Shown: positions 1-64,000 of the stretch, piece by piece
Position numbering within the stretch: the first letter of the stretch is position 1
How the letters are laid out: every line of letters starts with the position of its first letter
From: Polaromonas sp. JS666
GTDB lineage: Bacteria > Pseudomonadota > Gammaproteobacteria > Burkholderiales > Burkholderiaceae_C
Direction of reading: 5' to 3'
DNA length: 64,000 nt
NCBI RefSeq assembly: GCF_000013865.1
Contig: NC_007948.1
Location: 4,455,001-4,519,000, forward strand
The notes under the pieces: model-generated
Told to the model about the DNA's origin: nothing
Databases searched by the model: none
The model's input: the letters and a program-made list of their open reading frames with translations, nothing else
Made by a program: the position numbers and the translations under genes

Positions 1-1376
1 TGGGCTACAAAGTCCACCTCCAGCCGCCGCCCAAAGCCGCCGCCCAGCAAGGTGACGGTCAGTTTGACATCCTTCACCGCCACCCCCGCCACCCGCGCCG
101 CCGCCGCCACAGCCATCTGCGGCACCTGTGTGGGTGCCCACAGCAGCACCTTGCCATCCACCACTTGCGCCGTGCAGTTCATGGGCTCCAGGGTCGCATG
201 CGCCAGGTACGGCGCACGGTACAGCGCGTCGATCTTGCGTACAGCGCCCGCTTCGGCAGTTTCCACGGCGCCTGTTTCATAAAAGGTAAAGCCATCCGTG
301 CGCGTCAGGACGGTTTCCAGCTCTTTTTCGATCAGCCGGCTGTCCAGCGCGCCGGCGGGGCGCTGCTGCCAGTCGACCTGCACGGCCAGCGCGCCCTGCT
401 GGGCATGCCACCAGGTTTTACCCACCACGGCAAACCCGGCGGTGGAGCCGGCGTAGGCGGGCAGGCGCACCAGGCGTTCCACACCGGGAAGGCCCAGCGC
501 GGCATGGGGGTTGATGGCGCCAGGCGAGCCTCCGAGCATGGGGCACAGGCGGACTGAGGCAAACACCATGCCGGGCAGGCGCACGTCCAGCCCGAACAGG
601 GCGCTGCCGTTGACCTTTGCCGGCACGTCCTGGCGCGGGGCACTCTGGCCTATCAGTTTCCAGTCTTTGCGGTCCTTGAGCGTGACCTCACCCGGCGGGG
701 TGGCGGCGGCAAACCTGGCCAACTCACCATAGTGCGCCGAAGGGCCCGACGGATGGGAGATGACGCCGTTGCTGACGCTGAGCTCGTCCACCGGCAGCTT
801 CCAGTCCAGCGAAGCGGCCCCCAGCAGGCTGGCCCTCGCCGTCGCCGCGGCCATTCGCAGGACCTCCCAGGCATCGGCCACGCTGGACGACGCGCCGGTC
901 GCATTGATGCCCAGCTCCCGGGCCAACTTGCCCACCAGCCATTCACTGACCCTGATTTTCACCGGCGGCACCTGGGGTACCCCCTCCTCAGAGTAGGCGT
1001 CCCGCTCCATCGGGTGAAAGGGCAAACTTGCGACCAGCATGGCCACATTGCCGTAAATGGTGTCGCTGCCCGCCTGCTCCAGGCTCACCCGGGCCAAGGG
1101 CACGTCCAGCTCTTCAGCTACCAGCATCGCGAGCGCGGTATGCACGCCCTGCCCCATCTCACTGCGCGGCATGGCCAACACCACCGACCCGTCGTCCAAT
1201 ATCTTGATCCAGCCATTCAGCGCCACCCCGGTGGATTCCTCCCGCCCGGCCCGCAGAGCCGCCGGCGAGTGCGAGCCGGCGCTGCCCAGCCGGGAACGCG
1301 GTGGCAACACGCTCCAGCCGATGACCAGCGCGCCCGCAGCCCCTGCCGCACTCAGCAGCCAGGCGCGTCTTTTCAT
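1..1376 (-). CDS. Molybdopterin-binding subunit of a xanthine dehydrogenase/isoquinoline 1-oxidoreductase-type hydroxylase (partial)
   Basis: Large Mo-cofactor subunit of a molybdenum hydroxylase, truncated by the window edge, so about 458 N-terminal residues are visible. The N-terminus reads as a Tat-like leader: MKRR, then a hydrophobic Ala/Gly stretch, suggesting periplasmic location. Recognisable family segments include [23 protein letters not shown] near the start, [20 protein letters not shown] in the middle, and a Gly-rich LLGGGFGRR at the visible end, which matches the cofactor-binding loop of IorB-like subunits. Its ATG overlaps the stop of the upstream 2Fe-2S gene (ATGA at 1373-1376), so the two are translationally coupled. 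IorB-like subunits usually run to about 700-750 residues, so roughly a third is missing. The substrate cannot be told; these two-subunit enzymes oxidise N-heterocycles or aldehydes and usually pass electrons to a cytochrome. Confidence 0.85.
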
Positions 1377-1864
1377 GGGCCGGCCTTTTTCAAGCCACCA
1401 TTGGCCGCGATGCCCGCCGCCCGCTTGATGGCCGCCCGGATCCTCTGGTACGTACCGCAGCGGCAGATATTGGTCATGGCCGCGTCAATGTCGGCATCGG
1501 TGGGTTTGGGCTTCCTGTCGAGCAGGGCGGCTGCTGCCATCAGCATGCCCGACTGGCAATAACCGCACTGGGGCACCTGCTCGGCGATCCAGGCCAGTTG
1601 CAGGGCATGGGGTTTGTCGGGCGTGCCCAGGGCTTCAATGGTTTGCACGCGTTTGCCCAGCACGGCCGACACAGGCGTCATACAGGACCGCACGGCCTGG
1701 CCATCCACCCGCACGGTGCAGGCACCGCAGGCCGCCACGCCGCAGCCAAACTTGGTACCGGTCAGGTTCAGCACATCCCGCAGCAGCCAGAGCAGTGGCA
1801 TGCCGGGGTCGGCATCGAGCTGCACAGCGCGGCCGTTGAGGTCCAGCTTGATCGGTAACTCCAC
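1373..1864 (-). CDS. (2Fe-2S)-binding small subunit of the molybdenum hydroxylase (IorA-like)
   Basis: 163-residue electron-transfer subunit. A plant-type ferredoxin half carries the cluster motif [12 protein letters not shown] (about residues 41-52) plus a further Cys in VRSCMTP. The C-terminal half carries the second 2Fe-2S motif, CGYCQSGM, followed by [10 protein letters not shown]. This four-plus-four cysteine pattern defines the IorA/CoxS/XdhC-type small subunits. Length is normal for the family. It lies directly upstream of the Mo subunit with a 4-bp overlap. The usual third FAD subunit of xanthine dehydrogenases is absent, which fits the two-subunit IorAB type. Upstream is uup, transcribed divergently with about 127 bp between. 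Confidence 0.9.
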
Positions 1865-1991
1865 GCGGCGTCTCCTGAAAGTCCATCAAGGACAGGACCA
1901 CTATAACGCGACGATGCGGTGGCCAGCCCTCGCCCACCAAAGCCCGGGAAGCCCCGACAAATCGCCGTCCTTGGCTCCGGCCGGATAATCC

Positions 1992-3938
1992 ATGCCCTAT
2001 ATGGCACTAATTACCCTACTTGACGCCCAACTCGCTTTTGGGCACGTCGCACTGCTGGACCACGCAGATTTCGCTCTCGAGACCAACCAACGCATTGGCC
2101 TGATCGGCCGCAACGGCACAGGCAAGTCCTCCCTGCTCAAAATCCTGGCAGGCCTGGAGAAGCCCGACGACGGCACCCTGCAGCTGCAGCAAAACCTGCG
2201 CATTGCCTACGTGCCGCAGGAACCCAGCCTGGACCCGCACGCCACCGTATTTATAGCCGCCAGCGCGGGGCTGGCGCGGACCCGGCATGTGGTCGAGCAA
2301 TACCTGGCGGCCGACGAGCACACCGATCTGGACGCCCTGCAATCCGAAATCGAGGCGCTGGACGGCTGGAACTGGGAGCAGCGCGTCGAGGAAACCCTAC
2401 ACCGCCTGCACCTGGACAAGGACGCCATCGTCGGCTCGCTGTCGGGCGGCACCAAAAAACGCGTGGCGCTGGCCCAGGCGCTGGTCGCCAAACCCGACGT
2501 CCTGCTGCTTGACGAGCCGACCAACCACCTGGACCTGGACTCGATCGCCTGGCTGGAGGAACTGCTGGTCAATTTCAACGGCAGCATCATCACCATCACC
2601 CATGACCGGGCCTTCCTGGACCAGGTCGCCACCGCCATCGTCGAGCTGGACCGCGGCAAGCTAACCAGCTACCCCGGCAACTTTGCCCAGTACCTGGTGC
2701 AAAAGGAAGAGCAGATGGCTCAGGAAGCCGTCATCAACGCCAAGGCCGACAAACTGCTGGCGCAGGAAGAGGTATGGATCCGCAAGGGCGTGGAAGCGCG
2801 CCGCACCCGCAGCGTGGCCCGCATCGGCCGGCTGGAAGCCTTGCGTGACAACCGCGCGGCCCGGCGCGATGCCGTCGGCCGCGTCAATCTGGATGTTTCC
2901 AGCGGCGAGAAAAGCGGCAAGATCGTGGCCGAGCTCACCGATGTGTCGAAAAGCTTTGGTCACCCCGGCTCGGAAAAAATCATCGTCAACCGCTTCACCG
3001 GCACGCTGCTGCGCGGCGACAAGGTCGGCCTGCTCGGGCCCAACGGTGCCGGCAAAACCACGCTGCTCAAGCTCATCCTGGGCGAGCTGCAGCCCGACGT
3101 GACCACGCCACCCGGCAAGATCCGCCAGGGTGCCAACCTGCAGGTGGCCTATTTCGACCAGATGCGCGACAGCCTGGACCTGGACGCGACGCTGGAAGAC
3201 TTCATCAGCCCGGGCAGCGAGTGGGTCGAGATCAATGGCCAGAAAAAGCACGTCAAGAGCTACCTGACCGACTTCCTGTTCTCGCCCGCGCGCGCCAACT
3301 CGCCGGTGCGCACCCTCTCGGGCGGCGAGCGCAACCGCCTGCTGCTGGCGCGCCTGTTTGCGCGGCCCGCCAATGTGCTGGTGCTGGACGAGCCCACCAA
3401 CGACCTGGACATCGACACCCTGGAGCTGCTGGAAGACCTGCTGCAAAACTACGAAGGCACGGTCTTCCTGGTCAGCCACGACAGGCGCTTCCTCGACAAC
3501 GTGGTCACCAGCACCATTGCCTACGAAGGCACGCCCGAGAACCCGGGCTTCTGGCGCGAGTACGAAGGCGGCGTGACGGACTGGATTACCCAGTCGAAGC
3601 GGGCTGCCCAAATCAGCGGCAGCAAAGCCACGGCTACGGCCACAGCCGCGGCCTCCAGCCCCAAAAACACCGGCAAAAGCAGCGTTGAGCCAAAGAAGGA
3701 CGCAGCAGCATCGCCATCCAAAAAGAAGCTGAGCTACAAGGAGCAGCGAGAGCTGGAGGGCCTGCCAGCGCTGATCCAGCAGCTCGAGTCGCAGCAAAAG
3801 GCCATTGAGCAGGAGCTTTATGACGGCACGCTGTACACGCGCGACGCCAAACGGGCGGCCGAACTCAACGCGCGCAACAGCAAGATCGAGGAAGAATTGA
3901 TGGCGGCACTGCAGCGCTGGGAAGCCTTGTCTTCCTGA
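1992..3938 (+). CDS. uup: ABC-F ATPase Uup
   Basis: Soluble ABC-F protein with two ATPase modules and no membrane segments. Members act on ribosomes or branched DNA intermediates; Uup in E. coli affects precise excision of transposons. Module 1 has Walker A GRNGTGKS (39-46), signature LSGGTKKR (150-157) and Walker B LLLDEPTNHLD (171-181). Module 2 has Walker A GPNGAGKT (349-356) and signature LSGGERNR. The charged inter-domain linker covers about 235-300. The last 80 residues (KKLSYKEQRELEGLP onward) form the coiled-coil DNA-binding tail that separates Uup from EttA and YheS; a low-complexity Ala/Thr/Lys stretch precedes it. A second in-frame ATG at 2001 (MALITLLDAQLAF) matches the usual family start better, so the first three residues may not be real. 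Confidence 0.93.
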   Translation: MPYMALITLLDAQLAFGHVALLDHADFALETNQRIGLIGRNGTGKSSLLKILAGLEKPDDGTLQLQQNLRIAYVPQEPSLDPHATVFIAASAGLARTRHVVEQYLAADEHTDLDALQSEIEALDGWNWEQRVEETLHRLHLDKDAIVGSLSGGTKKRVALAQALVAKPDVLLLDEPTNHLDLDSIAWLEELLVNFNGSIITITHDRAFLDQVATAIVELDRGKLTSYPGNFAQYLVQKEEQMAQEAVINAKADKLLAQEEVWIRKGVEARRTRSVARIGRLEALRDNRAARRDAVGRVNLDVSSGEKSGKIVAELTDVSKSFGHPGSEKIIVNRFTGTLLRGDKVGLLGPNGAGKTTLLKLILGELQPDVTTPPGKIRQGANLQVAYFDQMRDSLDLDATLEDFISPGSEWVEINGQKKHVKSYLTDFLFSPARANSPVRTLSGGERNRLLLARLFARPANVLVLDEPTNDLDIDTLELLEDLLQNYEGTVFLVSHDRRFLDNVVTSTIAYEGTPENPGFWREYEGGVTDWITQSKRAAQISGSKATATATAAASSPKNTGKSSVEPKKDAAASPSKKKLSYKEQRELEGLPALIQQLESQQKAIEQELYDGTLYTRDAKRAAELNARNSKIEEELMAALQRWEALSS

Positions 3939-4079
3939 TTTTGCTGATTTTGCTGACTTTGTCCTCCTGGCCTGTCCTCCTCATCGCTTCCTGCAGGAGC
4001 GGACAAGCCGGGCGCCTACAGAAAGTGTAGACAGAAACCGGGGCGCCGCGGGCTCTCAAATCCCCCGGCCTGCGCTAAA

Positions 4080-5819
4080 GTGGTTTGCATCATGCCCACC
4101 GCCGCCGCATCCAGCCGAGCAGGCCCCGCCTTCTCCCGGGCCTTTTTTGGAGCCCGTTTATCAGGCGGCGCACGGTGGGCCTGCGCGCTGCTGTTGAGTT
4201 GCGGGATCAGCGGCTGCGCGTCGCTGCCCACCGAGGTCGACAGGCCGGTCTCGCACGCCCTCGCCACCCCCACGGAAACCGCGCTAGGCCGGGCTGTCGA
4301 AGCCTGGGCCGCCAAGGCCGGCACCCGCAACGATTCCGGATTTGCGCTGGTGGGCAGCGCCGAGCTGGCCTTTACCAGCCGCATGGCGCTGATCCAGGCG
4401 GCGCAAAAAACGCTGGACATCCAGTACTACGCCATCTTTGCCGACGACACCACCCAGCGCATGTTTGAGGCGCTGCGCGAAGCCGCCAACCGGGGCGTGC
4501 GCATCCGCATCCTGCTGGATGACTTCAACACCTCCGGCAAGAACGCCCAGGTCCTGAAGCTGGCCTTTGAGAAAAACATCGAACTGCGCCTGTTCAACCC
4601 CTTGCCCGGCGGCCGCAGCTCGTTGTTTTTCCGGATCTTGAGCAACCTCAAGGACGTGGACCGCATCCAGCGGCGCATGCACAACAAGATTTTCATCGCC
4701 GACAACGCCGTGGCGATCACCGGAGGCCGCAACCTGGGCGAGACCTATTTCGGCCAGAGCGAAAACACCAACTTTGTCGATATCGACATCCTGGCCGCCG
4801 GCCGCATCGCACGCGACCTGTCACGCAGCTTCGACCGATACTGGAACAACCCGCAAGCCTACCCGGTGCAGTCGCTGATGACCGCGAAGGAAATCGAGGC
4901 CCTCAAGCCACAGGCCAGCAACGCGGTAGCCTCCCCCGGCGCCCTGCCCTCCAACCCGGATAAAACCACGGTGGCGTCCGGCACTCCGACCGCCGCCGCA
5001 GGCAGCGTCAATCCAACCACCACAGAGCGCGTCGTCACTTCACCCGGCGGCGCCACCACCACCCTGCCCGCGCTGCCGGAATCAACGAATTTAAGCCAGC
5101 TCACCTGGACCTGGGCGCCCTCGGTGATGCTGGTGGACAAACCGTCCAAAATCGCCGCAGATGCCGACAGCACCGAGGAGTCGCAGGACACGGCCGTGGA
5201 CGGCCTGCTGCAACTCATGTCGCAGGCCAAAACCGACCTGCTGATCGTCACGTCCTACTTTGTGCCGGGCCCTCGCATGATGGAACAGCTGGCCGCCATC
5301 CGCCAAAAAGGCGTCCGCATCCGCGTGCTGACCAACTCGCTGGCGTCCAACGACGCACCGGCCGCGCACGTCGGTTATGCCCGCTACCGCAAGGCGCTGC
5401 TCGGCATGGGCATTGAACTGTATGAAATGCGCGCCGAGCAGGAAGGCTCCATCACCAGCTTCGGCTCATCCGGGGGCTCCACCGGCGGCTCGCGCGCCAG
5501 CCTGCATGCCAAAGTGGTGGTGATGGACGATCGCCTGCTGGTGGTTGGCTCGATGAACCTGGACCTGCGCTCCAAGCTGCAAAACAGCGAAGTTGCCATC
5601 ATCATCCGCAGCCGCGCGTTGTCGCAGGATGCCACGCGCCTGATCGAGCCCGCACTGGCGCGCAGCGCCTACCGGGTGGAACTGGTGGACGGCCAACTCG
5701 TCTGGCGCGCGCCGCAAGGCTCCCAGCTGAAGGATTCGACCACCGAACCGGATGCCAGCCTGGGCCTGAAGCTGATGCTCAAGCTGATCGGGCCGTTTGC
5801 ACCGGAGGAGATGCTCTGA
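4080..5819 (+). CDS. Phospholipase D-like lipoprotein
   Basis: 579-residue member of the phospholipase D/cardiolipin synthase superfamily. Two HxKxxxxD motifs are intact: H201-K203-D208 (MHNKIFIAD, followed by GGRN) and H476-K478-D483 (LHAKVVVMDD, followed by GSMNLDLRS). The N-terminus is a lipoprotein signal with lipobox GISG-C46, so the protein is probably anchored in the outer or inner membrane. This is unlike classical Cls, which has two transmembrane helices. It resembles the YmdC/ClsC branch. Between the HKD halves, residues about 278-340 form an Ala/Ser/Thr/Pro-rich spacer of low complexity. A second ATG at 4092 (MPTAAASS) is an equally good start. The gene stands alone, separated from uup by about 140 bp. 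Confidence 0.85.
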   Translation: MVCIMPTAAASSRAGPAFSRAFFGARLSGGARWACALLLSCGISGCASLPTEVDRPVSHALATPTETALGRAVEAWAAKAGTRNDSGFALVGSAELAFTSRMALIQAAQKTLDIQYYAIFADDTTQRMFEALREAANRGVRIRILLDDFNTSGKNAQVLKLAFEKNIELRLFNPLPGGRSSLFFRILSNLKDVDRIQRRMHNKIFIADNAVAITGGRNLGETYFGQSENTNFVDIDILAAGRIARDLSRSFDRYWNNPQAYPVQSLMTAKEIEALKPQASNAVASPGALPSNPDKTTVASGTPTAAAGSVNPTTTERVVTSPGGATTTLPALPESTNLSQLTWTWAPSVMLVDKPSKIAADADSTEESQDTAVDGLLQLMSQAKTDLLIVTSYFVPGPRMMEQLAAIRQKGVRIRVLTNSLASNDAPAAHVGYARYRKALLGMGIELYEMRAEQEGSITSFGSSGGSTGGSRASLHAKVVVMDDRLLVVGSMNLDLRSKLQNSEVAIIIRSRALSQDATRLIEPALARSAYRVELVDGQLVWRAPQGSQLKDSTTEPDASLGLKLMLKLIGPFAPEEML

Positions 5820-5907
5820 AGAACCGTTGAAGAACCGAAGTGCGCCGTTTTTTGATGAATTCGGCTGGGGCCGGTTTTCGCTTTCGACCCCCAAGCCCGG
5901 CAGGTTC

Positions 5908-6273
5908 CTAGACATGCACGACCGCGAGGACGGCCGGCTGGTTGCCGAGCACGCGGCTGCAATGACCCATGCCGGTGGTGTCTTCCAGCAGCAACGCACT
6001 GCCGGGCGCAATTTTTTGCTGCTCACCGTCGCCTGCCTCGAACTCCATTTCCCCCGACAGCACGATGATCCACATGCGCAGGGGCGAGGGATGCAAGTCT
6101 CCGATCCATCCCGCGGGCAAGTGCAGGAATCCATAGCGTGACGCTGTTTCCAGGGGCGAAACGCTGAACGGCGGCGCGAACTCGCGCGGCGCCATCTCGA
6201 CGTCAAGCGGCGCAAAGTGCGAGACACCGTCGTCGTCGGTGTAAAGGCACCGGAAATTGAGAGTGGTCGACAT
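5908..6273 (-). CDS. Small cupin-domain protein
   Basis: 121-residue single-domain beta-barrel protein. The pattern GDLHPSPLRMWIIVLSGEMEFEAGDG, then the PGSALLLEDTTGMGHCSRV strand, has the spacing of cupin motifs 1 and 2, but the usual His-x-His metal ligands of motif 1 are largely missing, so enzyme activity is doubtful. A strong ribosome binding site (GGAGG, 6-7 nt before the ATG) fixes the start. Downstream it converges on the phospholipase D gene; upstream lies the enolase-superfamily scar. Members of this group are often small-molecule sensors or sugar-acid isomerases. Specific function unknown. Confidence 0.7.
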   Translation of the reverse strand: MSTTLNFRCLYTDDDGVSHFAPLDVEMAPREFAPPFSVSPLETASRYGFLHLPAGWIGDLHPSPLRMWIIVLSGEMEFEAGDGEQQKIAPGSALLLEDTTGMGHCSRVLGNQPAVLAVVHV

Positions 6274-6322
6274 GTTTTACCTCCTTTGCCGCTTAACGCC
6301 TTAACTTCGCCTTGAATTTCGT

Positions 6323-6507
6323 TCACTGCACCAGGTAGCGTTCCATGCAGGCTTCATTCCAGTTGATGCCGCTGCCCGGTGCGTCCGAAGCACCAGCATG
6401 GCCTTTTTCGATTCGCAGCGGGTCTGCTGCGGGCTCCGCATTGGCATCGGCACACTGACTGCGCGAACACGCAGCTCGCGAATGGTGCGGCCGGGGTGAG
6501 AAGTCAT
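6323..6507 (-). pseudogene. Internally deleted remnant of a mandelate racemase/muconate lactonizing enzyme (enolase superfamily) gene
   Basis: Two short pieces in different frames match the two ends of one family. From the ATG at 6507 the frame reads RELRVRAVSVPMP, then KKAMLVLRT, which is the standard N-terminal strand pair of mandelate racemase-like enzymes. Just after LRT, a shift to another frame reads APGSGINWNEACMERYLVQ and stops at 6323, which matches the standard C-terminus of the same family (G-x-G-I-x-W-[DN]-E-x-x-x-x-R-Y). The roughly 300 central residues with all metal ligands are gone, so the product is dead. The join lies near 6385-6400. The rest of 6274-6602 shows no other gene. 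Confidence 0.5.
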
Positions 6508-6602
6508 GGGTGTCTTCCCTGCAGGAGCACAGCGCCTCCACCAGGCTGAATTTTCCTGCAGTTATAAACCGCCCCACGCCAGGGCGCAACCCGCCGCATG
6601 GA

Positions 6603-8099
6603 TTACTTCATGCCATCCCGCAAGCGCGCAAACACCTTCCAGAATGCCGCCTCCTGCGTGGTGGCGAAGTTGATGCGCATCAGGGTGCTGGGCTTGCGCA
6701 CCGCATGGAACAGCGCGCCGGGGGCGATCAGGTAGCCCTCGTCGAGCATGCGCTGCGCCAGCGCGTCGGTGTCTACCCCGGTATCAACCCAGCCAAACAG
6801 GCCGGCCGGCTCGGCCGCAAAGGTGCAGCCGTGCGCCAGCGCGAGCTTGACGCTGCGCGCGCGCGCCTGGTCGAGCCGGGTGCGTATGCGTTCGGCGTGG
6901 CGCCGCAGCTGGCCCTGGTCTATGCACCAGGCCAGCGCTTTCTCAAGCAGGGCGGGCGTGGTCAGCGTCGCCAGCAGCTTGGTGTCGAGCAGGCGTTCGA
7001 CGAGATCGGGCGGTGCGGCCATGAAGCCGACGCGCCAGCCGGGGGCGAGGATTTTGGCAAAGCCGCTGACGTAAATCGTGCGCTGCAGGCCGTCGAGGGC
7101 GCACAGCCGGGTGGCGTGCTCGGGCGCCAGGTGGCTGTAGGTGTCGTCTTCGGCAATGTGAAAGTTGTGCTGGTTGGCCAGTTGCAGCACACGGTGAGCG
7201 CTGCCGGGCGTGAGGCAGTAGCCGGTGGGGTTGTGGAACACGCTGACGCTGACAAACAGTTTGGGCTGGTGGATTTCACAGTACTGCGCCATCACCTCCA
7301 GGTCAGGCCCGTCGGCGCGGCGCGGCACCGGCAGAATGCGCATGCCCAAGGCATCGAGCCGGGCAAACTCCACGGCCCAGCCGGGTTCTTCGACCATCAC
7401 GCAGTCGCCGGCGCGCAGCAGGGTGCGGCTCACAATATCCAGCGCATGGGTGGCGCCGACGGTGGTGATGATCTGCTCGGGCACGGCATGCACATTGAGC
7501 GCGCTCAACTTCTGCGACAGCGCCCGGCGCAGGCCGCTGTCGCCCATGGGTTCGCCATATTGCAGCGAGAAATCCCGCAGCGCGCTGACGCTGGTGACCT
7601 TGCGCACCGCCGCCGGCATGAAGGTGGTTTCCAGCCAGTCCGGCGGAAACACGCCCATGCCGGGCTGCGGCTTGTTGCTGATCTTGTGAAACATGCCGCG
7701 AATCAGCGCGGTGGCGTCCACGGGCGCCTGGCGCGTGGCCATCCAGGTGGCGGTGCTCCAGCTGTTCAGCGGGGCCGGCTCTTCGGCTGCGGGTGCGGCG
7801 CCCGTCGCGGTCGCCATGGTTTTTACGGCTGACGGCGCTTTATGAACGGTGGCCAGCGCCGCATTGAGCGATGCATCACGGACAAAAAAGCCGCGATTCT
7901 TGCGCGCCACCACCAGCCCCTGCGCCAGCAGCTGGTCATAGGCGGCCACCACCGTGGACGCGCTCACACCCTGCTGTTCAGCACACAGCCGCACCGACGG
8001 CAGGCGCGCGCCGGGTGCCAGCAGGCGGCTGCGAATGCGCTCGGCAAAGCGTGCGCTGAGCTGTTCCGTCAGGGATTGCGAAGCGGTTTTCATCAACAT
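6603..8099 (-). CDS. MocR-type transcriptional regulator (GntR helix-turn-helix fused to aminotransferase domain)
   Basis: 498-residue regulator. Residues about 1-75 form a GntR winged helix (SLTEQLSARFAERIRSRLLAPGARLPSVR, then GVSASTVVAAYDQLLAQGLV). The rest is a fold-type I aminotransferase-like effector domain that binds PLP, with the Lys region GFAKILAPGWRVGF. The frame stays open to 8231, but I chose the ATG at 8099 (MLMKTASQS) because it precedes the winged helix directly and leaves room for the operator in the divergent intergenic region. MocR proteins commonly control a divergent transporter or PLP/GABA metabolism gene; here the divergent gene is a LysE-type exporter. The perfect inverted repeat at 8149-8185 is the likely binding site. 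Confidence 0.88.
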   Translation of the reverse strand: MLMKTASQSLTEQLSARFAERIRSRLLAPGARLPSVRLCAEQQGVSASTVVAAYDQLLAQGLVVARKNRGFFVRDASLNAALATVHKAPSAVKTMATATGAAPAAEEPAPLNSWSTATWMATRQAPVDATALIRGMFHKISNKPQPGMGVFPPDWLETTFMPAAVRKVTSVSALRDFSLQYGEPMGDSGLRRALSQKLSALNVHAVPEQIITTVGATHALDIVSRTLLRAGDCVMVEEPGWAVEFARLDALGMRILPVPRRADGPDLEVMAQYCEIHQPKLFVSVSVFHNPTGYCLTPGSAHRVLQLANQHNFHIAEDDTYSHLAPEHATRLCALDGLQRTIYVSGFAKILAPGWRVGFMAAPPDLVERLLDTKLLATLTTPALLEKALAWCIDQGQLRRHAERIRTRLDQARARSVKLALAHGCTFAAEPAGLFGWVDTGVDTDALAQRMLDEGYLIAPGALFHAVRKPSTLMRINFATTQEAAFWKVFARLRDGMK

Positions 8100-8148
8100 G
8101 GCGTGGCCTTGATGGGTCAGTGTGGGGTAAGTGTGCCGACAAGATGAA

Positions 8149-8185
8149 CAATACAGTTTTGCGATTTGTACCCCCAACTGTATTG
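8149..8185. promoter_or_regulatory. Probable MocR operator: perfect 10-bp inverted repeat
   Basis: CAATACAGTT at 8149-8158 and its exact reverse complement AACTGTATTG at 8176-8185 are separated by 17 bp, between the divergent MocR regulator and LysE exporter genes. CTGTAT/ATACAG half-sites are typical of MocR regulators that control exporters. A possible -10 (TATAAA, 8205-8210) with a weak -35 overlapping the right arm (TTGGTA, 8183-8188) would place the site over the lysE promoter, but it would also give a very short leader. That promoter call is tentative. Confidence 0.6.
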
Positions 8186-8219
8186 GTAGTGTGCTGGCTT
8201 CAACTATAAAGTCTGAGTC

Positions 8220-8831
8220 ATGAATTGGCAAGAATTTATGGCTTTACTGGTACTGGCCACGGCGATGAGCTTTTCGCCGGGGCCCAACACCACGCTGTCC
8301 ACGGCGCTGGCGGCCAACCACGGCCTGAAGCGCGCGCTGCCTTTTGTCTGCGCCGTGCCGGTCGGCTGGGGCGCGCTGCTCAGCCTGTGTGCGCTGGGCC
8401 TGGGCGCGCTGCTGCTGGCGGTGCCGCTGCTGGGCTGGACCGTCAAGGTCATCGGCGTGGCCTATTTGCTGTGGCTGGCCTCAAAAATTGCCCGCTCTCG
8501 CCAGCTCGGCAAAGCCGACGCGGCCCGCATGAATGTCACTTTCTGGCAGGGCGCGGCGCTGCAGTTTGTCAACATCAAGGCCTGGATGCTGGCGCTGGCG
8601 ATTGTCAGCGGATGGATCGCCGGGCGCAGCGACCCCGCATTGCGCATGGCCGTGGTGCTGCCGGTGATGCTGGCCTTTGCCTTTGTCAGCAACCTGGCTT
8701 ATGCGCTGGCGGGTTCCCTGCTGCGTGACTGGCTGTCCGGGCCTGAAGGCACGGCCCGCCGGCTGCTCTGGTTTAACCGCGCCATGGCGCTGGTACTCGT
8801 GATCACCGCCATCTGGATGCTCTATCTATGA
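8220..8831 (+). CDS. LysE/RhtB-family amino acid exporter
   Basis: 203-residue inner-membrane exporter with about six hydrophobic segments. The family signature FSPGPNTTLSTALAANHG lies near residues 18-35 in the first helix region. LysE/RhtB proteins export amino acids or related metabolites driven by proton or sodium gradients. It is the first gene of the plus-strand run and faces the MocR regulator across the inverted repeat, which implies control by that regulator. Its stop overlaps the ATG of the EamA exporter (ATGA, 8828-8831), so both are translated together. Substrate not identifiable. Confidence 0.9.
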   Translation: MNWQEFMALLVLATAMSFSPGPNTTLSTALAANHGLKRALPFVCAVPVGWGALLSLCALGLGALLLAVPLLGWTVKVIGVAYLLWLASKIARSRQLGKADAARMNVTFWQGAALQFVNIKAWMLALAIVSGWIAGRSDPALRMAVVLPVMLAFAFVSNLAYALAGSLLRDWLSGPEGTARRLLWFNRAMALVLVITAIWMLYL

Positions 8832-9784
8832 ACCGGGACGCCCACATCAACAAAGGGCTCTGGCTCGGCCTGCTGGGCATCGTGATTTTTTCGATCACGC
8901 TGCCGATGACGCGGCTGGCGGTGGGCACGCCCGACGCGCCGCAAATGTCGGGTGTCTTTATTGCGCTGGGCCGCGCCGTGGTCGCGGCGGGCCTGTCAGC
9001 CGTGTTTTTGCTGGCCACGCGCGCGCCCTTTCCCCGGCGCGAGGACTGGTGGCCGCTGGCCATCACCGCGGGCGGCGTGGTGTTCGGCTTCCCGCTGTTC
9101 ACCTCCATCGCCATGCGCCACGTGGAGGCTGTGCATGCCAGTGTGATCGTGGGTGTGCTGCCGCTGGCCACCGCGGCGGTGGGCGCCTTGCTGCACCGCC
9201 AGCGCCCGTCCGCTGGCTTCTGGCTGTGCGCCGCCCTGGGCAGCGCCCTGGTGGTGGCGTTTGCCATGCTGCGTTCGGGCAGCGGGGCCAGCGGCCTGTC
9301 CATCAACATGGCCGACCTGTTGCTGCTGGCCGCCATGCTGTGCGCCGCCGTCGGCTACGGCTATGGTGCCAGGCTGTCGCAACACATGCAGGCCGAGCAC
9401 GTGATCTGCTGGGCGCTGGTGCTGGCCTTGCCGCTCACCCTGCCGCTGGCCGTTGCCAGTTGGCCCGCCGGGCCGATCAAGGCTTCCGCATGGTGGGGCT
9501 TTGCGTATGTGGCGGTATTTTCGATGTGGCTGGGCTTTTTTGCCTGGTACCGCGGCCTGGCGCTGGGTGGCACGGTACGCGTGAGCCAGGTGCAGCTGGT
9601 GCAGCCGTTTTTGTCGATGCTGTTCGCCGTGCCGCTGCTCGGCGAGCGCCTGGACGCCGTGACGGTGGGCTTTGGCCTGGCGGTGATTGCCACGGTGTTT
9701 GTCGGCAAGAAAATGCCGGTGCACCAAGCCGCGCGCGCGCCAATGGCCGGCCCAGGCCCGCTGTTGAACACCCGGGAGCAGTGA
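8828..9784 (+). CDS. EamA/DMT-superfamily transporter
   Basis: 318-residue drug/metabolite transporter with about ten hydrophobic segments arranged as two EamA repeats; the second begins around ADLLLLAAMLCAAVGYGYGARL. The end of repeat 2, VQLVQPFLSMLFAVPLLGERL, is a family hallmark. It is translationally coupled upstream to the LysE exporter, and its stop shares a base with the start of the next gene. Pairing of two unrelated export families in one operon suggests disposal of one class of amino-acid-like metabolites. Substrate unknown. Confidence 0.9.
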   Translation: MNRDAHINKGLWLGLLGIVIFSITLPMTRLAVGTPDAPQMSGVFIALGRAVVAAGLSAVFLLATRAPFPRREDWWPLAITAGGVVFGFPLFTSIAMRHVEAVHASVIVGVLPLATAAVGALLHRQRPSAGFWLCAALGSALVVAFAMLRSGSGASGLSINMADLLLLAAMLCAAVGYGYGARLSQHMQAEHVICWALVLALPLTLPLAVASWPAGPIKASAWWGFAYVAVFSMWLGFFAWYRGLALGGTVRVSQVQLVQPFLSMLFAVPLLGERLDAVTVGFGLAVIATVFVGKKMPVHQAARAPMAGPGPLLNTREQ

Positions 9785-10116
9785 TGTATTCAGCCGCCTT
9801 CATCTTTGAACCCGGTACCTACGACGAGCGATTCCACGCCCTGGACGCACTGATCGAGCAGGCCGCCCACGCAACCCCCGGTTACCTGGGCGCGGAGTCC
9901 TGGAAGTCGCCGGACGGCACGAAGATCAACGCCACCTACTTCTGGGAGACCCAGGAGTCGCTCCGTGCTTTCTCGTTGCACCCCAAGCACCTGGAAGCCA
10001 AACGCCAGTACACCCAGTGGTACAGGGGCTTCCATATTGTCATCTCGGAGGTGCTGCGCTCGTATGGCGATGGCACGATTGCGCACATCACGCCCAACCA
10101 GAGAAAGCCGGCATGA
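9784..10116 (+). CDS. Antibiotic biosynthesis monooxygenase (ABM)-like small protein
   Basis: 110-residue single-domain protein with the ferredoxin-like dimeric alpha/beta barrel pattern of ABM-family heme or quinol mono-oxygenases. The start reads MYSAAFIFEPGTYDERFHALDALIEQAA, followed by PGYLGAESWKSPDG, and ending in KHLEAKRQYTQWYRGFHIVISEV, where the conserved HxxAK-like helix lies. It begins at the base where the EamA gene ends (TGATG), so it belongs to the same transcript. Usually these proteins oxidise small aromatic or quinone-like compounds or act as stress proteins. Exact role not known. Confidence 0.75.
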   Translation: MYSAAFIFEPGTYDERFHALDALIEQAAHATPGYLGAESWKSPDGTKINATYFWETQESLRAFSLHPKHLEAKRQYTQWYRGFHIVISEVLRSYGDGTIAHITPNQRKPA

Positions 10117-10144
10117 GCAGTTCCATCACTTACGCGCAGGCAAC

Positions 10145-10474
10145 ATGAACATCAGCAACATCCCCTTTGGCACAACCGACTGGTCCGCGGTGGCGCGCAC
10201 CGAACACCCGGGCATCACCGGCAAGGCGTTCTGGCGCACGCAGCACTTCGGTGACGTTCGCGTTCGCATGGTCGAGTACACCGCCGGCTATGTGTCCGAC
10301 CACTGGTGCAGCAAAGGGCATATCCTGTTGTGCCTGGAAGGTGAATTGCACACCGAACTGGCAGACGGCAGGCAGCATGTGTTGCTGCCCGGCATGAGTT
10401 ATCAGGTGGCCGACAACGCCGAGGCGCACCGCTCAACGGCGCCGGATGGCGCCAAACTGTTTATCGTGGACTGA
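10145..10474 (+). CDS. DHCW-motif cupin-fold protein
   Basis: 109-residue small cupin-fold protein with the core VSDHWCSKGHILLCLEGELHTELADG, which carries the DHWC motif naming a small uncharacterised family. LPGMSYQVADNAEAHRS is the second cupin strand pair. Starts 28 bp after the ABM gene and is probably the last gene of the lysE operon: a weak terminator-like hairpin follows at 10519-10539. No enzymatic role has been established for the family to my knowledge. Confidence 0.75.
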   Translation: MNISNIPFGTTDWSAVARTEHPGITGKAFWRTQHFGDVRVRMVEYTAGYVSDHWCSKGHILLCLEGELHTELADGRQHVLLPGMSYQVADNAEAHRSTAPDGAKLFIVD

Positions 10475-10518
10475 CTCGATGAAACCCTCTTTCGTTCAAA
10501 CGTTTGCGCGCCTTTTGT

Positions 10519-10539
10519 AAGCGAATCACGCTTCTTTTT
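10519..10539 (+). terminator. Weak intrinsic terminator-like hairpin
   Basis: AAGCG, a five-base loop, CGCTT, then C and five T. The stem is only five pairs, so termination would be inefficient. It lies in the 88-bp gap between the DHCW cupin and the DJ-1/PfpI gene and would separate the lysE operon from the next unit. Confidence 0.35.
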
Positions 10540-10562
10540 CAACCAGAACCGGGGCCATACTC

Positions 10563-11207
10563 ATGCACATAGCCATCCTGACATTCGACGGGTTCAACGA
10601 GCTGGACTCATTGATTGCCTATGGAATGCTGAGCCGCATTTCATTATTGGGTGATGCCGACTGGAAGGTAAGCATTTCCAGTCCGACTGCGCGGGTGACA
10701 TCGATGAACGGGTTAACCATCGATGCTCACATTGGCCTGAAAGAAGCCAACCAGGCCGATGCCGTATTAATAGGCAGCGGCATGAAAACGCGTGAAGTCG
10801 CCAACGACCCGTCCATCCTCGGTCAGCTGCAGCTCAACCCGCAAAGGCAACTCATCGCAGCGCAGTGTTCCGGAACATTTTTGCTCGCAAAGCTGGGCCT
10901 CATCGGCCAAACCCCGGCGTGCACAGACTCAAGCAGCAAGCCCTGGGTACAAGCTGCCGGGGTCAAGATTTTGAACCAGGCTTTTTTTGCGGATGGCAAC
11001 CTGGCAACCGCTGGGGGCTGCTTGTCTGCTCAATACATTTCTGCCTGGATGATTGCCCGATTACGGGGGGCTGCCGAAGCCAGGGAGGTGCTGCACTATT
11101 TTGCCCCGGTAGGTGAAAAAGACGAGTACGTGGCGCGGGCACTTTCACATATCAACGCGAATTTACCGGAACAGCCGGTAGCGCCGGAAACTGCCAGCGC
11201 ATCGTGA
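10563..11207 (+). CDS. DJ-1/PfpI-family protein
   Basis: 214-residue member of the class I glutamine amidotransferase-like superfamily. The nucleophile elbow is AAQCSGTFLLAKLG with Cys102, and an acidic partner sits in FDGFNELD near residue 13-15. Sequence fits the ThiJ/PfpI branch with a Glu and Cys but without a clear protease triad. The strand pattern of the Rossmann-like fold runs to about residue 190, followed by a Pro/Ala-rich tail. Codon use is slightly less GC-rich than its neighbours. Possible roles are isonitrile hydratase, glyoxalase III-like or regulatory activity; I cannot decide. Confidence 0.8.
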   Translation: MHIAILTFDGFNELDSLIAYGMLSRISLLGDADWKVSISSPTARVTSMNGLTIDAHIGLKEANQADAVLIGSGMKTREVANDPSILGQLQLNPQRQLIAAQCSGTFLLAKLGLIGQTPACTDSSSKPWVQAAGVKILNQAFFADGNLATAGGCLSAQYISAWMIARLRGAAEAREVLHYFAPVGEKDEYVARALSHINANLPEQPVAPETASAS

Positions 11208-11225
11208 GCTTGCCGGATCAAGCTG

Positions 11226-11696
11226 ATGGACATTACGCCGGAGACTCCCGAACAAGCACGCCAACGGCTTTTGCGCGTGATGGCACATGCGCGCGTGGAC
11301 GTACTGCCTTGTGACTACACATTTGCCGAATTTCCTGTGGCGCAGTTTCCCGCGGACCTGGCATCAAGCCTCGCCAGCAATGCGCTGGCCCTGGTGCGCG
11401 ACCAGGCCGTATGGAGTGCCTTGGTTCCCGCGTCTGCTCAAACGAAAGCAGAAGACTGCTACACGGTGGTGTGCTTCCATTTCGCCCCCAATATCCCCAA
11501 CAGCGGCTTTGTAGGTTGGCTCGCCAGCGAGTTCAAGCGCCAGCTGGGTACGGGCGTGTTTGTCGTCTGCGGGCATAACTCGGCCGATGGCGGGGTGTTT
11601 GACTACTGGGGAATCCCCAACAGCGTGGCCCGGCAAGCCACCAGCCTGATCCACGCCATGCAATCACAGGGACAGGGGCAAGGGGGCGCAGAATGA
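11226..11696 (+). CDS. Conserved hypothetical protein (possible DUF6196-type)
   Basis: 156-residue soluble protein with no signal or membrane segment. The C-terminal part FVVCGHNSADGGVFDYWGIPNSVARQATSL looks like a conserved structured motif, and the middle (YTVVCFHFAPNIPNSGFVGWLASEFKRQLG) has alternating strands and helices. I associate this pattern with a small uncharacterised family (possibly DUF6196) but am not sure. It starts 18 bp after the DJ-1 gene and is probably cotranscribed. The tail is Gln/Gly-rich. Function unknown. Confidence 0.6.
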   Translation: MDITPETPEQARQRLLRVMAHARVDVLPCDYTFAEFPVAQFPADLASSLASNALALVRDQAVWSALVPASAQTKAEDCYTVVCFHFAPNIPNSGFVGWLASEFKRQLGTGVFVVCGHNSADGGVFDYWGIPNSVARQATSLIHAMQSQGQGQGGAE

Positions 11697-11819
11697 AAGC
11701 GCCGATTCACCATGCCCTGGCGTGCCTGCCGGCCGCCGGTGCGCCGCACCATGCTGACAACTTTGCAGAAGATTTTTTGACCAGGGCTGTCTTTTACGGC
11801 CCGCAAGGAGGAGAGTGAA

Positions 11820-13040
11820 ATGGAATGGACCCAAGCGCACCGCGCCCAAAAAATGAACCCCTCGGTGATCCGCGAGATTCTCAAGGTCACCGAGAAACCC
11901 GGCATCATCAGCTTTGCCGGCGGGCTGCCTTCGCCCAAGACCTTTCCGGTCGCCGCCTTTCGCGAGGCCTGCGACAAGGTGCTGCGTGAAGACGGCCATG
12001 CCGCGCTGCAGTACGCGGCCAGCGAAGGCTACGCCCCGCTGCGCGAGATGGTCGCGGCCATGTTGCCCTGGGATGTCGATCCGGCGCAGGTGCTGATCAC
12101 CACCGGCTCGCAGCAGGGCCTGGATTTGATCGCCAAAATCCTGATCGATGCGGGCAGCCGCGTGCTGGTGGAAACGCCCACCTACCTGGGCGCGCTGCAG
12201 GCTTTCACGCCCATGGAACCCGACATCGTCAGCGTGGCCAGCGACGACGAAGGCGTGGACCTTGCCGATCTCGAACGCAAGGCGGCCGGCGCCCGTTTCT
12301 TCTATGTGCTGCCCAATTTCCAGAACCCGACCGGCCGCACCATGACCGAAGAACGCCGTGCGGCGCTGAGCGCTGAAGCCGCGCGCCTGGGTCTGCCCAT
12401 CGTGGAAGACAACCCCTATGGCGATCTCTGGTTTGACAACCCGCCGCCGCTGCCGCTGACGGCACGCAACCCCGAGGGCTGTGTCTACCTCGGTTCGTTT
12501 TCCAAGGTGCTGGCGCCGGGGCTGCGGCTGGGCTTCATGGTGGCGCCCAAGGCGCTCTACCCCAAGCTGCTGCAGGCCAAGCAGGCCGCCGACCTGCACA
12601 GCCCGGGTTTTAACCAGCGCATGGTGGCTGAAGTCATGAAGGGCGGCTTTCTGGACCGCCATGTGCCGACCATACGGGCGCTCTACAAGTCGCAGCGCGA
12701 TGCCATGCTGGCCGCGATGCAGCGCGAAATGCCCGAAGGCGTCACCTGGAACACGCCGGCGGGTGGCATGTTCCTGTGGGCGCGCCTGCCCCAGGGCATG
12801 AATGCGGTGGACCTGTTGCCCCATGCCGTGGAGCGGGGTGTGGCCTTCGTACCCGGCGCTGCGTTTTATGCGGACACGGCGGACGCGCGTACCCTGCGCC
12901 TGTCGTTTGTCACGGCAAGCGTGGAGCAGATCAATATCGGCATCGCCGCACTGGCCGCCGCGATTCGCGAGCTGCAGGCACCTGCCGCGCCGGCGGCTTC
13001 ACAGGCCGCGACGAATCAGGCACTGGCAGCCAGCCTTTAA
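11820..13040 (+). CDS. PLP-dependent aminotransferase (2-aminoadipate/aromatic class I type)
   Basis: 406-residue fold-type I aminotransferase of the LysN/ARO8-like group. It starts after a strong AGGAGG site. Visible landmarks are FAGGLPSPKTFP (residues 32-43, substrate pocket), TGSQQGLDLIAK (95-106), the asparagine of NFQNPTGRT (166-174), the Asp/Tyr of VEDNPYGDL (195-203), and the PLP lysine K229 in LGSFSKVLAPGLRLGF. It would move amino groups between 2-oxo acids and amino acids such as 2-aminoadipate, leucine or aromatic amino acids. The C-terminal 20 residues are Ala/Gln-rich. It is followed closely by a glutathione S-transferase. Confidence 0.9.
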   Translation: MEWTQAHRAQKMNPSVIREILKVTEKPGIISFAGGLPSPKTFPVAAFREACDKVLREDGHAALQYAASEGYAPLREMVAAMLPWDVDPAQVLITTGSQQGLDLIAKILIDAGSRVLVETPTYLGALQAFTPMEPDIVSVASDDEGVDLADLERKAAGARFFYVLPNFQNPTGRTMTEERRAALSAEAARLGLPIVEDNPYGDLWFDNPPPLPLTARNPEGCVYLGSFSKVLAPGLRLGFMVAPKALYPKLLQAKQAADLHSPGFNQRMVAEVMKGGFLDRHVPTIRALYKSQRDAMLAAMQREMPEGVTWNTPAGGMFLWARLPQGMNAVDLLPHAVERGVAFVPGAAFYADTADARTLRLSFVTASVEQINIGIAALAAAIRELQAPAAPAASQAATNQALAASL

Positions 13041-13081
13041 ACCGTCCAAAATTCGTCAACACTTCAGGAAAGACATCCAGC

Positions 13082-13702
13082 ATGCTGCATATCTGGGGAC
13101 GCATCAGCTCCATCAATGTCAAGAAAGTCGTCTGGACCGCGCAGGAGCTCGGGCTGAACTTTCAGCGCACCGATGCCGGCGGCCTGTTCGGCATCGTCAA
13201 GACGCCCGAGTATGTGCGGCTGAATCCCAATTCCACGGTGCCCGTGATCGAGGACGACGACTTCGTGCTGTGGGAGTCCAATGTGATCGTGCGTTACCTG
13301 TGCGCCAAACATTCGGCGGGCCAGATGTACCCCACCGACCTGCGTGCGCGTTTTGACGCCGAGCGCTGGATGGACTGGCAGCAAACCACGCTGAACCCGG
13401 CCAGCCGCCCCGGCTTCTGGCAGCTGATCCGCACGCCGGCGGAGCAACGCAATGCGGCGGTGATTGCCGAGTCGAACGCCGCGGTCGAATCCCTGATGGC
13501 GACGCTGGACCGGCACCTCGCACAGCGCACCTACATGGCCGGCGAGCATTTTTCCATGGCCGACATTCCCCTGGCCTGCGAAGTGCACCGCTGGTTCGGC
13601 CTGCCGCAGCCGCGCCAGAGCCGGCCGAACCTCGAGCGCTGGTATGCGGGCATCCGCGCCCGGCAAGCCAGCAAGGGCGTGCTGGACCTGGCGCTGTCCT
13701 GA
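13082..13702 (+). CDS. Glutathione S-transferase
   Basis: 206-residue cytosolic GST. The N-terminal thioredoxin-like domain reads MLHIWGRISSINVKKVVWTAQELGLNF, with the conserved cis-Pro segment STVPVIEDDDFVLWESNVIVRYL (ending with the Glu-Ser glutathione site). The all-helical C-terminal domain includes HFSMADIPLACEVHRWFGL, the family capping box. An open frame continues upstream, but the ATG at 13082 is the family start. It lies 41 bp after the aminotransferase. Substrate unknown; such GSTs conjugate or isomerise electrophiles. Confidence 0.9.
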   Translation: MLHIWGRISSINVKKVVWTAQELGLNFQRTDAGGLFGIVKTPEYVRLNPNSTVPVIEDDDFVLWESNVIVRYLCAKHSAGQMYPTDLRARFDAERWMDWQQTTLNPASRPGFWQLIRTPAEQRNAAVIAESNAAVESLMATLDRHLAQRTYMAGEHFSMADIPLACEVHRWFGLPQPRQSRPNLERWYAGIRARQASKGVLDLALS

Positions 13703-13724
13703 CACCTTCAAACGGACCCACACC

Positions 13725-14720
13725 ATGAAAACCAGACCCTTTCAACAAGTCGATGTGTTCACCGCGGTGCCTTATTTCGGCAACCCGCTGGCCGTGGTGC
13801 TCAACGCAAGCGGCCTCGATGACGAGGCGATGCAGCGCTTTGCCCGCTGGACGAACTTGTCGGAGACCACCTTCGTGCAACCGCCAGCCAACCCGTCGGC
13901 CGACTACCGGGTGCGCATCTTCACGCCCGGCGGCGAGCTGCCCTTTGCCGGCCATCCCACGCTGGGCAGCTGCCACAGCTGGCTGCAGGCGGGCGGACAG
14001 CCGCGCAACCCGGACTTCATCGTGCAGGAATGCAAGATTGGCCTGGTGAAAATCCGGCGCGAAGGCGCGCGTCTGGCCTTCGCAGCGCCGCCCCTCAAGC
14101 GCTCCGCGCCCAGCCCGGCACTGCTGGCCCAGGTCGCAGCCGCCCTCGGCGTGAAAGCGCCGCAGATTCTTGCCGCGCAGCTGCTCGACAACGGGCCGGT
14201 CTGGCTCGGCCTGCTGCTGGACAGCCCGGAAACCGTGCTGCAGCTCACGCCCAACCATCTGGAGCTTGAAAAGCTGGACGCCAAGGTTGGCGTGGCGGCC
14301 GTCTACCAACCCGAGGAAACGCCGTCGCTGATCGCCCGTGCCAACCGCGAAGCGCAGGCTTTTGTTGCCCCCACGCTTGCCACTGCGTGTGCTGCGCTGC
14401 CCCCCGAGGGGGCTGAACTTGCTCGGGGCGGCCCTTCGCTGCGTTCGATGGCCTCCATGACGGCCAGCGCCGAGCCGGACCTGGAAGTGCGCGCCTTTGT
14501 CGCCTCCATCGGCATCAACGAAGACCCGGTGACCGGCAGCCTCAATGCCGGCCTGGCGCAGTGGCTGATCGCGGAAGGGCATGTGCCCGAGCGCTATCTG
14601 GCCGCGCAAGGGGTGTGCCTGGGCCGCGCGGGACAGGTTCATATCGAGCGCGATGCCTCAGGGCAGGTGTGGGTCGGCGGTGAATCGGTGACCTGCATCA
14701 CCGGCCAGGTCATGCTGTAG
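13725..14720 (+). CDS. PhzF-family isomerase with repeat-derived insertion
   Basis: 331-residue PhzF/DapF-fold protein. The start MKTRPFQQVDVFTAVPYFGNPLAVV, the catalytic-type Glu47 in NLSETTFV, FTPGGELPFAGHPTLG (67-81) and GINEDPVTGSLNAGLAQW (263-280) are all family landmarks. PhzF members isomerise small ring acids such as dihydro-hydroxyanthranilate; relatives act on other amino acid derivatives. The protein is about 30 residues longer than usual: residues about 215-243 are encoded by a GC-rich interspersed repeat (14367-14434) that is read through in frame just before the DLEVRAF strand. The insertion lies in what should be a loop of the second domain, so activity may survive. Starts 22 bp after the GST. 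Confidence 0.88.
   Translation: MKTRPFQQVDVFTAVPYFGNPLAVVLNASGLDDEAMQRFARWTNLSETTFVQPPANPSADYRVRIFTPGGELPFAGHPTLGSCHSWLQAGGQPRNPDFIVQECKIGLVKIRREGARLAFAAPPLKRSAPSPALLAQVAAALGVKAPQILAAQLLDNGPVWLGLLLDSPETVLQLTPNHLELEKLDAKVGVAAVYQPEETPSLIARANREAQAFVAPTLATACAALPPEGAELARGGPSLRSMASMTASAEPDLEVRAFVASIGINEDPVTGSLNAGLAQWLIAEGHVPERYLAAQGVCLGRAGQVHIERDASGQVWVGGESVTCITGQVML
14367..14434 (-). repeat. GC-rich interspersed repeat inside the phzF-like gene
   Basis: Runs from GCCCCCACGCTTGCCAC through a GCGCTGCCCCCC/GAGGGGGC core to GGGGCGGCCC. It is the reverse complement of the copy in sufS (49207-49280) at most positions. It has no stop codon in the host frame and adds roughly 23 residues. No clear target duplication is seen here. 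Confidence 0.8.
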
Positions 14721-14723
14721 ACC

Positions 14724-15440
14724 ATGAAAATCGCGGCCCACGCCTCCCAGCCCCTGGCGTCGCAGGTCGACCACCTGGTGGTGGTGGCGGCCAGCTTGGC
14801 CGAAGGCGTGCAGTGGTGCGAAGCCTCGTTGGGCATCACGCCCGGGCCGGGCGGCGAGCATGCGCTGATGGGAACGCACAACCGCCTCTTCACCGTGGCC
14901 TCACCGGCCTATCCGCAGTCCTACCTCGAAATCATGGCCATCCACGCAGACGCCCCCTGCGCCCGCACTTCGGGTGCCAAGCGCTGGTTTGATCTGGACG
15001 ACCGGGAGCTGCAGCTGCAGCTGGCCAAGCACGGGCCGCAACTGGCGCACTTTGTCGCGAGCACGACGCAGGCACAGGCCGGCGTGCGGGCGCTGGCCCG
15101 CCTGGGCCTGGACCGGGGGGAGGTGCTGCAAGCCTCGCGCATGACCCCGCAGGGCTTGCTGGACTGGAGAATCACCGTGCGCCAAGACGGCCAGCGGTTG
15201 TTCTATGGAGCGCTGCCGACGCTGATCCAGTGGGGCGCGGTCCACCCGACGCATCACATGGCCGCCTCGGGCGTCACGCTGCAGTCGCTGCAGGCCAGCC
15301 ACCCGCGGCCCGACGCGCTGCGCGCAGGCTACCAGGCCATCGGGCTCACTGGCGTGGAGATCGTGCAGGGCTCCCCCAATCTCATCGCCACGCTGCAAAC
15401 GCCGCGGGGTGTCGTCACGCTGGAGTCCAGGGGTATTTAA
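14724..15440 (+). CDS. VOC/glyoxalase-like domain protein
   Basis: 238-residue protein with a glyoxalase-like N-terminal half: QVDHLVVVAASLAEGVQWCEASLGI, then PGGEHALMGTHNRLFTV and YLEIMAIHADAP, where His14-type and Glu metal ligands of the vicinal oxygen chelate fold would sit. The second half (IQWGAVHPTHHMAASGVTLQSL) looks like a second betaalphabetabetabeta module. The ATG is 3 bp after the PhzF stop, so the two are one transcript. Typical activities are dioxygenase, lyase or isomerase with a divalent metal. Exact reaction unknown. Confidence 0.8.
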   Translation: MKIAAHASQPLASQVDHLVVVAASLAEGVQWCEASLGITPGPGGEHALMGTHNRLFTVASPAYPQSYLEIMAIHADAPCARTSGAKRWFDLDDRELQLQLAKHGPQLAHFVASTTQAQAGVRALARLGLDRGEVLQASRMTPQGLLDWRITVRQDGQRLFYGALPTLIQWGAVHPTHHMAASGVTLQSLQASHPRPDALRAGYQAIGLTGVEIVQGSPNLIATLQTPRGVVTLESRGI

Positions 15441-15479
15441 AGCGTCGCAAGAGTAAAGAGAAAGAGAAAAAGGAACACC

Positions 15480-16118
15480 ATGTTGACAATTCAGGAACTC
15501 GCCTGGTTTGCACTTGCTGCGCTCGTGCTGGTGCTCACGCCCGGGCCGAACATGATTTATTGCATTTCGCGCACCCTGTGTCAGGGCCGCAGTGCCGGGC
15601 TCATTTCGCTGGGCGGCGTCGTGCTGGGTTTTGTGGTCCACCTGCTGGCCGCTTCATTCGGCCTGACGGCCCTGCTGCTGGCCGTTCCGCTGGCCTTTGA
15701 CACCATCAAGCTGGCCGGCGCGATGTATCTGCTGTGGCTGGCCTGGCAGGCGGTCAAGCCGGGTGGATTGGCGCCGTTCGAGACGCACGAATTGCCGCAC
15801 GATCCGCCGCACAGGCTGTTCCTCATGGGCTTCATGACCAATCTGCTCAACCCGAAGGTGGCCATGTTTTACCTGTCTTTCTTCCCGCAGTTTCTGCATC
15901 CGGAACGCGGCGAACTGCTGCTGCAAAGCCTGAGCCTGGGCACCGTGCAAATCGGCATCAGCACCGGCGTCAACACGGTGCTCGTCTGCTTCGCGGCCGG
16001 GATGGCCGGCTTCCTGAACCGCAACCGCCGCTGGATGCGCGTGCAGCGTTATGTGATGGGTAGCGTGCTGGGCTTGCTGGCGCTACGCCTGCTGTCCGAG
16101 AAGCGGGCTGCGGCATGA
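15480..16118 (+). CDS. LysE-family amino acid exporter (second copy)
   Basis: 212-residue inner-membrane exporter with about six hydrophobic segments. LTPGPNMIYCISRTLCQGRSAG (residues 20-41) is the LysE/RhtB signature, and MGFMTNLLNPKVAMFYLSFFPQF is the conserved fourth-helix region with the Asn-Pro pair. It is clearly diverged from the LysE protein at 8220. A GGA site lies ahead of the start. Its TGA overlaps an ATG that opens a repeat-like spacer leading to the dehydratase gene. Joint presence with a PLP dehydratase suggests export of threonine or a related amino acid. Confidence 0.9.
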   Translation: MLTIQELAWFALAALVLVLTPGPNMIYCISRTLCQGRSAGLISLGGVVLGFVVHLLAASFGLTALLLAVPLAFDTIKLAGAMYLLWLAWQAVKPGGLAPFETHELPHDPPHRLFLMGFMTNLLNPKVAMFYLSFFPQFLHPERGELLLQSLSLGTVQIGISTGVNTVLVCFAAGMAGFLNRNRRWMRVQRYVMGSVLGLLALRLLSEKRAAA

Positions 16119-16182
16119 GCCGCCGGGCCGCTCCCAAGGCGAAAGGCACCGCAGCGCGCAGTGCGGAGGTCAAGCAATGAGC
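16115..16182 (+). repeat. Repeat-like spacer at the lysE/dehydratase junction, flanked by ATGAGC
   Basis: The 6-mer ATGAGC occurs at 16115, overlapping the LysE stop, and again at 16177, the dehydratase start. The 56 bp between begin CGCCGGGCCGCTCCCAAGGCG, close to the left end of the sufS repeat (GCCGGGCCGTCCCAAGGCG). The spacer itself forms a 21-codon frame (16115-16180) that starts inside the LysE stop and ends on the dehydratase ATG, so ATGA coupling is kept at both ends. Whether this mini-frame is translated is unknown. Confidence 0.5.
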
Positions 16183-17184
16183 ACCACGCTGCACGGCACG
16201 CCCACGGTCACCCCGCGGGCCGATGGCCTTCCTTCGCTGCGCGCCATCGAAGAGGCGGCCGGCGTGGTCTACCGGGAGTTCCAGGCCACGCCGCAATACC
16301 GCTGGGGCCTGTCCAGCCAGCGGCTGGGCACCGACTGCTGGATCAAGCACGAGAACCACACGCCGGTTGGCGCCTTCAAGATCCGCGGCGGCCTCACCTA
16401 CTTTGACGCCCTGAAAAAAAGCGGCACGCTCCCCCTCGAGGTCATCAGCGCCACACGGGGCAACCACGGCCAGAGCATAGGCTGGGCCGCCCGCGCCCAT
16501 GGTGTGGCCTGCACCATCGTCGTTCCGCACGGCAATTCGATCGAGAAGAATGCAGCCATGCGTGCGCTCGGCGTGACGCTGATCGAGCACGGCCAGGACT
16601 TCCAGGAGAGCCGCGAATTTGCCATCCAGCTGGCCGCCGAACGCGGCGCCCACATGGTGCCCAGCTTTCACGCTGACCTGCTGCGCGGCGTGGCTACCAG
16701 CTGGTGGGAATTCATGCAGGCCGTGCCGCAGCTGGACGTGGTGTACGTGCCGATTGGCCAGGGCTCCGGGGCCTGCTCGGCCATTGCCGCCAAACTGGCG
16801 CTCGGACGTAAGCTGCGCATCGTCGGCGTGGTGAGCGCGCATGCCACCACCTACGCCGATTCCCTGGCGGCAGGCCGCGTGGTCGAGGCACCGGTGACAA
16901 CCCGGCTGGCCGACGGCATGGCCTGTCGTATCGCGGACCCTGCGGCGCTCGAACTCATGGCGCCCCATATCGACCACCTGGTGCAGGTCACCGATGACGA
17001 GGTCGCGCAGGCGATGCGCGATCTGTATGCGGACACGCACAACGTGGCCGAAGGGGCAGGCGCGGCCAGCTTTGCCGCCGCCATGCAGGAGCGCAGCGAG
17101 CTCAAGGGACAGGTGGTCGGCACCACGCTGTGCGGCAGCAATGTGGACAGCACCACGCTGGCCAGCGTACTCGGGGCCTGCTGA
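16177..17184 (+). CDS. PLP-dependent threonine/serine dehydratase
   Basis: 335-residue fold-type II PLP enzyme. Landmarks are the Schiff-base lysine K68 in HTPVGAFKIRGG, the Asn loop SATRGNHGQSIGWAA, the Gly-rich phosphate cradle PIGQGSGACSAIAA, and the C-terminal TLCGSNVDS with the Ser that contacts the pyridine nitrogen. It deaminates threonine or serine to the 2-oxo acid. There is no C-terminal ACT/regulatory domain, so it is a catabolic or single-domain type rather than biosynthetic IlvA. It follows the second LysE exporter with ATG coupling through the repeat-like spacer. Confidence 0.88.
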   Translation: MSTTLHGTPTVTPRADGLPSLRAIEEAAGVVYREFQATPQYRWGLSSQRLGTDCWIKHENHTPVGAFKIRGGLTYFDALKKSGTLPLEVISATRGNHGQSIGWAARAHGVACTIVVPHGNSIEKNAAMRALGVTLIEHGQDFQESREFAIQLAAERGAHMVPSFHADLLRGVATSWWEFMQAVPQLDVVYVPIGQGSGACSAIAAKLALGRKLRIVGVVSAHATTYADSLAAGRVVEAPVTTRLADGMACRIADPAALELMAPHIDHLVQVTDDEVAQAMRDLYADTHNVAEGAGAASFAAAMQERSELKGQVVGTTLCGSNVDSTTLASVLGAC

Positions 17185-17245
17185 CGCCCGCCCTGTCGTC
17201 GCACTTGGGACAGGCTGCGGCGCCCGCCTGGCCTAAATTCACGCC

Positions 17246-18061
17246 ATGGGAACCCTTTACCTCGTGCGCCATGGCCAGGCCTCGTTTGGCGCCGATGACT
17301 ACGATGTACTCAGTGCGATGGGGCACCAGCAAAGCGTGCGCCTGGGGGAATACTTCCAGCACAGGGGCGTGACCTTCGACGCCGCACTGACCGGCACCCT
17401 GAATCGCCAGATCCGGACCCTGGCCGGCATCTGCCAGGGCATGGGCGTGGAGTTTGCAGTACCAGATGAAGCCGAACGGAATTCAGTGATCGAACGTGGG
17501 AGCTCTTCATCCCAGCAGGGGCCGCGGGACTGGCTTTGCCAGACCGCAGGCGCAGCGGCCCCCTCGGGGGGCAGCGCATTACACGCAGTGAAAAGCGTGG
17601 GGGCCCATATCCTCTGGCCCGGCCTGAACGAGTACGATAGCCATGCGGTGATTGAAACCATTCACCCGCACAAGCTCGAAAAGCCGACATCGCCCGAGAT
17701 GTACCGCAACCACTTCCGCCTGCTGCGCGACGGCCTGGCCCAGTGGATGGCCGGCGTGGTCAGCCCCCGGGGCATGCCCAGCTACACCGACTTTGTCGCT
17801 GGCGTGACCAGCGCGCTGGACCACGTCCGGAAAAATTTCGACGGCAATGTGCTGCTGATCTCCAGTGGCGGCCCGATCGCGACCGCGGTGGGCCATGTGC
17901 TGGGCACCAGCCCGGAAACGACGATAGAGCTGAACCTGCGTATCCGCAACTGCTCGGTCACCGAGTTCGCCTTCACGCCCAAGCGTCACATGCTGGTGAC
18001 CTACAACACGCTGCCACACCTGGACGGGCCCGAGTACGCGGAATGGGTCACCTACGCCTGA
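17246..18061 (+). CDS. Histidine phosphatase (phosphoglycerate mutase-like) with repeat-derived insertion
   Basis: 271-residue histidine phosphatase superfamily protein. The catalytic motif LVRHGQASFG has the phospho-acceptor His9. The usual second catalytic region reads LLISSGGPIATAVGH, with Ser where many members have His; this variant is common in one branch. Residues about 90-120 come from a GC-rich repeat (17515-17604) read in frame: GPRDWLCQTAGAAAPSGG, then VGAHI. It separates AVPDEAER from ILWPGLNEYD, which in relatives are close together. Insertion near the active-site cap could alter substrate choice. Substrate unknown; 61 bp after the dehydratase. Confidence 0.85.
   Translation: MGTLYLVRHGQASFGADDYDVLSAMGHQQSVRLGEYFQHRGVTFDAALTGTLNRQIRTLAGICQGMGVEFAVPDEAERNSVIERGSSSSQQGPRDWLCQTAGAAAPSGGSALHAVKSVGAHILWPGLNEYDSHAVIETIHPHKLEKPTSPEMYRNHFRLLRDGLAQWMAGVVSPRGMPSYTDFVAGVTSALDHVRKNFDGNVLLISSGGPIATAVGHVLGTSPETTIELNLRIRNCSVTEFAFTPKRHMLVTYNTLPHLDGPEYAEWVTYA
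17515..17604 (+). repeat. GC-rich interspersed repeat inside the histidine phosphatase gene
   Basis: Forward-orientation copy with an extended left half: GCAGGGGCCGCGGGAC, a small CTGGC-TTT-GCCAG hairpin, then the GGCCCCCTCGGGGGGCAGCGC core and AGCGTGGGGGC at the right end. No stop codons occur in the host frame. The right end matches the right end of the sufS and priA copies. Confidence 0.8.
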
Positions 18062-18150
18062 GTCTGCACAACCGTCGGCATCAGCGGCGGGCAAGCGGTG
18101 TTTTCCCGATCTTGCCGAATCTGCCGCCAGCCCGGATACTCTGCGCCAGC

Positions 18151-19317
18151 ATGCGCGCCGACCCTCATCTGTCACCCCATCCCGAACCCTTGCCCGGCGG
18201 TATCCGCCTCCACACCGACACCGAAGCGGCGCTGACAGCAGCCAGCCGCGTCGTGCAGCAGCAGCTCGTGCAGCTTGGCCTGCAAGGCTATGTCGACCAG
18301 GCGCCGGCGCGCCCCTTGCCGGACGGCAAGGGCATTGAACAGAGCTTTCATCTGCGGTCCGAGCTGGCCGACCGCTGGGCGCCGGGCCTGGACACGACCG
18401 GCCTGAACCAGCACCTGCAACGCGATACCGGGCAGCGCGACGACGATCTGGACCGGGAGATCCTGCTGGCCATGCTGCTGAGCCCGGTGGGATTTTCGTT
18501 TCCCAGCCATGCCGAGCTGGCATCGGCGGTGCGCATTCGCCGCAACATCGTGCTGGCCGCGCGCAAGACGGCGCTGGCGTTTCACACCACCGAGGCCGAG
18601 CGGCCGCACGACTGCTGGACCTACGCCGAGGGTCGGGGCTTCACCGTGCGGCCGGGCCACGCACTGATTCCGGCGCTGCAAAAGGCCACGCAACCGGACA
18701 CCTCGGGCAAGCTGTACTCCTTTTCGTGCTACCGGGCCACCGAATACGTGATCCTGCTGGCGATTGCGCAGGAGCTCGAGCACAGCAACCCGGCCCTGCT
18801 GCACCGCCTGCAGCAGCAGTGGGAGCGCCGCGCCATCATGTCGGGCCAGTTCCATGACGTGTTCCTGCGCGAATACGGCTCCATGGAGGCGCCGCTGCCG
18901 CCCCGGTATTACGTGCCGGGCGACCGCCTGTGGTTTCGCAACCCGGACCCACACTCATCCGATGTGACGGGCTATGAAGGCTCCTGGGTGTTTTATCTGG
19001 GCGGCGGGCTGTTTACCAATTTCTGGAAACGGGAGCAGCCCTACACCTTGACGGCCAAATGCCTGGAGCTGTTCCATTGGCGCCATGCCACCTACACGGA
19101 TGCAGCCGGCGAGTTGAAAATCGACGAAAGCATTGTCGAAGCCCGTGTGCAAGACTCGCTGGCCGACGCGGCCCAGGCGGCGCACATCCTGGAGTTGATG
19201 CTGCGCCTGCGGGAGCCCAAGGGGGTGTACCAGTCGGGCGGCTGCATTGACACTTCGCGCGAGTACCCGCGCTGGGTCTGTCCGGGAACGACCGACCTGG
19301 TATTGCCGCCCGCCTGA
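18151..19317 (+). CDS. Protein resembling Bacillus Tgl transglutaminase
   Basis: 388-residue soluble protein. Residues about 115-300 resemble the spore-coat transglutaminase Tgl in order and spacing: FSFPSHAELASAVRIRRNIVLAARKT matches the FDYHSIAELMFELKLRMNIVAAAK region; KLYSFSC193YRATEYVILLAIA matches the FYAFEC active-site segment; GDRLWFRNPDP matches GDCLYFKNPEF; and GSWVFYLGGGLFTNFW matches GENVILLGEDKYF. By eye the nucleophile Cys193 is kept, but the Glu just before it is Ser192 and the Tgl Glu187 equivalent appears to be Ser. Extra N-terminal (1-110) and C-terminal (300-388) regions are not in Tgl. The ATG at 18151 was chosen over a longer open frame that overlaps the phosphatase. Activity unproven. 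Confidence 0.55.
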   Translation: MRADPHLSPHPEPLPGGIRLHTDTEAALTAASRVVQQQLVQLGLQGYVDQAPARPLPDGKGIEQSFHLRSELADRWAPGLDTTGLNQHLQRDTGQRDDDLDREILLAMLLSPVGFSFPSHAELASAVRIRRNIVLAARKTALAFHTTEAERPHDCWTYAEGRGFTVRPGHALIPALQKATQPDTSGKLYSFSCYRATEYVILLAIAQELEHSNPALLHRLQQQWERRAIMSGQFHDVFLREYGSMEAPLPPRYYVPGDRLWFRNPDPHSSDVTGYEGSWVFYLGGGLFTNFWKREQPYTLTAKCLELFHWRHATYTDAAGELKIDESIVEARVQDSLADAAQAAHILELMLRLREPKGVYQSGGCIDTSREYPRWVCPGTTDLVLPPA

Positions 19318-19339
19318 ACGGTGGCATCGGTCAACCAGG

Positions 19340-19798
19340 TCAGCGCGGCAACAGCGGCAGGTCGGCCTTTTTCAGGGTGCGCAGCACAAAACTGGACTTG
19401 CTGTGGCGTATGCCCTTGATCTTGTAGAGGCGCTCGCGCAGCAGGCGCTCGTAGTCCTTGGTGTCGTGCACGGCAATGCGCAGCAGGTAGTCGTATTCGC
19501 CGGACACCAGATACGCCTCGATCACCTCGGGAATCGCCGCCAGGGTTTCGCCGAACTTTTCCAGCGTGTTGTCGGAGTGGCTGTCCAGCGTGACCTGCAC
19601 CATCACCGTGTCGCCCAGGCCCAGCGCCTGCGCATTGAGCCGCACGGTGTAGCCCTCGATGACACCGGCTTCCTCCATTTTCTTGATGCGGCCCCAGCAG
19701 GGTGAGGGGCTCAGGCCAACGGCGTGGCCGATGTCTTGCAGGCTGGTCCGCGAATCCGCCTGCAAAATCTGAAGGATTTTCCGATCAAATATATCCAT
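19340..19798 (-). CDS. Lrp/AsnC-family transcriptional regulator
   Basis: 152-residue feast/famine regulator. An N-terminal helix-turn-helix (MDIFDRKILQILQADSRTSLQDIGHAVGLSPSPCWGRIKKMEEAGVI) is followed by a RAM/ligand-binding domain (VMVQVTLDSHSDNTLEKFGE, then VSGEYDYLLRIAVHDTKDYERLL). These proteins sense amino acids and often control a divergent metabolic or export gene. It converges on the Tgl-like gene. Upstream (19799-19890) the DNA is AT-rich, a likely promoter/operator zone, and only a doubtful small frame follows in the divergent direction. Confidence 0.92.
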   Translation of the reverse strand: MDIFDRKILQILQADSRTSLQDIGHAVGLSPSPCWGRIKKMEEAGVIEGYTVRLNAQALGLGDTVMVQVTLDSHSDNTLEKFGETLAAIPEVIEAYLVSGEYDYLLRIAVHDTKDYERLLRERLYKIKGIRHSKSSFVLRTLKKADLPLLPR

Positions 19799-20045
19799 GC
19801 AGATAATTTATCTTATTTTTTATTATTTGCAGATTTTTTAATTGAATTTAAACAAAATTGCAGCAAATCAAGAAAATTCTTCGGTGACCCATGACCGATA
19901 CTTGTCTGACACTGCAGCCCCGCTTACCGGCCCGGCCGGCAGTACAAGCCCTCAAGCTGGTTACCGCCGGTTTGGGGGCTTGCCTTTTTGAGGTATTGCA
20001 CCACCTCTATCAGCAGACGGCGGGCATGGCGGCCGGACTTCTTCG

Positions 20046-21077
<1,032 letters not shown>

Positions 21078-21127
21078 GTTGAAGTCCTTGTGTAGCGTGA
21101 AACTGAATAGGAAAGGGAAAAGATCGC

Positions 21128-22345
21128 TCAGGCGCGCACGGCGGCACCTTCAGGCGGGGCAGCGCGCATATCGAGTGCTCGGCTCCACAGGGCGATTGCC
21201 AGGCCCAGCAGCGTGAGCAGCGCCGCCACCCAGCCCAGGGCGCCGAGGCCTGGGCCGTGGGCTATCACCACGCCGCCAACCCAGGCGCCGAGCGCGTTGC
21301 CGAGGTTGAAGGCCGCGATGTTCAGGCTCGACGCCAGGTTTTGCCCTGCACCGGTGGCCTGCTCCAGCACGCGCAGTTGCAACGGCGCGACGGTGGCAAA
21401 GGATGCAACCCCGAGCAAGGTGACGAAGATGACCGCCGTCACCGGCGTCTGGATCACCAGGTGCATCACGCCGAGCACGGCGGCCAGCGCCAGCAGCGTG
21501 CCCAGCACGGCCGGCATGAGCGACCGGTCGGCCAGCTTGCCGCCCAGCAGGTTCCCGACGGCGAGACCCGCGCCGAAGAGCAGCAAAACCGGCGACACCG
21601 CCGCGTCGGGCAAGCCCGTGACCTGGGTGAGCAAGGGCTGGATGTAGGTGAACACCACGAACAGGCCGGCGAAGCCGAGCACCGTCATCGCGAGCCCGAG
21701 CCACACCTGTGGCCGGGCCAGCACCGCGAGTTCGTCGCGCAGCGGTGCCGGGTGCGCATCGGCCTGGCCGCGCGGCACGAAGACCGCGAGCGCCGCGAAC
21801 GCGACCACGCCGATCAGCGCCACCGCCCAGAACGCCGCGCGCCAACCGAAGTGCAGGCCCAACCAGGCGCCGGCCGGCACGCCCAGCATCGTCGCAACCG
21901 TAAGGCCGGTGAACATGATCGCGATCGCCGAGGCGCGCCGCTCCGGCGGCACCAGGCCCGTGGCCACCACCGAACCGACACCAAAAAAGGTGCCGTGCGC
22001 CAATGAGGTAACCACGCGCGCAGCCATCAGCATCTCGTAGTTCGGCGCCAGCGCGCAGGCAAGGTTACCTAGCGTGAAGATCGCCATCAGCGCCAGCAGC
22101 ACGGTCTTGCGCGGCACCCGGCGCGTGGCGATGGTGAGCAGCGGCGCGCCGACGGCCACGCCCAGCGCATAGCCCGAAATCAGCAGGCCAGCCGAGGCAA
22201 TCGACACCCCGAGGTCGCTTGAGACCTGCATCAGCAGGCCCATGATGACGAATTCGGTGGTACCTATGCCAAAGGCACCGGCGGTCAGGGCAAGAAGGGC
22301 AATCGGCAAGGAGGCAGGCATGACGGCACGCGGGAAAATTGACAT
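21128..22345 (-). CDS. MFS efflux transporter (AraJ/DHA1-like)
   Basis: 405-residue inner-membrane transporter with about twelve hydrophobic segments. The N-terminal GAFGIGTTEFVIMGLLMQVSSDLGVS is typical of the AraJ/YdhP/YbcL drug-H+ antiporter group; motif A-like ATRRVPRKTVLLALM follows helix 2. A later ATG at 22321 (MPASLPIALLALTAG) may be the true start. It is divergent from a LysR regulator, with a perfect palindrome between them, and is followed by the aldo/keto reductase. Substrate unknown. Confidence 0.9.
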   Translation of the reverse strand: MSIFPRAVMPASLPIALLALTAGAFGIGTTEFVIMGLLMQVSSDLGVSIASAGLLISGYALGVAVGAPLLTIATRRVPRKTVLLALMAIFTLGNLACALAPNYEMLMAARVVTSLAHGTFFGVGSVVATGLVPPERRASAIAIMFTGLTVATMLGVPAGAWLGLHFGWRAAFWAVALIGVVAFAALAVFVPRGQADAHPAPLRDELAVLARPQVWLGLAMTVLGFAGLFVVFTYIQPLLTQVTGLPDAAVSPVLLLFGAGLAVGNLLGGKLADRSLMPAVLGTLLALAAVLGVMHLVIQTPVTAVIFVTLLGVASFATVAPLQLRVLEQATGAGQNLASSLNIAAFNLGNALGAWVGGVVIAHGPGLGALGWVAALLTLLGLAIALWSRALDMRAAPPEGAAVRA

Positions 22346-22391
22346 GCCTTGTAGTGTGCGGACGCGGCACCATCTTGACTAGAATGACCAG

Positions 22392-22427
22392 ATGAATATC
22401 ACTCATGAATTGAATTCATGAATATCA
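22392..22427. promoter_or_regulatory. LysR-type operator: perfect 19-bp palindrome within a direct repeat
   Basis: TCATGAATTGAATTCATGA (22403-22421) is a perfect palindrome around one G. It is bracketed by two copies of ATGAATATCA (22392-22401 and 22418-22427). The T-N11-A core fits LysR recognition. The site is 15 bp upstream of the regulator start and about 50 bp from the MFS start, so it can serve both divergent promoters. Confidence 0.75.
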
Positions 22428-22442
22428 GAGGAAAATTCCGCC

Positions 22443-23381
22443 ATGCCCCGCATTGACGTCAACCGTTCCGGCGACATGGAAGCTTTTGTGCAGGTGGTGG
22501 AACGCGGCGGGTTTTCTGCAGCGGCGCAAACCCTTTGCATGACACCTTCCGCTGTCAGCAAACTCATCACCCGGCTGGAAGCGCGCCTGGGCACCCGGCT
22601 GCTGAACCGCTCGACCCGCAAGCTGCAAATAACGCCCGAAGGCACGACGTTTTACGAACACAGCACACGCGTGCTGGCCGACATGGATGAAGCCGAGCGC
22701 AGTGCCGCCGCCAGTGCCGCGCCGCGCGGGCGCGTCAGCGTGAACGCCAGCATGCCGACGGGCCACCACCTGCTGCTACCGCTGGTACCGGCCTTTCACG
22801 CACGTTTTCCCGACATCTTGCTCGACATCAGCCTGACCGACCGCGTGGTGGACCTGCTGGACGAGCGCGCCGATGTGGCGATTCGCTGGGGCGCCCTGGC
22901 GTCTTCACAACTGGTGGCGCGGCGCCTGGGCGACACGGCGCAGGTCATCGTCGGCGCGCCGGCTTACCTGGCGCGCCACGGCACACCGCAAACAATGCAA
23001 GAGCTGGCAGCACACCAGCGCCTGGGCCACAACTACAAGCGCAACGCACCTTACTGGCCGTTGCGCGTGAACGGGCAACTGCAGCAGCTGCCGATTGCCG
23101 GCTATGCGCGCGTGAGCGACGGCGAGGCGCTACGGCATCTGGCACTGGCCGGGGCCGGGCTGGCCCGCATGTCGGTGTTTCACATTCAGGCCGATATCAA
23201 GGCCGGCCGGCTGGTGCCTGTGGCCGAACACTTGAACCCCGGCGAGCGCGAACCAATTCATGCCGTGTTCTTGGGCAAAGGTGGCAGGCTGCCGGCGCGG
23301 GTCCGGGTGTTTCTGGACTTCCTGGTAGCCGCGGTGACGCAAGAGGTGCTGGATGCCGGCGGTTTGATGGGGCAAGGCTGA
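22443..23381 (+). CDS. LysR-family transcriptional regulator
   Basis: 312-residue regulator. The winged helix covers residues about 5-65 (MEAFVQVVERGGFSAAAQTLCMTPSAVSKLITRLEARLGTRLLNR), and the substrate-binding domain starts near residue 90. It belongs to the large CrgA/DsdC-like group with divergently encoded exporters or oxidoreductases. The divergent MFS transporter and aldo/keto reductase are its probable targets. A GAGGA stretch lies about 11 nt before the ATG. The gene converges on kup; a short TTTCCC/GGGAAA hairpin (23400-23415) lies between. Confidence 0.92.
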   Translation: MPRIDVNRSGDMEAFVQVVERGGFSAAAQTLCMTPSAVSKLITRLEARLGTRLLNRSTRKLQITPEGTTFYEHSTRVLADMDEAERSAAASAAPRGRVSVNASMPTGHHLLLPLVPAFHARFPDILLDISLTDRVVDLLDERADVAIRWGALASSQLVARRLGDTAQVIVGAPAYLARHGTPQTMQELAAHQRLGHNYKRNAPYWPLRVNGQLQQLPIAGYARVSDGEALRHLALAGAGLARMSVFHIQADIKAGRLVPVAEHLNPGEREPIHAVFLGKGGRLPARVRVFLDFLVAAVTQEVLDAGGLMGQG

Positions 23382-23454
23382 GCCTCAAGCATTAGACTAT
23401 TTCCCCCGAGGGAAAGCCGCTGGTGCGGTGCAGGCCTGCGGTCGATAGCCGTTC

Positions 23455-25332
23455 CTAAATCTGCACCCGCGTCCCCAGTTCAATCACGCTGTTATTGGGC
23501 AGGCGCAGAAAACCCACCACGCTGCCCGCGTTGCGCGACATCGCGGCAAACAGGGCTTCGCGCCAATGGGTCATGCCGGCCCCTTTGGTCGGCACGATGG
23601 TTTCGCGGCTCAGGAAGTACGACGTTTCAAACAGATTGAGGGCCAGCCCCTGGTCGCGGCAGAGTTCCAGGGCCTGCGGAACGTCGGGCGTGTTCTTGAA
23701 CCCGTAATTCACCTGGACTTTCCAGAAACCGGGAACCAGCGGCGTGACCTGCACGCGCTCCTCGAAGGGAATCCAGGGCACTTCATGGAACACCACGGTG
23801 AGAATCAGGTTGCGCTCGTGTATCACCTGGTTGTGCTTGAGGTTGTGCAGCAACGCCTGCGGCACGGTATCAGGGTTGGCGACGGCATATACCGCCGTTC
23901 GCGGGGTTCGATGCATGCTGTCTTTCGCCAGGCTGGAGATGAAAGGAAGCAACTCCGGGTCGTTGTTGCGGATGTTCTCGATCAACAGCTCACGTCCGCG
24001 CTTCCAGGTCGCCATCAGGATAAACAGCACCACACCCAGCACGAGCGGGAACCAGCCGCCCTGCCAGAACTTGAGCGAGCAGGCGATGACCAGCACCGTA
24101 TCCAGCGCCAGGAAAACCCCGGTGGCGGCCAGCGCAACAGGCAGCGGGTAGCCCCAGCCGTGGCGGACCACGAAAAAGGTCAGCACCGTCGTGATCAGCA
24201 TCGTCATGGTCACCGCGATGCCGTAGGCCGCCGCCAGCGCAGACGAACTGCCAAAGCCCACCACCGCCAGCAACACGGCCGCCAGCAAGATCCAGTTCAC
24301 CTCTGGCATGTAGATCTGGCCGGCTTCCCTGGCCGAGGTGTACTGCACCTGCATGCGCGGCAGCAGGCCGAGTTGTACGGCCTGCTTGGTCATGGAATAG
24401 GCGCCGGAAATGACCGCTTGCGAAGCAATCACCGTGGCACAGGTCGCCAGTATCACGGCCGGGATCAGCCAGGCCTGCGGGAACAGGCGGTAGAACGGGT
24501 TCTCCAGCGCGGAAGGGTCGCGCATCAGCAGCGCCCCCTGGCCCATGTAGTTGAGCGCCAGGGCGGGCAGTACCAGGCCCATCCACGCCAGCTGGATGGG
24601 CCGTTTGCCAAAGTGCCCCATGTCGGCATACAGCGCCTCGACGCCCGTGAAAGCCAGAACGATGGCGCCGACGGCGACAAACAGGTGCCATCCCTGCGCG
24701 TGCAGAAACGCCACGGCACGCAAGGGATTGAGCGCCGCCAGGATGGCCGGCTGTTGCAGGATCTGCACGACCCCCGTGAACGCCAGCACGGCAAACCAGA
24801 GCACGATCACCGGGCCGAACAGCTTTCCCACCACGCCGGTACCGTGGCGCTGCACCATGAACAGCCCCACCAGCACCGCCAGGGAAACGGGGAGCACATA
24901 CGGCTTGAGCCCCGGCGCCACCACCTCCAGCCCCTCGACCGCGCTCAGCACCGAAATGGCAGGGGTGATCACGCTGTCACCGTAAAACAGGGCCGCGCCG
25001 AGCACACCGGTCAGCAGCAGTGCGGTACGACGCCCTGGCGTCTTGCCGGCGGCATGGGCCGCCAGGGCCGTCAATGCCATGATGCCGCCTTCGCCTCGGT
25101 TGCTGGCACGCAGGATCAGCACCACATACTTCAGCGTGACGATCATCATCAGGCCCCAAAATATCACGGACACAGCGCCGATCAGGTGGGTGGCGTCCAG
25201 GGGAATACCGGTGGCCGGGCTGAAGATTTCCTTCATGGTGTACAGCGGGCTGGTGCCGATGTCGCCGTACACCACACCAATGGCACCCAGGGTGAGCGCG
25301 GCCACCCCTTGCCTCTGCGAAATTTGATTCAT
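23455..25332 (-). CDS. kup: Low-affinity potassium transporter Kup
   Basis: 625-residue K+/H+ symporter of the KUP/HAK/KT family in the inner membrane. The N-terminus [35 protein letters not shown] carries the invariant GDIGTSPLY motif, and about twelve hydrophobic helices follow to residue 440. The C-terminal cytosolic domain ends in ...ELGTRVQI. Length matches E. coli Kup (622). An open frame continues 16 codons upstream, but the ATG at 25332 is the family start. It lies downstream of a KdpE/KdpD-like pair on the same strand (gap 86 bp), which suggests potassium-linked regulation. Confidence 0.95.
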
Positions 25333-25418
25333 TGAAAGCGATCGATGAAGAACAGGGCTGCACTGTCGCCGCACCCGCATCAGGAACGCATAAGGATGGC
25401 GCCGGGCCGGCGCCCCCC

Positions 25419-26105
25419 TCAGGCGTCCGCCAGCCGGTAACCGACCCCCGTCTCGGTCAGCAGATGCCGCGGCTCGGCCGGATCCTGCTCGATTTTTGCG
25501 CGCAGTTGGGCCATGTAGAGCCGCAGGTAGTGCGTGTGCTCGGTGAATTCAGGACCCCACACGTCGACCAGCAGCTGCCGGTGCGTCACCACCCGGCCGG
25601 CGCTTCGCACCAGGCGCGCCAGCAGCTTGAATTCGGTAGGCGTGAGATGCAGGGTTTCACCGGCGCGCAGCACCACATGCGCCGCCAGGTCAATGCGCAA
25701 ATCGTCCAGCTCATGCACCGTCACGGCCGCGGCCAGCGCCGTGCCGCGATGCCGCAGGGCAACCCGGATGCGTGCCAGCAGCTCGCCCACGCTGAAGGGC
25801 TTGGTCAGGTAGTCATCCGCCCCCGCATCGAGCAGCGCGATTTTCTGCGCCTCCTGATGGCGGGCCGACACCACGATGATGGGCACCGACTGCTGCCGGC
25901 GCACCTCGCGCACCAGTTGCACGCCATCCCCGTCGGGCAGCCCCAAATCGAGAACGATGACATCGGGCGGGTCGTGGCGCAACAGCGCGCCAGCCTCGCT
26001 CAGCGAGGCCGCGGTCCGGACGTCAAACCCCTCCACGGCGAGGGATGACTGCATCAACGCCCGTATTTCCCGGTCGTCTTCCACGACCAGCACCCGCAGG
26101 GTCAT
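25419..26105 (-). CDS. kdpE: KdpE-like OmpR-family response regulator
   Basis: 228-residue two-component regulator. The receiver domain [18 protein letters not shown] has the acidic pocket, the phospho-Asp lies in [16 protein letters not shown], and the conserved Lys in [17 protein letters not shown]. The C-terminal OmpR winged helix reads [34 protein letters not shown] and [15 protein letters not shown], which is the KdpE pattern. The ATG overlaps the stop of the kinase gene (ATGA). No kdpFABC genes lie in the window; the adjacent downstream gene is kup. Confidence 0.88.
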
Positions 26106-27646
26106 GGCAGGTCCTTCCCTATGGGCTGGGCCTCGATCGGCAGGCTGACAGTGAAGCAGCTGCCACCCCCACTGCGGCGCCTGAGCGCGAGCCGCCCGCC
26201 ATGGGCCGCGGCAATGGCGCGGCACACCGCCAGACCCAGCCCGGCACCCCGGTGGCCGGACTGCTCACCGCGCGCATAGGGCTCAAAAATCGCCTCCTGG
26301 TCTGCCTCGGGAACACCGGGTCCGCGGTCTTTCACCGCGATCTCCAGTTCCAGGTTGTCGGCACTCACCCCCGCCGTCCCCACCGCTGCGACCACGCCTG
26401 TCACACCCACTGTCAGGTCGACGGTGCCATCGCTGTATTTCAGCGCATTGTCGAGCAGGTTGCCCAGCATCTGGGCGAGCAGCACCGGGTCCGCCCTGAT
26501 CAGCGGCAAGCCACTCGCCACCCTGGACTTGATGCGGCGCTGCGGGTCACGCTGGCGCACGCGCGCCAGCACGGCGCCGACAATCTCCTCGATGGACTCC
26601 CAGTCGCGGCGAAGCGCCTGCTCCGAGCTGGACAGCCGCACGAATTGCAGGGTGTTCTCCGTCACCTCGCTCAGGTAAGACGCCTCGTTGACAATGCTGT
26701 CGAGCAGCCGGTCCTGATCCGGCAACGGCAGCCGGTCGCGCTGGGTTTGCAGGGACGATGCCGCGCCCATGATCGCGGCCAGCGGCGTGCGCAGGTCGTG
26801 CGACACCGCGGCGAGAAAGGTGCTTTGCAACTGGTGGCGTTGCATCTCGCCCTGCGCCTCGGCGACCGACGCGCTGAGGCGCAGCCGCCACAGTGACTGC
26901 GCCAGCAGGGCACACAGCGCCTGCGCGTGCTCCCGGCCGTCCGTGTCGCCCGACAGCGCGGGACGGACGCAGGCCGCGCCGACAACCGTGCGCGCCTTGT
27001 CACCCAGCGGGAGGTACCAGGCATTGAGCCCCGGCCAGCGTCCCGTCCCCGGCCCGAGCACGGCCGCCTCGTTCATGCAGCAGCGCAGGCCATCCAGCAC
27101 GGCCGGCTCCGCCGCCGCGTCGGGTAGCTCGTGCCGGTCATTGGCCAGCACCAGGGTGCACGGCCCGGCAAAGGCCGTGTCCAGCGCCCGCTGCCCCAGC
27201 GACAGGACCTCCGCCGGCGATGCCGCGCTGGCCAGGTCGGTGGACAAGCCCTGCAACTGGCGCGCTCGCCGTTCACTCAGGCGGGCCGTCTCCGACTCGC
27301 GCCGAAGACGCGTCGCCAGATGGCTGATGACCAGCGCAAGCACCAGCATGGTCGCCAGCCCGATGAAGAGCTCGCGATTCTCGACAACCAGGGTCCAGCG
27401 CGGGGGCACAAAAAAGAAGTTCAAGGTGGTCACAGCACCGACCGCGCAAACCACCGATTCGATCCTGCGCAGCCTGTACGAGGCGATGACGACGGCCAGC
27501 ACATAAATCATGGCTTGGCTCATGAGCGCCACATGCTGGTCGAGCAACATGCTGACAAGCGTGGCCGCCACCAGCAGCAACGCAACCGTGACCCAGCCCC
27601 GGGCCGATGCAACATCGCCGTCCTGGACTGTTGGAGCATTCATCAT
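26102..27646 (-). CDS. KdpD-like sensor kinase lacking the N-terminal KdpD domain
   Basis: 514-residue membrane histidine kinase. Residues 17-113 contain four hydrophobic helices with the DUF4118 pattern of KdpD (FFFVPPRWTLVVENRELFIGL). A GAF-like region follows (about 135-250). The kinase core has the H-box AAVSHDLRTPLAAIMGA (His283), N-box MLGNLLDNALKYSDG, and ATP-binding DRGPGVP and GAGLGLAVCR. E. coli KdpD is about 890 residues and begins with a roughly 370-residue cytosolic KdpD/USP sensor; that part is absent here and the frame starts directly before the helices. The next gene upstream is only 82 bp away, so it has not just been split off. Stimulus may therefore differ from classical KdpD. 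Confidence 0.85.
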   Translation of the reverse strand: MMNAPTVQDGDVASARGWVTVALLLVAATLVSMLLDQHVALMSQAMIYVLAVVIASYRLRRIESVVCAVGAVTTLNFFFVPPRWTLVVENRELFIGLATMLVLALVISHLATRLRRESETARLSERRARQLQGLSTDLASAASPAEVLSLGQRALDTAFAGPCTLVLANDRHELPDAAAEPAVLDGLRCCMNEAAVLGPGTGRWPGLNAWYLPLGDKARTVVGAACVRPALSGDTDGREHAQALCALLAQSLWRLRLSASVAEAQGEMQRHQLQSTFLAAVSHDLRTPLAAIMGAASSLQTQRDRLPLPDQDRLLDSIVNEASYLSEVTENTLQFVRLSSSEQALRRDWESIEEIVGAVLARVRQRDPQRRIKSRVASGLPLIRADPVLLAQMLGNLLDNALKYSDGTVDLTVGVTGVVAAVGTAGVSADNLELEIAVKDRGPGVPEADQEAIFEPYARGEQSGHRGAGLGLAVCRAIAAAHGGRLALRRRSGGGSCFTVSLPIEAQPIGKDLP

Positions 27647-27727
27647 GCGATCAGCGTAACACCGGGCCCATCAGGAATGTATAAGGAACGCAGAGGCGGA
27701 CAAGCCCGCCCCGGTTCGAGGCGGGCG

Positions 27728-28576
27728 TCAGAACGCGGTCTTGCTGCTCAAGGTATCGGCCGGCAGCTGGCCGATCTCCTCCAGCAGTTGCGCCAGGCTG
27801 CGGCCCGCTGCGCCCAGCAACGCTCGGCCCTTGTCGGCGGTAGCGGCGGCGGCATTGCCGACGGCCCCTTGCGGGTTGTAGTCCTGCATTTGCCAGGCCA
27901 GCTTGGCACTGCGGCCATCGCCCAGGATGCTGAATTTTTCGGCCCGGTCCTGCGAGGTGGAATGAAAGTCCTGCGCCTTCGCCATGTCCACCTGTTCGGG
28001 TTTGAGGGCCAGCATCATCGACGTTTCCATCTCGCCGGCATGAATGCCGAAGCGATGCTCCTGCGCGCTGAACAGGTCCGATACCGAAGCACCCTGCTCA
28101 TCAACCAGCGGCAGGCTGAACCAGTTCACGCTGTACACCAGCATGCCAAGGCGTGCCCGCAGGTCACGCGCCACCACATCCAGCAGCCCCACCTGACCAC
28201 CGTGTGAATTGAGCAGCACGAGTTTTTGAACGCCTGTCGCCGCCACGGACTCGGCGATCGCGGTCCAGAGCTGGATGATGGTTTCGGCTTTCAAGGTGAG
28301 CGTGCCGGCAAAGCGCGTGTGCTCGGGGCTGAAGCCGACCGACTGCGTCGGCAAAAACAGCACCGGCAGGTCCGCAGGCAACTGCGGCAGCGCGGCAGCA
28401 ATCACGCCCTCCACCAGCGTGGCATCCACATTGAGCGGCAGGTGCGGACCGTGCTGCTCAATCGCCGCGACCGGCAGCACCGCGATGCAACGGGTTTTGT
28501 CCAGCCGCGCAAAGTCGGGGCTTTTGAGGTCGGACCAGAAGCGGGTCGAGACAGTGGGTTTGGGTGGAGAGCTCAT
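27728..28576 (-). CDS. Creatininase-family amidohydrolase
   Basis: 282-residue metal-dependent amidohydrolase. Family landmarks are VLPVAAIEQHGPHLPLNVDATL (Glu-x-His-Gly metal site), PTQSVGFSPEHTRFAGTLTL, LLNSHGGQVGLLD (His ligand), and FGIHAGEMETSMMLAL with the Glu ligand. Members include creatinine amidohydrolase and enzymes for formamidopyrimidine or mycofactocin maturation; no mycofactocin genes are nearby. The long open frame upstream runs through the repeat element and is not coding; the ATG at 28576 is the family start. It lies 82 bp upstream of the kinase on the same strand and may be cotranscribed. Confidence 0.88.
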   Translation of the reverse strand: MSSPPKPTVSTRFWSDLKSPDFARLDKTRCIAVLPVAAIEQHGPHLPLNVDATLVEGVIAAALPQLPADLPVLFLPTQSVGFSPEHTRFAGTLTLKAETIIQLWTAIAESVAATGVQKLVLLNSHGGQVGLLDVVARDLRARLGMLVYSVNWFSLPLVDEQGASVSDLFSAQEHRFGIHAGEMETSMMLALKPEQVDMAKAQDFHSTSQDRAEKFSILGDGRSAKLAWQMQDYNPQGAVGNAAAATADKGRALLGAAGRSLAQLLEEIGQLPADTLSSKTAF

Positions 28577-28700
28577 GGGGGTATTTTGAGCTATCCGGGA
28601 TTTGATGCTGCAGGGGCCTGTTCTGGGGGTTCTGTTGGTGGGGTTGCGTTGGTGGGGGTTGCTTATGAGGTTATCGCTGTGGGCTTTCACGACCAAGCCG

Positions 28701-29300
28701 GGTCTCGCCCCGGCGGGCGACTCACTTTCTCTTGCGTCGCCAAGAGAAAGTAAGCAAAGAGAAGGCGACCCGCAGTCTGGGTCCCTACGCTGCGCTTCGG
28801 GCAACCTGCGCTGCTCGACTCCGGCGGGGGTCCGCAGAACTCGCCTGCGGCTCAGACAACTGCGGCCCTGATCCCGCCTCCATCTGTGCTGCTCGGCCCA
28901 GCCAGGACGGGGCAAGCGGGAGCGGGAACCGAAGACCGGAAGACAAAGAAAACCAAGACAAACCAGGACACGCCACGGCGTGTCCTGGTGGTTTTCGGAC
29001 TTCGGTATTCGGGCTGTTCCTCTCAAACTCCCTTCTGGCTGCGCCGAGGAGCGCAGGGCCAGGCGGATCAGGGATCGCGATTGTCTGAGCGCAGCGAGTT
29101 CGAGCGAGACCCCGCCTGGCCCGAGCACCACAGGCTACCCGTAGCGCAGCGGAGGGACGCAGACAGCAGGGTCGCCTTTTGGTATTCGCGTAACTTCGCT
29201 TTGCGAAGTGAGCGAATCCCCACTGCGTGAACTTTTGCTTACTTTCTTTTGGCGAATGCAAAAGAAAGTGAGTAGCCGCCGGGCTACCCCCGGCCAGCCG
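28701..29300. repeat. About 600-bp inverted-repeat element with hairpin ends
   Basis: The gene-free stretch 28577-29377 is filled by this element. The left arm (28724-28751) is a hairpin, ACTTTCTCTTG/CAAGAGAAAGT, followed by AAGCAAAGAGAAGGCGACCC. The right arm mirrors it: GGGTCGCC near 29169, TTTGCTTACT, then the hairpin ACTTTCTTTTG/CAAAAGAAAGT (29241-29269). A 13-bp perfect stem with a two-base loop lies at the centre (28962-28989), and a nested stem (ACTTCGC-TTT-GCGAAGT) near 29190. No transposase is encoded and all frames inside look like antisense or random products. Similar sequence is widespread in Comamonadaceae to my knowledge. It is probably a non-autonomous mobile or palindromic element. 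Confidence 0.75.
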
Positions 29301-29319
29301 CCCTCAGAAAAGCCAACAG

Positions 29320-29336
29320 GCTATCAATTCAATAGC
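29320..29336. repeat. Short GCTAT..ATAGC palindrome
   Basis: GCTATCAATTCAATAGC, 17 bp, just downstream of the radical SAM gene. Similar palindromes lie at 34068-34084 and 41654-41670, always outside genes. They look like a family of short interspersed palindromes. Confidence 0.6.
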
Positions 29337-29377
29337 AAATGACCACCATATTCGGCCAGACACAGGCCCAAAGAACA

Positions 29378-30988
29378 TCAAGCCGCCGCCGCAGCCTTCT
29401 GAATCTCCTCACGATGCGCCTGCTGACTGACATGCCGGCTTTGCCGCTCAGCCCTGAGCTTTCCGGAAACCGCCGGCAAGGCAAACCGCTCGGCACTCAG
29501 CAGTTCAGCCAGGCATTGGGGCCGCCCCCGCGCCCCACTGGCCCGGTAATCGGCCATCAACGCGGCGCGCACTTCACCTGCCGCCAATCCGCGGGTCAGG
29601 GTGAGGTGCTCAAACAGCAGATCCACCAGCTTCTCCAGCGCAAATTCGTGCGTCTTGCCGGTGGTTTTCCAGAGCCAGTCACCGAAAGTCAAAAAGTGGT
29701 TGAACGCCGAACCGGGCTCCAGCAGCAGTTTGAGCCCCAGCGCAAACCGACCCGAGTTGGCCACCATCTCCCAGTAGCGTGCAAAGCGGTTGATGCGCTG
29801 CATGGTGGCGAAGTCAATCGTCGAATTCTGCAGAATCGTGTAGGGCGTCTGCGGGTCGTAGGCCATGGCAAAGTCGGCCGTGTGCCGGGTAATGGGCGTG
29901 CCGCGCAGACGCTTCAAAATGCCAAACTGGATTTCGTGGGGGGCCAACTCATACAGGCGGTCAAACCCCTGGGCAAAGCTTTCCAGCGTTTCACCGGGCA
30001 GGCCAAAAATCAGGTCGGCATGCACATGCGCCTGGCTTTGCCCCACCAGCCAGCGCAGGTTGTCGGCGGTTTTGACGTTGTCCTGCTTGCGTGAAATGCG
30101 CTGCTGCACGTCGGGGTTAAAGCTCTGGATGCCGACCTCAAACTGCAGCGAACCGGCGGGGAACTGCACGATCAGGGCTTTCAGCCGGTCGGGCAGGCTG
30201 TCGGGCACCACCTCAAAATGCACGAACAGATCGGGCGCGGCCTGAATCCGGCCGTCCGCATCCTTCATGCGGTCCAGGAAAAACTGCAGGATGCGCACCG
30301 AGTGCTCCACCTTCAGGTTGAAGGTGCGGTCGACAAACTTGAAGTTGCGCGCGCCGCGCCGGTAGAGCGCCTCCATCTCGGCCATGAACAGGTCCAGGTC
30401 AAAGGCCCAGGCGGTCTTGTCGAGCGAGCTCAGGCAGAACTCGCACTTGAAGGGGCAACCGCGCGAGGCCTCCACATACAACAGGCGCTTGGCCAGGTCT
30501 TCGGCGGTGTACTCACCGTAGGGCAAGGCCAGTTCCGCGAGGGCGGGCTGCTCGCCGGCAATCACCTTCATCAGTGGCTTCGGGCCGTCCAACAGGGCGC
30601 GGCACAGCTTGGGAAAGCTCACGTCGCCCCAGCCGGTGATCACATGGTCGGCCAGGCGGCAAATCTCCTGTTCGCCCGTTTCGTAGCTGACCTCGGGCCC
30701 GCCCAGCACCAGCTTGATGTCCGGCCTCAGGGTTTTCAACAGGCGCACCACCTGGGTGGTTTCGACCACGTTCCAGATATAAATGCCAAGGCCTATCACC
30801 TCGGGCTTGAGCGCCAGCAGTTCCTCGACAATCTGCATGGGCCGCTGCTGGATGACGAACTCCCGCAGCTGCGCCTGCGCCCGCAGCCCCGCCCCGCCCT
30901 GCGCATCCATATTGGCCAACAGGTAGCGCAGGCCCAGCGAGGCATGGATGTATTTGGCGTTCAGGGTGGCAATAACGATGCGGGGCAT
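29378..30988 (-). CDS. B12-binding-domain radical SAM protein (DUF4080 type)
   Basis: 536-residue enzyme. Residues 1-130 form a cobalamin-binding Rossmann domain (IVIATLNAKYIHASLGLRYLLAN, then EVIGLGIYIWNVVET and VLGGPEVSYE). The radical SAM motif is C178-x3-C182-x2-C185 (SRGCPFKCEFC), with the GGE-like and FVDRTFN segments of the barrel following. The C-terminal 150 residues (AFNHFLTFGDWLWKTTGKTHEFALEKLVDLLF) fit the DUF4080 extension. Such proteins methylate or rearrange unactivated carbons, but no substrate is known for this branch. It stands alone between the large repeat and the divergent ScsB/DsbD gene. Confidence 0.9.
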   Translation of the reverse strand: MPRIVIATLNAKYIHASLGLRYLLANMDAQGGAGLRAQAQLREFVIQQRPMQIVEELLALKPEVIGLGIYIWNVVETTQVVRLLKTLRPDIKLVLGGPEVSYETGEQEICRLADHVITGWGDVSFPKLCRALLDGPKPLMKVIAGEQPALAELALPYGEYTAEDLAKRLLYVEASRGCPFKCEFCLSSLDKTAWAFDLDLFMAEMEALYRRGARNFKFVDRTFNLKVEHSVRILQFFLDRMKDADGRIQAAPDLFVHFEVVPDSLPDRLKALIVQFPAGSLQFEVGIQSFNPDVQQRISRKQDNVKTADNLRWLVGQSQAHVHADLIFGLPGETLESFAQGFDRLYELAPHEIQFGILKRLRGTPITRHTADFAMAYDPQTPYTILQNSTIDFATMQRINRFARYWEMVANSGRFALGLKLLLEPGSAFNHFLTFGDWLWKTTGKTHEFALEKLVDLLFEHLTLTRGLAAGEVRAALMADYRASGARGRPQCLAELLSAERFALPAVSGKLRAERQSRHVSQQAHREEIQKAAAAA

Positions 30989-31196
30989 GGGCCTATTATC
31001 GGAGTTGCACCCAAAATGGCTGTAATAAACCCCTCCGGGGACGGACCAACAGGCAGGTCATGCCGCGCCATCCCTGAGTTTGCCCTGATTGGGCCCTCCT
31101 TCGATTGCGGGGCGACCCGTTTTGACAAACAGGCCCTCAAGAAAGGCCAGGAACACCCCGGAACTAATGCCGCCGTCCTTTGCTCACACATCCACC

Positions 31197-33383
31197 ATGA
31201 ATTTCAAGTGCTCTCCGTTTGCCGCGTTTTTTGCTTCTGTTTTGATAGCTGTTGGCGCAATAAGCACGCCGTCTCAGGCCCAGAATTTCCAGACAAACAT
31301 CCTGAACCAGGGTAGCCGCAATGAGGCGGGCGCACTGGTAACCACCGAGCAGGTGCGCGCCGAACTGCTGGCCTGGGCGCCCGAGGGCGTGGAGGCAGGC
31401 AAGCCGGTCTGGCTGGGCCTGCAGCTGACGCACCAGCCCGAATGGCACACCTACTGGAAAAATTCCGGCGATTCCGGCCTGCCAACCCAGCTGACCTGGC
31501 AGCTGCCGGCCGGCATCACAGCAGGCGAGATCGCCTGGCCCACACCGAAAAAAATACCGGTGGGCACCTTGGCCAACTACGGCTATGAAAACACCGTGCT
31601 GCTGCCCGTGCCGCTGACGGTGGCGCCCACATTCAACGCTGCGCAGCTCAACGTCAAGCTCCATGCCACCTGGCTGGTGTGCCGCAAGGAGTGCATCCCG
31701 CAGGAAGGCGAGTTCACGCTGAGCCTGCCGGTCAAAAGCTCCACGGCGCTGAGCGGCCAGGCCTTTCAGGCCGCTTTTGCCGCCACGCCCACCGCCTTGC
31801 CGGCGGGCGGCAGCCAGGTCGAAGTCAGCGGCAAGGCCATTAAGGTCGCCCTGAGCGGGCTGCCGGCTGGCCTGCAGGGCAAAACCCTGGAATTTTTCCC
31901 CGAAACCGGCAGCGTGATTGAGCCGGCGGCGCCGTGGCAGCAAGCCTGGCAGGGCGCGGTGTGGACGGCGCAAGTGCCGCTGTCCGGCCAGCGTACCGCC
32001 AGCCCCGCGCAAATGCCGCTGGTGGTTGCTTTCAACCAGAGCGCTTATCGCATCGAAGCCCCCGTCAAGGGGACCTGGCCGGCCGTGGCCGCTGCCGCCG
32101 TGGTGCCGCCCGCGCTGGAAGCGGCCCTGAAGGCCAATGCCTCGGCCGGTGCCGCGCCAGTGCAAAGCAGCGGGCCGCCCCTGAGCCTGCTGGCCGCGTT
32201 GTTCGGCGCGCTGGTGGGAGGGATGATCCTGAACCTGATGCCCTGCGTGTTTCCGGTGCTGGCCATCAAGGTGGTGAGCTTTGTGCATGTGAAGGACCCG
32301 GGCACGCGCCTGAGCACTGGCCTGGCCTACACCGCCGGCGTGGTGCTGTCGTTTTTGGCGCTGGGCGCCCTGCTGCTGGGCCTGCGCGCCGCGGGCGAGC
32401 AACTGGGCTGGGGCTTTCAGCTGCAAAACCCGGCGGTGGTGGCCGCGCTGGCGGCCCTGTTCACGCTGCTGGGCCTGAACCTGGCGGGCCTCTTCGAGTT
32501 TGGCCACTTCCTGCCCGAACGGATCACCAGCCTGCAGTCCACGCGCCCGACCATCAACGCTTTCCTGTCGGGCGTGCTGGCCAGCGCGATTGCCTCCCCC
32601 TGTACCGCGCCTTTCATGGGCGCCTCGCTGGGGTATGCGGTGGGCTTGCCGGCGCTGCAGGCGCTGGCCATGTTTGGCATGATCGGCCTGGGCATGGCCT
32701 TGCCCTACCTGGCCGCCAGTGCGGTGCCGGCCGTGGCCCGCGTGTTGCCGCGTCCCGGCCACTGGATGGTGACCTTCCGCCAGCTGATGGCCTTTCCGAT
32801 GTTTGCCACCGTGGCCTGGCTGGTCTGGGTGCTGGGCCAGCAAAGCGGCATCGACGGCGCGGGCGCGCTGCTCGCCCTGCTGGTGCTGATGGCGCTGGTG
32901 CTCTGGTCGCTGACCCTGAAGGGTCGGGCCCGGGCCGTATTTGCGACTTTTTCAATAGCGCTTGCCGCAATTGGGGTGCTGACTGTTGGCCAAACCATCA
33001 CCAAGCCTTTGCAGGCGTCCGCGGGGCCCGCGCTGGCCACCTCCGGAAGATGGCAGGCCTGGGAGCCGGGCCGCGTCGACCAGCTGACGGCCCAGGGCCA
33101 GAGCGTGCTGGTGGATTTCACCGCCGCATGGTGCGTCACCTGCCAGTACAACAAGAAAACGACGCTGGCCAACACCGCCGTGCTGGCTGACATCGATGCG
33201 AAAAACGTCGCGCTGCTGCGCGCCGACTGGACACGCCGCGACCCGGCGGTGACGGCGGCGCTGACCCAGCTGGGCCGCAGCGGCGTACCGGTGTATGCCA
33301 TCTACAAACCAGGCCACGCGCCGGTCATCCTGTCGGAAGTGCTGTCGGTCGATGACCTGCGGACCGAACTGGCCAAGCTGTGA
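31197..33383 (+). CDS. ScsB/DsbD-type thiol:disulfide reductase
   Basis: 728-residue inner-membrane electron carrier. Signal peptide 1-28, then a periplasmic domain with C162-x3-C166 (TWLVCRKECIPQE) and the ScsB hallmark WHTYWKNSGDSGLPT. A CcdA-like core of about eight helices follows, with the paired cysteines in LNLMPCVFPVLAIK and IASPCTAPFMG. The C-terminal thioredoxin domain carries C646-VT-C649 (FTAAWCVTCQYNKK). It passes electrons from cytosolic thioredoxin to periplasmic partners in disulfide isomerisation, copper tolerance or peroxide defence. The ATG at 31197 opens the signal peptide. Two hydrophobic stretches (VLIAVGAIS and SIALAAIGV) are encoded by similar short DNA repeats. Confidence 0.88.
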   Translation: MNFKCSPFAAFFASVLIAVGAISTPSQAQNFQTNILNQGSRNEAGALVTTEQVRAELLAWAPEGVEAGKPVWLGLQLTHQPEWHTYWKNSGDSGLPTQLTWQLPAGITAGEIAWPTPKKIPVGTLANYGYENTVLLPVPLTVAPTFNAAQLNVKLHATWLVCRKECIPQEGEFTLSLPVKSSTALSGQAFQAAFAATPTALPAGGSQVEVSGKAIKVALSGLPAGLQGKTLEFFPETGSVIEPAAPWQQAWQGAVWTAQVPLSGQRTASPAQMPLVVAFNQSAYRIEAPVKGTWPAVAAAAVVPPALEAALKANASAGAAPVQSSGPPLSLLAALFGALVGGMILNLMPCVFPVLAIKVVSFVHVKDPGTRLSTGLAYTAGVVLSFLALGALLLGLRAAGEQLGWGFQLQNPAVVAALAALFTLLGLNLAGLFEFGHFLPERITSLQSTRPTINAFLSGVLASAIASPCTAPFMGASLGYAVGLPALQALAMFGMIGLGMALPYLAASAVPAVARVLPRPGHWMVTFRQLMAFPMFATVAWLVWVLGQQSGIDGAGALLALLVLMALVLWSLTLKGRARAVFATFSIALAAIGVLTVGQTITKPLQASAGPALATSGRWQAWEPGRVDQLTAQGQSVLVDFTAAWCVTCQYNKKTTLANTAVLADIDAKNVALLRADWTRRDPAVTAALTQLGRSGVPVYAIYKPGHAPVILSEVLSVDDLRTELAKL

Positions 33384-33477
33384 CCTTTGTACGAAGTGGT
33401 AACGCCGCGGATAAGGCCGTCAGAAAATGGTAAGTTAGCTAGTATAGTGACCCCTCACAGCCCGTGAGGTATTTGCC

Positions 33478-33909
33478 ATGACCCAGGTTTCCCACGCGGA
33501 ACGTATTCCGCACATTCTCAAAAACACCCAGACCATTGCGGTGGTTGGCCTGTCGCCCAAGCCGCATCGCACCAGCTTTGGTGTGTCGCGCTATATGCAG
33601 GCGCAGGGCTACCGCATCATCCCGGTCAACCCCAACGCCACCGAGGCTCTCGGCGAGAAGTCCTATCCCTCGCTGACCGAAGCCGCCAAGCATGAAAAGA
33701 TTGATCTCGTGAACTGCTTTCGCAACAGCGAAGACATCCCGCCCATCGTCGATGAAGCCATTGCAATAGGCGCCAAAGCCGTGTGGATGCAGTTAGGCAT
33801 CGAGAACCAGGCGGCGGCCGCCAAGGCGCAGGCGGCCGGGCTGCTGGTCGTGCAGGACCAGTGCATCAAGGTCGACCACACGGTGCTGCCGTCGCGCGGT
33901 CTGATATAG
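33478..33909 (+). CDS. CoA-binding domain protein (YccU-like)
   Basis: 143-residue single Rossmann domain. TIAVVGLSPKPHRTSFGVSRYMQAQGYRIIPVNPN is the CoA-binding motif of succinyl-CoA synthetase alpha-like proteins, and VWMQLGIENQAAAAKAQAAGLLVVQDQCIKVDH is the second half, ending with the conserved Cys/His pair. No catalytic His region of succinyl-CoA synthetase is present. Function is unknown but the family is widely conserved in proteobacteria. It lies 94 bp after the ScsB/DsbD gene. Confidence 0.9.
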   Translation: MTQVSHAERIPHILKNTQTIAVVGLSPKPHRTSFGVSRYMQAQGYRIIPVNPNATEALGEKSYPSLTEAAKHEKIDLVNCFRNSEDIPPIVDEAIAIGAKAVWMQLGIENQAAAAKAQAAGLLVVQDQCIKVDHTVLPSRGLI

Positions 33910-33914
33910 ACCAA

Positions 33915-33983
33915 CAGGCTGACAGGCTGACAGGCCGGGCACGCTGCGGCCGTCACAGCTTCCGGCTTCCGGCTTCCGGCTTC
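33915..33983. repeat. Two short tandem repeats
   Basis: CAGGCTGA repeated twice plus CAGG (33915-33935 region), and CTTCCGG three times plus CTTC (33959-33983), period 7. Both lie in the 225-bp gap after the CoA-binding gene. They could be slippage-prone, but no reading frame crosses them. A GCTAT..ATAGC palindrome follows at 34068-34084. Confidence 0.6.
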
Positions 33984-34067
33984 TCGCAGCATCCGCTGTT
34001 GCCACGCTGTGCCAGCGGGGCTGATCGCCACCACCCGTCCCTTCTTCAACCTGAACAGGCGCAGCCA

Positions 34068-34084
34068 GCTATTTAATCCATAGC
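34068..34084. repeat. Short GCTAT..ATAGC palindrome
   Basis: GCTATTTAATCCATAGC, about 50 bp upstream of the lipoprotein start; same type as 29320-29336 and 41654-41670. Confidence 0.55.
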
Positions 34085-34134
34085 AAGCCACGTTTGGTGC
34101 TTGCGGCATTGCAGCTTGTCTCCGAGAATGCCGC

Positions 34135-34881
34135 ATGCCCACCTTGCGCCCCCCTGTGCCGCCTTCGCTCCTGCTGTCCGGCCTGCTGGCCCTGCTGCTG
34201 GCGGGCTGCGCCTCCACCGCACCCACATCGCGCGGCGAGGCGCAATCGGCCGCCATGACCTCATCGGAACTGGCGCAATCCGACGTCAACCGCATGGCCA
34301 CGCTGGGCATGCGCGACAACCTGGACAGCCTGCTGCGCCTGGGCGACAAGCTCTACCGGCGCAACCCGGCCGAATGGCGAAAAACCGGCCTGGCCAGCCG
34401 CGAGGCGGCGCTGGCCCGGCTGCGCAGCGCCATCGAGGCGCGCAGCGCCTGGCCCGAACTGCAGGGCAAGCGCGACATCGCCGCCCTGTCGCTGGCCCTG
34501 GCGGGCGACTTCAAGGGCGACCGCGTGGCGGCTTTCATTTACGCCAGTGCCGACATGCTGGTCACCGCCCATGGCGGCAAAACCAGTTTCTACCTGACCG
34601 ATGCGCTGGACCCCCAATACATCTACAACGCGGCCCGCAACATCGAGATCGCGGTGTGGCTGCTCTCCAGCCGGCGCAACAGCGCAGGACAGCCGCTGCT
34701 GCTGGCCGACGAGATCTCCGAGCGCGAGCGCAACCTGAGTTTCGAGCGCGAGTTCGGCAAGGTGATCGGCCGGCTGGACCTGCTGGCGGCCGTGCTGACC
34801 GAGAAATACCGCCGCGCCGTGATCACCTATGTACAGAACCTGCTGGGTGGCACCTTTCTGCAGTTTTTGCCGGTTAGATAA
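34135..34881 (+). CDS. Hypothetical lipoprotein
   Basis: 248-residue predicted lipoprotein: LLLSGLLALLLAGC with lipobox LLAG-C25. The mature part is mainly helical and Leu/Arg-rich (MRDNLDSLLRLGDKLYRRNPAEWRKTGL, then ASREAALARLRSAIEAR). The segment SLALAGDFKGDRVAAFIYASADMLVTAHGGKTSFYLTDALDPQYIYNAARNIEIAVWLL looks like a conserved core seen in Burkholderiales-type envelope lipoproteins. I do not recognise a function. The stop codon lies at the edge of a 130-bp tandem duplication, whose second copy repeats the last ten bases of the gene imperfectly. Confidence 0.75.
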   Translation: MPTLRPPVPPSLLLSGLLALLLAGCASTAPTSRGEAQSAAMTSSELAQSDVNRMATLGMRDNLDSLLRLGDKLYRRNPAEWRKTGLASREAALARLRSAIEARSAWPELQGKRDIAALSLALAGDFKGDRVAAFIYASADMLVTAHGGKTSFYLTDALDPQYIYNAARNIEIAVWLLSSRRNSAGQPLLLADEISERERNLSFEREFGKVIGRLDLLAAVLTEKYRRAVITYVQNLLGGTFLQFLPVR

Positions 34882-35130
34882 GCTCACCCCCGTCTCGGCT
34901 CACTTTGTGTAGCCGGATCCCCCCTTGCAGGGGGCGACAGCTGCGGCCCGGCGGAGCCGGTTCCGCGCTGCCACTTGCTTGGGCCGGAATGCTTTGGCGC
35001 CGGTCAAATAGGTTCACCCCCTTCTCGGCTCACTTTGTGTAGCCGGATCCCCCCTTGCAGGGGGCGACTGCTGTGGCCCGGCATAGCCGGTTCCACGCCG
35101 TCACTTGGTCTGGGCGGCTGCGCTGGCGTC
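34871..35130. repeat. 130-bp tandem duplication of a GC-rich repeat
   Basis: Two copies with exact period 130 (the TCACCCCC start lies at 34884 and 35014). Each holds CTCGGCTCACTTTGTGTAG, a CCCCCCTTGCAGGGGG hairpin and GGCCCGGC..AGCCGGTTCC. The copies differ at about a dozen positions, so the duplication is not recent. A relative lies at 55277-55375. The first copy starts in the last codons of the lipoprotein gene. This covers most of the gene-free stretch 34882-35188. Confidence 0.8.
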
Positions 35131-35188
35131 ATGGCTCTTCGGCCGGAGACAATACCTCTGTTCGCCATTCCTTTTTCCGGAAAATGCC

Positions 35189-36514
35189 ATGCCCGACAAC
35201 TACCTGCCGCAGGTCAGAAGCCAGTACGAAGCCCTGCCCTACCCGCCGTGCAATCCGGAGGACGACCGCCAGCGGCTGGTGCTGACCTGGCTGGAAGACC
35301 TGCCGATGATCAATCACTACTGCTTTGCCGGAAAGCAGTCGTTTCGCAACGGTTTCAGGGCCCTGGTGGCGGGTGGCGGCACCGGGGACGCCACGATCTT
35401 CCTGGCCGAGCAGCTGCGCGCCACCGACGCACAGATCGTGCACCTGGACATGAGCGAGGCCAGCATCGCGCTGGCAAAGGAAAGGGCGCGCATTCGCGGC
35501 CTGAGCAACATCACCTGGGTGCACGACTCGCTGCTCAACCTGCCCCATCTGGGCCTGGCGCCCTTCGACTACATCAACTGCAGCGGCGTGCTGCACCACC
35601 TGGCCGACCCCGACCTGGGCTTCCGGGCCCTGCGCGCGGTGCTCAAACCCGAGGGGGCCATCGGCCTGATGGTGTACGCCACGGCGGGGCGCACCGGGGT
35701 CTACCAGATGCAGGCCCTGATGCGGCTCGTCAACGGCACGCAGGCTGACGACCAGCGCAAGATTGCCAATACCCGCGACCTGCTGGCCAGCCTGCCGCCC
35801 AGCAACTGGTTCAAGCGCAGCGAAGACCTGCACCACGACCACAAGGCCGGGGACGCCGGCATCTACGACCTGCTGCTGCATTCGCAGGACCGCTCGTACT
35901 CGGTGGGCGAACTGTTTGACTGGCTGGGGCACGACGCCGCAGGCACGGGAGGGCACGGCCTGCACCTCGAATTTACCGACGTGCAGCGCGGCCGTTCGCC
36001 CTACCTGCCGCACATGGTGCTGGGCAGCCAGCCACCGGCCATGGCCGGCGAACTGCGCAAGATGCCGCGCCGACGGCAGTATGAGATGGCCGAGCTGATG
36101 ATAGGCAACCTCATCACCCATTCGCTGTACGTCACGCGCGATGCCGGCTGTACCGCGCCTTACGGCAATGCCGAATACGTGCCTTTTTTCTTCCATGAGC
36201 CGCTGACCGGCGACATCGCGGCACAGGTCTTCAGCAGCAACCGCGGCCAGCCCTTCCTGCTCCGGCACCAGCACTCCGGCGTGTCGGTGATGGTCAACCC
36301 CGGCCGATATGGGCCGCAAATCCTTCGCCTGATTGACGGCCAGAGAACATTCGGCGAGATTTTTGATCAGTTTCGCGCCGACTGGCGCGGCCAGGCGGCC
36401 GCGCCGGACAACGCGGCGCTGTTTGCCGACTTTTCCGAATCATTTGACGTGCTGAACGCGCTGGACCGCCTGCTGCTGAAGCATCCGCAAGCCGACGCGG
36501 CTAAGGCGCCTTAG
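35189..36514 (+). CDS. SAM-dependent methyltransferase with C-terminal extension
   Basis: 441-residue class I methyltransferase. The SAM-binding motif I is LVAGGGTGDATIFLAEQL (59-76), motif II HLDMSEASIALAKERA, and motif III NCSGVLHHLADPDLGFRAL. Residues about 240-441 form an extra region, ending in a short PqqD-like element (ILRLIDGQRTFGEIFDQFRADW). The N-terminus SQYEALPYPPCNPEDD is shared with tetratricopeptide-linked methyltransferases of proteobacteria. An upstream in-frame start at 35105 lies in repeat DNA, so I chose 35189. The TAG stop is overlapped by the TTA duplication and first G of a MITE-like element. Substrate unknown. Confidence 0.87.
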   Translation: MPDNYLPQVRSQYEALPYPPCNPEDDRQRLVLTWLEDLPMINHYCFAGKQSFRNGFRALVAGGGTGDATIFLAEQLRATDAQIVHLDMSEASIALAKERARIRGLSNITWVHDSLLNLPHLGLAPFDYINCSGVLHHLADPDLGFRALRAVLKPEGAIGLMVYATAGRTGVYQMQALMRLVNGTQADDQRKIANTRDLLASLPPSNWFKRSEDLHHDHKAGDAGIYDLLLHSQDRSYSVGELFDWLGHDAAGTGGHGLHLEFTDVQRGRSPYLPHMVLGSQPPAMAGELRKMPRRRQYEMAELMIGNLITHSLYVTRDAGCTAPYGNAEYVPFFFHEPLTGDIAAQVFSSNRGQPFLLRHQHSGVSVMVNPGRYGPQILRLIDGQRTFGEIFDQFRADWRGQAAAPDNAALFADFSESFDVLNALDRLLLKHPQADAAKAP

Positions 36515-36672
36515 GGCTCGTTCGGGAATAGGTTGTGCATTTGACCGTCGGATTCGGGATGCGCTGCTAGGCGCGGTGAGCGCCGTGTGGCCAGGCCACA
36601 CAAGCGAGTCGCAACAACGCAGCGCGCCTGAAGCTGGCGAGCAAAATGTGCAAGTTATTCCCGAACGAGCCC
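36514..36672. mobile_element. MITE-like element, 159 bp, inserted in the methyltransferase stop codon
   Basis: Terminal inverted repeats are perfect for 17 bp (GGGCTCGTTCGGGAATA and its complement), then imperfect for another 15 bp. TTA is duplicated on both sides (36511-36513 and 36673-36675). An internal perfect palindrome GTGTGGCC-A-GGCCACAC lies at the centre. There is no coding capacity, so a transposase elsewhere would be needed. Confidence 0.75.
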
Positions 36673-36697
36673 TTAGCCTCGCGGCTCGTCCAGCCAC

Positions 36698-36997
36698 CTA
36701 TGCCGTCTGGGTGAAAAGATCCAGAGTCATCTGTGGCGTCTCGGGCGCCTGCAAATCGACCACGACCACGAGTTCTCCGCCGAAGCGGCCAATACCCAGC
36801 CCGCTCATCAGGCGGAGCTCCTCTTCGGGTGATGACATTCGCACAAAGCACAAGGCCTGCTGCTTGCCTGCCTGCGTGGCCGGCAGGATGTTGAGCTGGC
36901 TGACTGAACCGAATCTGGCGCACAGCTCACCCAGGGCGGACCGCAGTGCAGTCATGTCGGGGCAACGCCCCAGTTGGTCGAGTTCCTCGGTCGTCAT
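36698..36997 (-). CDS. Small RRM-like protein
   Basis: 99-residue protein with betaalphabetabetaalphabeta order of an RNA-recognition motif: ALRSALGELCARFGSVSQLNIL as helix 1 and strand 2, GKQQALCFVRM as an RNP1-like strand 3, SSPEEELRLMSGLG as helix 2, and GELVVVVDLQ as strand 4. The aromatic residues of canonical RNP motifs are only partly kept. An in-frame start further upstream (37168) exists; I chose 36997 (MTTEELDQLGRC), which has GGGGG about 10 nt ahead. It is divergent from the GGDEF-EAL gene and separated from the MITE by 23 bp. Function unknown. Confidence 0.55.
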   Translation of the reverse strand: MTTEELDQLGRCPDMTALRSALGELCARFGSVSQLNILPATQAGKQQALCFVRMSSPEEELRLMSGLGIGRFGGELVVVVDLQAPETPQMTLDLFTQTA

Positions 36998-37114
36998 CAG
37001 CCATTTACCCCCTGTATGTACATTCAGCATCGCGGGTGGCAGACAGGCGTTTGATGAGGCAAATGCGAACTGCACTGTAGGACAAGGTCGCCGTCCGGTA
37101 AAAAACAGAACGTT

Positions 37115-39796
37115 TTGCAACGCTTTGCCGTGAACGCTTGCAAATCTGGCCCAAAAAAAGCGGCGCAATACGCCACGATTCCGGCTTGTGCCAAAAAACA
37201 GGGTTTGTCCGTGTCTGTTTCACTTTCCGTTATTGATTCAGCCGCCCAGCGGCCAGCCGCCTCGCTGCACCATGAGGCTTCAGTCCCTCCCTCGCATCCA
37301 TTCCTTCGGGAAACCGACCGGCTCACCCGGCTGGCCGCCCGGTCGTGCGGCGTATCCATTGCCATGGTGGTGGTGCTGGAAGATGGCCAGGCGGTTTTCA
37401 GTGCCGGCACCGGCTTTGCGGCGCCAGCGCGCGAGGGGCTGGTGACGCTTTGTGCCGCCACGCTGGACACACCGCTGTGCGCCCCGACGCTGCCAGCCCC
37501 CTACGCGCCGGGCATCCGCTTTTACCGCGGTTTCCAGATGGTCGGGGAAGACGGTGCGCTGCTGGGCCTGCTGGCGGTGATGGACACACTGCCCCGAAGC
37601 CTGAGCCGCGAGCAGGAAGAAGGCCTGCAAACGCTGGCCAGGCTGCTCGCGGGGCAACTGGAGTTGCGCCAGCAGCGGCACGCGCTGGATGCCCAGCGCC
37701 AGCACCTCGGTACGACCATGCGGCAGACCCAGGAAGACGCACACCGGCTGGCAACGCGGCTGAGCATCACGCTGGAAAACATCTCGGAAGGCTTTTACAC
37801 GCTCGATCCCGAATGGCGATTTACCTACCTCAGCCGCGAAGGCGAACGGCTGCTGGGCAGGCCCGGTACGGAGTTGCTCGGGAAAAGCATCTGGAAGGAA
37901 TTTCCCGGCATCATCAATACCGCCTTCGGGGAACAGATAGGGGCCGCGGTCGCGGGCAACCAGCAGGCGGAGCTTGAGGCCCACTTTGCGCCGATGGACA
38001 GGTGGTTTGAAGTCCGCGCCTACCCGTATCCGGACGGCGTGGCGATCTACTTTCGGGATGTCAGCGAACGGCGCAAGGCCCGCGAGCAGCTCATGCTGCT
38101 GGAAACCAGCATCTCGCACCTGAACGACATCGTGCTCATCACCGAGGCCGTGCACACCGGCAAACCCGGCCTGCGCATCATCTTCGCCAACAATGCCTTC
38201 GAACGGCACACCGGCTATGGCCGCAACGAGGCGCTGGACCAATCACCCCGGCTGCTGTGCGGACCGTTGACGCAGCGCAGCGAGCTGGACCGCATCAACA
38301 AGGCTTTCCTGCGCGGAGAGCCCGTGCAGGCCGAGCTCATCACGTACCGCAAGGACGGCAAGCACTTCTGGATGGAAGTCGACATCGTGCCGGTGGCCGA
38401 TGATGCAGGCGTCTTTTTCACCCACTGGGTGGCCGTGGGACGGGACATCACGCGGCGCAAGGTGGCCGAGAGCGAAATCATGCACCTGGCCTTCTACGAT
38501 CCGCTGACCCAGCTGCCCAACCGCCAGCTGCTCATGGACCGCCTGCAGCAGGCATTGGCCCACCCCCCGCAACTGCCGCGCGAGGGGGCCCTGATGTTCA
38601 TCGACATGGACAACTTCAAGACCCTCAACGACACCCTGGGCCACCATAAGGGCGATCTGCTGCTGCAGCAGGTGGCCGAGCGCCTGACGGGGTGCGTGCG
38701 CACCGCCGACACCGTGGCGCGCCTGGGCGGGGACGAGTTTGTGGTGATGCTGGAGAACCTCGGCCACGACCCCCGGGAGGCTGGCGCGAGGGCCCGCGCG
38801 GTGGGTGAGCAGATTCTTGCGGCGCTCAGCGAGCCCTACCTCCTGGCAGGCTACCAGCACTACAGCACCTGCAGCATCGGCGTGACCTCCTTCAACCAGA
38901 ACCACGACAGCATTGGGGACCTGCTGAAACAGGCGGACCTGGCCATGTACCAGGCCAAGACCGCCGGACGCAACACCCTCTGCTTTTTTGACCCGGTGAT
39001 GCAGGCGGCGGTGTCGGCCAGCGCAGCGCTGCAGTCGGACCTGCGCCAGGGCCTGCGCGAAAAACAGTTTCTCCTGTATTACCAGCCACAGGTCGGGCGC
39101 GATGGCCGCATGATGGGCGCGGAAGCCCTGCTGCGCTGGAACCACCCGGTGCGCGGCATGGTACCGCCTGCAGATTTCATCCCTGTAGCGGAAGAGTCGG
39201 GGCTGATCCTGCCGCTGGGCCAATGGGTGCTGGAAACCGCCTGCCGCCAGCTGGGCGCCTGGGCTCAACGACCTGAAACGGCGGCACTGAGCATTTCAGT
39301 CAACGTGAGTGTGCGGCAGTTCCGCCACCCGGAATTCGTCGACCTCGTCATGGCCGCCCTGAACGACACGAAAGTCAGCCCGCACAAGCTCAAGCTGGAG
39401 CTGACCGAAAGCCTGCTGGCCGATGACATGGAGATCACCATCGGCAAAATGGCCAAACTCAAGGCCATGGGGGTGACCCTGTCGATCGACGATTTCGGCA
39501 TGGGGTATTCCTCGCTCTCCTGCCTCAAGCGCCTGCCGCTGGACCAGCTGAAAATCGACAAATCCTTTGTGGCCGACATACTGCGCGACCCGAACGATGC
39601 GGCGATTGCCCGCACCATCATCGGCCTGGCGCAAAGCCTGGGGCTGGGCGTCGTGGCCGAGGGTGTCGAGACCGAAGCGCAGCGCGAGTTTCTGTACCGC
39701 CAGGGCTGCGAGAGCTACCAAGGCTACCTGTTCTGCAAGCCGCTGCCGATCGAGGCACTGGAAGCATTCATGAAAAACCCGGCGCCTGGCGGCTGA
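37115..39796 (+). CDS. GAF-PAS-PAS-GGDEF-EAL cyclic-di-GMP protein
   Basis: 893-residue signalling protein. GAF-like domain about 65-185, PAS 1 about 215-320 (ISEGFYTLDPEWRFTYLS), PAS 2 about 330-450 (FANNAFERHTGYGRNEAL, then WVAVGRDITRRK), GGDEF domain about 455-625, EAL domain about 640-885. The active site GGDEF is intact (538-542), and the product-inhibition site RTAD (529-532) lies exactly five residues before it. The EAL domain keeps E670-A-L, DDFGMGYSS and QLKIDKSFV, so both cyclase and phosphodiesterase activity are possible. There is no membrane segment. PAS 2 is closely similar to the fourth PAS domain of the kinase at 51790. It is divergent from the RRM-like gene. Confidence 0.93.
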   Translation: MQRFAVNACKSGPKKAAQYATIPACAKKQGLSVSVSLSVIDSAAQRPAASLHHEASVPPSHPFLRETDRLTRLAARSCGVSIAMVVVLEDGQAVFSAGTGFAAPAREGLVTLCAATLDTPLCAPTLPAPYAPGIRFYRGFQMVGEDGALLGLLAVMDTLPRSLSREQEEGLQTLARLLAGQLELRQQRHALDAQRQHLGTTMRQTQEDAHRLATRLSITLENISEGFYTLDPEWRFTYLSREGERLLGRPGTELLGKSIWKEFPGIINTAFGEQIGAAVAGNQQAELEAHFAPMDRWFEVRAYPYPDGVAIYFRDVSERRKAREQLMLLETSISHLNDIVLITEAVHTGKPGLRIIFANNAFERHTGYGRNEALDQSPRLLCGPLTQRSELDRINKAFLRGEPVQAELITYRKDGKHFWMEVDIVPVADDAGVFFTHWVAVGRDITRRKVAESEIMHLAFYDPLTQLPNRQLLMDRLQQALAHPPQLPREGALMFIDMDNFKTLNDTLGHHKGDLLLQQVAERLTGCVRTADTVARLGGDEFVVMLENLGHDPREAGARARAVGEQILAALSEPYLLAGYQHYSTCSIGVTSFNQNHDSIGDLLKQADLAMYQAKTAGRNTLCFFDPVMQAAVSASAALQSDLRQGLREKQFLLYYQPQVGRDGRMMGAEALLRWNHPVRGMVPPADFIPVAEESGLILPLGQWVLETACRQLGAWAQRPETAALSISVNVSVRQFRHPEFVDLVMAALNDTKVSPHKLKLELTESLLADDMEITIGKMAKLKAMGVTLSIDDFGMGYSSLSCLKRLPLDQLKIDKSFVADILRDPNDAAIARTIIGLAQSLGLGVVAEGVETEAQREFLYRQGCESYQGYLFCKPLPIEALEAFMKNPAPGG

Positions 39797-39870
39797 ACCG
39801 GCGGGCGAGCCCCCGCCCGTTCACGCGACCTCTGAAAGAGAAAGAGGCCAGGCGTGAAAAGTCAAGAGAG

Positions 39871-40257
39871 TCAAGAGAGTCCAGAGCTTGTTTCTGGAGC
39901 GGCTTTGGCAGCCTTGCCGTGCTCCAGCAAAAAGACCACCTCCCTGACGATGCCGAACATCACCGCCCGGTCCCGATTGGGGTGGTCGGCAAAGTGAACC
40001 ACGGTGGAGCCCATGGTGGCAAAGCTGGTCTCCGGCTGCCCCGACTCCTTGCCATACACCACCGTGATGCCGAAGCGGGTCATCAGCGACCCGCAGGCGC
40101 CCCAGTCGCGCGTCCACTGCGGCAAGGCCTGGGCGTTGTCCCAGAGCGTGCCCGCGCTTTCATAGCACTCCTCGATGTGCTGGTGGCCCAGCAACTGCGC
40201 GAGGTGCCGCTCCTTGGCAATGCAGCTGCGAAAGTACTCCTGGTCGTTCATGCGCAT
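39871..40257 (-). CDS. Small hypothetical protein, possibly DUF2591-like
   Basis: 128-residue soluble protein preceded by AAGGA seven nt before the ATG. The central part (QWTRDWGACGSLMTRFGITVVYGKESGQ, then FADHPNRDRAVMFGIVREVVFLLE) has the order of DUF2591 proteins, a family first noted in phage NinX: a Trp-x-x-Gly-Pro/Ser-Leu stretch, then a C-terminal Arg-Ala-hydrophobic helix. The match is weak. No phage genes are near. It converges on the GGDEF-EAL gene. A second ATG two codons later is equally possible. Confidence 0.55.
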   Translation of the reverse strand: MRMNDQEYFRSCIAKERHLAQLLGHQHIEECYESAGTLWDNAQALPQWTRDWGACGSLMTRFGITVVYGKESGQPETSFATMGSTVVHFADHPNRDRAVMFGIVREVVFLLEHGKAAKAAPETSSGLS

Positions 40258-40403
40258 GGCGAAGTCCTTCTTCGAGTCAGACGAAAAGTCATACGAAAGC
40301 TCACGGCACCATGGTAAAGCTGAATCGCGGCGCTGGATAGACGACGCCTGCCCCCCATGCTGCCTGCCGCACCGCCCCTGCCGACACCTGAGACAATCTG
40401 CTC

Positions 40404-41513
40404 ATGTTTGCACCACTTCAAAACGACACCTTTCTGCGTGCCTGCCTGCGCCAGGCCACCGACTACACGCCCGTCTGGCTGATGCGCCAGGCCGGCCGCT
40501 ATTTGCCCGAATACCGCGCCACTCGCGCCCGTGCCGGCAGTTTCATGGGGCTGGCCACCAACACCGATTACGCCACCGAGGTCACGCTGCAGCCGCTGGA
40601 GCGTTACCCGCTGGACGCCGCCATCCTGTTTTCCGACATCCTGACCGTGCCCGATGCCATGGGGCTGGGCCTGTCATTTGCGCTCGGCGAAGGCCCGCGC
40701 TTTGCCACCCCCGTGCGCGACGAGGCGGCGGTAGCCCGGCTGGAGGTGCCTGACATGGGCAAGCTGCGCTATGTGTTCGACGCCGTCACCTCGATCCGCA
40801 AGGCCCTCAACGGCCGGGTGCCGCTGATCGGGTTTTCCGGCAGCCCCTGGACGCTGGCCTGCTACATGGTCGAGGGAGCGGGCTCGGACGACTACCGGCT
40901 CGTCAAGACCATGCTGTACCAGCGCCCCGACCTGATGCACAAAATGCTGGCCGTCAACGCCGATGCGGTGGCCGCCTACCTGAACGCGCAGATTGAGGCC
41001 GGCGCCCAGGCCGTGATGATTTTTGACAGCTGGGGCGGCGTGCTGGCCGACGCGGCCTTCCAGACCTTCAGCCTGGCCTACACCGCGCGCGTGCTGGGCC
41101 AGCTCAAGCGCGAGCACGATGGCGTGAAGATTCCCCGCCTGGTCTTCACCAAAGGCGGCGGGCAGTGGCTGCAAGCCATGGCGGCCCTCGACTGCGAGGT
41201 GCTGGGCCTAGACTGGACCGTCAACCTCGCCCAGGCCCGCGCGCGGGTCGGCGAGAACGGGCCCCATGCCAAGGCCCTGCAAGGCAACCTGGACCCGAAC
41301 GTGCTGTTTGCCAGCCCGGCCCAAATCGAAACCGAAGTGGCTGCCGTGCTGGACAGCTTTGGTCGACCCCATCTGGATAGCAGCCAGCCCGGACCGACCC
41401 ATATTTTCAACCTCGGCCACGGCATCAGCCAGCACACGCCACCGGAAAGCGTCGAAGTGCTGGTCAACGCAGTGCACACTCACTCTCGCAGCATGCGCGC
41501 CGTCCGGACTTGA
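40404..41513 (+). CDS. hemE: Uroporphyrinogen decarboxylase
   Basis: 369-residue cytosolic enzyme of heme biosynthesis that removes four acetate carboxyl groups from uroporphyrinogen III to give coproporphyrinogen III. The family signature [19 protein letters not shown] lies at residues 23-41 with the two substrate-binding Arg, the second signature is [16 protein letters not shown], and the catalytic Asp lies in [17 protein letters not shown]. Length is normal. It is followed by a 375-bp gap that holds a GCTAT..ATAGC palindrome and a DnaA box, then priA. Confidence 0.97.
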
Positions 41514-41653
41514 TGCCGTCTGCCGAGGCCAGGAAACACCTGATTGAGCCGTCATTTCACCCATGACTAGCACAAAATCAGCGCCTCGCGCTCGGACTTA
41601 TGCACAAAATCCGTGCTGCTGCGCCGCAACATACGCACCCCCGCCCCCACCCC

Positions 41654-41670
41654 GCTATCAAACCCATAGC
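41654..41670. repeat. Short GCTAT..ATAGC palindrome
   Basis: GCTATCAAACCCATAGC in the hemE-priA gap; same type as 29320-29336 and 34068-34084. Confidence 0.55.
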
Positions 41671-41732
41671 GCAGCTAAGTTGTTGATTTGTATAGAAATT
41701 TCAAATTGCTTTTTTTCCGGGCATTTTAAGAA

Positions 41733-41793
41733 AAGCCTTGATTTACAAGGCCTCGCGCCGCTCGGGAAGAAACTATCAACAAAGTTATCCACA
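41733..41793 (+). promoter_or_regulatory. AT-rich leader of priA with a consensus DnaA box
   Basis: TTATCCACA at 41785-41793 is the consensus DnaA box. It lies about 95 bp before the priA ATG in an AT-rich stretch (41690-41760), which also holds a GCCTTG-ATTTA-CAAGGC stem at 41733-41749. The remainder of 41514-41888 shows no gene. A single box is not an origin; regulation of priA by DnaA is possible. Confidence 0.45.
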
Positions 41794-41888
41794 GAAAATC
41801 TGGAAATCTGGAAAGCAGTGGTAAATCAAGCACTTAGCGCGTTAACTGGAAGTGCTTTTGAAGACATCCTCGCATCTGGTTGTCCCGC

Positions 41889-44108
41889 ATGACTTACTGG
41901 ATCGAGGTGGTCGTGGCCACGCCGGCCCACAGTGCTGTCGCCGGACCGCTGACTTATCGAAGTGAGTTCCCACTGTTCCCGGGCGCGCTGGTGCGTGTTC
42001 CCCTGGGCAAGCGGGAAGTGCTGGGCGTGGTGTGGAACCTGCTGCCGGACAGCGGTGGCCTGCCGGAAAAGCAGATCCGTTCCATTGCCGGCGCCCTCGA
42101 TGGGCTGGCCCCCCTGGCCACGACCTGGCGAAAACTGGTCGCATTCACGGCTGGCTACTACCAGCGCTCGCTGGGCGAAGTGGCGTTGGCCGCCCTGCCG
42201 CCGCAACTGCGCGAACTCAGCGCCGTGCAGCTGGCGCGCCGGCTCAAGCGCCCCGTGCTGGACACCAGTTGCGCCCCGGGCACTGCTGATTTAATAGCAC
42301 TCACCCCACAACAGACGAAAGCACTGGCCGAATTTGATGGCGATGCTGATGCCCGGCCGGCCCTGCTGTTTGGCGCCACCGGCAGCGGCAAAACCGAAGT
42401 CTACCTGCGGGCGGCGGCCCGCGTGCTGGAGCAGGACCCGGACGCCCAGGTGCTGGTCATGGTGCCCGAAATCAACCTCACGCCGCAGTTGCAGGCCCGG
42501 TTTGAGGCGCGCTTTGCCCACCTGGGCAAGGAGCGGGTCGTGCCCATGCACAGCGGGCTCACGCCGGCCCAGCGACTCAAAGGCTGGCTGGCGGCCCACA
42601 CAGGGCAGGCCCGGCTGGTGCTGGGCACCCGCATGGCGGTGCTGGCCTCTCTGCCCAACTTGCGCCTGCTGGTCGTCGATGAAGAGCATGACCCGAGCTA
42701 CAAGCAGCAGGAAGGTGCGCGCTACTCGGCACGCGACCTGGCGGTTTACCGCGCCAAGCTCGAAACCGCCGAAGCCAGACATGCGCACGGCCCCTGCCGC
42801 GTGCTGCTGGGTTCGGCCACGCCCTCGCTGGAAAGCTGGCAGGCCACCCTGACCGGCCGCTACCAGCGCCTGACCATGACCGAACGCATTGGTGTTCCAT
42901 CATCGATAGGCATGGAAGCGCTGCAATTTTCCGACGGGCCGCCCCTAGGAAAATTAGCCCCCCCGGGGGGCAGCGAGCTACGCGCAGCGAGCGAGCGTGG
43001 GGGCCTACCGTTAGTGCGCCGGGTGGACATGAACCACCAGCCCAAACACTGCATCATTGCCCCGCCCCTGGTTGAAGCGATTGCCCAGCGGGTGGCGCGC
43101 GGCGAGCAATCGCTGATTTTCCTGAACCGGCGCGGCTATGCGCCGGTACTGGCCTGCCACGATTGCGGCTGGAAAAGCGAATGCCCGCACTGCAGTGCCT
43201 ACCGGGTGTTTCACAAGATAGACCGCACCCTGCGCTGCCACCACTGCGGTTTCACGGAGCGGGTGCCGCGAGCCTGCCCGGACTGCGGCAACATCGACAT
43301 CGCGCCCGTGGGGCGCGGCACCGAACGGCTGGAAGAGCACCTCGCCGAGCTGCTGGCCCATGTGCAGCGGCCCGATGACGGCGGAGTGCCGGGGCCGGTC
43401 AGGATTGCCCGCATCGATGCCGACAGCACGCGGCTCAAGGGCGCCCTCGAATCGCAACTGGCCAGCGTCCATGCCCGCGAGGTCGATGTCCTGGTCGGCA
43501 CGCAAATGATTGCCAAGGGCCATGACTTCCGGCACATCACGCTGGTGGCGGCCATCAACCCCGACGGCGCGCTGTTCTCCAGCGACTTCCGTGCGCCCGA
43601 ACGCCTGTTCAGCCTGTTGATGCAGGCCGGCGGCCGGGCCGGCCGCGATGCCCGGCACAGCGAGGCCAGCGAGATGTGGGTGCAGACTTTCCACCCGGAC
43701 CATCCGCTGTTCGAAGCGCTGAAAAAGCACGACTACCCGGCCTTTGCCGCCCGGCAGCTGGCCGAGCGGGAAGCCGCCGGCATGGCGCCCTTCGGCTTTT
43801 CAGCGCTGGTGCGCGCCGAGGCCCGCGCGCAGGAGGTGGCGCAGGGCTTCCTCAACGCCGCCGCCGCATCGGCAAAAGCGCAGCAGGTCACCGGCCACGA
43901 CCAGGTGGCGGCCTACCCGGCCGTACCGATGACGATCCAGCGCGTGGCCAACATCGAGCGCGCACAAATGCTGGTGGAAAGCCCGTCACGCGCAGCCCTG
44001 CAGCGCTTCCTGGCCGCGTGGCAGCCGGTGCTGTTTGAAACCCGCCAGCACAGCGATTTCAAAAGCCTGATCCGCTGGGCGGTGGATGTGGACCCGATTG
44101 CGATTTAA
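41889..44108 (+). CDS. priA: Primosomal protein N' (PriA helicase) with repeat-derived insertion
   Basis: 739-residue replication restart helicase. N-terminal 3'-DNA-binding domain (YWIEVVVATPAH, then GALVRVPLGKREVLGVVWN); Walker A GATGSGKT (162-169); Walker B with DEEH (264-267); a Zn-binding module with eight Cys (CHDCGWKSECPHC, then CHHCGFTERVPRACPDCG); helicase motif VLVGTQMIAKGHDFRHITLV. It reloads the replisome at stalled forks. Residues about 350-373 are encoded by a 69-bp GC-rich repeat read in frame, between the RIGVPSSIGMEAL and RRVDMNHQPK segments. A TTG nine bases upstream is possible but ATG 41889 gives the family start. A GGCCGGT-T-ACCGGCC hairpin follows the stop (44110-44124). 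Confidence 0.95.
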   Translation: MTYWIEVVVATPAHSAVAGPLTYRSEFPLFPGALVRVPLGKREVLGVVWNLLPDSGGLPEKQIRSIAGALDGLAPLATTWRKLVAFTAGYYQRSLGEVALAALPPQLRELSAVQLARRLKRPVLDTSCAPGTADLIALTPQQTKALAEFDGDADARPALLFGATGSGKTEVYLRAAARVLEQDPDAQVLVMVPEINLTPQLQARFEARFAHLGKERVVPMHSGLTPAQRLKGWLAAHTGQARLVLGTRMAVLASLPNLRLLVVDEEHDPSYKQQEGARYSARDLAVYRAKLETAEARHAHGPCRVLLGSATPSLESWQATLTGRYQRLTMTERIGVPSSIGMEALQFSDGPPLGKLAPPGGSELRAASERGGLPLVRRVDMNHQPKHCIIAPPLVEAIAQRVARGEQSLIFLNRRGYAPVLACHDCGWKSECPHCSAYRVFHKIDRTLRCHHCGFTERVPRACPDCGNIDIAPVGRGTERLEEHLAELLAHVQRPDDGGVPGPVRIARIDADSTRLKGALESQLASVHAREVDVLVGTQMIAKGHDFRHITLVAAINPDGALFSSDFRAPERLFSLLMQAGGRAGRDARHSEASEMWVQTFHPDHPLFEALKKHDYPAFAARQLAEREAAGMAPFGFSALVRAEARAQEVAQGFLNAAAASAKAQQVTGHDQVAAYPAVPMTIQRVANIERAQMLVESPSRAALQRFLAAWQPVLFETRQHSDFKSLIRWAVDVDPIAI
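42936..43004 (+). repeat. GC-rich interspersed repeat inside priA
   Basis: GGGCCGCCCCTAGG at the left, the CCCCCCCGGGGGGCAGCG core, CTACGCGCAGCGAG, and AGCGTGGGGGC at the right: 69 bp, exactly 23 codons with no stop. Orientation is the same as in sufS. No target duplication is evident. Confidence 0.8.
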
Positions 44109-44277
44109 GGGCCGGTTACCGGCCAGGAGCCACCGGTCGAATGTCCATGGCGACTGAAGACTGAACGCAGTCCGTCACCCTTGCGCAAAGCCGAGCTTCA
44201 ACGTTCAAAGCCCGGTGAACCCAGTCGCAGAAAGACAGAACTTGAGCGGGCCGCCCTGTTTCGACAAGCCATTTTGT

Positions 44278-44589
44278 CTAGGGGCCCTTCATGCGCTCGG
44301 ATTCCATGGCAGCATTGCGCTCCTCACTGGCCTCAATGGGTTCCATGTCCTCGTCGATGGATGCCCCCGCGCGTTCTGCGGCCGCTTTCGTTTCGTCAGC
44401 AGTGTCGCCTAGTCCTTCATCATCGTCGCCTGGAGGCTCCAGCATGTCTTTCAGCATGGCTGCCAGCTCCGGTGTGTCCCACGGCTCGCCATGCTGCTTT
44501 TTCTTTTTGATGTAGTGTCTGACTTCTGCGTCCTGTTCCGCGCTCAAAGGAAGCCCACGGAAGGTGCTGTTAGGGTCAATGTCGGGCAT
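44278..44589 (-). CDS. Small acidic hypothetical protein
   Basis: 103-residue acidic protein after a strong GGAGG site. The first half (PLSAEQDAEVRHYIKKKKQHGEPWDTPELAAMLKDMLEPPGDDDEG) looks like a short helical domain; the second half is Glu/Ala-rich and probably disordered (DETKAAAERAGASIDEDMEPIEASEERNAAMESER). No family recognised. It overlaps the 3' end of the DUF1488-like frame, so the two are probably one operon. Confidence 0.65.
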   Translation of the reverse strand: MPDIDPNSTFRGLPLSAEQDAEVRHYIKKKKQHGEPWDTPELAAMLKDMLEPPGDDDEGLGDTADETKAAAERAGASIDEDMEPIEASEERNAAMESERMKGP

Positions 44590-44824
44590 GGTGTTCCTCC
44601 GGGGTTCGTCTCGCACTCCGGCGCAGCGGAGCTTGCCGTCGGCACGGATACGTGAAGGACGTGAAGACCGCCAGCACGGCGGATTCGTCGGAACCCGCCA
44701 CGGGCGGACGCGATGGCATCGCGTCGTCTGCCAGCAAGTCGGTCTCGCGCGCGCAGCCCCAGAGGCACACACAGTGCCTGGATGCGTCGTAGCTGCGGCT
44801 GGGGTTGGAAAAGTTGAGCGCCAT
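44576..44824 (-). CDS. DUF1488-like small protein, possibly frameshifted
   Basis: 82-residue frame. The N-terminus MALNFSNPSRSYDASRHCVCLWG is a close fit to the DUF1488 family (F-P-N-x-S-R-S-Y-D, then W-G). Length is normal for that family, and LADDAMPSRPPVAGSDESAVLAVF also fits its middle. The last 25 residues (TYPCRRQAPLRRSARRTPEEH) do not; another frame reads RIRADGKLRCAGVR, which resembles the family C-terminus better, so a small indel near 44660 is possible. AGGA lies seven bases before the start. Function of the family is unknown. Between 44825 and 45079 I see no other feature. Confidence 0.45.
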   Translation of the reverse strand: MALNFSNPSRSYDASRHCVCLWGCARETDLLADDAMPSRPPVAGSDESAVLAVFTSFTYPCRRQAPLRRSARRTPEEHHARH

Positions 44825-45079
44825 GCTGTCATCCTAGTCCTTTTTGGTCACGGCGTAAGTAATCACCATGCATCGTGCCGGCTGCCGTTCCTGGGTCAGC
44901 CCCTCAGGTCTGAGGCCGGGTTTGTGACAGGAGAAGAGCTGCCCGCAGAGGCGGAATATCCTTGGGCCAGCGAATGGCCGCCCCTGCCAGACTGTGCCTG
45001 CCGTGGTTCAGGGTCGTGACGCAACCCAAAGCCGGGATTTAACCTTGTCCATGCTTGGTGACGCTTGCATTTCCGGATA

Positions 45080-45106
45080 TTTAGGACTAAATTGGTACTA
45101 TATAAA
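45080..45106 (+). promoter_or_regulatory. Probable suf promoter/operator
   Basis: An imperfect 19-bp dyad, TAGGACTAAATTGGTACTA (45082-45100), abuts a -10-like TATAAA (45101-45106), with GGGGAAGG as ribosome site before the regulator ATG at 45123. The GACTAAAT..GTAC pattern is like Rrf2/IscR-type sites, so the regulator probably controls itself and sufBCDS. Confidence 0.6.
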
Positions 45107-45122
45107 GGGGAAGGCCACGGCA

Positions 45123-45587
45123 ATGTTGAGACTGAGCAAGCTGACCGACTACGGCACCGTGATCATGACCCACATGGCGCGGCAGCCGGCTCACGTCTAC
45201 AGCGCCGCCGAGGTGGCTCTCGCGGTCAGCGTGACCGTCCCCACGGCGAGCAAGATCCTGAAAACGCTGGCACGGGCAAACCTGCTGCAGTCGCTGCGCG
45301 GCACCCACGGGGGCTACCTGCTGTCGCGGCCGCCGGATGAGATCTCCATCGCCGAGGTTGTCGACGCGATGGAAGGGCCGGTCGGCGTGACCGAGTGCAG
45401 CGCCGCAGTTGGCCTGTGCGCGCAGGAGGGCTCGTGTTCGCTGCGGGCCAACTGGCAGCACGTCAACCAGGTCATTCGCAACGTGCTGAGCGACCTCACG
45501 CTGGCGGACATGGCGCAACCGGTGTTTCGGCCGGTGAACGTCGGCGCACTGCGGGCCCGGCGGCCACGCGAGGGCGTGAGGCAGTAG
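45123..45587 (+). CDS. Rrf2-family SUF system regulator
   Basis: 154-residue Rrf2/IscR-type repressor. Winged helix MLRLSKLTDYGTVIMTHMARQPAHVYSAAEVALAVSVTVPTASKILKTLARANLLQSLRGTHGGYLLSRPP; the cluster-binding loop has three Cys (ECSAAVGLCAQEGSC, C-x6-C-x5-C). It senses Fe-S cluster status by binding a 2Fe-2S cluster and represses or activates suf. An open frame extends upstream, but 45123 is the family start. It leads the suf operon, 42 bp ahead of sufB. Confidence 0.92.
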   Translation: MLRLSKLTDYGTVIMTHMARQPAHVYSAAEVALAVSVTVPTASKILKTLARANLLQSLRGTHGGYLLSRPPDEISIAEVVDAMEGPVGVTECSAAVGLCAQEGSCSLRANWQHVNQVIRNVLSDLTLADMAQPVFRPVNVGALRARRPREGVRQ

Positions 45588-45629
45588 CAGACGCGGTCGC
45601 AACGGGCAACGGGTAACGGGAGATGACAC

Positions 45630-47078
<1,449 letters not shown>

Positions 47079-47090
47079 CAAGGACAGACC

Positions 47091-47857
<767 letters not shown>

Positions 47858-47861
<4 letters not shown>

Positions 47862-49201
47862 ACGTCACCGCCACCGATTTCTACCGCGACGAATTTGCCC
47901 GCCTCAAGGCGTCACTGCCCGGCGGGCACCTGCCGTGGCTGCGCCGCGCGCGCGAAGCAGGGCTGGCGTCTTTCGCCGACACTGGCTTGCCGACGCTGCG
48001 GCAGGAGGACTGGAAGTACACCAGCGTCGCCGCCATCGAGAAAGGCCGTTTTGTGCTGGCCACGCTGACGCCGCCGACGCCGAACGGTGTCACGGCGCAG
48101 CAGATCGAAGACTGGAGCCTGCCCGACACGCAGCGCCTGGTGTTTGTGAACGGCCACTATCAGCCACGCTGGTCGCGCATAGCGCCGCTGCCCGCAGGCG
48201 TCACGCTGGCCAGCCTCGCCGAGCTGCTGGAACGCGACCCCGAGTGCCTGGAAAGCCTGCTGGGGCCGACGCCGCACGCCTACCCGTCCGGCTGCTACCC
48301 GTCTGCCTTTGCGGCGCTGAACGCGGCCTTCATGAGTGACGGCGCCTATGTCCATCTGGCCGCTGGCGTGGCGCTCGACACACCGATCCACCTGCTGTTT
48401 GTCACCACCGAAGCGGGCCTGGCGGTGCAGACGCGCAACCTCGTGGTGGCCGACGCCGGCAGCCGGGCCAGCCTGATCGAGCACCATGTGGCCGTCGGCG
48501 AAGGCGCCTACTTCACCAACGTGATCACCGACCTCGTGGCCGGGCGCGACGCCGAAATCGAGCACCACAAGCTGCAGCAGGAGAGCCTCAAGGCCTTCCA
48601 CGTCGCCGCGGTGAATGCGGACCAGCAGCATGGCAGCCGCTTCACCTCGCGCTCGTTCGCACTGGGCGCGGTCCTGGCGCGGATCGATATCGGCGTCGGG
48701 CTCAATGCCGAGCACACCACGTGCGCGCTCGACGGGCTGTACATGACCGACGGCCGCCAGCATATCGACCACCACACCCGCATCGACCATGCCCGGCCGC
48801 ACGGCACCAGCCGCGAGTTCTACAAGGGCGTGCTGGCCGGCGCATCCCGCGCGGTGTTCAACGGCAAGGTGATCGTGCATGCCGATGCGCAGCACAGCGA
48901 TGCCGATCAGACCAACCGCAACCTGCTGCTGTCGGACAACGCCGAAGTCGATACCAAACCGCAACTGGAGATCTACGCCGACGACGTGAAATGCAGCCAC
49001 GGCGCCACCGTCGGCCAGCTCGACCCCGAGCAGATCTTCTACCTGCGCTCGCGCGGCGTGGACGATGCGTCCGCGCGCGCGCTGCTCACCTTTGCCTTCG
49101 CCGAGGAAGTGGTTGACCGGGTGGGCATTGCGCCGCTGCGGGCGCGGCTGGAGAAGCTGCTGCTGGGGCGCCTGCCCGAGCGGGTGAAGGAGTTGTTATG
49201 A
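47858..49201 (+). CDS. sufD: Fe-S cluster assembly protein SufD
   Basis: 447-residue beta-helix partner of SufB. The N-terminal helical part contains LPTLRQEDWKYTSVAAIEKGRF, typical of SufD; the core ends with VKCSHGATVGQLDPEQIFYLRSRGVDDASARALLTFAFAEEVVDRV, which holds the conserved SHGAT(V/I)G motif. It supports iron entry and stability of the complex. The stop is overlapped by the sufS ATG (ATGA at 49198-49201). Confidence 0.96.
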
Positions 49202-49290
49202 ACGCCGCCGGGCCGTCCCAAGGCGCGAAGGCCCCCTTGGGGGGCAGCGCAGCACACGAAGTGGCAAGCGTGGGGGCACGTATGAACGCC
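49197..49290 (+). repeat. GC-rich repeat flanked by a 10-bp duplication at the sufD/sufS junction
   Basis: TATGAACGCC occurs at 49197-49206 and at 49281-49290. The 74 bp between (GCCGGGCCGTCCCAAGGCG, then GGCCCCCTTGGGGGGCAGCGC, ending AGCGTGGGGGCACG) match the repeats in phzF, the histidine phosphatase and priA. The repeated unit is 84 bp, 28 codons, so the sufS frame is kept. Confidence 0.85.
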
Positions 49291-50553
49291 CCAGTGAATG
49301 CGAAAGAACTGACTGCACGCGCCAGCGCGCCCGAGACAGTCCTGGCAGTGGCGCGGCTGCGGCAGGATTTCCCCATCCTGCACCGGACCGTGCACGGCAA
49401 GCCCCTGGTCTACCTGGACAACGCGGCCACCAGCCAGAAGCCGCAGTACGTGATCGACTGCGAGGCGCGCTACTACGCCGAGCTGAACGCCAACATCCAC
49501 CGCGGCGTGCACAGCCTGAGCCAGCAGGCGACCGAGGCCTATGAGGCGGCACGCGACACGGTGCAGCGCTTCATCCATGCAGCCCGCCGCGAGGAAATCG
49601 TGTTCGTGCGCGGCACCACCGAGGCGATCAACCTGGTGGCGGCGAGCTACGGCCAGCGCCTGCGGCCCGGCGACGAAATCCTGATCACCGAGATGGAGCA
49701 CCACTCCAACATCGTGCCATGGCAGCTGCTGTGCGAGCGCACGGGCGCGGTGCTGCGCGTCGCGCCCATCGACGACGCCGGCGAGTTGCGCCTCGATGAG
49801 TTCGAGCGCCTGCTGGGCCCGGCGACACGCATCGTCGCGCTCACGCAGCTGTCGAACGCGCTCGGCAGCATCAACCCGGTGCAGCGCCTCGTCGCGCTTG
49901 CCCATGCGGTGGGGGCGGTGGTGCTGGTCGATGGCGCCCAGGCGGTGGCCCACCTGCCGGTTGACGTCCAGGCGCTCGACTGCGATTTCTACGCCTTCTC
50001 CGGCCACAAGCTCTACGGCCCGACCGGCATCGGCGTGCTCTACGGCAAGGCGGCGCTGCTGGACGCCATGCCGCCCTGGCAGGGCGGCGGCGACATGATC
50101 CGCGAGGTCACCTTCGCCCGGACGACATACAACGACCTGCCGTACAAGTTCGAGGCCGGCACCCCGCATATCGCGGGCGGCATCGCCCTGGGGGCGGCGA
50201 TCGACTATGTGGGCATGGTGGGTTTGCCCGCCATCGCCGCCCACGAACACGCGCTGCTGGCCTACGCCACCGAACAGGCGGCCGGAATGGCCGGCCTGCG
50301 CCTCATCGGCACCGCCCGGGACAAGGCGAGCATCCTGTCGTTCACCGTGGAGGGCGTGCACCCGCACGATGTCGGCACCATCCTCGACGACGAGGGGGTG
50401 GCGGTGCGCGCCGGCCACCATTGCGCCATGCCGGTGATGGCGCATTTCGGCGTGCCCGCCACGGTGCGCGCCTCGTTCGCCCTCTACAACACAGTGGAAG
50501 AAGTGGATGTGCTGCTGCGCGCGATCCGCAGGGCGCAGGAGGTATTTGGCTGA
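49198..50553 (+). CDS. sufS: Cysteine desulfurase SufS
   Basis: 451-residue class II cysteine desulfurase (fold-type I, PLP). PLP lysine K271 in FSGHKLYGPTGIG; cofactor segment TEMEHHSNIVPW; active-site Cys in RAGHHCAMPVM; NAATSQKPQ and IHRGVHSLSQQATEAYE near the N-terminus. It releases sulfur from cysteine for cluster assembly. The ATG at 49198 has a strong AAGGAG site and couples to sufD, but residues 2-28 come from a repeat; a second start at 49282 (MNAPVNAKELTAR) gives the normal length of about 423 and also has GGGGG eight bases ahead. Both products may exist. Confidence 0.96.
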   Translation: MNAAGPSQGAKAPLGGSAAHEVASVGARMNAPVNAKELTARASAPETVLAVARLRQDFPILHRTVHGKPLVYLDNAATSQKPQYVIDCEARYYAELNANIHRGVHSLSQQATEAYEAARDTVQRFIHAARREEIVFVRGTTEAINLVAASYGQRLRPGDEILITEMEHHSNIVPWQLLCERTGAVLRVAPIDDAGELRLDEFERLLGPATRIVALTQLSNALGSINPVQRLVALAHAVGAVVLVDGAQAVAHLPVDVQALDCDFYAFSGHKLYGPTGIGVLYGKAALLDAMPPWQGGGDMIREVTFARTTYNDLPYKFEAGTPHIAGGIALGAAIDYVGMVGLPAIAAHEHALLAYATEQAAGMAGLRLIGTARDKASILSFTVEGVHPHDVGTILDDEGVAVRAGHHCAMPVMAHFGVPATVRASFALYNTVEEVDVLLRAIRRAQEVFG

Positions 50554-51002
50554 TGTCTGACTTGCGCGATCTGTATCAGGAACTCATCGTTGACCACTAC
50601 CGCCACCCGCACAATTTCGGGCCACTGGCGGGGGCCAACCGCCGCGCCGAGGGTTTCAATCCGCTGTGCGGCGACCGGCTGACGCTTTACCTCCAGGTCG
50701 TGGACGGCGTGATCGAAAACGCCCGCTTCGAAGGCTCGGGCTGCGCCATTTCCACCGCCTCGGCATCGCTGATGACCGACGCCCTGAAGGGCAAGACCGA
50801 AACTGAGGTCGAGAACCTGTTCGCCAGTTTTCACGCGCTGGTGGCGGGCGGCAGCGACTCGCCATCCACGGTCGCGCTGGGCAAGCTGGAGGTGCTGGCC
50901 GGCGTGCGCGAATTCCCGGTACGGGTGAAATGCGCCACCCTGGCCTGGCATACGCTGCGCGCGGCGCTGCGCGAGGTCAGCCAGCCGGTTTCGACGGAGT
51001 GA
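50553..51002 (+). CDS. sufU: SufU/IscU-like scaffold or sulfur-transfer protein
   Basis: 149-residue U-type protein. Three conserved Cys are visible: NPLCGDRLTL, GSGCAISTASASL and VKCATLAWHTL, with GCAIS(T) the SufU/IscU signature. The insertion between the second and third Cys (ALVAGGSDSPSTVALGKLEVL) is like SufU of Gram-positive bacteria rather than IscU. SufU shuttles sulfur from SufS. Starts with TGATG overlap on sufS, so it is cotranscribed. No SufE or SufA gene is present in this operon. Confidence 0.9.
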   Translation: MSDLRDLYQELIVDHYRHPHNFGPLAGANRRAEGFNPLCGDRLTLYLQVVDGVIENARFEGSGCAISTASASLMTDALKGKTETEVENLFASFHALVAGGSDSPSTVALGKLEVLAGVREFPVRVKCATLAWHTLRAALREVSQPVSTE

Positions 51003-51007
51003 ATGCG

Positions 51008-51394
51008 ATGAACATTTTCGATTTGATACACCAGGCCAAGGAGGCCGTTGCCCCGCCCCCTGCTGCGCCCGCTGCCACGCCCCCCGTCACGGGCTTGCAG
51101 GCGCGCGTGATCGAGGCCCTGCGAGGCGTGTTTGACCCGGAAATCCCGGTCAACATCTACGACCTGGGCCTCGTCTACGGTCTGGACGTGGACGAGGCCT
51201 TGGGCAAGGTGCATATCCGCCTGACACTGACCGCCCCCGGCTGCCCGGTGGCGCAGACCTTTCCCGAGGTGGTCGGCAGTACCGTCGATGGCGTGCCCGG
51301 CGTGAACGAGGTCGAGGTCGAGCTGGTGTGGCAGCCGCCCTGGTCCAAGGGCATGATGAGCGAGGCGGCGCGCCTGCAACTGGGGCTGCTGTGA
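51008..51394 (+). CDS. sufT: SufT-like MIP18 family protein (DUF59)
   Basis: 128-residue protein. An Ala/Pro-rich leader (KEAVAPPPAAPAATPPV) is followed by the DUF59/MIP18 domain: RVIEALRGVFDPEIPVNIYDLGLVYGLDVD, then LTLTAPGCPVAQTFPEVVGSTVDGVPGVNEVEVELVWQPPW. The conserved DPEIPVNIYDLGLVY and the Cys of APGCP are diagnostic. These proteins help mature Fe-S proteins. It starts 5 bp after sufU, and its stop shares a base with the ferredoxin ATG. Confidence 0.9.
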   Translation: MNIFDLIHQAKEAVAPPPAAPAATPPVTGLQARVIEALRGVFDPEIPVNIYDLGLVYGLDVDEALGKVHIRLTLTAPGCPVAQTFPEVVGSTVDGVPGVNEVEVELVWQPPWSKGMMSEAARLQLGLL

Positions 51395-51714
51395 TGGCCG
51401 ACTGGACCGACGTCGCCCCGGCGGACGGCTTCCCGCCCGGCAGCTGCCGCACCGTGGACGTGGACGGCGTACCCATCGCCGTGTTCAACGTCAAAGGCCG
51501 CTACTACGCGATCGAGGACCTGTGCACCCACGAGGCCGAGACTCTGTCCGACGGCGAAGTGCTGGACGACATCATCGTCTGCCCGCGCCACGGCGCGCAG
51601 TTCTCGCTGGTCACCGGCGAGGCGCTGTCGCCGCCGGCCTACGAGGCGGTGCCGACCTTCCCGGTGCGGGTCGAGAACGGCATGGTGCAGGTGAAGGACG
51701 ACCGCTTCGACTGA
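51394..51714 (+). CDS. Rieske-type ferredoxin of the suf operon
   Basis: 106-residue Rieske 2Fe-2S protein. C-x-H (CTHEAETLSDG) and C-x2-H (CPRHGAQF) ligands are 17 residues apart, as in the ferredoxin subunits of aromatic dioxygenases, but no oxygenase is encoded nearby. As the last gene of the operon it probably gives electrons to cluster assembly or is a client. Function is an inference from position. Confidence 0.9.
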   Translation: MADWTDVAPADGFPPGSCRTVDVDGVPIAVFNVKGRYYAIEDLCTHEAETLSDGEVLDDIIVCPRHGAQFSLVTGEALSPPAYEAVPTFPVRVENGMVQVKDDRFD

Positions 51715-51789
51715 CACCTTATCTCTTATCCATATCGCGGCGGCAGTCCCTGGCGGAAAGCCGCATCGGCCAAAGCGGCACCCGCCCCT

Positions 51790-54129
51790 TCAGGTTGCCG
51801 ATTCGCTGCGTTGACCCAGGGTAAAGCAGAACATCGCGCCTTCGTTCAATTTGCCTTCAGCCCAGACACGGCCGCCGTGACGGTCGATGACACGCTTCAC
51901 GGTGGCCAGCCCGATGCCGGTCCCGGCGAAATCTCCCGGTGAATGAAGGCGCTCGAAGGTGCCAAAAAGCTTGTGCGAGAAGGCCATGTCAAATCCGACA
52001 CCGTTGTCCTTGACAAAAAAGACGGTGTCGCCATCGGAGCCCCGCTCGCAGCCCACCTCAATCCGCGTCAGCGACTGCCTGGAAGTGAACTTCCACGCGT
52101 TGGCCAGCAGGTTTTGCAACACGGCCGACAGCAGGCGGGGGTCGCCCTGCACGCACAAGCCCTCCTGGATGAGCACCTGCGCCTGGCGCTGCGGCTCCCG
52201 CTCCCGGTGCTCCTGCTCGATCCGCCGGGCGACTGCCGAAAGATCGACATGCTCGGACTTGATCTGCTCGCGGGACAGCTGGGCCAGGGTCAGCAGGCCC
52301 TCGATCAACTCGCCCATCTCCTTGACCCCGACACCAATCCGGTCCAGGTAGTGCTTGCCCTTGTCGCTGATATTTTCTGCTTCGGCCTTCGCGAGCAGCT
52401 GGCTGAATCCGTGGATGGTATTGAGGGGCGAGCGCAGGTCATGGGACACGGAGTAGGCGAAAGACTCCATTTCCTTGTTCGCCGCTGCGAGCTGGGCTGT
52501 GCGCAGCAATACCCGCTCCTCGAGTTCGCCGTTGAGACTGAGAATTTCTTCCTGCTGTTGCCGGCGCTCGGTAATGTCGCGCTCGACGGCCACCCAGTGG
52601 GTAAACCTGCCGGACTCGTCGGCAATGGGCGCGACCTCTGTTTCCAGCCAGAGCTCCTGACCGGCCTTGGTGTAAACGACAATTTCCGCGCGTACCGCTT
52701 GCCACTTTTTCATCGCGGCGCGAATCCGGTCCAGTTCGGCCTGCTGCGTTTTGGGCCCCCACAGAAGCGCCGAGGTATGTCCAACGGCCTCCTCCCGGCT
52801 GTAGCCGGTGTGCCGCTCAAAGGCATCGTTCACAAAAACAATCCGCGGACCCGCATCGCTGAAGGCTTCAGCCTCCGTGATGACCACCATGTCGTTCAGG
52901 CGCGAAACCGCCGTTTCCAGCAGGCGCAGCTGCGCCTGCTCTGCACGCCGCTGGGTGATGTCCTGAAAGTAAACCGCGAGCCCCGCCTCGGTGGGGTAGA
53001 CGTGGAAGGCAAACCAGGTCTGCAGCGGCTGATGAAAAGCCTCAAAGCGGGTCGTGTGTTGCGCTTGAGCCGCCAGGCGGTATTCGCGTTCGATGCGCGC
53101 GCCCACGGCCTCGGGAAGTTCCTGCCACAGCGTATGGCCCATCAGGTCTTCCCGGCGGCGCTTGAGCATTCGCTCTGCCTGACCGTTGACGAAGGTGAAC
53201 TTCCATTCCCTGTCGATCAGGAAAAACCCGTCGGTGATGCTCTCCAGCGTGGTGAGGAGCTGTGCCTCCAGCGCGAGCGTGCGCGCTTCCGCCTCCTTCT
53301 GCTCCGAGATATCCTGGAAGGCCCCCTGAATGCGGATGATCTTTCCGGTGGCATCACGCACTGCCTCGCCAATGGACCGCACCCAGATGCGCCGGCCCTT
53401 GGCGGTGAGCTTGGGCAGCACAAATTCGTAAGGCGTGCCATGTTCCGCGCAGTCCTGCACATAACGGATGACTATCGGCCGATGCTCCGGGAGAAAGTAG
53501 CTGATCCCCTCTTCCAGCGTCGGTTGATAGCCGGGCGCAACGTCGTGAATCAGGCAGTTTTCATCCGACCAGGTCAGCGTGCGGTCCGGCAGTTCAATCG
53601 TCCATCCCCCCAGGCGCGCAACCCTGCCAGCGATGCGGTTCATGGAGAGATCTTTCTCCAGAGAAACAGCGGCCTGCTTCAGGTCGTCAATATCGGTCAA
53701 GGTACCCAGCCAGTGGGCCGTCAGGCCCGCCGCATCATATTGCACAACCGCCCGGCCCAGCATCCAGCGATAGACGCCATCGGCCCGGCGCAGACGGTAT
53801 TCGACCTCACAGGTCTCGCCACTCTTGAATGCCTGCGCCCAAAGTTCCGCAACTCGCGGGCCGTCATCGGGATGAACGAGGCCGGGCCAGCCGCAGTCCA
53901 GGCTCTCCTCCAGGGACAAGCCGCAATAGTCAAACCACCGTCGATTGAAGTAGGTGTACCTGCCATCGGCCCGCATCATCCAGACGATCTGGGGTATTGC
54001 GTCTGCCAGCAGGCGCAATGGTGTGTCACCCATGCCGCCCGCGCACAAGGCCTCGGCGGGGAGCTTGCGGTCAATGATGCCCTGCGCGGTGCCTGACAAA
54101 GTTATCGAGCAGCTGCCTGTCCTGTTCAC
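51790..54129 (-). CDS. Multi-PAS sensor histidine kinase
   Basis: 779-residue cytosolic kinase without a membrane segment. Four PAS domains: about 40-155 (IPQIVWMMRADGRYTYFNRRW), 165-285, 290-400 (ITDGFFLIDREWKFTFVNGQA) and 405-530 (FVNDAFERHTGYSREEAVGHT, then VERDITERRQ). A phytochrome-like DHp domain follows with SYSVSHDLRSPLNTIHGFS, and an HATPase domain with LLANAWKFTSRQ, KDNGVGFDM and GTGIGLATVKRVIDRHGG. No response regulator is adjacent, so it is an orphan kinase. It converges on the suf operon. Confidence 0.92.
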   Translation of the reverse strand: MNRTGSCSITLSGTAQGIIDRKLPAEALCAGGMGDTPLRLLADAIPQIVWMMRADGRYTYFNRRWFDYCGLSLEESLDCGWPGLVHPDDGPRVAELWAQAFKSGETCEVEYRLRRADGVYRWMLGRAVVQYDAAGLTAHWLGTLTDIDDLKQAAVSLEKDLSMNRIAGRVARLGGWTIELPDRTLTWSDENCLIHDVAPGYQPTLEEGISYFLPEHRPIVIRYVQDCAEHGTPYEFVLPKLTAKGRRIWVRSIGEAVRDATGKIIRIQGAFQDISEQKEAEARTLALEAQLLTTLESITDGFFLIDREWKFTFVNGQAERMLKRRREDLMGHTLWQELPEAVGARIEREYRLAAQAQHTTRFEAFHQPLQTWFAFHVYPTEAGLAVYFQDITQRRAEQAQLRLLETAVSRLNDMVVITEAEAFSDAGPRIVFVNDAFERHTGYSREEAVGHTSALLWGPKTQQAELDRIRAAMKKWQAVRAEIVVYTKAGQELWLETEVAPIADESGRFTHWVAVERDITERRQQQEEILSLNGELEERVLLRTAQLAAANKEMESFAYSVSHDLRSPLNTIHGFSQLLAKAEAENISDKGKHYLDRIGVGVKEMGELIEGLLTLAQLSREQIKSEHVDLSAVARRIEQEHREREPQRQAQVLIQEGLCVQGDPRLLSAVLQNLLANAWKFTSRQSLTRIEVGCERGSDGDTVFFVKDNGVGFDMAFSHKLFGTFERLHSPGDFAGTGIGLATVKRVIDRHGGRVWAEGKLNEGAMFCFTLGQRSESAT

Positions 54130-54532
54130 GCACTCTCCCCGTGTGTGTCGTTCTGACTGAATCCTGGATCAGCGAACACGATTGAAATCTTTTCGCAGTC
54201 CCGCTTCACCCGCGGCTTTACGTATTGTGGATTATCACGTGCCACGTCCGGCCACTTCGACGGAGTTTATGATTGTTGTTGAAATGTTGCAGGTCTTGAC
54301 GGAACGCCTGCTTTGCCTGAGAGAATGCCCGGCGCAGCCCGCGCACGCCGGCTGGGGAGATCGTTTTGAGCAGCGAGTCATGCCCGCCGTGACTCCCCGG
54401 GTGCCGCGCACCCCGGACCACTTCCATGCCGTGGGCTTACACCGCGGGCTGGACCGCGATCTCCCGCTCTGCCATGATCAGGAAATCTCCGCTCTCCCAT
54501 GACGGACTCCAGCCCGTCGTCGAACCGAAGCG
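54130..54532. other. Gene-free stretch between kinase and PCMT genes
   Basis: 403 bp. Short frames on both strands (for example 54182-54502 plus) match nothing I know and lack a convincing start. No strong repeat or terminator was seen. It must hold the promoters of both divergent genes. Confidence 0.5.
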
Positions 54533-55270
54533 ATGGCCACACCCACCGTCCGTGTTGTTGCCGCAGCGCTCCTCTTGGCCATGACAGGGGCACAGACCGC
54601 CGCAGCCGAAGACTTCGCGTCCGGGCACCGGCGGATGATGGAGGAAATCACGGCGCTCGTTCGCGAGACCCGCACCGAGACCGGCAAGCCAGCCCTTGAT
54701 GAGCGGGTGATGGCGGTCATGGGGAAGGTGCCGCGACACGAGTTCGTTCCCGCTGACCAGCTTCCCCGTGCCTACCAGAACCGCCCCCTGCCGATCGGCC
54801 ACGGGCAGACCATCTCGCAGCCTTACATCGTCGCGCTGATGACCGATCTGGCCAGGGTGGAACCCGGCCACAAGGTGCTCGAGGTCGGCACCGGTTCGGG
54901 TTATCAGGCGGCGGTGATGGCGCACCTAGCGCGTGCCGTCTACACCATCGAGATCATCGAGCCGCTGGGGCTGCAAGCCCGGCAACGCCTGCAGAAGCTG
55001 GGCTACGACAACGTCCAGGTGCGGCTGGGCGACGGCTACCACGGCTGGGAGGAACACGCGCCGTACGATGCCATTCTCGTCACCGCGGCGGCCAGCCACA
55101 TTCCGCCGCCACTCATCCGCCAGCTCAAGGCCGGCGGCAGGATGGTGATTCCGGTGGGCGCAGCATTCATGGTCCAGCAACTGATGCTGGTCGAGAAGAA
55201 CCGCGATGGGACGGTGTCGACCCGGCAGATCCTGCCGGTGGCCTTCGTTCCGCTGACCGGCCAGCGCTAG
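54533..55270 (+). CDS. pcm: Exported protein-L-isoaspartate O-methyltransferase
   Basis: 245-residue PCMT. The first 25 residues form a signal peptide (VRVVAAALLLAMTGAQTAAAED), so it is probably periplasmic, unlike the cytosolic E. coli Pcm (208 residues). Core motifs are RHEFVPADQLPRAYQNRPLPIGHGQTISQPYIVALM, SAM motif I VLEVGTGSGYQAAVMA (115-130) and ILVTAAASHIPPPLIRQLKAGGRMVIPVG. It methylates isoaspartyl residues in damaged proteins; a periplasmic version would lack local SAM synthesis, which is puzzling. It precedes the spermidine-synthase-like membrane gene. Confidence 0.88.
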   Translation: MATPTVRVVAAALLLAMTGAQTAAAEDFASGHRRMMEEITALVRETRTETGKPALDERVMAVMGKVPRHEFVPADQLPRAYQNRPLPIGHGQTISQPYIVALMTDLARVEPGHKVLEVGTGSGYQAAVMAHLARAVYTIEIIEPLGLQARQRLQKLGYDNVQVRLGDGYHGWEEHAPYDAILVTAAASHIPPPLIRQLKAGGRMVIPVGAAFMVQQLMLVEKNRDGTVSTRQILPVAFVPLTGQR

Positions 55271-55276
55271 GATGAA

Positions 55277-55375
55277 ACCCACCCCCGTTGCTGGCTCACT
55301 GCGTGTAGCCGCCTCCCCCTTCGAGGGGGCAACACCAGCGGCCCGGCAGAGCCGGTTCCGCGGTGTTCCCCGCAC
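55277..55375. repeat. GC-rich interspersed repeat between pcm and the membrane synthase gene
   Basis: CACCCCCGTTGCTGGCTCACTG, a CCCCCTTCGAGGGGG hairpin, and GCGGCCCGGCAGAGCCGGTTCC. Close relative of the 130-bp tandem units at 34871-35130. Confidence 0.75.
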
Positions 55376-55429
55376 AGGCCTCGCGTTTCATGCGTCGCGG
55401 CTCGTGCGAAGCGCGGTGGAGCAACTGAG

Positions 55430-57886
55430 ATGCCCATGACCTGGACACGCGAGCTTGCACGTGGCGGGCCCGTCCCGCCGGTGATCGGCGTGGCCCTGAT
55501 CTCGGCCGCCGCGCTGGCCTACGAAATCCTGCTGATGCGGTTGTTCTCCATCATCCTGTGGCACCACTTCGCCTACATGATCATCAGCCTAGCGCTGCTC
55601 GGCTACGGCGCCAGCGGCGCCGTGCTGACCTTGGCGCAACACGCCGTGCAGCGGCATTTTGCACCGCTGTTCAGCGCGGCCGCCGCGGCGTTCGGAGTCA
55701 GCGCCATAGGCTGCTTTGTGCTGGCGCAGCGCGTGCCGTTCAATCCGCTCGAAATCCTCTGGGACCCGCGCCAGCCGGTGTACCTGCTGGCGGTCTACCT
55801 GCTGCTTCTGCTGCCCTTCCTGTTCGCCGGCGCCTGTGTGTGCATGGCCTTGTCATGCTTTCGCGGCAAGGTGCCGCGCATCTACAGCTTCGACATCCTG
55901 GGCGCCGGGGCGGGCAGCCTGGGCGTCGTGGCCCTGCTGTTCGTGCTGTCGCCGGCGGACACCCTGAAGCTGATCGGGGCCTTGGGATGGGCCGCCGCGG
56001 CGGTGGCGTGGCTCGAATGCCGGGGTCCCAGGCACTGGCGGCCGGCGGCCCTGCTGATGGTCATGGCCAACCTGCCCTTGCTGTTGCCGCCAGCCTGGGT
56101 GGCACCCGTCATGTCGCCGTACAAGGAGCTGTCGCAGACCTTGCGCATTCCCGAAACCCGGGTGGTCGAGCAACGATCGAGCCCGCTGGGCCTCGTCAGC
56201 GTGGTCGAGAGTCCGCGCATTGCGCTGCGCCACGCGCCGGGACTGAGCCTCAATGCAACGGCCGAGCCGCCGCCGCAACTCGGGGTCTTCATCGACGGCG
56301 AAGGTCTCAACGCGCTGACCCGATTCGACGGGCGGCAGGGCAGCCTGGTCCATCTCGACCAGATCAGCTCGGCACTGCCCTACCACCTGCTGCGCCATCC
56401 GCGCGTGCTGGTACTGGGTGCCGGCGCCGGAGCCGACGTGCTGCAGGCCTACCATCACGGCGCCAGCCAGATCGATGCGGTGGAGCTCAACCCGCAGGTC
56501 GTCGATCTGGTGCGGCGCCGGTTCGCGGACTATGCCGGCGGCATCTATTCGAGAATCGCGCGCGTGCATGTGGCCGAGGCGCGCGGCTTCGTCGCGGCCA
56601 GCAAGGAGCGCTACGACCTCATCCACGTGGCGCTGCTCGACTCCTTCAGCGCTTCCTCGGCCGGCCTCTACGCGCTAGCCGAAAACTATCTCTACACGGT
56701 CGAAGCCGTGCAGGACGACCTGCGGCATCTGCAGCCCGGCGGCCTGCTGGCGATCACACGCTGGGTCACGCTGCCGCCGCGCGATGCGCTCAAGCTCTTT
56801 GCCGCCGCCGCGCTGGCGCTGGAGCGATCGGGCGTCGCCGATCCCGGATCACGGCTCGCCCTGGTGCGCAGCTGGAAGACCACCACGCTGCTCGTCAAGA
56901 ACGGCGCCTTCGACGGCGCGGACATCGCGGCGATCAAGGCCTTCTGCGCCGCCCGCTCGTTCGATGTGGCTTACTACCCCGGCATGCGGCCGGAGGAGGC
57001 GAACCGCTATAACGTGGTCGAAGGTCCCGACCTGTTCGACGGCGCGGTGGCGCTGCTCGGTCCGGGCCGGGAAGCATTCCTGCAGGGCTACAAGTTTCAC
57101 ATTGCCCCGGCCACCGACGACAAGCCGCACTTCTTCCACTTCTTCAAGTGGCGCTCGCTGCCCGAGCTCTTGTCGCTGAAGGGGCAGGGCGGCTTGCCGC
57201 TCCTCGAATGGGGCTATCCGGTGCTCGTGGCGACGCTGGTTCAGGCGGTGCTTGCGAGCCTGCTGTTGATCGGCCTGCCGTTGGCATGGGTCACATGGGT
57301 AGATGCCCGGCAGGACCACAGCACGCCGCTCACCGAATCGCGCGGCCGCGTCCTCGTCTACTTTCTGGCGATCGGTTTCGGCTTCATGTTCATCGAGATT
57401 GCGTTCATCCAGAAGTTCGTCCTGTTCCTGAGCCACCCGCTCCATGCGGTCGCGGTCGTGCTGTCCGCGTTTTTGCTGTTCGCCGGAATCGGCAGCCGCG
57501 TTTCCGGGCGCCTGGCAGAAGGCACCAGGGCCATGCGGCACCCGGCGGCAGTGGCGGGCGCCATTTGCCTGTCGGCGGTGCTTTGCCTGGCCCTGCTTCC
57601 CTGGCTGTTCCGGCACGCGATGGGGCTGCCGGACGCGGCGAGAATCCTGATCTCGGCCGCCCTCATCGCCCCGCTGGCGTTTTTCATGGGCATGCCGTTC
57701 CCCCTGGGTTTGGCCAGGGTGGAGGCCATCAATGCCCGGCTCATTCCCTGGGCTTGGGGTATCAACGGCTGCGCGTCGGTCATCGGAGCGGTGCTGGCCA
57801 CGCTGTTCGCGATCCATGTCGGATTCACCGCCGTGGTCATGGCGGCGCTGGTTCTGTATGGGGTTGCGGCGGCGACCCGTCCTTGA
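55430..57886 (+). CDS. Membrane protein with spermidine-synthase-like domain
   Basis: 818-residue fusion. Residues 1-220 hold about six hydrophobic helices (ALAYEILLMRLFSIILWHHFAYMIISLALLGYG), residues about 290-540 a spermidine synthase/SAM-like domain (VLVLGAGAGADVLQAYHHGASQIDAVELNPQVVDL, then YDLIHVALLDSF), and residues 610-818 another six or so helices (GFGFMFIEIAFIQKFVLFLSHPLHAVAVVLSAFLLFAGIG). The synthase domain lacks a clear polyamine-binding motif, so catalysis of that reaction is doubtful. Such fused proteins are known in environmental proteobacteria without an established function. It follows pcm, separated by a repeat. Confidence 0.85.
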   Translation: MPMTWTRELARGGPVPPVIGVALISAAALAYEILLMRLFSIILWHHFAYMIISLALLGYGASGAVLTLAQHAVQRHFAPLFSAAAAAFGVSAIGCFVLAQRVPFNPLEILWDPRQPVYLLAVYLLLLLPFLFAGACVCMALSCFRGKVPRIYSFDILGAGAGSLGVVALLFVLSPADTLKLIGALGWAAAAVAWLECRGPRHWRPAALLMVMANLPLLLPPAWVAPVMSPYKELSQTLRIPETRVVEQRSSPLGLVSVVESPRIALRHAPGLSLNATAEPPPQLGVFIDGEGLNALTRFDGRQGSLVHLDQISSALPYHLLRHPRVLVLGAGAGADVLQAYHHGASQIDAVELNPQVVDLVRRRFADYAGGIYSRIARVHVAEARGFVAASKERYDLIHVALLDSFSASSAGLYALAENYLYTVEAVQDDLRHLQPGGLLAITRWVTLPPRDALKLFAAAALALERSGVADPGSRLALVRSWKTTTLLVKNGAFDGADIAAIKAFCAARSFDVAYYPGMRPEEANRYNVVEGPDLFDGAVALLGPGREAFLQGYKFHIAPATDDKPHFFHFFKWRSLPELLSLKGQGGLPLLEWGYPVLVATLVQAVLASLLLIGLPLAWVTWVDARQDHSTPLTESRGRVLVYFLAIGFGFMFIEIAFIQKFVLFLSHPLHAVAVVLSAFLLFAGIGSRVSGRLAEGTRAMRHPAAVAGAICLSAVLCLALLPWLFRHAMGLPDAARILISAALIAPLAFFMGMPFPLGLARVEAINARLIPWAWGINGCASVIGAVLATLFAIHVGFTAVVMAALVLYGVAAATRP

Positions 57887-58079
57887 CACGTCATGCGCGC
57901 CACACGCCGTTCCGCCACGGTAGAACAGCAAAGCGGACCGTCGCGATTGAAAGCCTGCCCGACTGCGGGGTCAGCTCCCGTTCCTCCGAATCAATCAGGG
58001 CGGGAATATCGTGTTGGACAAGGCATGGATGCTGAACATGCGCCGGCCAGGCCAGCGTCAGGCTACGGCCTCCGGGTTC

Positions 58080-59072
58080 TCAGGTCAACAAACTCACCGC
58101 CGCCGAGAAGCTGAAAAACGCCAGCACCGTCGACAGCAGAATGATCCGCGCAATGCGCCCGTTGTCGGCGCCGAAACGCTCGGCCAGCAGGGCGACATTG
58201 CTGGCACTGGGCAGGGCGGCCACCAGGATCACCACGGTCAGGGCGAAGCGGTCCAGCGGCAGGCCGGCGGCAATCGCCCCGAAGCCGATCAGCCCGACCA
58301 GCACCGGATGGATCACCAGCTTGATGAGCGCCACCGGCACATAGTCTCGCAAAGGCACGGACTCCGCGGTGTTCATCTGGGAGCGCGCCAGCACGGCACC
58401 GATGGTGAACAGTGCCACCGGCGAGGCGGCATCGGCCAGCAGCCCCAGTGTCTGCATCACCGGCGCGGGCAGGCTGAGCCCGAAGCCCGACGACAGGGCG
58501 CCCAGCACAATGGCCCATGGCATCGGATTGAGCGCCACGCCGCGCAACGCTTTTTGGGCGGCCACCTCAGCGCCGTGGATATCGGCCGAGTCCAGCCGCG
58601 ACAGCGCAATGCACAGCGAGCTGGTGACCAGCAGGTCCACCACGATGGTCACGATCGCCGGGCCGGCCGCCTTGACGCCGAGCAGCGCCACCAGCAGCGG
58701 CACGCCCATGAATCCGGTGTTGGGGAAAGTGGCCACCAGCGCGCCGAAAGAGGCATCGTTCCATCCGATACGGCCCTTGGGACGGTCCCGTGTGACCGCA
58801 ATCGTGAACGTCACCAGCAGCAGCGCGCACAGCAGGTACACGGCGACCAGGCTGGCATCGAGCAGCTGGGCAACCGGCGTGCTCGCGCCAAAGCGGTACA
58901 GCATGCATGGCAGCGCGAAATACAGCACAAAGGTGTTGAGCCCCGGAATCGCGAGCTGCGGCAGCAGTGCGCGGCGGGCGGCGGCATAGCCGCACAGCAC
59001 CAGGGCAAAGAAGGGAAAGGTGACCAGAAGAATGCTTAACACAGGGCGTATTGTCACCGGCCAGCCGGGCAT
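58080..59072 (-). CDS. AEC-family transporter
   Basis: 330-residue auxin efflux carrier-type permease with about ten hydrophobic helices in two halves (FPFFALVLCGYAAARRALLP, then NTFVLYFALPCMLYRFG; second half SPVALFTIGAVLARSQ). NTGFMGVPLLVALLG is the family's conserved crossover motif with Asn and Pro. Bacterial members move malate, malonate or other organic acids. The gene stands alone. The 190-bp gap to the membrane synthase gene holds nothing clear. Confidence 0.9.
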   Translation of the reverse strand: MPGWPVTIRPVLSILLVTFPFFALVLCGYAAARRALLPQLAIPGLNTFVLYFALPCMLYRFGASTPVAQLLDASLVAVYLLCALLLVTFTIAVTRDRPKGRIGWNDASFGALVATFPNTGFMGVPLLVALLGVKAAGPAIVTIVVDLLVTSSLCIALSRLDSADIHGAEVAAQKALRGVALNPMPWAIVLGALSSGFGLSLPAPVMQTLGLLADAASPVALFTIGAVLARSQMNTAESVPLRDYVPVALIKLVIHPVLVGLIGFGAIAAGLPLDRFALTVVILVAALPSASNVALLAERFGADNGRIARIILLSTVLAFFSFSAAVSLLT

Positions 59073-59210
59073 GCCGGTGACTGGCTATGATTCCCGCTGC
59101 CTTGTGCTTTTTTTTCGGTCCCCTGATCCAGATTACCGATTACCGATTCCTTCACGCCAATCCCCGCTTACCCCACGCCGCTTCCCATTTTCTCCACGCG
59201 TCCTGCCTGC

Positions 59211-61361
59211 ATGTCGTCCCCCGCCCCTGTTTCCCCCATCTCCACTGCTGCGCCGTCTGGCGCTTTTCCCGCCAGTACCGGGCTCAACCTCGCGCAGCAG
59301 GAAGCCGTCAACTACCTGCACGGCCCCTGCCTGGTGCTGGCCGGTGCCGGCTCGGGCAAGACGCGGGTGATCACGCACAAGATCGGCCGGCTGATCCAGT
59401 CCGGGCTGAAGGCCGAGCAGATTGCCGCCATCACCTTCACCAACAAGGCGGCCGCCGAGATGCGCGAACGCGCCAAAAGCCTGATCGGCAAGCAAGCCAA
59501 GGGCGTGCTGATCTGCACCTTTCACGCACTGGGCGTGCGCATGCTGCGGCAGGACGGCCAGGCGCTGGGCCTGAAGCAGCAGTTCTCTATCCTGGACAGC
59601 GATGACGTGACCAGCATTTTGAAAGACGCCGGCGGCAGCACCGACGTGGCAACGGCGCGCCAGTGGCAGTGGACCATCAGCGCCTGGAAAGGCCAGGGCC
59701 TCAATGCCGCCCAAGCCGCAGCCCAGGCCAGCAACGACGAAGAGCGCCTGGTGGCGCGCGTCATGGCGCACTATGAAGAGCGCCTGACGGCCTACCAGAG
59801 CGTGGACTTTGACGACCTGATCGGCCTGCCGCTCAAGCTGCTGCGGGAGCACGAAGCGGTCCGCAACAAATGGCAGCAGTCGCTGGGCCATGTGCTGGTC
59901 GACGAATACCAGGACACCAACGCCACGCAATATGAGGTGCTCAAACTGCTGGTGGGCACGCGCGGCCGCTTCACGGCGGTGGGCGATGACGACCAGTCGA
60001 TCTACGGCTGGCGCGGCGCCACGCTGGACAACCTGAAGAAACTGCCGGAGGACTACCCCAACCTCAAGGTGGTGAAGCTGGAGCAGAACTACCGCTCGAC
60101 CAGCGCCATCCTGCGCGCCGCCAACAACGTGATCGGCCCCAATCCCAAGCTGTTTCCAAAGACCCTGTTCTCGGAACTCGGCGAGGGCGAGCCGGTGCGC
60201 GTGGTGGACTGTGACAGCGAAGAGCACGAGGCCGAGCGCGTGGTGGCCCGCATCCAGAGCCTGCGCGCGGGCGGCGAGCTGCAGGCGGTGGGCAGCCAGT
60301 ACAAGGAATGGAAAGATTTTTGCGTGCTCTACCGCGCCAATCACCAGGCCAAGCCGCTGGAAAAAGCCTTTCGCAAGGCGCAGATCCCGTACAAGGTGTC
60401 GGGCGGGCAAAGCTTTTTCGACCGCGCCGAGATCAAGGACCTGTGCAGCTGGATGGTCCTGCTGGTCAACAACGATAACAACCCGGCCTTCATGCGCTCG
60501 GTGACCACGCCCAAGCGCGGCATCGGCCACACCACGCTGGGCACCTTGGGCACCTTTGCCGACCAGTACAAGCTCAGCCTGTTTGAAGCGCTGTTCAGCA
60601 ACTCATTGAGCTCGGTGCTGCCGGCCAAGGCGGTCGGTTCGCTGCAGGAATTCGGCCGCTACCTGAACGAGCTGGAATACCGTGCCAGGCGCACCGTGGG
60701 CGCGGAAGATGCGCGCACGTTTCTGAACGACTGGCTCAAGGAAATCGACTACGAAAAACACCTCTACGACGGCGAAGACAGTGAAAAAGTCGCGGCCGCG
60801 CGCTGGAGCAATGTGATGGATTTTTGCGACTGGATGGCGCTGCGCTGCGGCGGCCAGATCGACGACACCTCGGGCGCCGTGGTTGAAAGCGAAAAGAAAA
60901 CCATGCTCGAAGTGGTGCAGACGATTGCGCTGCTGTCCACCATCAGCGAGCGCGAGGGTGACCAGAATGTGGTGACACTGTCCACCCTGCACGCCTCCAA
61001 GGGCCTGGAGTGGCCGCATGTGATGCTGGCCGGCTGCAACGAAGGCCTGCTGCCCTTCAAGCTCGAAGAAGACGACGGCAGCAACACCGACAACATTGCG
61101 TTGCGCCTGCAGGAAGAGCGCCGCCTGATGTATGTGGGCATCACCCGCGCCCAGCGCACGCTGGCGGTCAACTGGCTGCGCCGGCGCAAGAAGAACCGTG
61201 ACACCATCGCCGGCATCCCGAGCCGGTTTATTGCCGAGATGGCGCTGGACAAGGCCACGGTGAAAGAAGACCCGCGCGAAAAGCTCAAGGCCCTGCGGGC
61301 CGAGTTTGCCAAAAAATCAGCCGATGGACTGGCCGCCGCGGCGGCCTCGGAACTACGTTAG
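59211..61361 (+). CDS. rep: ATP-dependent DNA helicase Rep/UvrD type
   Basis: 716-residue superfamily 1A 3'-5' helicase. Walker A LAGAGSGKT (43-51), motif Ia ITFTNKAAAEMRERA, motif II LVDEYQDTNATQ, motif III GDDDQSIYGWRGA, motif IV LEQNYRSTSAILRAAN, motif V TLHASKGLEWPHVMLAGCNEG and motif VI RLMYVGITRAQRTL. Length and the C-terminus resemble Rep rather than the longer UvrD with its Tudor tail. It removes proteins ahead of the fork and aids restart. An Ala/Ser/Pro leader precedes the core. priA lies 17 kb away. Confidence 0.93.
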   Translation: MSSPAPVSPISTAAPSGAFPASTGLNLAQQEAVNYLHGPCLVLAGAGSGKTRVITHKIGRLIQSGLKAEQIAAITFTNKAAAEMRERAKSLIGKQAKGVLICTFHALGVRMLRQDGQALGLKQQFSILDSDDVTSILKDAGGSTDVATARQWQWTISAWKGQGLNAAQAAAQASNDEERLVARVMAHYEERLTAYQSVDFDDLIGLPLKLLREHEAVRNKWQQSLGHVLVDEYQDTNATQYEVLKLLVGTRGRFTAVGDDDQSIYGWRGATLDNLKKLPEDYPNLKVVKLEQNYRSTSAILRAANNVIGPNPKLFPKTLFSELGEGEPVRVVDCDSEEHEAERVVARIQSLRAGGELQAVGSQYKEWKDFCVLYRANHQAKPLEKAFRKAQIPYKVSGGQSFFDRAEIKDLCSWMVLLVNNDNNPAFMRSVTTPKRGIGHTTLGTLGTFADQYKLSLFEALFSNSLSSVLPAKAVGSLQEFGRYLNELEYRARRTVGAEDARTFLNDWLKEIDYEKHLYDGEDSEKVAAARWSNVMDFCDWMALRCGGQIDDTSGAVVESEKKTMLEVVQTIALLSTISEREGDQNVVTLSTLHASKGLEWPHVMLAGCNEGLLPFKLEEDDGSNTDNIALRLQEERRLMYVGITRAQRTLAVNWLRRRKKNRDTIAGIPSRFIAEMALDKATVKEDPREKLKALRAEFAKKSADGLAAAAASELR

Positions 61362-61396
61362 TGCAGTGTTGCAGTGCGTAACTCAGGCCCGTGCCG

Positions 61397-62221
61397 TCAA
61401 ATGCTCAGCCACTTGCCCAAGCCGATCAGGGCGGCCTGGTCGGATACCAGAAAGCCCTGGACATTCAGTGCGGCCAGACGCTTTTTGCCTTCGGAATTTT
61501 GGTCCAGCTCGATGAAGTAGCTGGTGAGCTGGGCGCGCTGCGCTTCAGACAGCTTGCTGCTGGCAATCATGTGCTTGATGGGGACCGGCTTGCTGCTGGC
61601 CAGCACCTTGCCGCCTTTGTCCTGCCAGTTTTTCACGACGGCGCGCGATGCGCTGACGCCAGCCGCCACAAAGTTGTTTTCAATCATGAAGGGGACCGCC
61701 TCCTGCAGCTTGACATAGGTGGCGGGCAGCGGCTGCGCGCCCAGTGCGTCACGCAAAGTGGCGCGCATGATCACCGAGGTGATGGAGTCTTCGTCGGGCG
61801 CGCCGATCTTGCCCGACTTCAGGTCGGCCAGGGTTTTCAGCGTCGAGTCGCCGCGCACCATGAACGAGGCCTTGTACTCGGTGAAGCCCTTGGTCAGCGC
61901 CACGAGGTGGTAGCCGCCGCTGGTCATGGCGCGGATGGAATGGTGCGCCGGATGCACATAGGCCAGGTCGTAGCGCTGCTCGGCCAACCCTGCCGCAAGC
62001 TCCTTGTAGTCGGTGACAGGCTGAACCTTGACCGGCCGCTTGAGCAGTTTGCTCAGGTCTTCCGAAATCTCCCGAAAACGCTCGACGGTGGCGACGGGGT
62101 TGACGCGGTAGGTCACGCCCTCGTTCACCGCGAACAGCAGCGGACCGCCCTGGGCCCAAGCCGACCCGGCCACCGCACCCAGCCAGAGAGCCAGCGCACA
62201 CAGACACTTACGAATGCTCAT
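61397..62221 (-). CDS. PhnD-like phosphate/phosphonate-binding protein
   Basis: 274-residue periplasmic solute-binding protein. Signal peptide 1-23 (ALALWLGAVAGSAWAQG), then FAVNEGVTYRVNPVATVERFREISEDLSKLLKRPVKVQPV, YDLAYVHPAHHSIRAM, and KIGAPDEDSITSVIMRATLRD, which fit the PhnD/transferrin-like group. No permease or ATPase is adjacent, so it may be a stand-alone sensor or work with a distant transporter. Region 62222-62613 holds no gene I trust. Confidence 0.85.
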   Translation of the reverse strand: MSIRKCLCALALWLGAVAGSAWAQGGPLLFAVNEGVTYRVNPVATVERFREISEDLSKLLKRPVKVQPVTDYKELAAGLAEQRYDLAYVHPAHHSIRAMTSGGYHLVALTKGFTEYKASFMVRGDSTLKTLADLKSGKIGAPDEDSITSVIMRATLRDALGAQPLPATYVKLQEAVPFMIENNFVAAGVSASRAVVKNWQDKGGKVLASSKPVPIKHMIASSKLSEAQRAQLTSYFIELDQNSEGKKRLAALNVQGFLVSDQAALIGLGKWLSI

Positions 62222-62613
62222 GAAATTCTTTCGGATAATAGGAACGTCCGGCGATTATCACGTTACAAATTCTTGCACTCCCTCGGGTTAACCTGCATAC
62301 CGCGTTGCCGCCACGCCCGCGCTTGCTCTTGATGCCCTTGCCCGTGAAATAGTGCACAAGTTCATCCAAGCTCAACCCACTGCGCGTTGTTTTTAAACTC
62401 AAACCGACTTCGCGCATTGACAACTTAAATCCTTATTCCAACCGCGATCCTTCGTCCCCTTCGTCCCTTTGCGCGGCCGGTGCCGCCGGCATGCAGCCCT
62501 CGCCGCGGCCTGGCGCCAACCTTGGGCACGAATCCATCACTTTCATTGTGTGCCGCTACGCCCTGGTTGCCGTACCAGCGCCAGAGCGGTCTAACCAGGA
62601 CATTTACCCAGTC
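62222..62613. other. Gene-free stretch upstream of the PhnD-like gene
   Basis: 392 bp with lower GC content than its surroundings between 62230 and 62460. A 71-codon minus frame (62208-62423) overlaps the PhnD start and resembles nothing known. No strong inverted repeat was seen. Promoters for both divergent genes must lie here. Confidence 0.5.
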
Positions 62614-63111
62614 ATGACGTCAAAGATGCTCCGACTCACGCTCTTGTTCATCGCTGCCTGTACCCATTTTTCCGGGGTCAGCGCCCAAAACACGACGAAA
62701 GCCGCATGCCCGCCCGCCCACGCCCTGAAGGCCGAGCAGCTGCACGGCCTGTGGGCTGTGCGCTTCAGCCAGCCGCCTGCCGGCTTGCCGGCCCGCGCCA
62801 CCATGCGGCTGGAGCGGCATGCGGAATTCACGGAAAGCCTGGCCGGCACGGTCAGCCGTGAACTGCGCGGAACCAAAGACGCGCCTAAGGCTGCCGGCCA
62901 CGCCGCGAAAGCCGCGCTGGCAGGCGATCTGGAGGATGGCCTGCTGCTGCTGGATGAGTCGTCCGACAACATCAGCATCACCGGCACCTGGAATGGTGAA
63001 GCGGTGGAAGGCTCCTGCGGCCGGATGTTCCGGGGCACCTGGAAAGACACCAGCAGCAGCGCACCGGCCAACGCGCCCGACGTGCCCTTCACCCTGACCC
63101 GATTACCTTGA
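62614..63111 (+). CDS. Hypothetical exported protein
   Basis: 165-residue protein with signal peptide (MLRLTLLFIAACTHFSGVSAQ). The mature part has the pattern LHGLWAVRFSQPP, ATMRLERHAEFTESLAGTVSREL, LLLLDESSDNISITGTWNGEAVEGSCGRMFRGTW, alternating short strands like a small beta-barrel or lipocalin-like fold. Two Cys (CPPAHAL and GSCGRMF) could pair. The frame is open further upstream, but 62614 (or the ATG at 62626) puts the signal at the N-terminus. It lies 17 bp before pldA and may be cotranscribed. I do not recognise the family. Confidence 0.7.
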   Translation: MTSKMLRLTLLFIAACTHFSGVSAQNTTKAACPPAHALKAEQLHGLWAVRFSQPPAGLPARATMRLERHAEFTESLAGTVSRELRGTKDAPKAAGHAAKAALAGDLEDGLLLLDESSDNISITGTWNGEAVEGSCGRMFRGTWKDTSSSAPANAPDVPFTLTRLP

Positions 63112-63128
63112 GGATTTCACCCGCCGTG

Positions 63129-64000
63129 ATGACTGACGCCATGTCCCTCCCCCTGCCTCTCCAACGATTCACTCCGGCCCGCCGCCTGCCCTGCGCCCTT
63201 ATGCTCGCCGGCCTGCTGACCGGCGCGGCGCAGGCCCAAGCCGTGCCGGCGGCCGGTGTGCCGCTCCAGCGTCCGGCCAGCGAGGGCTGGCAGGCTTGCC
63301 AGGCCCTGAAAAACGATCCCGCGGCGCAGCTGACGTGTTTTCAGCAATGGGCGGACTCGCAATCGCCCGCCGCAGCGCCTGCGGGCACGGCAGCCGGCAA
63401 GCCGGCACCCACGCTGACCACCGCACCGGCCAACCCGGACACGGGCCAGCCGGCCATGCCGGTGCTGGTGCTGCCCGCCATGAACAGCGATGCACCGGAC
63501 GGCAAACCGCTCGGCTGCAAAAACGACCAGTACGGCGTGCTCTCCAGGTTCTGGGAACTGCAGCGCGGCACCGACTGCGATACCTTTTCCCTGCGCGGCT
63601 ACCGGCCCACCTCGCTGGCCGTCTCGGCCTCCGACAGCGTGAACACCCAGCCGTCATCGACGGCCGCCGGCCACACGGCCCTGACGGCGCAGGCCTATGG
63701 CCGCACCGAGAACAAAATCCAGCTGTCGGTCCGCACCAAGATCGCCAAGGGCCTGCTCAAAAGCGGCCCTGCGGACCAGGACGACCACGACTCGCTGTGG
63801 TTTGGCTACACCCAGCAAAGTTACTGGCAGCTGTTCAACGGCGGACTGTCACGCCCGTTTCGCAATACCGACCATGAACCCGAGCTGATCTATATCTACC
63901 CGCACCAGATTCCGCTGGCCGGTGGCTGGAACTACCGGCTCTCCGGGCTGGGGCTGGTGCACCAGTCCAACGGGCAGTCGCTGCCGCTGTCACGCAGCTG
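63129..64000 (+). CDS. pldA: Outer-membrane phospholipase A (partial)
   Basis: First 290 residues of an OMPLA, cut by the window end. Signal peptide (RLPCALMLAGLLTGAAQAQA), a Pro/Ala-rich stretch, then the barrel: SLWFGYTQQSYWQLFNGGLSRPFRNTDHEPELIYIYP and LVHQSNGQSLPLSRS, where HQSNGQ holds the catalytic His and Ser of the family (His142/Ser144 in E. coli). The calcium-dependent dimer hydrolyses outer-membrane phospholipids when asymmetry is lost. The soluble region about 40-130 is longer than in E. coli. Start 63129 or 63141. Confidence 0.9.
   Translation, partial: MTDAMSLPLPLQRFTPARRLPCALMLAGLLTGAAQAQAVPAAGVPLQRPASEGWQACQALKNDPAAQLTCFQQWADSQSPAAAPAGTAAGKPAPTLTTAPANPDTGQPAMPVLVLPAMNSDAPDGKPLGCKNDQYGVLSRFWELQRGTDCDTFSLRGYRPTSLAVSASDSVNTQPSSTAAGHTALTAQAYGRTENKIQLSVRTKIAKGLLKSGPADQDDHDSLWFGYTQQSYWQLFNGGLSRPFRNTDHEPELIYIYPHQIPLAGGWNYRLSGLGLVHQSNGQSLPLSRS

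Follow-up and report, generated by a model that had tools for sequence, protein, structure and literature searches.

Probable insertion of a dispersed GC-rich repeat, with duplication of a 10-bp target, at the overlap of sufD and sufS in Polaromonas

The closest described counterpart of the repeat considered here is the BRE of betaproteobacteria, a GC-rich unit of 75-91 bp that occurs both dispersed and in tandem (Hot et al. 2011, PMC3110155). According to the main text of that paper, BRE copies are mostly intergenic with some lying wholly inside coding sequences, are most numerous (29) in Polaromonas sp. JS666 and were chromosomal only in the 2011 set; hairpin covariation, target duplication and a gene-by-gene list of in-frame cases do not form part of the description given there. 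Rickettsia palindromic elements (RPE) are described as 105-146 bp long with terminal inverted repeats and belong to Rickettsia (PMC2229807, PMC10969869), and the YPAL / RU-2 elements of Yersinia as 168 bp long with target duplications of 3-26 bp (PMC2229807). Among the literature matches listed we found nothing closer than BRE for Comamonadaceae, Acidovorax/Polaromonas or in-frame Polaromonas repeats, and those to the literal repeat sequence were all unrelated by title; on BRE itself the 2011 paper alone was found. A further point of comparison is REP / BIME with its RAYT transposase, which like the repeat at sufS shows high copy number, hairpins and mosaic tandem arrays.

The sufS-type repeat resembles BRE in unit size, in GC content (G or C at 56 of the 74 positions of the copy at sufS) and in having tandem units a few bases apart. 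It is also mostly intergenic with some copies inside coding sequences: 75 of 103 copies are intergenic, 28 touch open reading frames (ORFs) predicted with a crude gene finder, and there are in-frame cases. It is not confined to chromosomes, as four plasmid records match it at E ≤ 1e-4; such confinement was a finding from a small set and not a definition. The string GGGGGC is absent from the main text of PMC3110155. Judged by its described features, the sufS-type repeat is probably a BRE. Like RPE, it is a small structured repeat found in frame within many conserved protein genes; unlike RPE, it has a terminal inversion of 3 bp, often sits behind stop codons and has a free-living host, Polaromonas. 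It has in common with YPAL / RU-2 internal inverted repeats, a composition that is not A+T-rich, variable target duplications and the existence of filled and empty sites, but it has a different host, is shorter than 168 bp and mostly lacks visible duplications. Compared to REP / BIME it is longer, has more hairpins and enters genes; the genome has one Y1_Tnp gene (C1:813752-814072, in a 240-aa open frame), a possible RAYT.

Four genes of the window (the whole 64-kb stretch of DNA that was analysed) match the SufB, SufC, SufD and SufS NCBIfam models, and at the junction of the last two there are 84 additional bp. It is very probable that these represent a secondary insertion of one dispersed repeat copy at the ATGA by which sufD and sufS overlap, with duplication of 10 bp of target sequence. 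sufD (47858..49201, plus strand as are all features of this junction; TIGR01981) ends in a TGA at 49199-49201 that overlaps the first sufS ATG at 49198, and the end of sufD reads into sufS as AAGGAG-TTGTT-ATGA, where AAGGAG (49187..49192) is the likely ribosome-binding site of that ATG, with a spacing of 5. The overlap lies in the left copy of a 10-bp direct repeat, TATGAACGCC (49197..49206); the right copy (49281..49290) contains a second in-frame ATG at 49282. Between the two are the 74 bp of the repeat (49207-49280). Its common part, as defined for subclass A below, directly abuts the left TATGAACGCC and extends over 49207..49277, comprising the loop GCCGGGCCGTCCCAA, the inner arm GGCGCGAA, the hairpin GCCCCC-TTG-GGGGGC, and the 3' hairpin with its tail (GTGGGGGC). 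In nearly all other copies the shared part stops at GGGGGC (49277), so that the ACG at 49278..49280, which separates the common part from the right TATGAACGCC, is outside the common sequence. A repeat-derived GGGGG (49272-49276) lies 5 nt upstream of the second ATG.

An earlier note on this DNA had described TATGAACGCC on both sides of a 74-bp repeat, an in-frame extension of SufS by 28 codons and retention of the ATGA overlap and the AAGGAG site; all of this was confirmed in the sequence. The sufS frame is uninterrupted from 49198 to 50553 (451 aa), codons 1-28 being insertion plus duplication. Since the added length of 84 bp is divisible by three and no stop interrupts the repeat in this frame, SufS read from the first ATG gains 28 residues (MNAAGPSQGAKAPLGGSAAHEVASVGAR). 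Read from the second ATG it has 423 aa, and it is this form that NCBIfam TIGR01979 matches. We infer that the coupled first ATG is the main SufS start and, judging from the two frames staying open, that SufS tolerates the extension. As a separate observation, a cargo model for family 2A encapsulins (cut-off 800) gave the desulfurase (49282-50550) a score of 688 bits, the alignment covering profile positions 216-622 of 623 only.

Repeat-free versions of the junction were found in relatives. At the DNA level, the closest relative that we found is the suf operon of a Cupriavidus oxalaticus megaplasmid (83.9% identical across 86% of a 1001-bp query). It reads GAAGGAGTTGCCATGAACACG at the overlap, with one ATGA and without the insertion, and the 38-base repeat pattern used below had zero matches on this replicon. 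On three Polaromonas plasmids the same overlap is ATGAACGCG (two plasmids) or ATGAACACC (one), again with a single ATGA and without the repeat. A broader survey covered 104 sufS loci including that of the window, many of them phylogenetically distant, and 88 were readable; the repeat was absent from all 87 other readable upstream regions (103 requested, many from distant phyla). The earlier note had expected relatives to lack the 84 bp while keeping one TATGAACGCC. The first part held. The second did not, in that exact TATGAACGCC at the sufS start was found in the window only, among the 88 readable loci; ATGAACGC is nevertheless present near the sufS start in 8 of the 87 others, which indicates that the duplicated piece is gene sequence. 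We did not find a near-identical strain with an empty site, SufD matching at E ≤ 1e-100 in 3 of 399 family genomes including this one. The suggestion that the ATG at 49282 is the old sufS start was supported by the distance to the FPIL motif: starting at the first ATG puts 57 residues ahead of it and starting at the second 29, compared to 28 in Cupriavidus and 22-24 in the Polaromonas plasmids.

The repeat is abundant in this genome. BLAST with the region found at least 44 places (40 of 160 candidates having been scored), and a 38-base pattern of the 3' part gave 124 genome matches at up to 3 mismatches, where the reversed pattern gave 0. From the sequence around 99 of the 100 matches listed out of the 124 (the place left out being C1:4759256), we obtained 103 distinct copies, allowing up to 4 substitutions. 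A first split divided these into subclass A (50 copies, including that at sufS) and subclass B (48), which have a common 3' part; 5 were set aside, 3 of them resembling A. The unit consists of an arm of 8-9 nt, 71 bp and about 3 nt, and tandem arrays occur in which units are a few nt apart. Three further copies lie in the window: one at 14366..14413 (minus strand; BLAST covers its 3' 48 bp), in frame within a gene of the PhzF family; one of subclass B at 17548..17604 (plus strand), in frame inside an ORF without an NCBIfam match at 1e-10; and a more diverged one at 42957..43004 (plus strand). Outside this genome, the pattern (up to 2 mismatches) was present in 156 of 399 sampled family genomes, which belong to 76 of 141 genera; the control gave no match in the table. 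Rfam gave no match within 501 bp. Two GC-rich repeats of the window, D1 (34869-35117) and D3 (55315-55365), look by eye, in reverse complement, like subclass B in its 5' part.

The evidence for structure in the repeat is comparative. At the three variable pairs of the 3' hairpin, standard pairing is seen in 95.8% of cells across the 103 copies, versus a mean of 66.4% and a maximum of 71.5% over 1000 shuffles of one side, a figure that is no probability, since related copies do not count as independent. By minimum-energy folding, the insert is no more stable than expected (z 0.45 for RNA of the plus strand, -0.10 for DNA of the minus strand), so the case for structure rests on covariation. In subclass A, the 8-10 nt to the left of the common part pair with the inner arm, either through 7-8 contiguous pairs (23 of 50 copies) or through 4+2 pairs with an internal loop (26 of 50), and the sufS copy is the sole misfit for both types. 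This two-type rule was written after the arms had been seen and is descriptive, and the three A-like copies set aside were excluded from it; an earlier count in a single register gave on average 5.24 pairs out of 8, against 3.82 when the arms were swapped. At sufS, the inner arm predicts a left arm of TTCGCGCC while the actual sequence is TGAACGCC, with CGCC/GGCG plus one outer pair matching (5 of 8). The simplest reading is that in this copy target sequence forms the outer arm, the original one having been lost at the CGCC junction. The covarying hairpin arms provide a testable handle on how the repeat moves.

We consider insertion with a 10-bp duplication at sufS well supported, and a plausible course for it can be outlined. 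The pre-insertion junction would have been TTATGAACGCCCCAGTG, uninterrupted, into which the repeat would have been copied by means of a staggered break or a template switch. It probably entered without most of its 5' hairpin arm, joining at CGCC, the tetramer common to arm and target. The left TATGAACGCC would then have retained the sufD stop, the ribosome-binding site and a start codon, and the right one the old sufS start. The sufS case is a later insertion with target duplication, of a known kind and unusually clean. Filled and repeat-free sites together with a duplicated target would give a described, unexplained betaproteobacterial repeat an identifiable insertion, going beyond 'features of mobile elements'.

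The duplication does not generalize to the family. Within the 64-kb window TATGAACGCC occurs at just two places, both at sufS, and it was found near 1 of the 103 copies, that at sufS, in agreement with the claim that it is not part of the repeat elsewhere. We compared 22-nt flanks of 43 non-tandem copies, defined as having no further unit within 60 nt downstream (41 of the 50 subclass-A copies plus L193 and L201). Direct repeats of at least 7 bp across the insertion were present in 4 of 43, versus 0.47 expected from swapped flanks, and no swapped pair reached 10 bp; the lengths were 10 (sufS), 8 (L201), 7 (L007) and 7 (L193). In subclass B, 2 of 38 copies had at least 7 bp versus about 1.5 expected, both matching apparent remains of neighbouring repeats. 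Most copies therefore lack a visible target duplication, and the proposal that it is a hallmark of these repeats was not borne out. We rejected the 7-bp repeat of L007, in murG, as a target duplication, the interval of 80 bp not being a multiple of three; one of the four thus fails the frame test, which also counts against insertion with duplication as a family rule. At gcvP the junction is of another kind. Loci without the repeat typically read GGCGTGGGNGCCATC, and L237 is GCGTGGGGGCCA-repeat-GCGTGGGGGCCA, where the directly repeated 12 bp are identical to the 3' end of the repeat itself. With at least two kinds of junction, the evidence leans towards homology-aided copying and away from a single precise transposase, without settling the mechanism.

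The presence of the family in frame within conserved genes is more interesting than the sufS insertion itself, and sufS is one of several such cases. NCBIfam models assigned all ten repeat-carrying ORFs submitted to them, namely trpE, gcvP, recJ, murG, ksgA, folC (which carries two tandem copies), icmF, rlmI, glnE and amgK, several scoring below the curated cut-off of the best model. For four of these, repeat-free orthologues were found within the genus: the repeat was present at (i) 4 of 29 readable trpE loci; (ii) 11 of 29 readable gcvP loci; (iii) 3 of 11 readable recJ loci and (iv) 3 of 30 murG loci in full, plus two apparent shortened remnants (L279 and L285). As the loci were the best 30 per search, filled sites are over-represented and these fractions are not frequencies. 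This pattern of presence and absence supports past mobility of the repeats, as had been claimed. At trpE the junction could not be reconstructed, because the site is a variable-length loop and several repeat-free loci have a different short stretch there. The murG starts of L279 and L285 have short stretches like the repeat's 3' end (SVGA and neighbours), suggesting in-frame decay after insertion. Insertion, decay and tolerance could be traced by species in these in-frame cases and, with recJ, trpE, gcvP, folC and murG, the genus may be a free-living counterpart of the Rickettsia in-frame repeats.

Other ATGA overlaps that carry a copy are those of ftsW/murG and of an ABC-transporter junction (L193). 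At L193:946-1038, the direct repeat puts a stop in its left copy and a start in its right one, and a 30-codon frame crosses the repeat, its first ATG overlapping the upstream stop and its own stop overlapping the downstream start; on this layout, translational coupling could pass via a repeat-encoded mini-ORF. We dropped the idea that the repeat prefers ATGA overlaps, since ATGA was found at 7 of 39 repeat-adjoining stops versus 22 of 115 background stops, and in view of this the mini-ORF chains joining two genes across a repeat (19 matches) may be due to chance.

With regard to how the insertion came about, one tentative possibility, which we would put somewhat short of even, is microhomology-guided template switching or recombination without a dedicated enzyme, the 10-bp duplication being a by-product of switching back and the family spreading through copying beside homologous ends. 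Consistent with this, direct repeats vary or are absent across copies, tandem arrays exist, the sufS junction falls at the common CGCC, and the gcvP site resembles the repeat's own 3' end (GTGGGGGCC), with the 12-bp repeat of L237. On the other hand, a copy number above 100 in this genome and presence in 76 of 141 genera suggest an efficient mechanism, and no such homology was seen by eye at the murG and recJ sites. Rather doubtful is a transposase acting in trans on a MITE-like repeat with staggered cuts of about 10 bp, other copies having lost their duplications with age. The clean 10 bp at sufS, the excess of 7-10 bp repeats (4 versus 0.47) and the cases of L201, upstream of a gene resembling dnaG by eye, and of L193 at the ABC-transporter junction would fit this scenario. 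A MITE, however, has terminal inverted repeats and target duplications of fixed length, whereas the common part of the sufS copy has a terminal inverted repeat of 3 exact bases and the four direct repeats range over 7-10 bp at differing distances from the common part. The gcvP junction also differs, and no transposase was tied to the family in a search that covered the Y1 class and found one gene. An unlikely elaboration is that of a structured mobile repeat whose inner arm serves as a guide, the outer arm being target picked by pairing; each repeat lineage would target its own short word and be frame-compatible enough for repeated entry into conserved genes, including stop/start overlaps, in free-living bacteria. 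If this were true, the copy at sufS would capture one such event, in which contiguous pairing is limited to four bases (CGCC/GGCG) and the target has been duplicated.

Two further readings bear on the 84 bp at sufS as a whole. That the extension was selected, as a useful N-terminal tail or as a second start (GGGGG before the ATG at 49282) tuning the SufS level, is very unlikely: frame and coupling are preserved and the G-rich stretch is 5 nt ahead of the second ATG, but near-identical peptides occur in unrelated proteins and are missing from many orthologues, and survival of the frame is expected from purifying selection on sufS alone. Still less probable is that the right TATGAACGCC derives not from duplicated target but from a second tandem unit, since lost, whose 5' arm it would be. 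GAACGC is found near 14 of 103 copies (the sufS copy included), other copies have arms of the GAACGC type at the same spacing, and a few nt separate tandem units. Against this, ATGAACGCC occurs in the sufS copy alone, repeat-free sufS genes also begin ATGAACGC, and the right TATGAACGCC continues straight into the sufS frame.

The genomic position of the copies also follows a pattern. For 49 of 103, an opposite-strand frame of at least 60 codons ends 0-12 nt from the repeat's 3' end, compared to 1-12 copies in 17 shifted controls, and the count falls to 39 with a coding-score filter. Read on that strand, the repeat comes directly after a stop codon, within the 3' untranslated region; that nearly half of the copies are placed in this way suggests that they have a role, or are tolerated, as 3' untranslated elements. 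Two reverse frames are open in every one of the 50 subclass-A cores, and frame +1 in 48 of them. Base composition explains most of this tolerance, as the mean number of open frames per core is 4.78 of 6 versus 4.34 with shuffled letters. Elsewhere in the window, 36510-36676 contains an inverted repeat with 33-nt arms, 85% complementary and 101 nt apart, which may be a separate, 167-bp MITE-like element.
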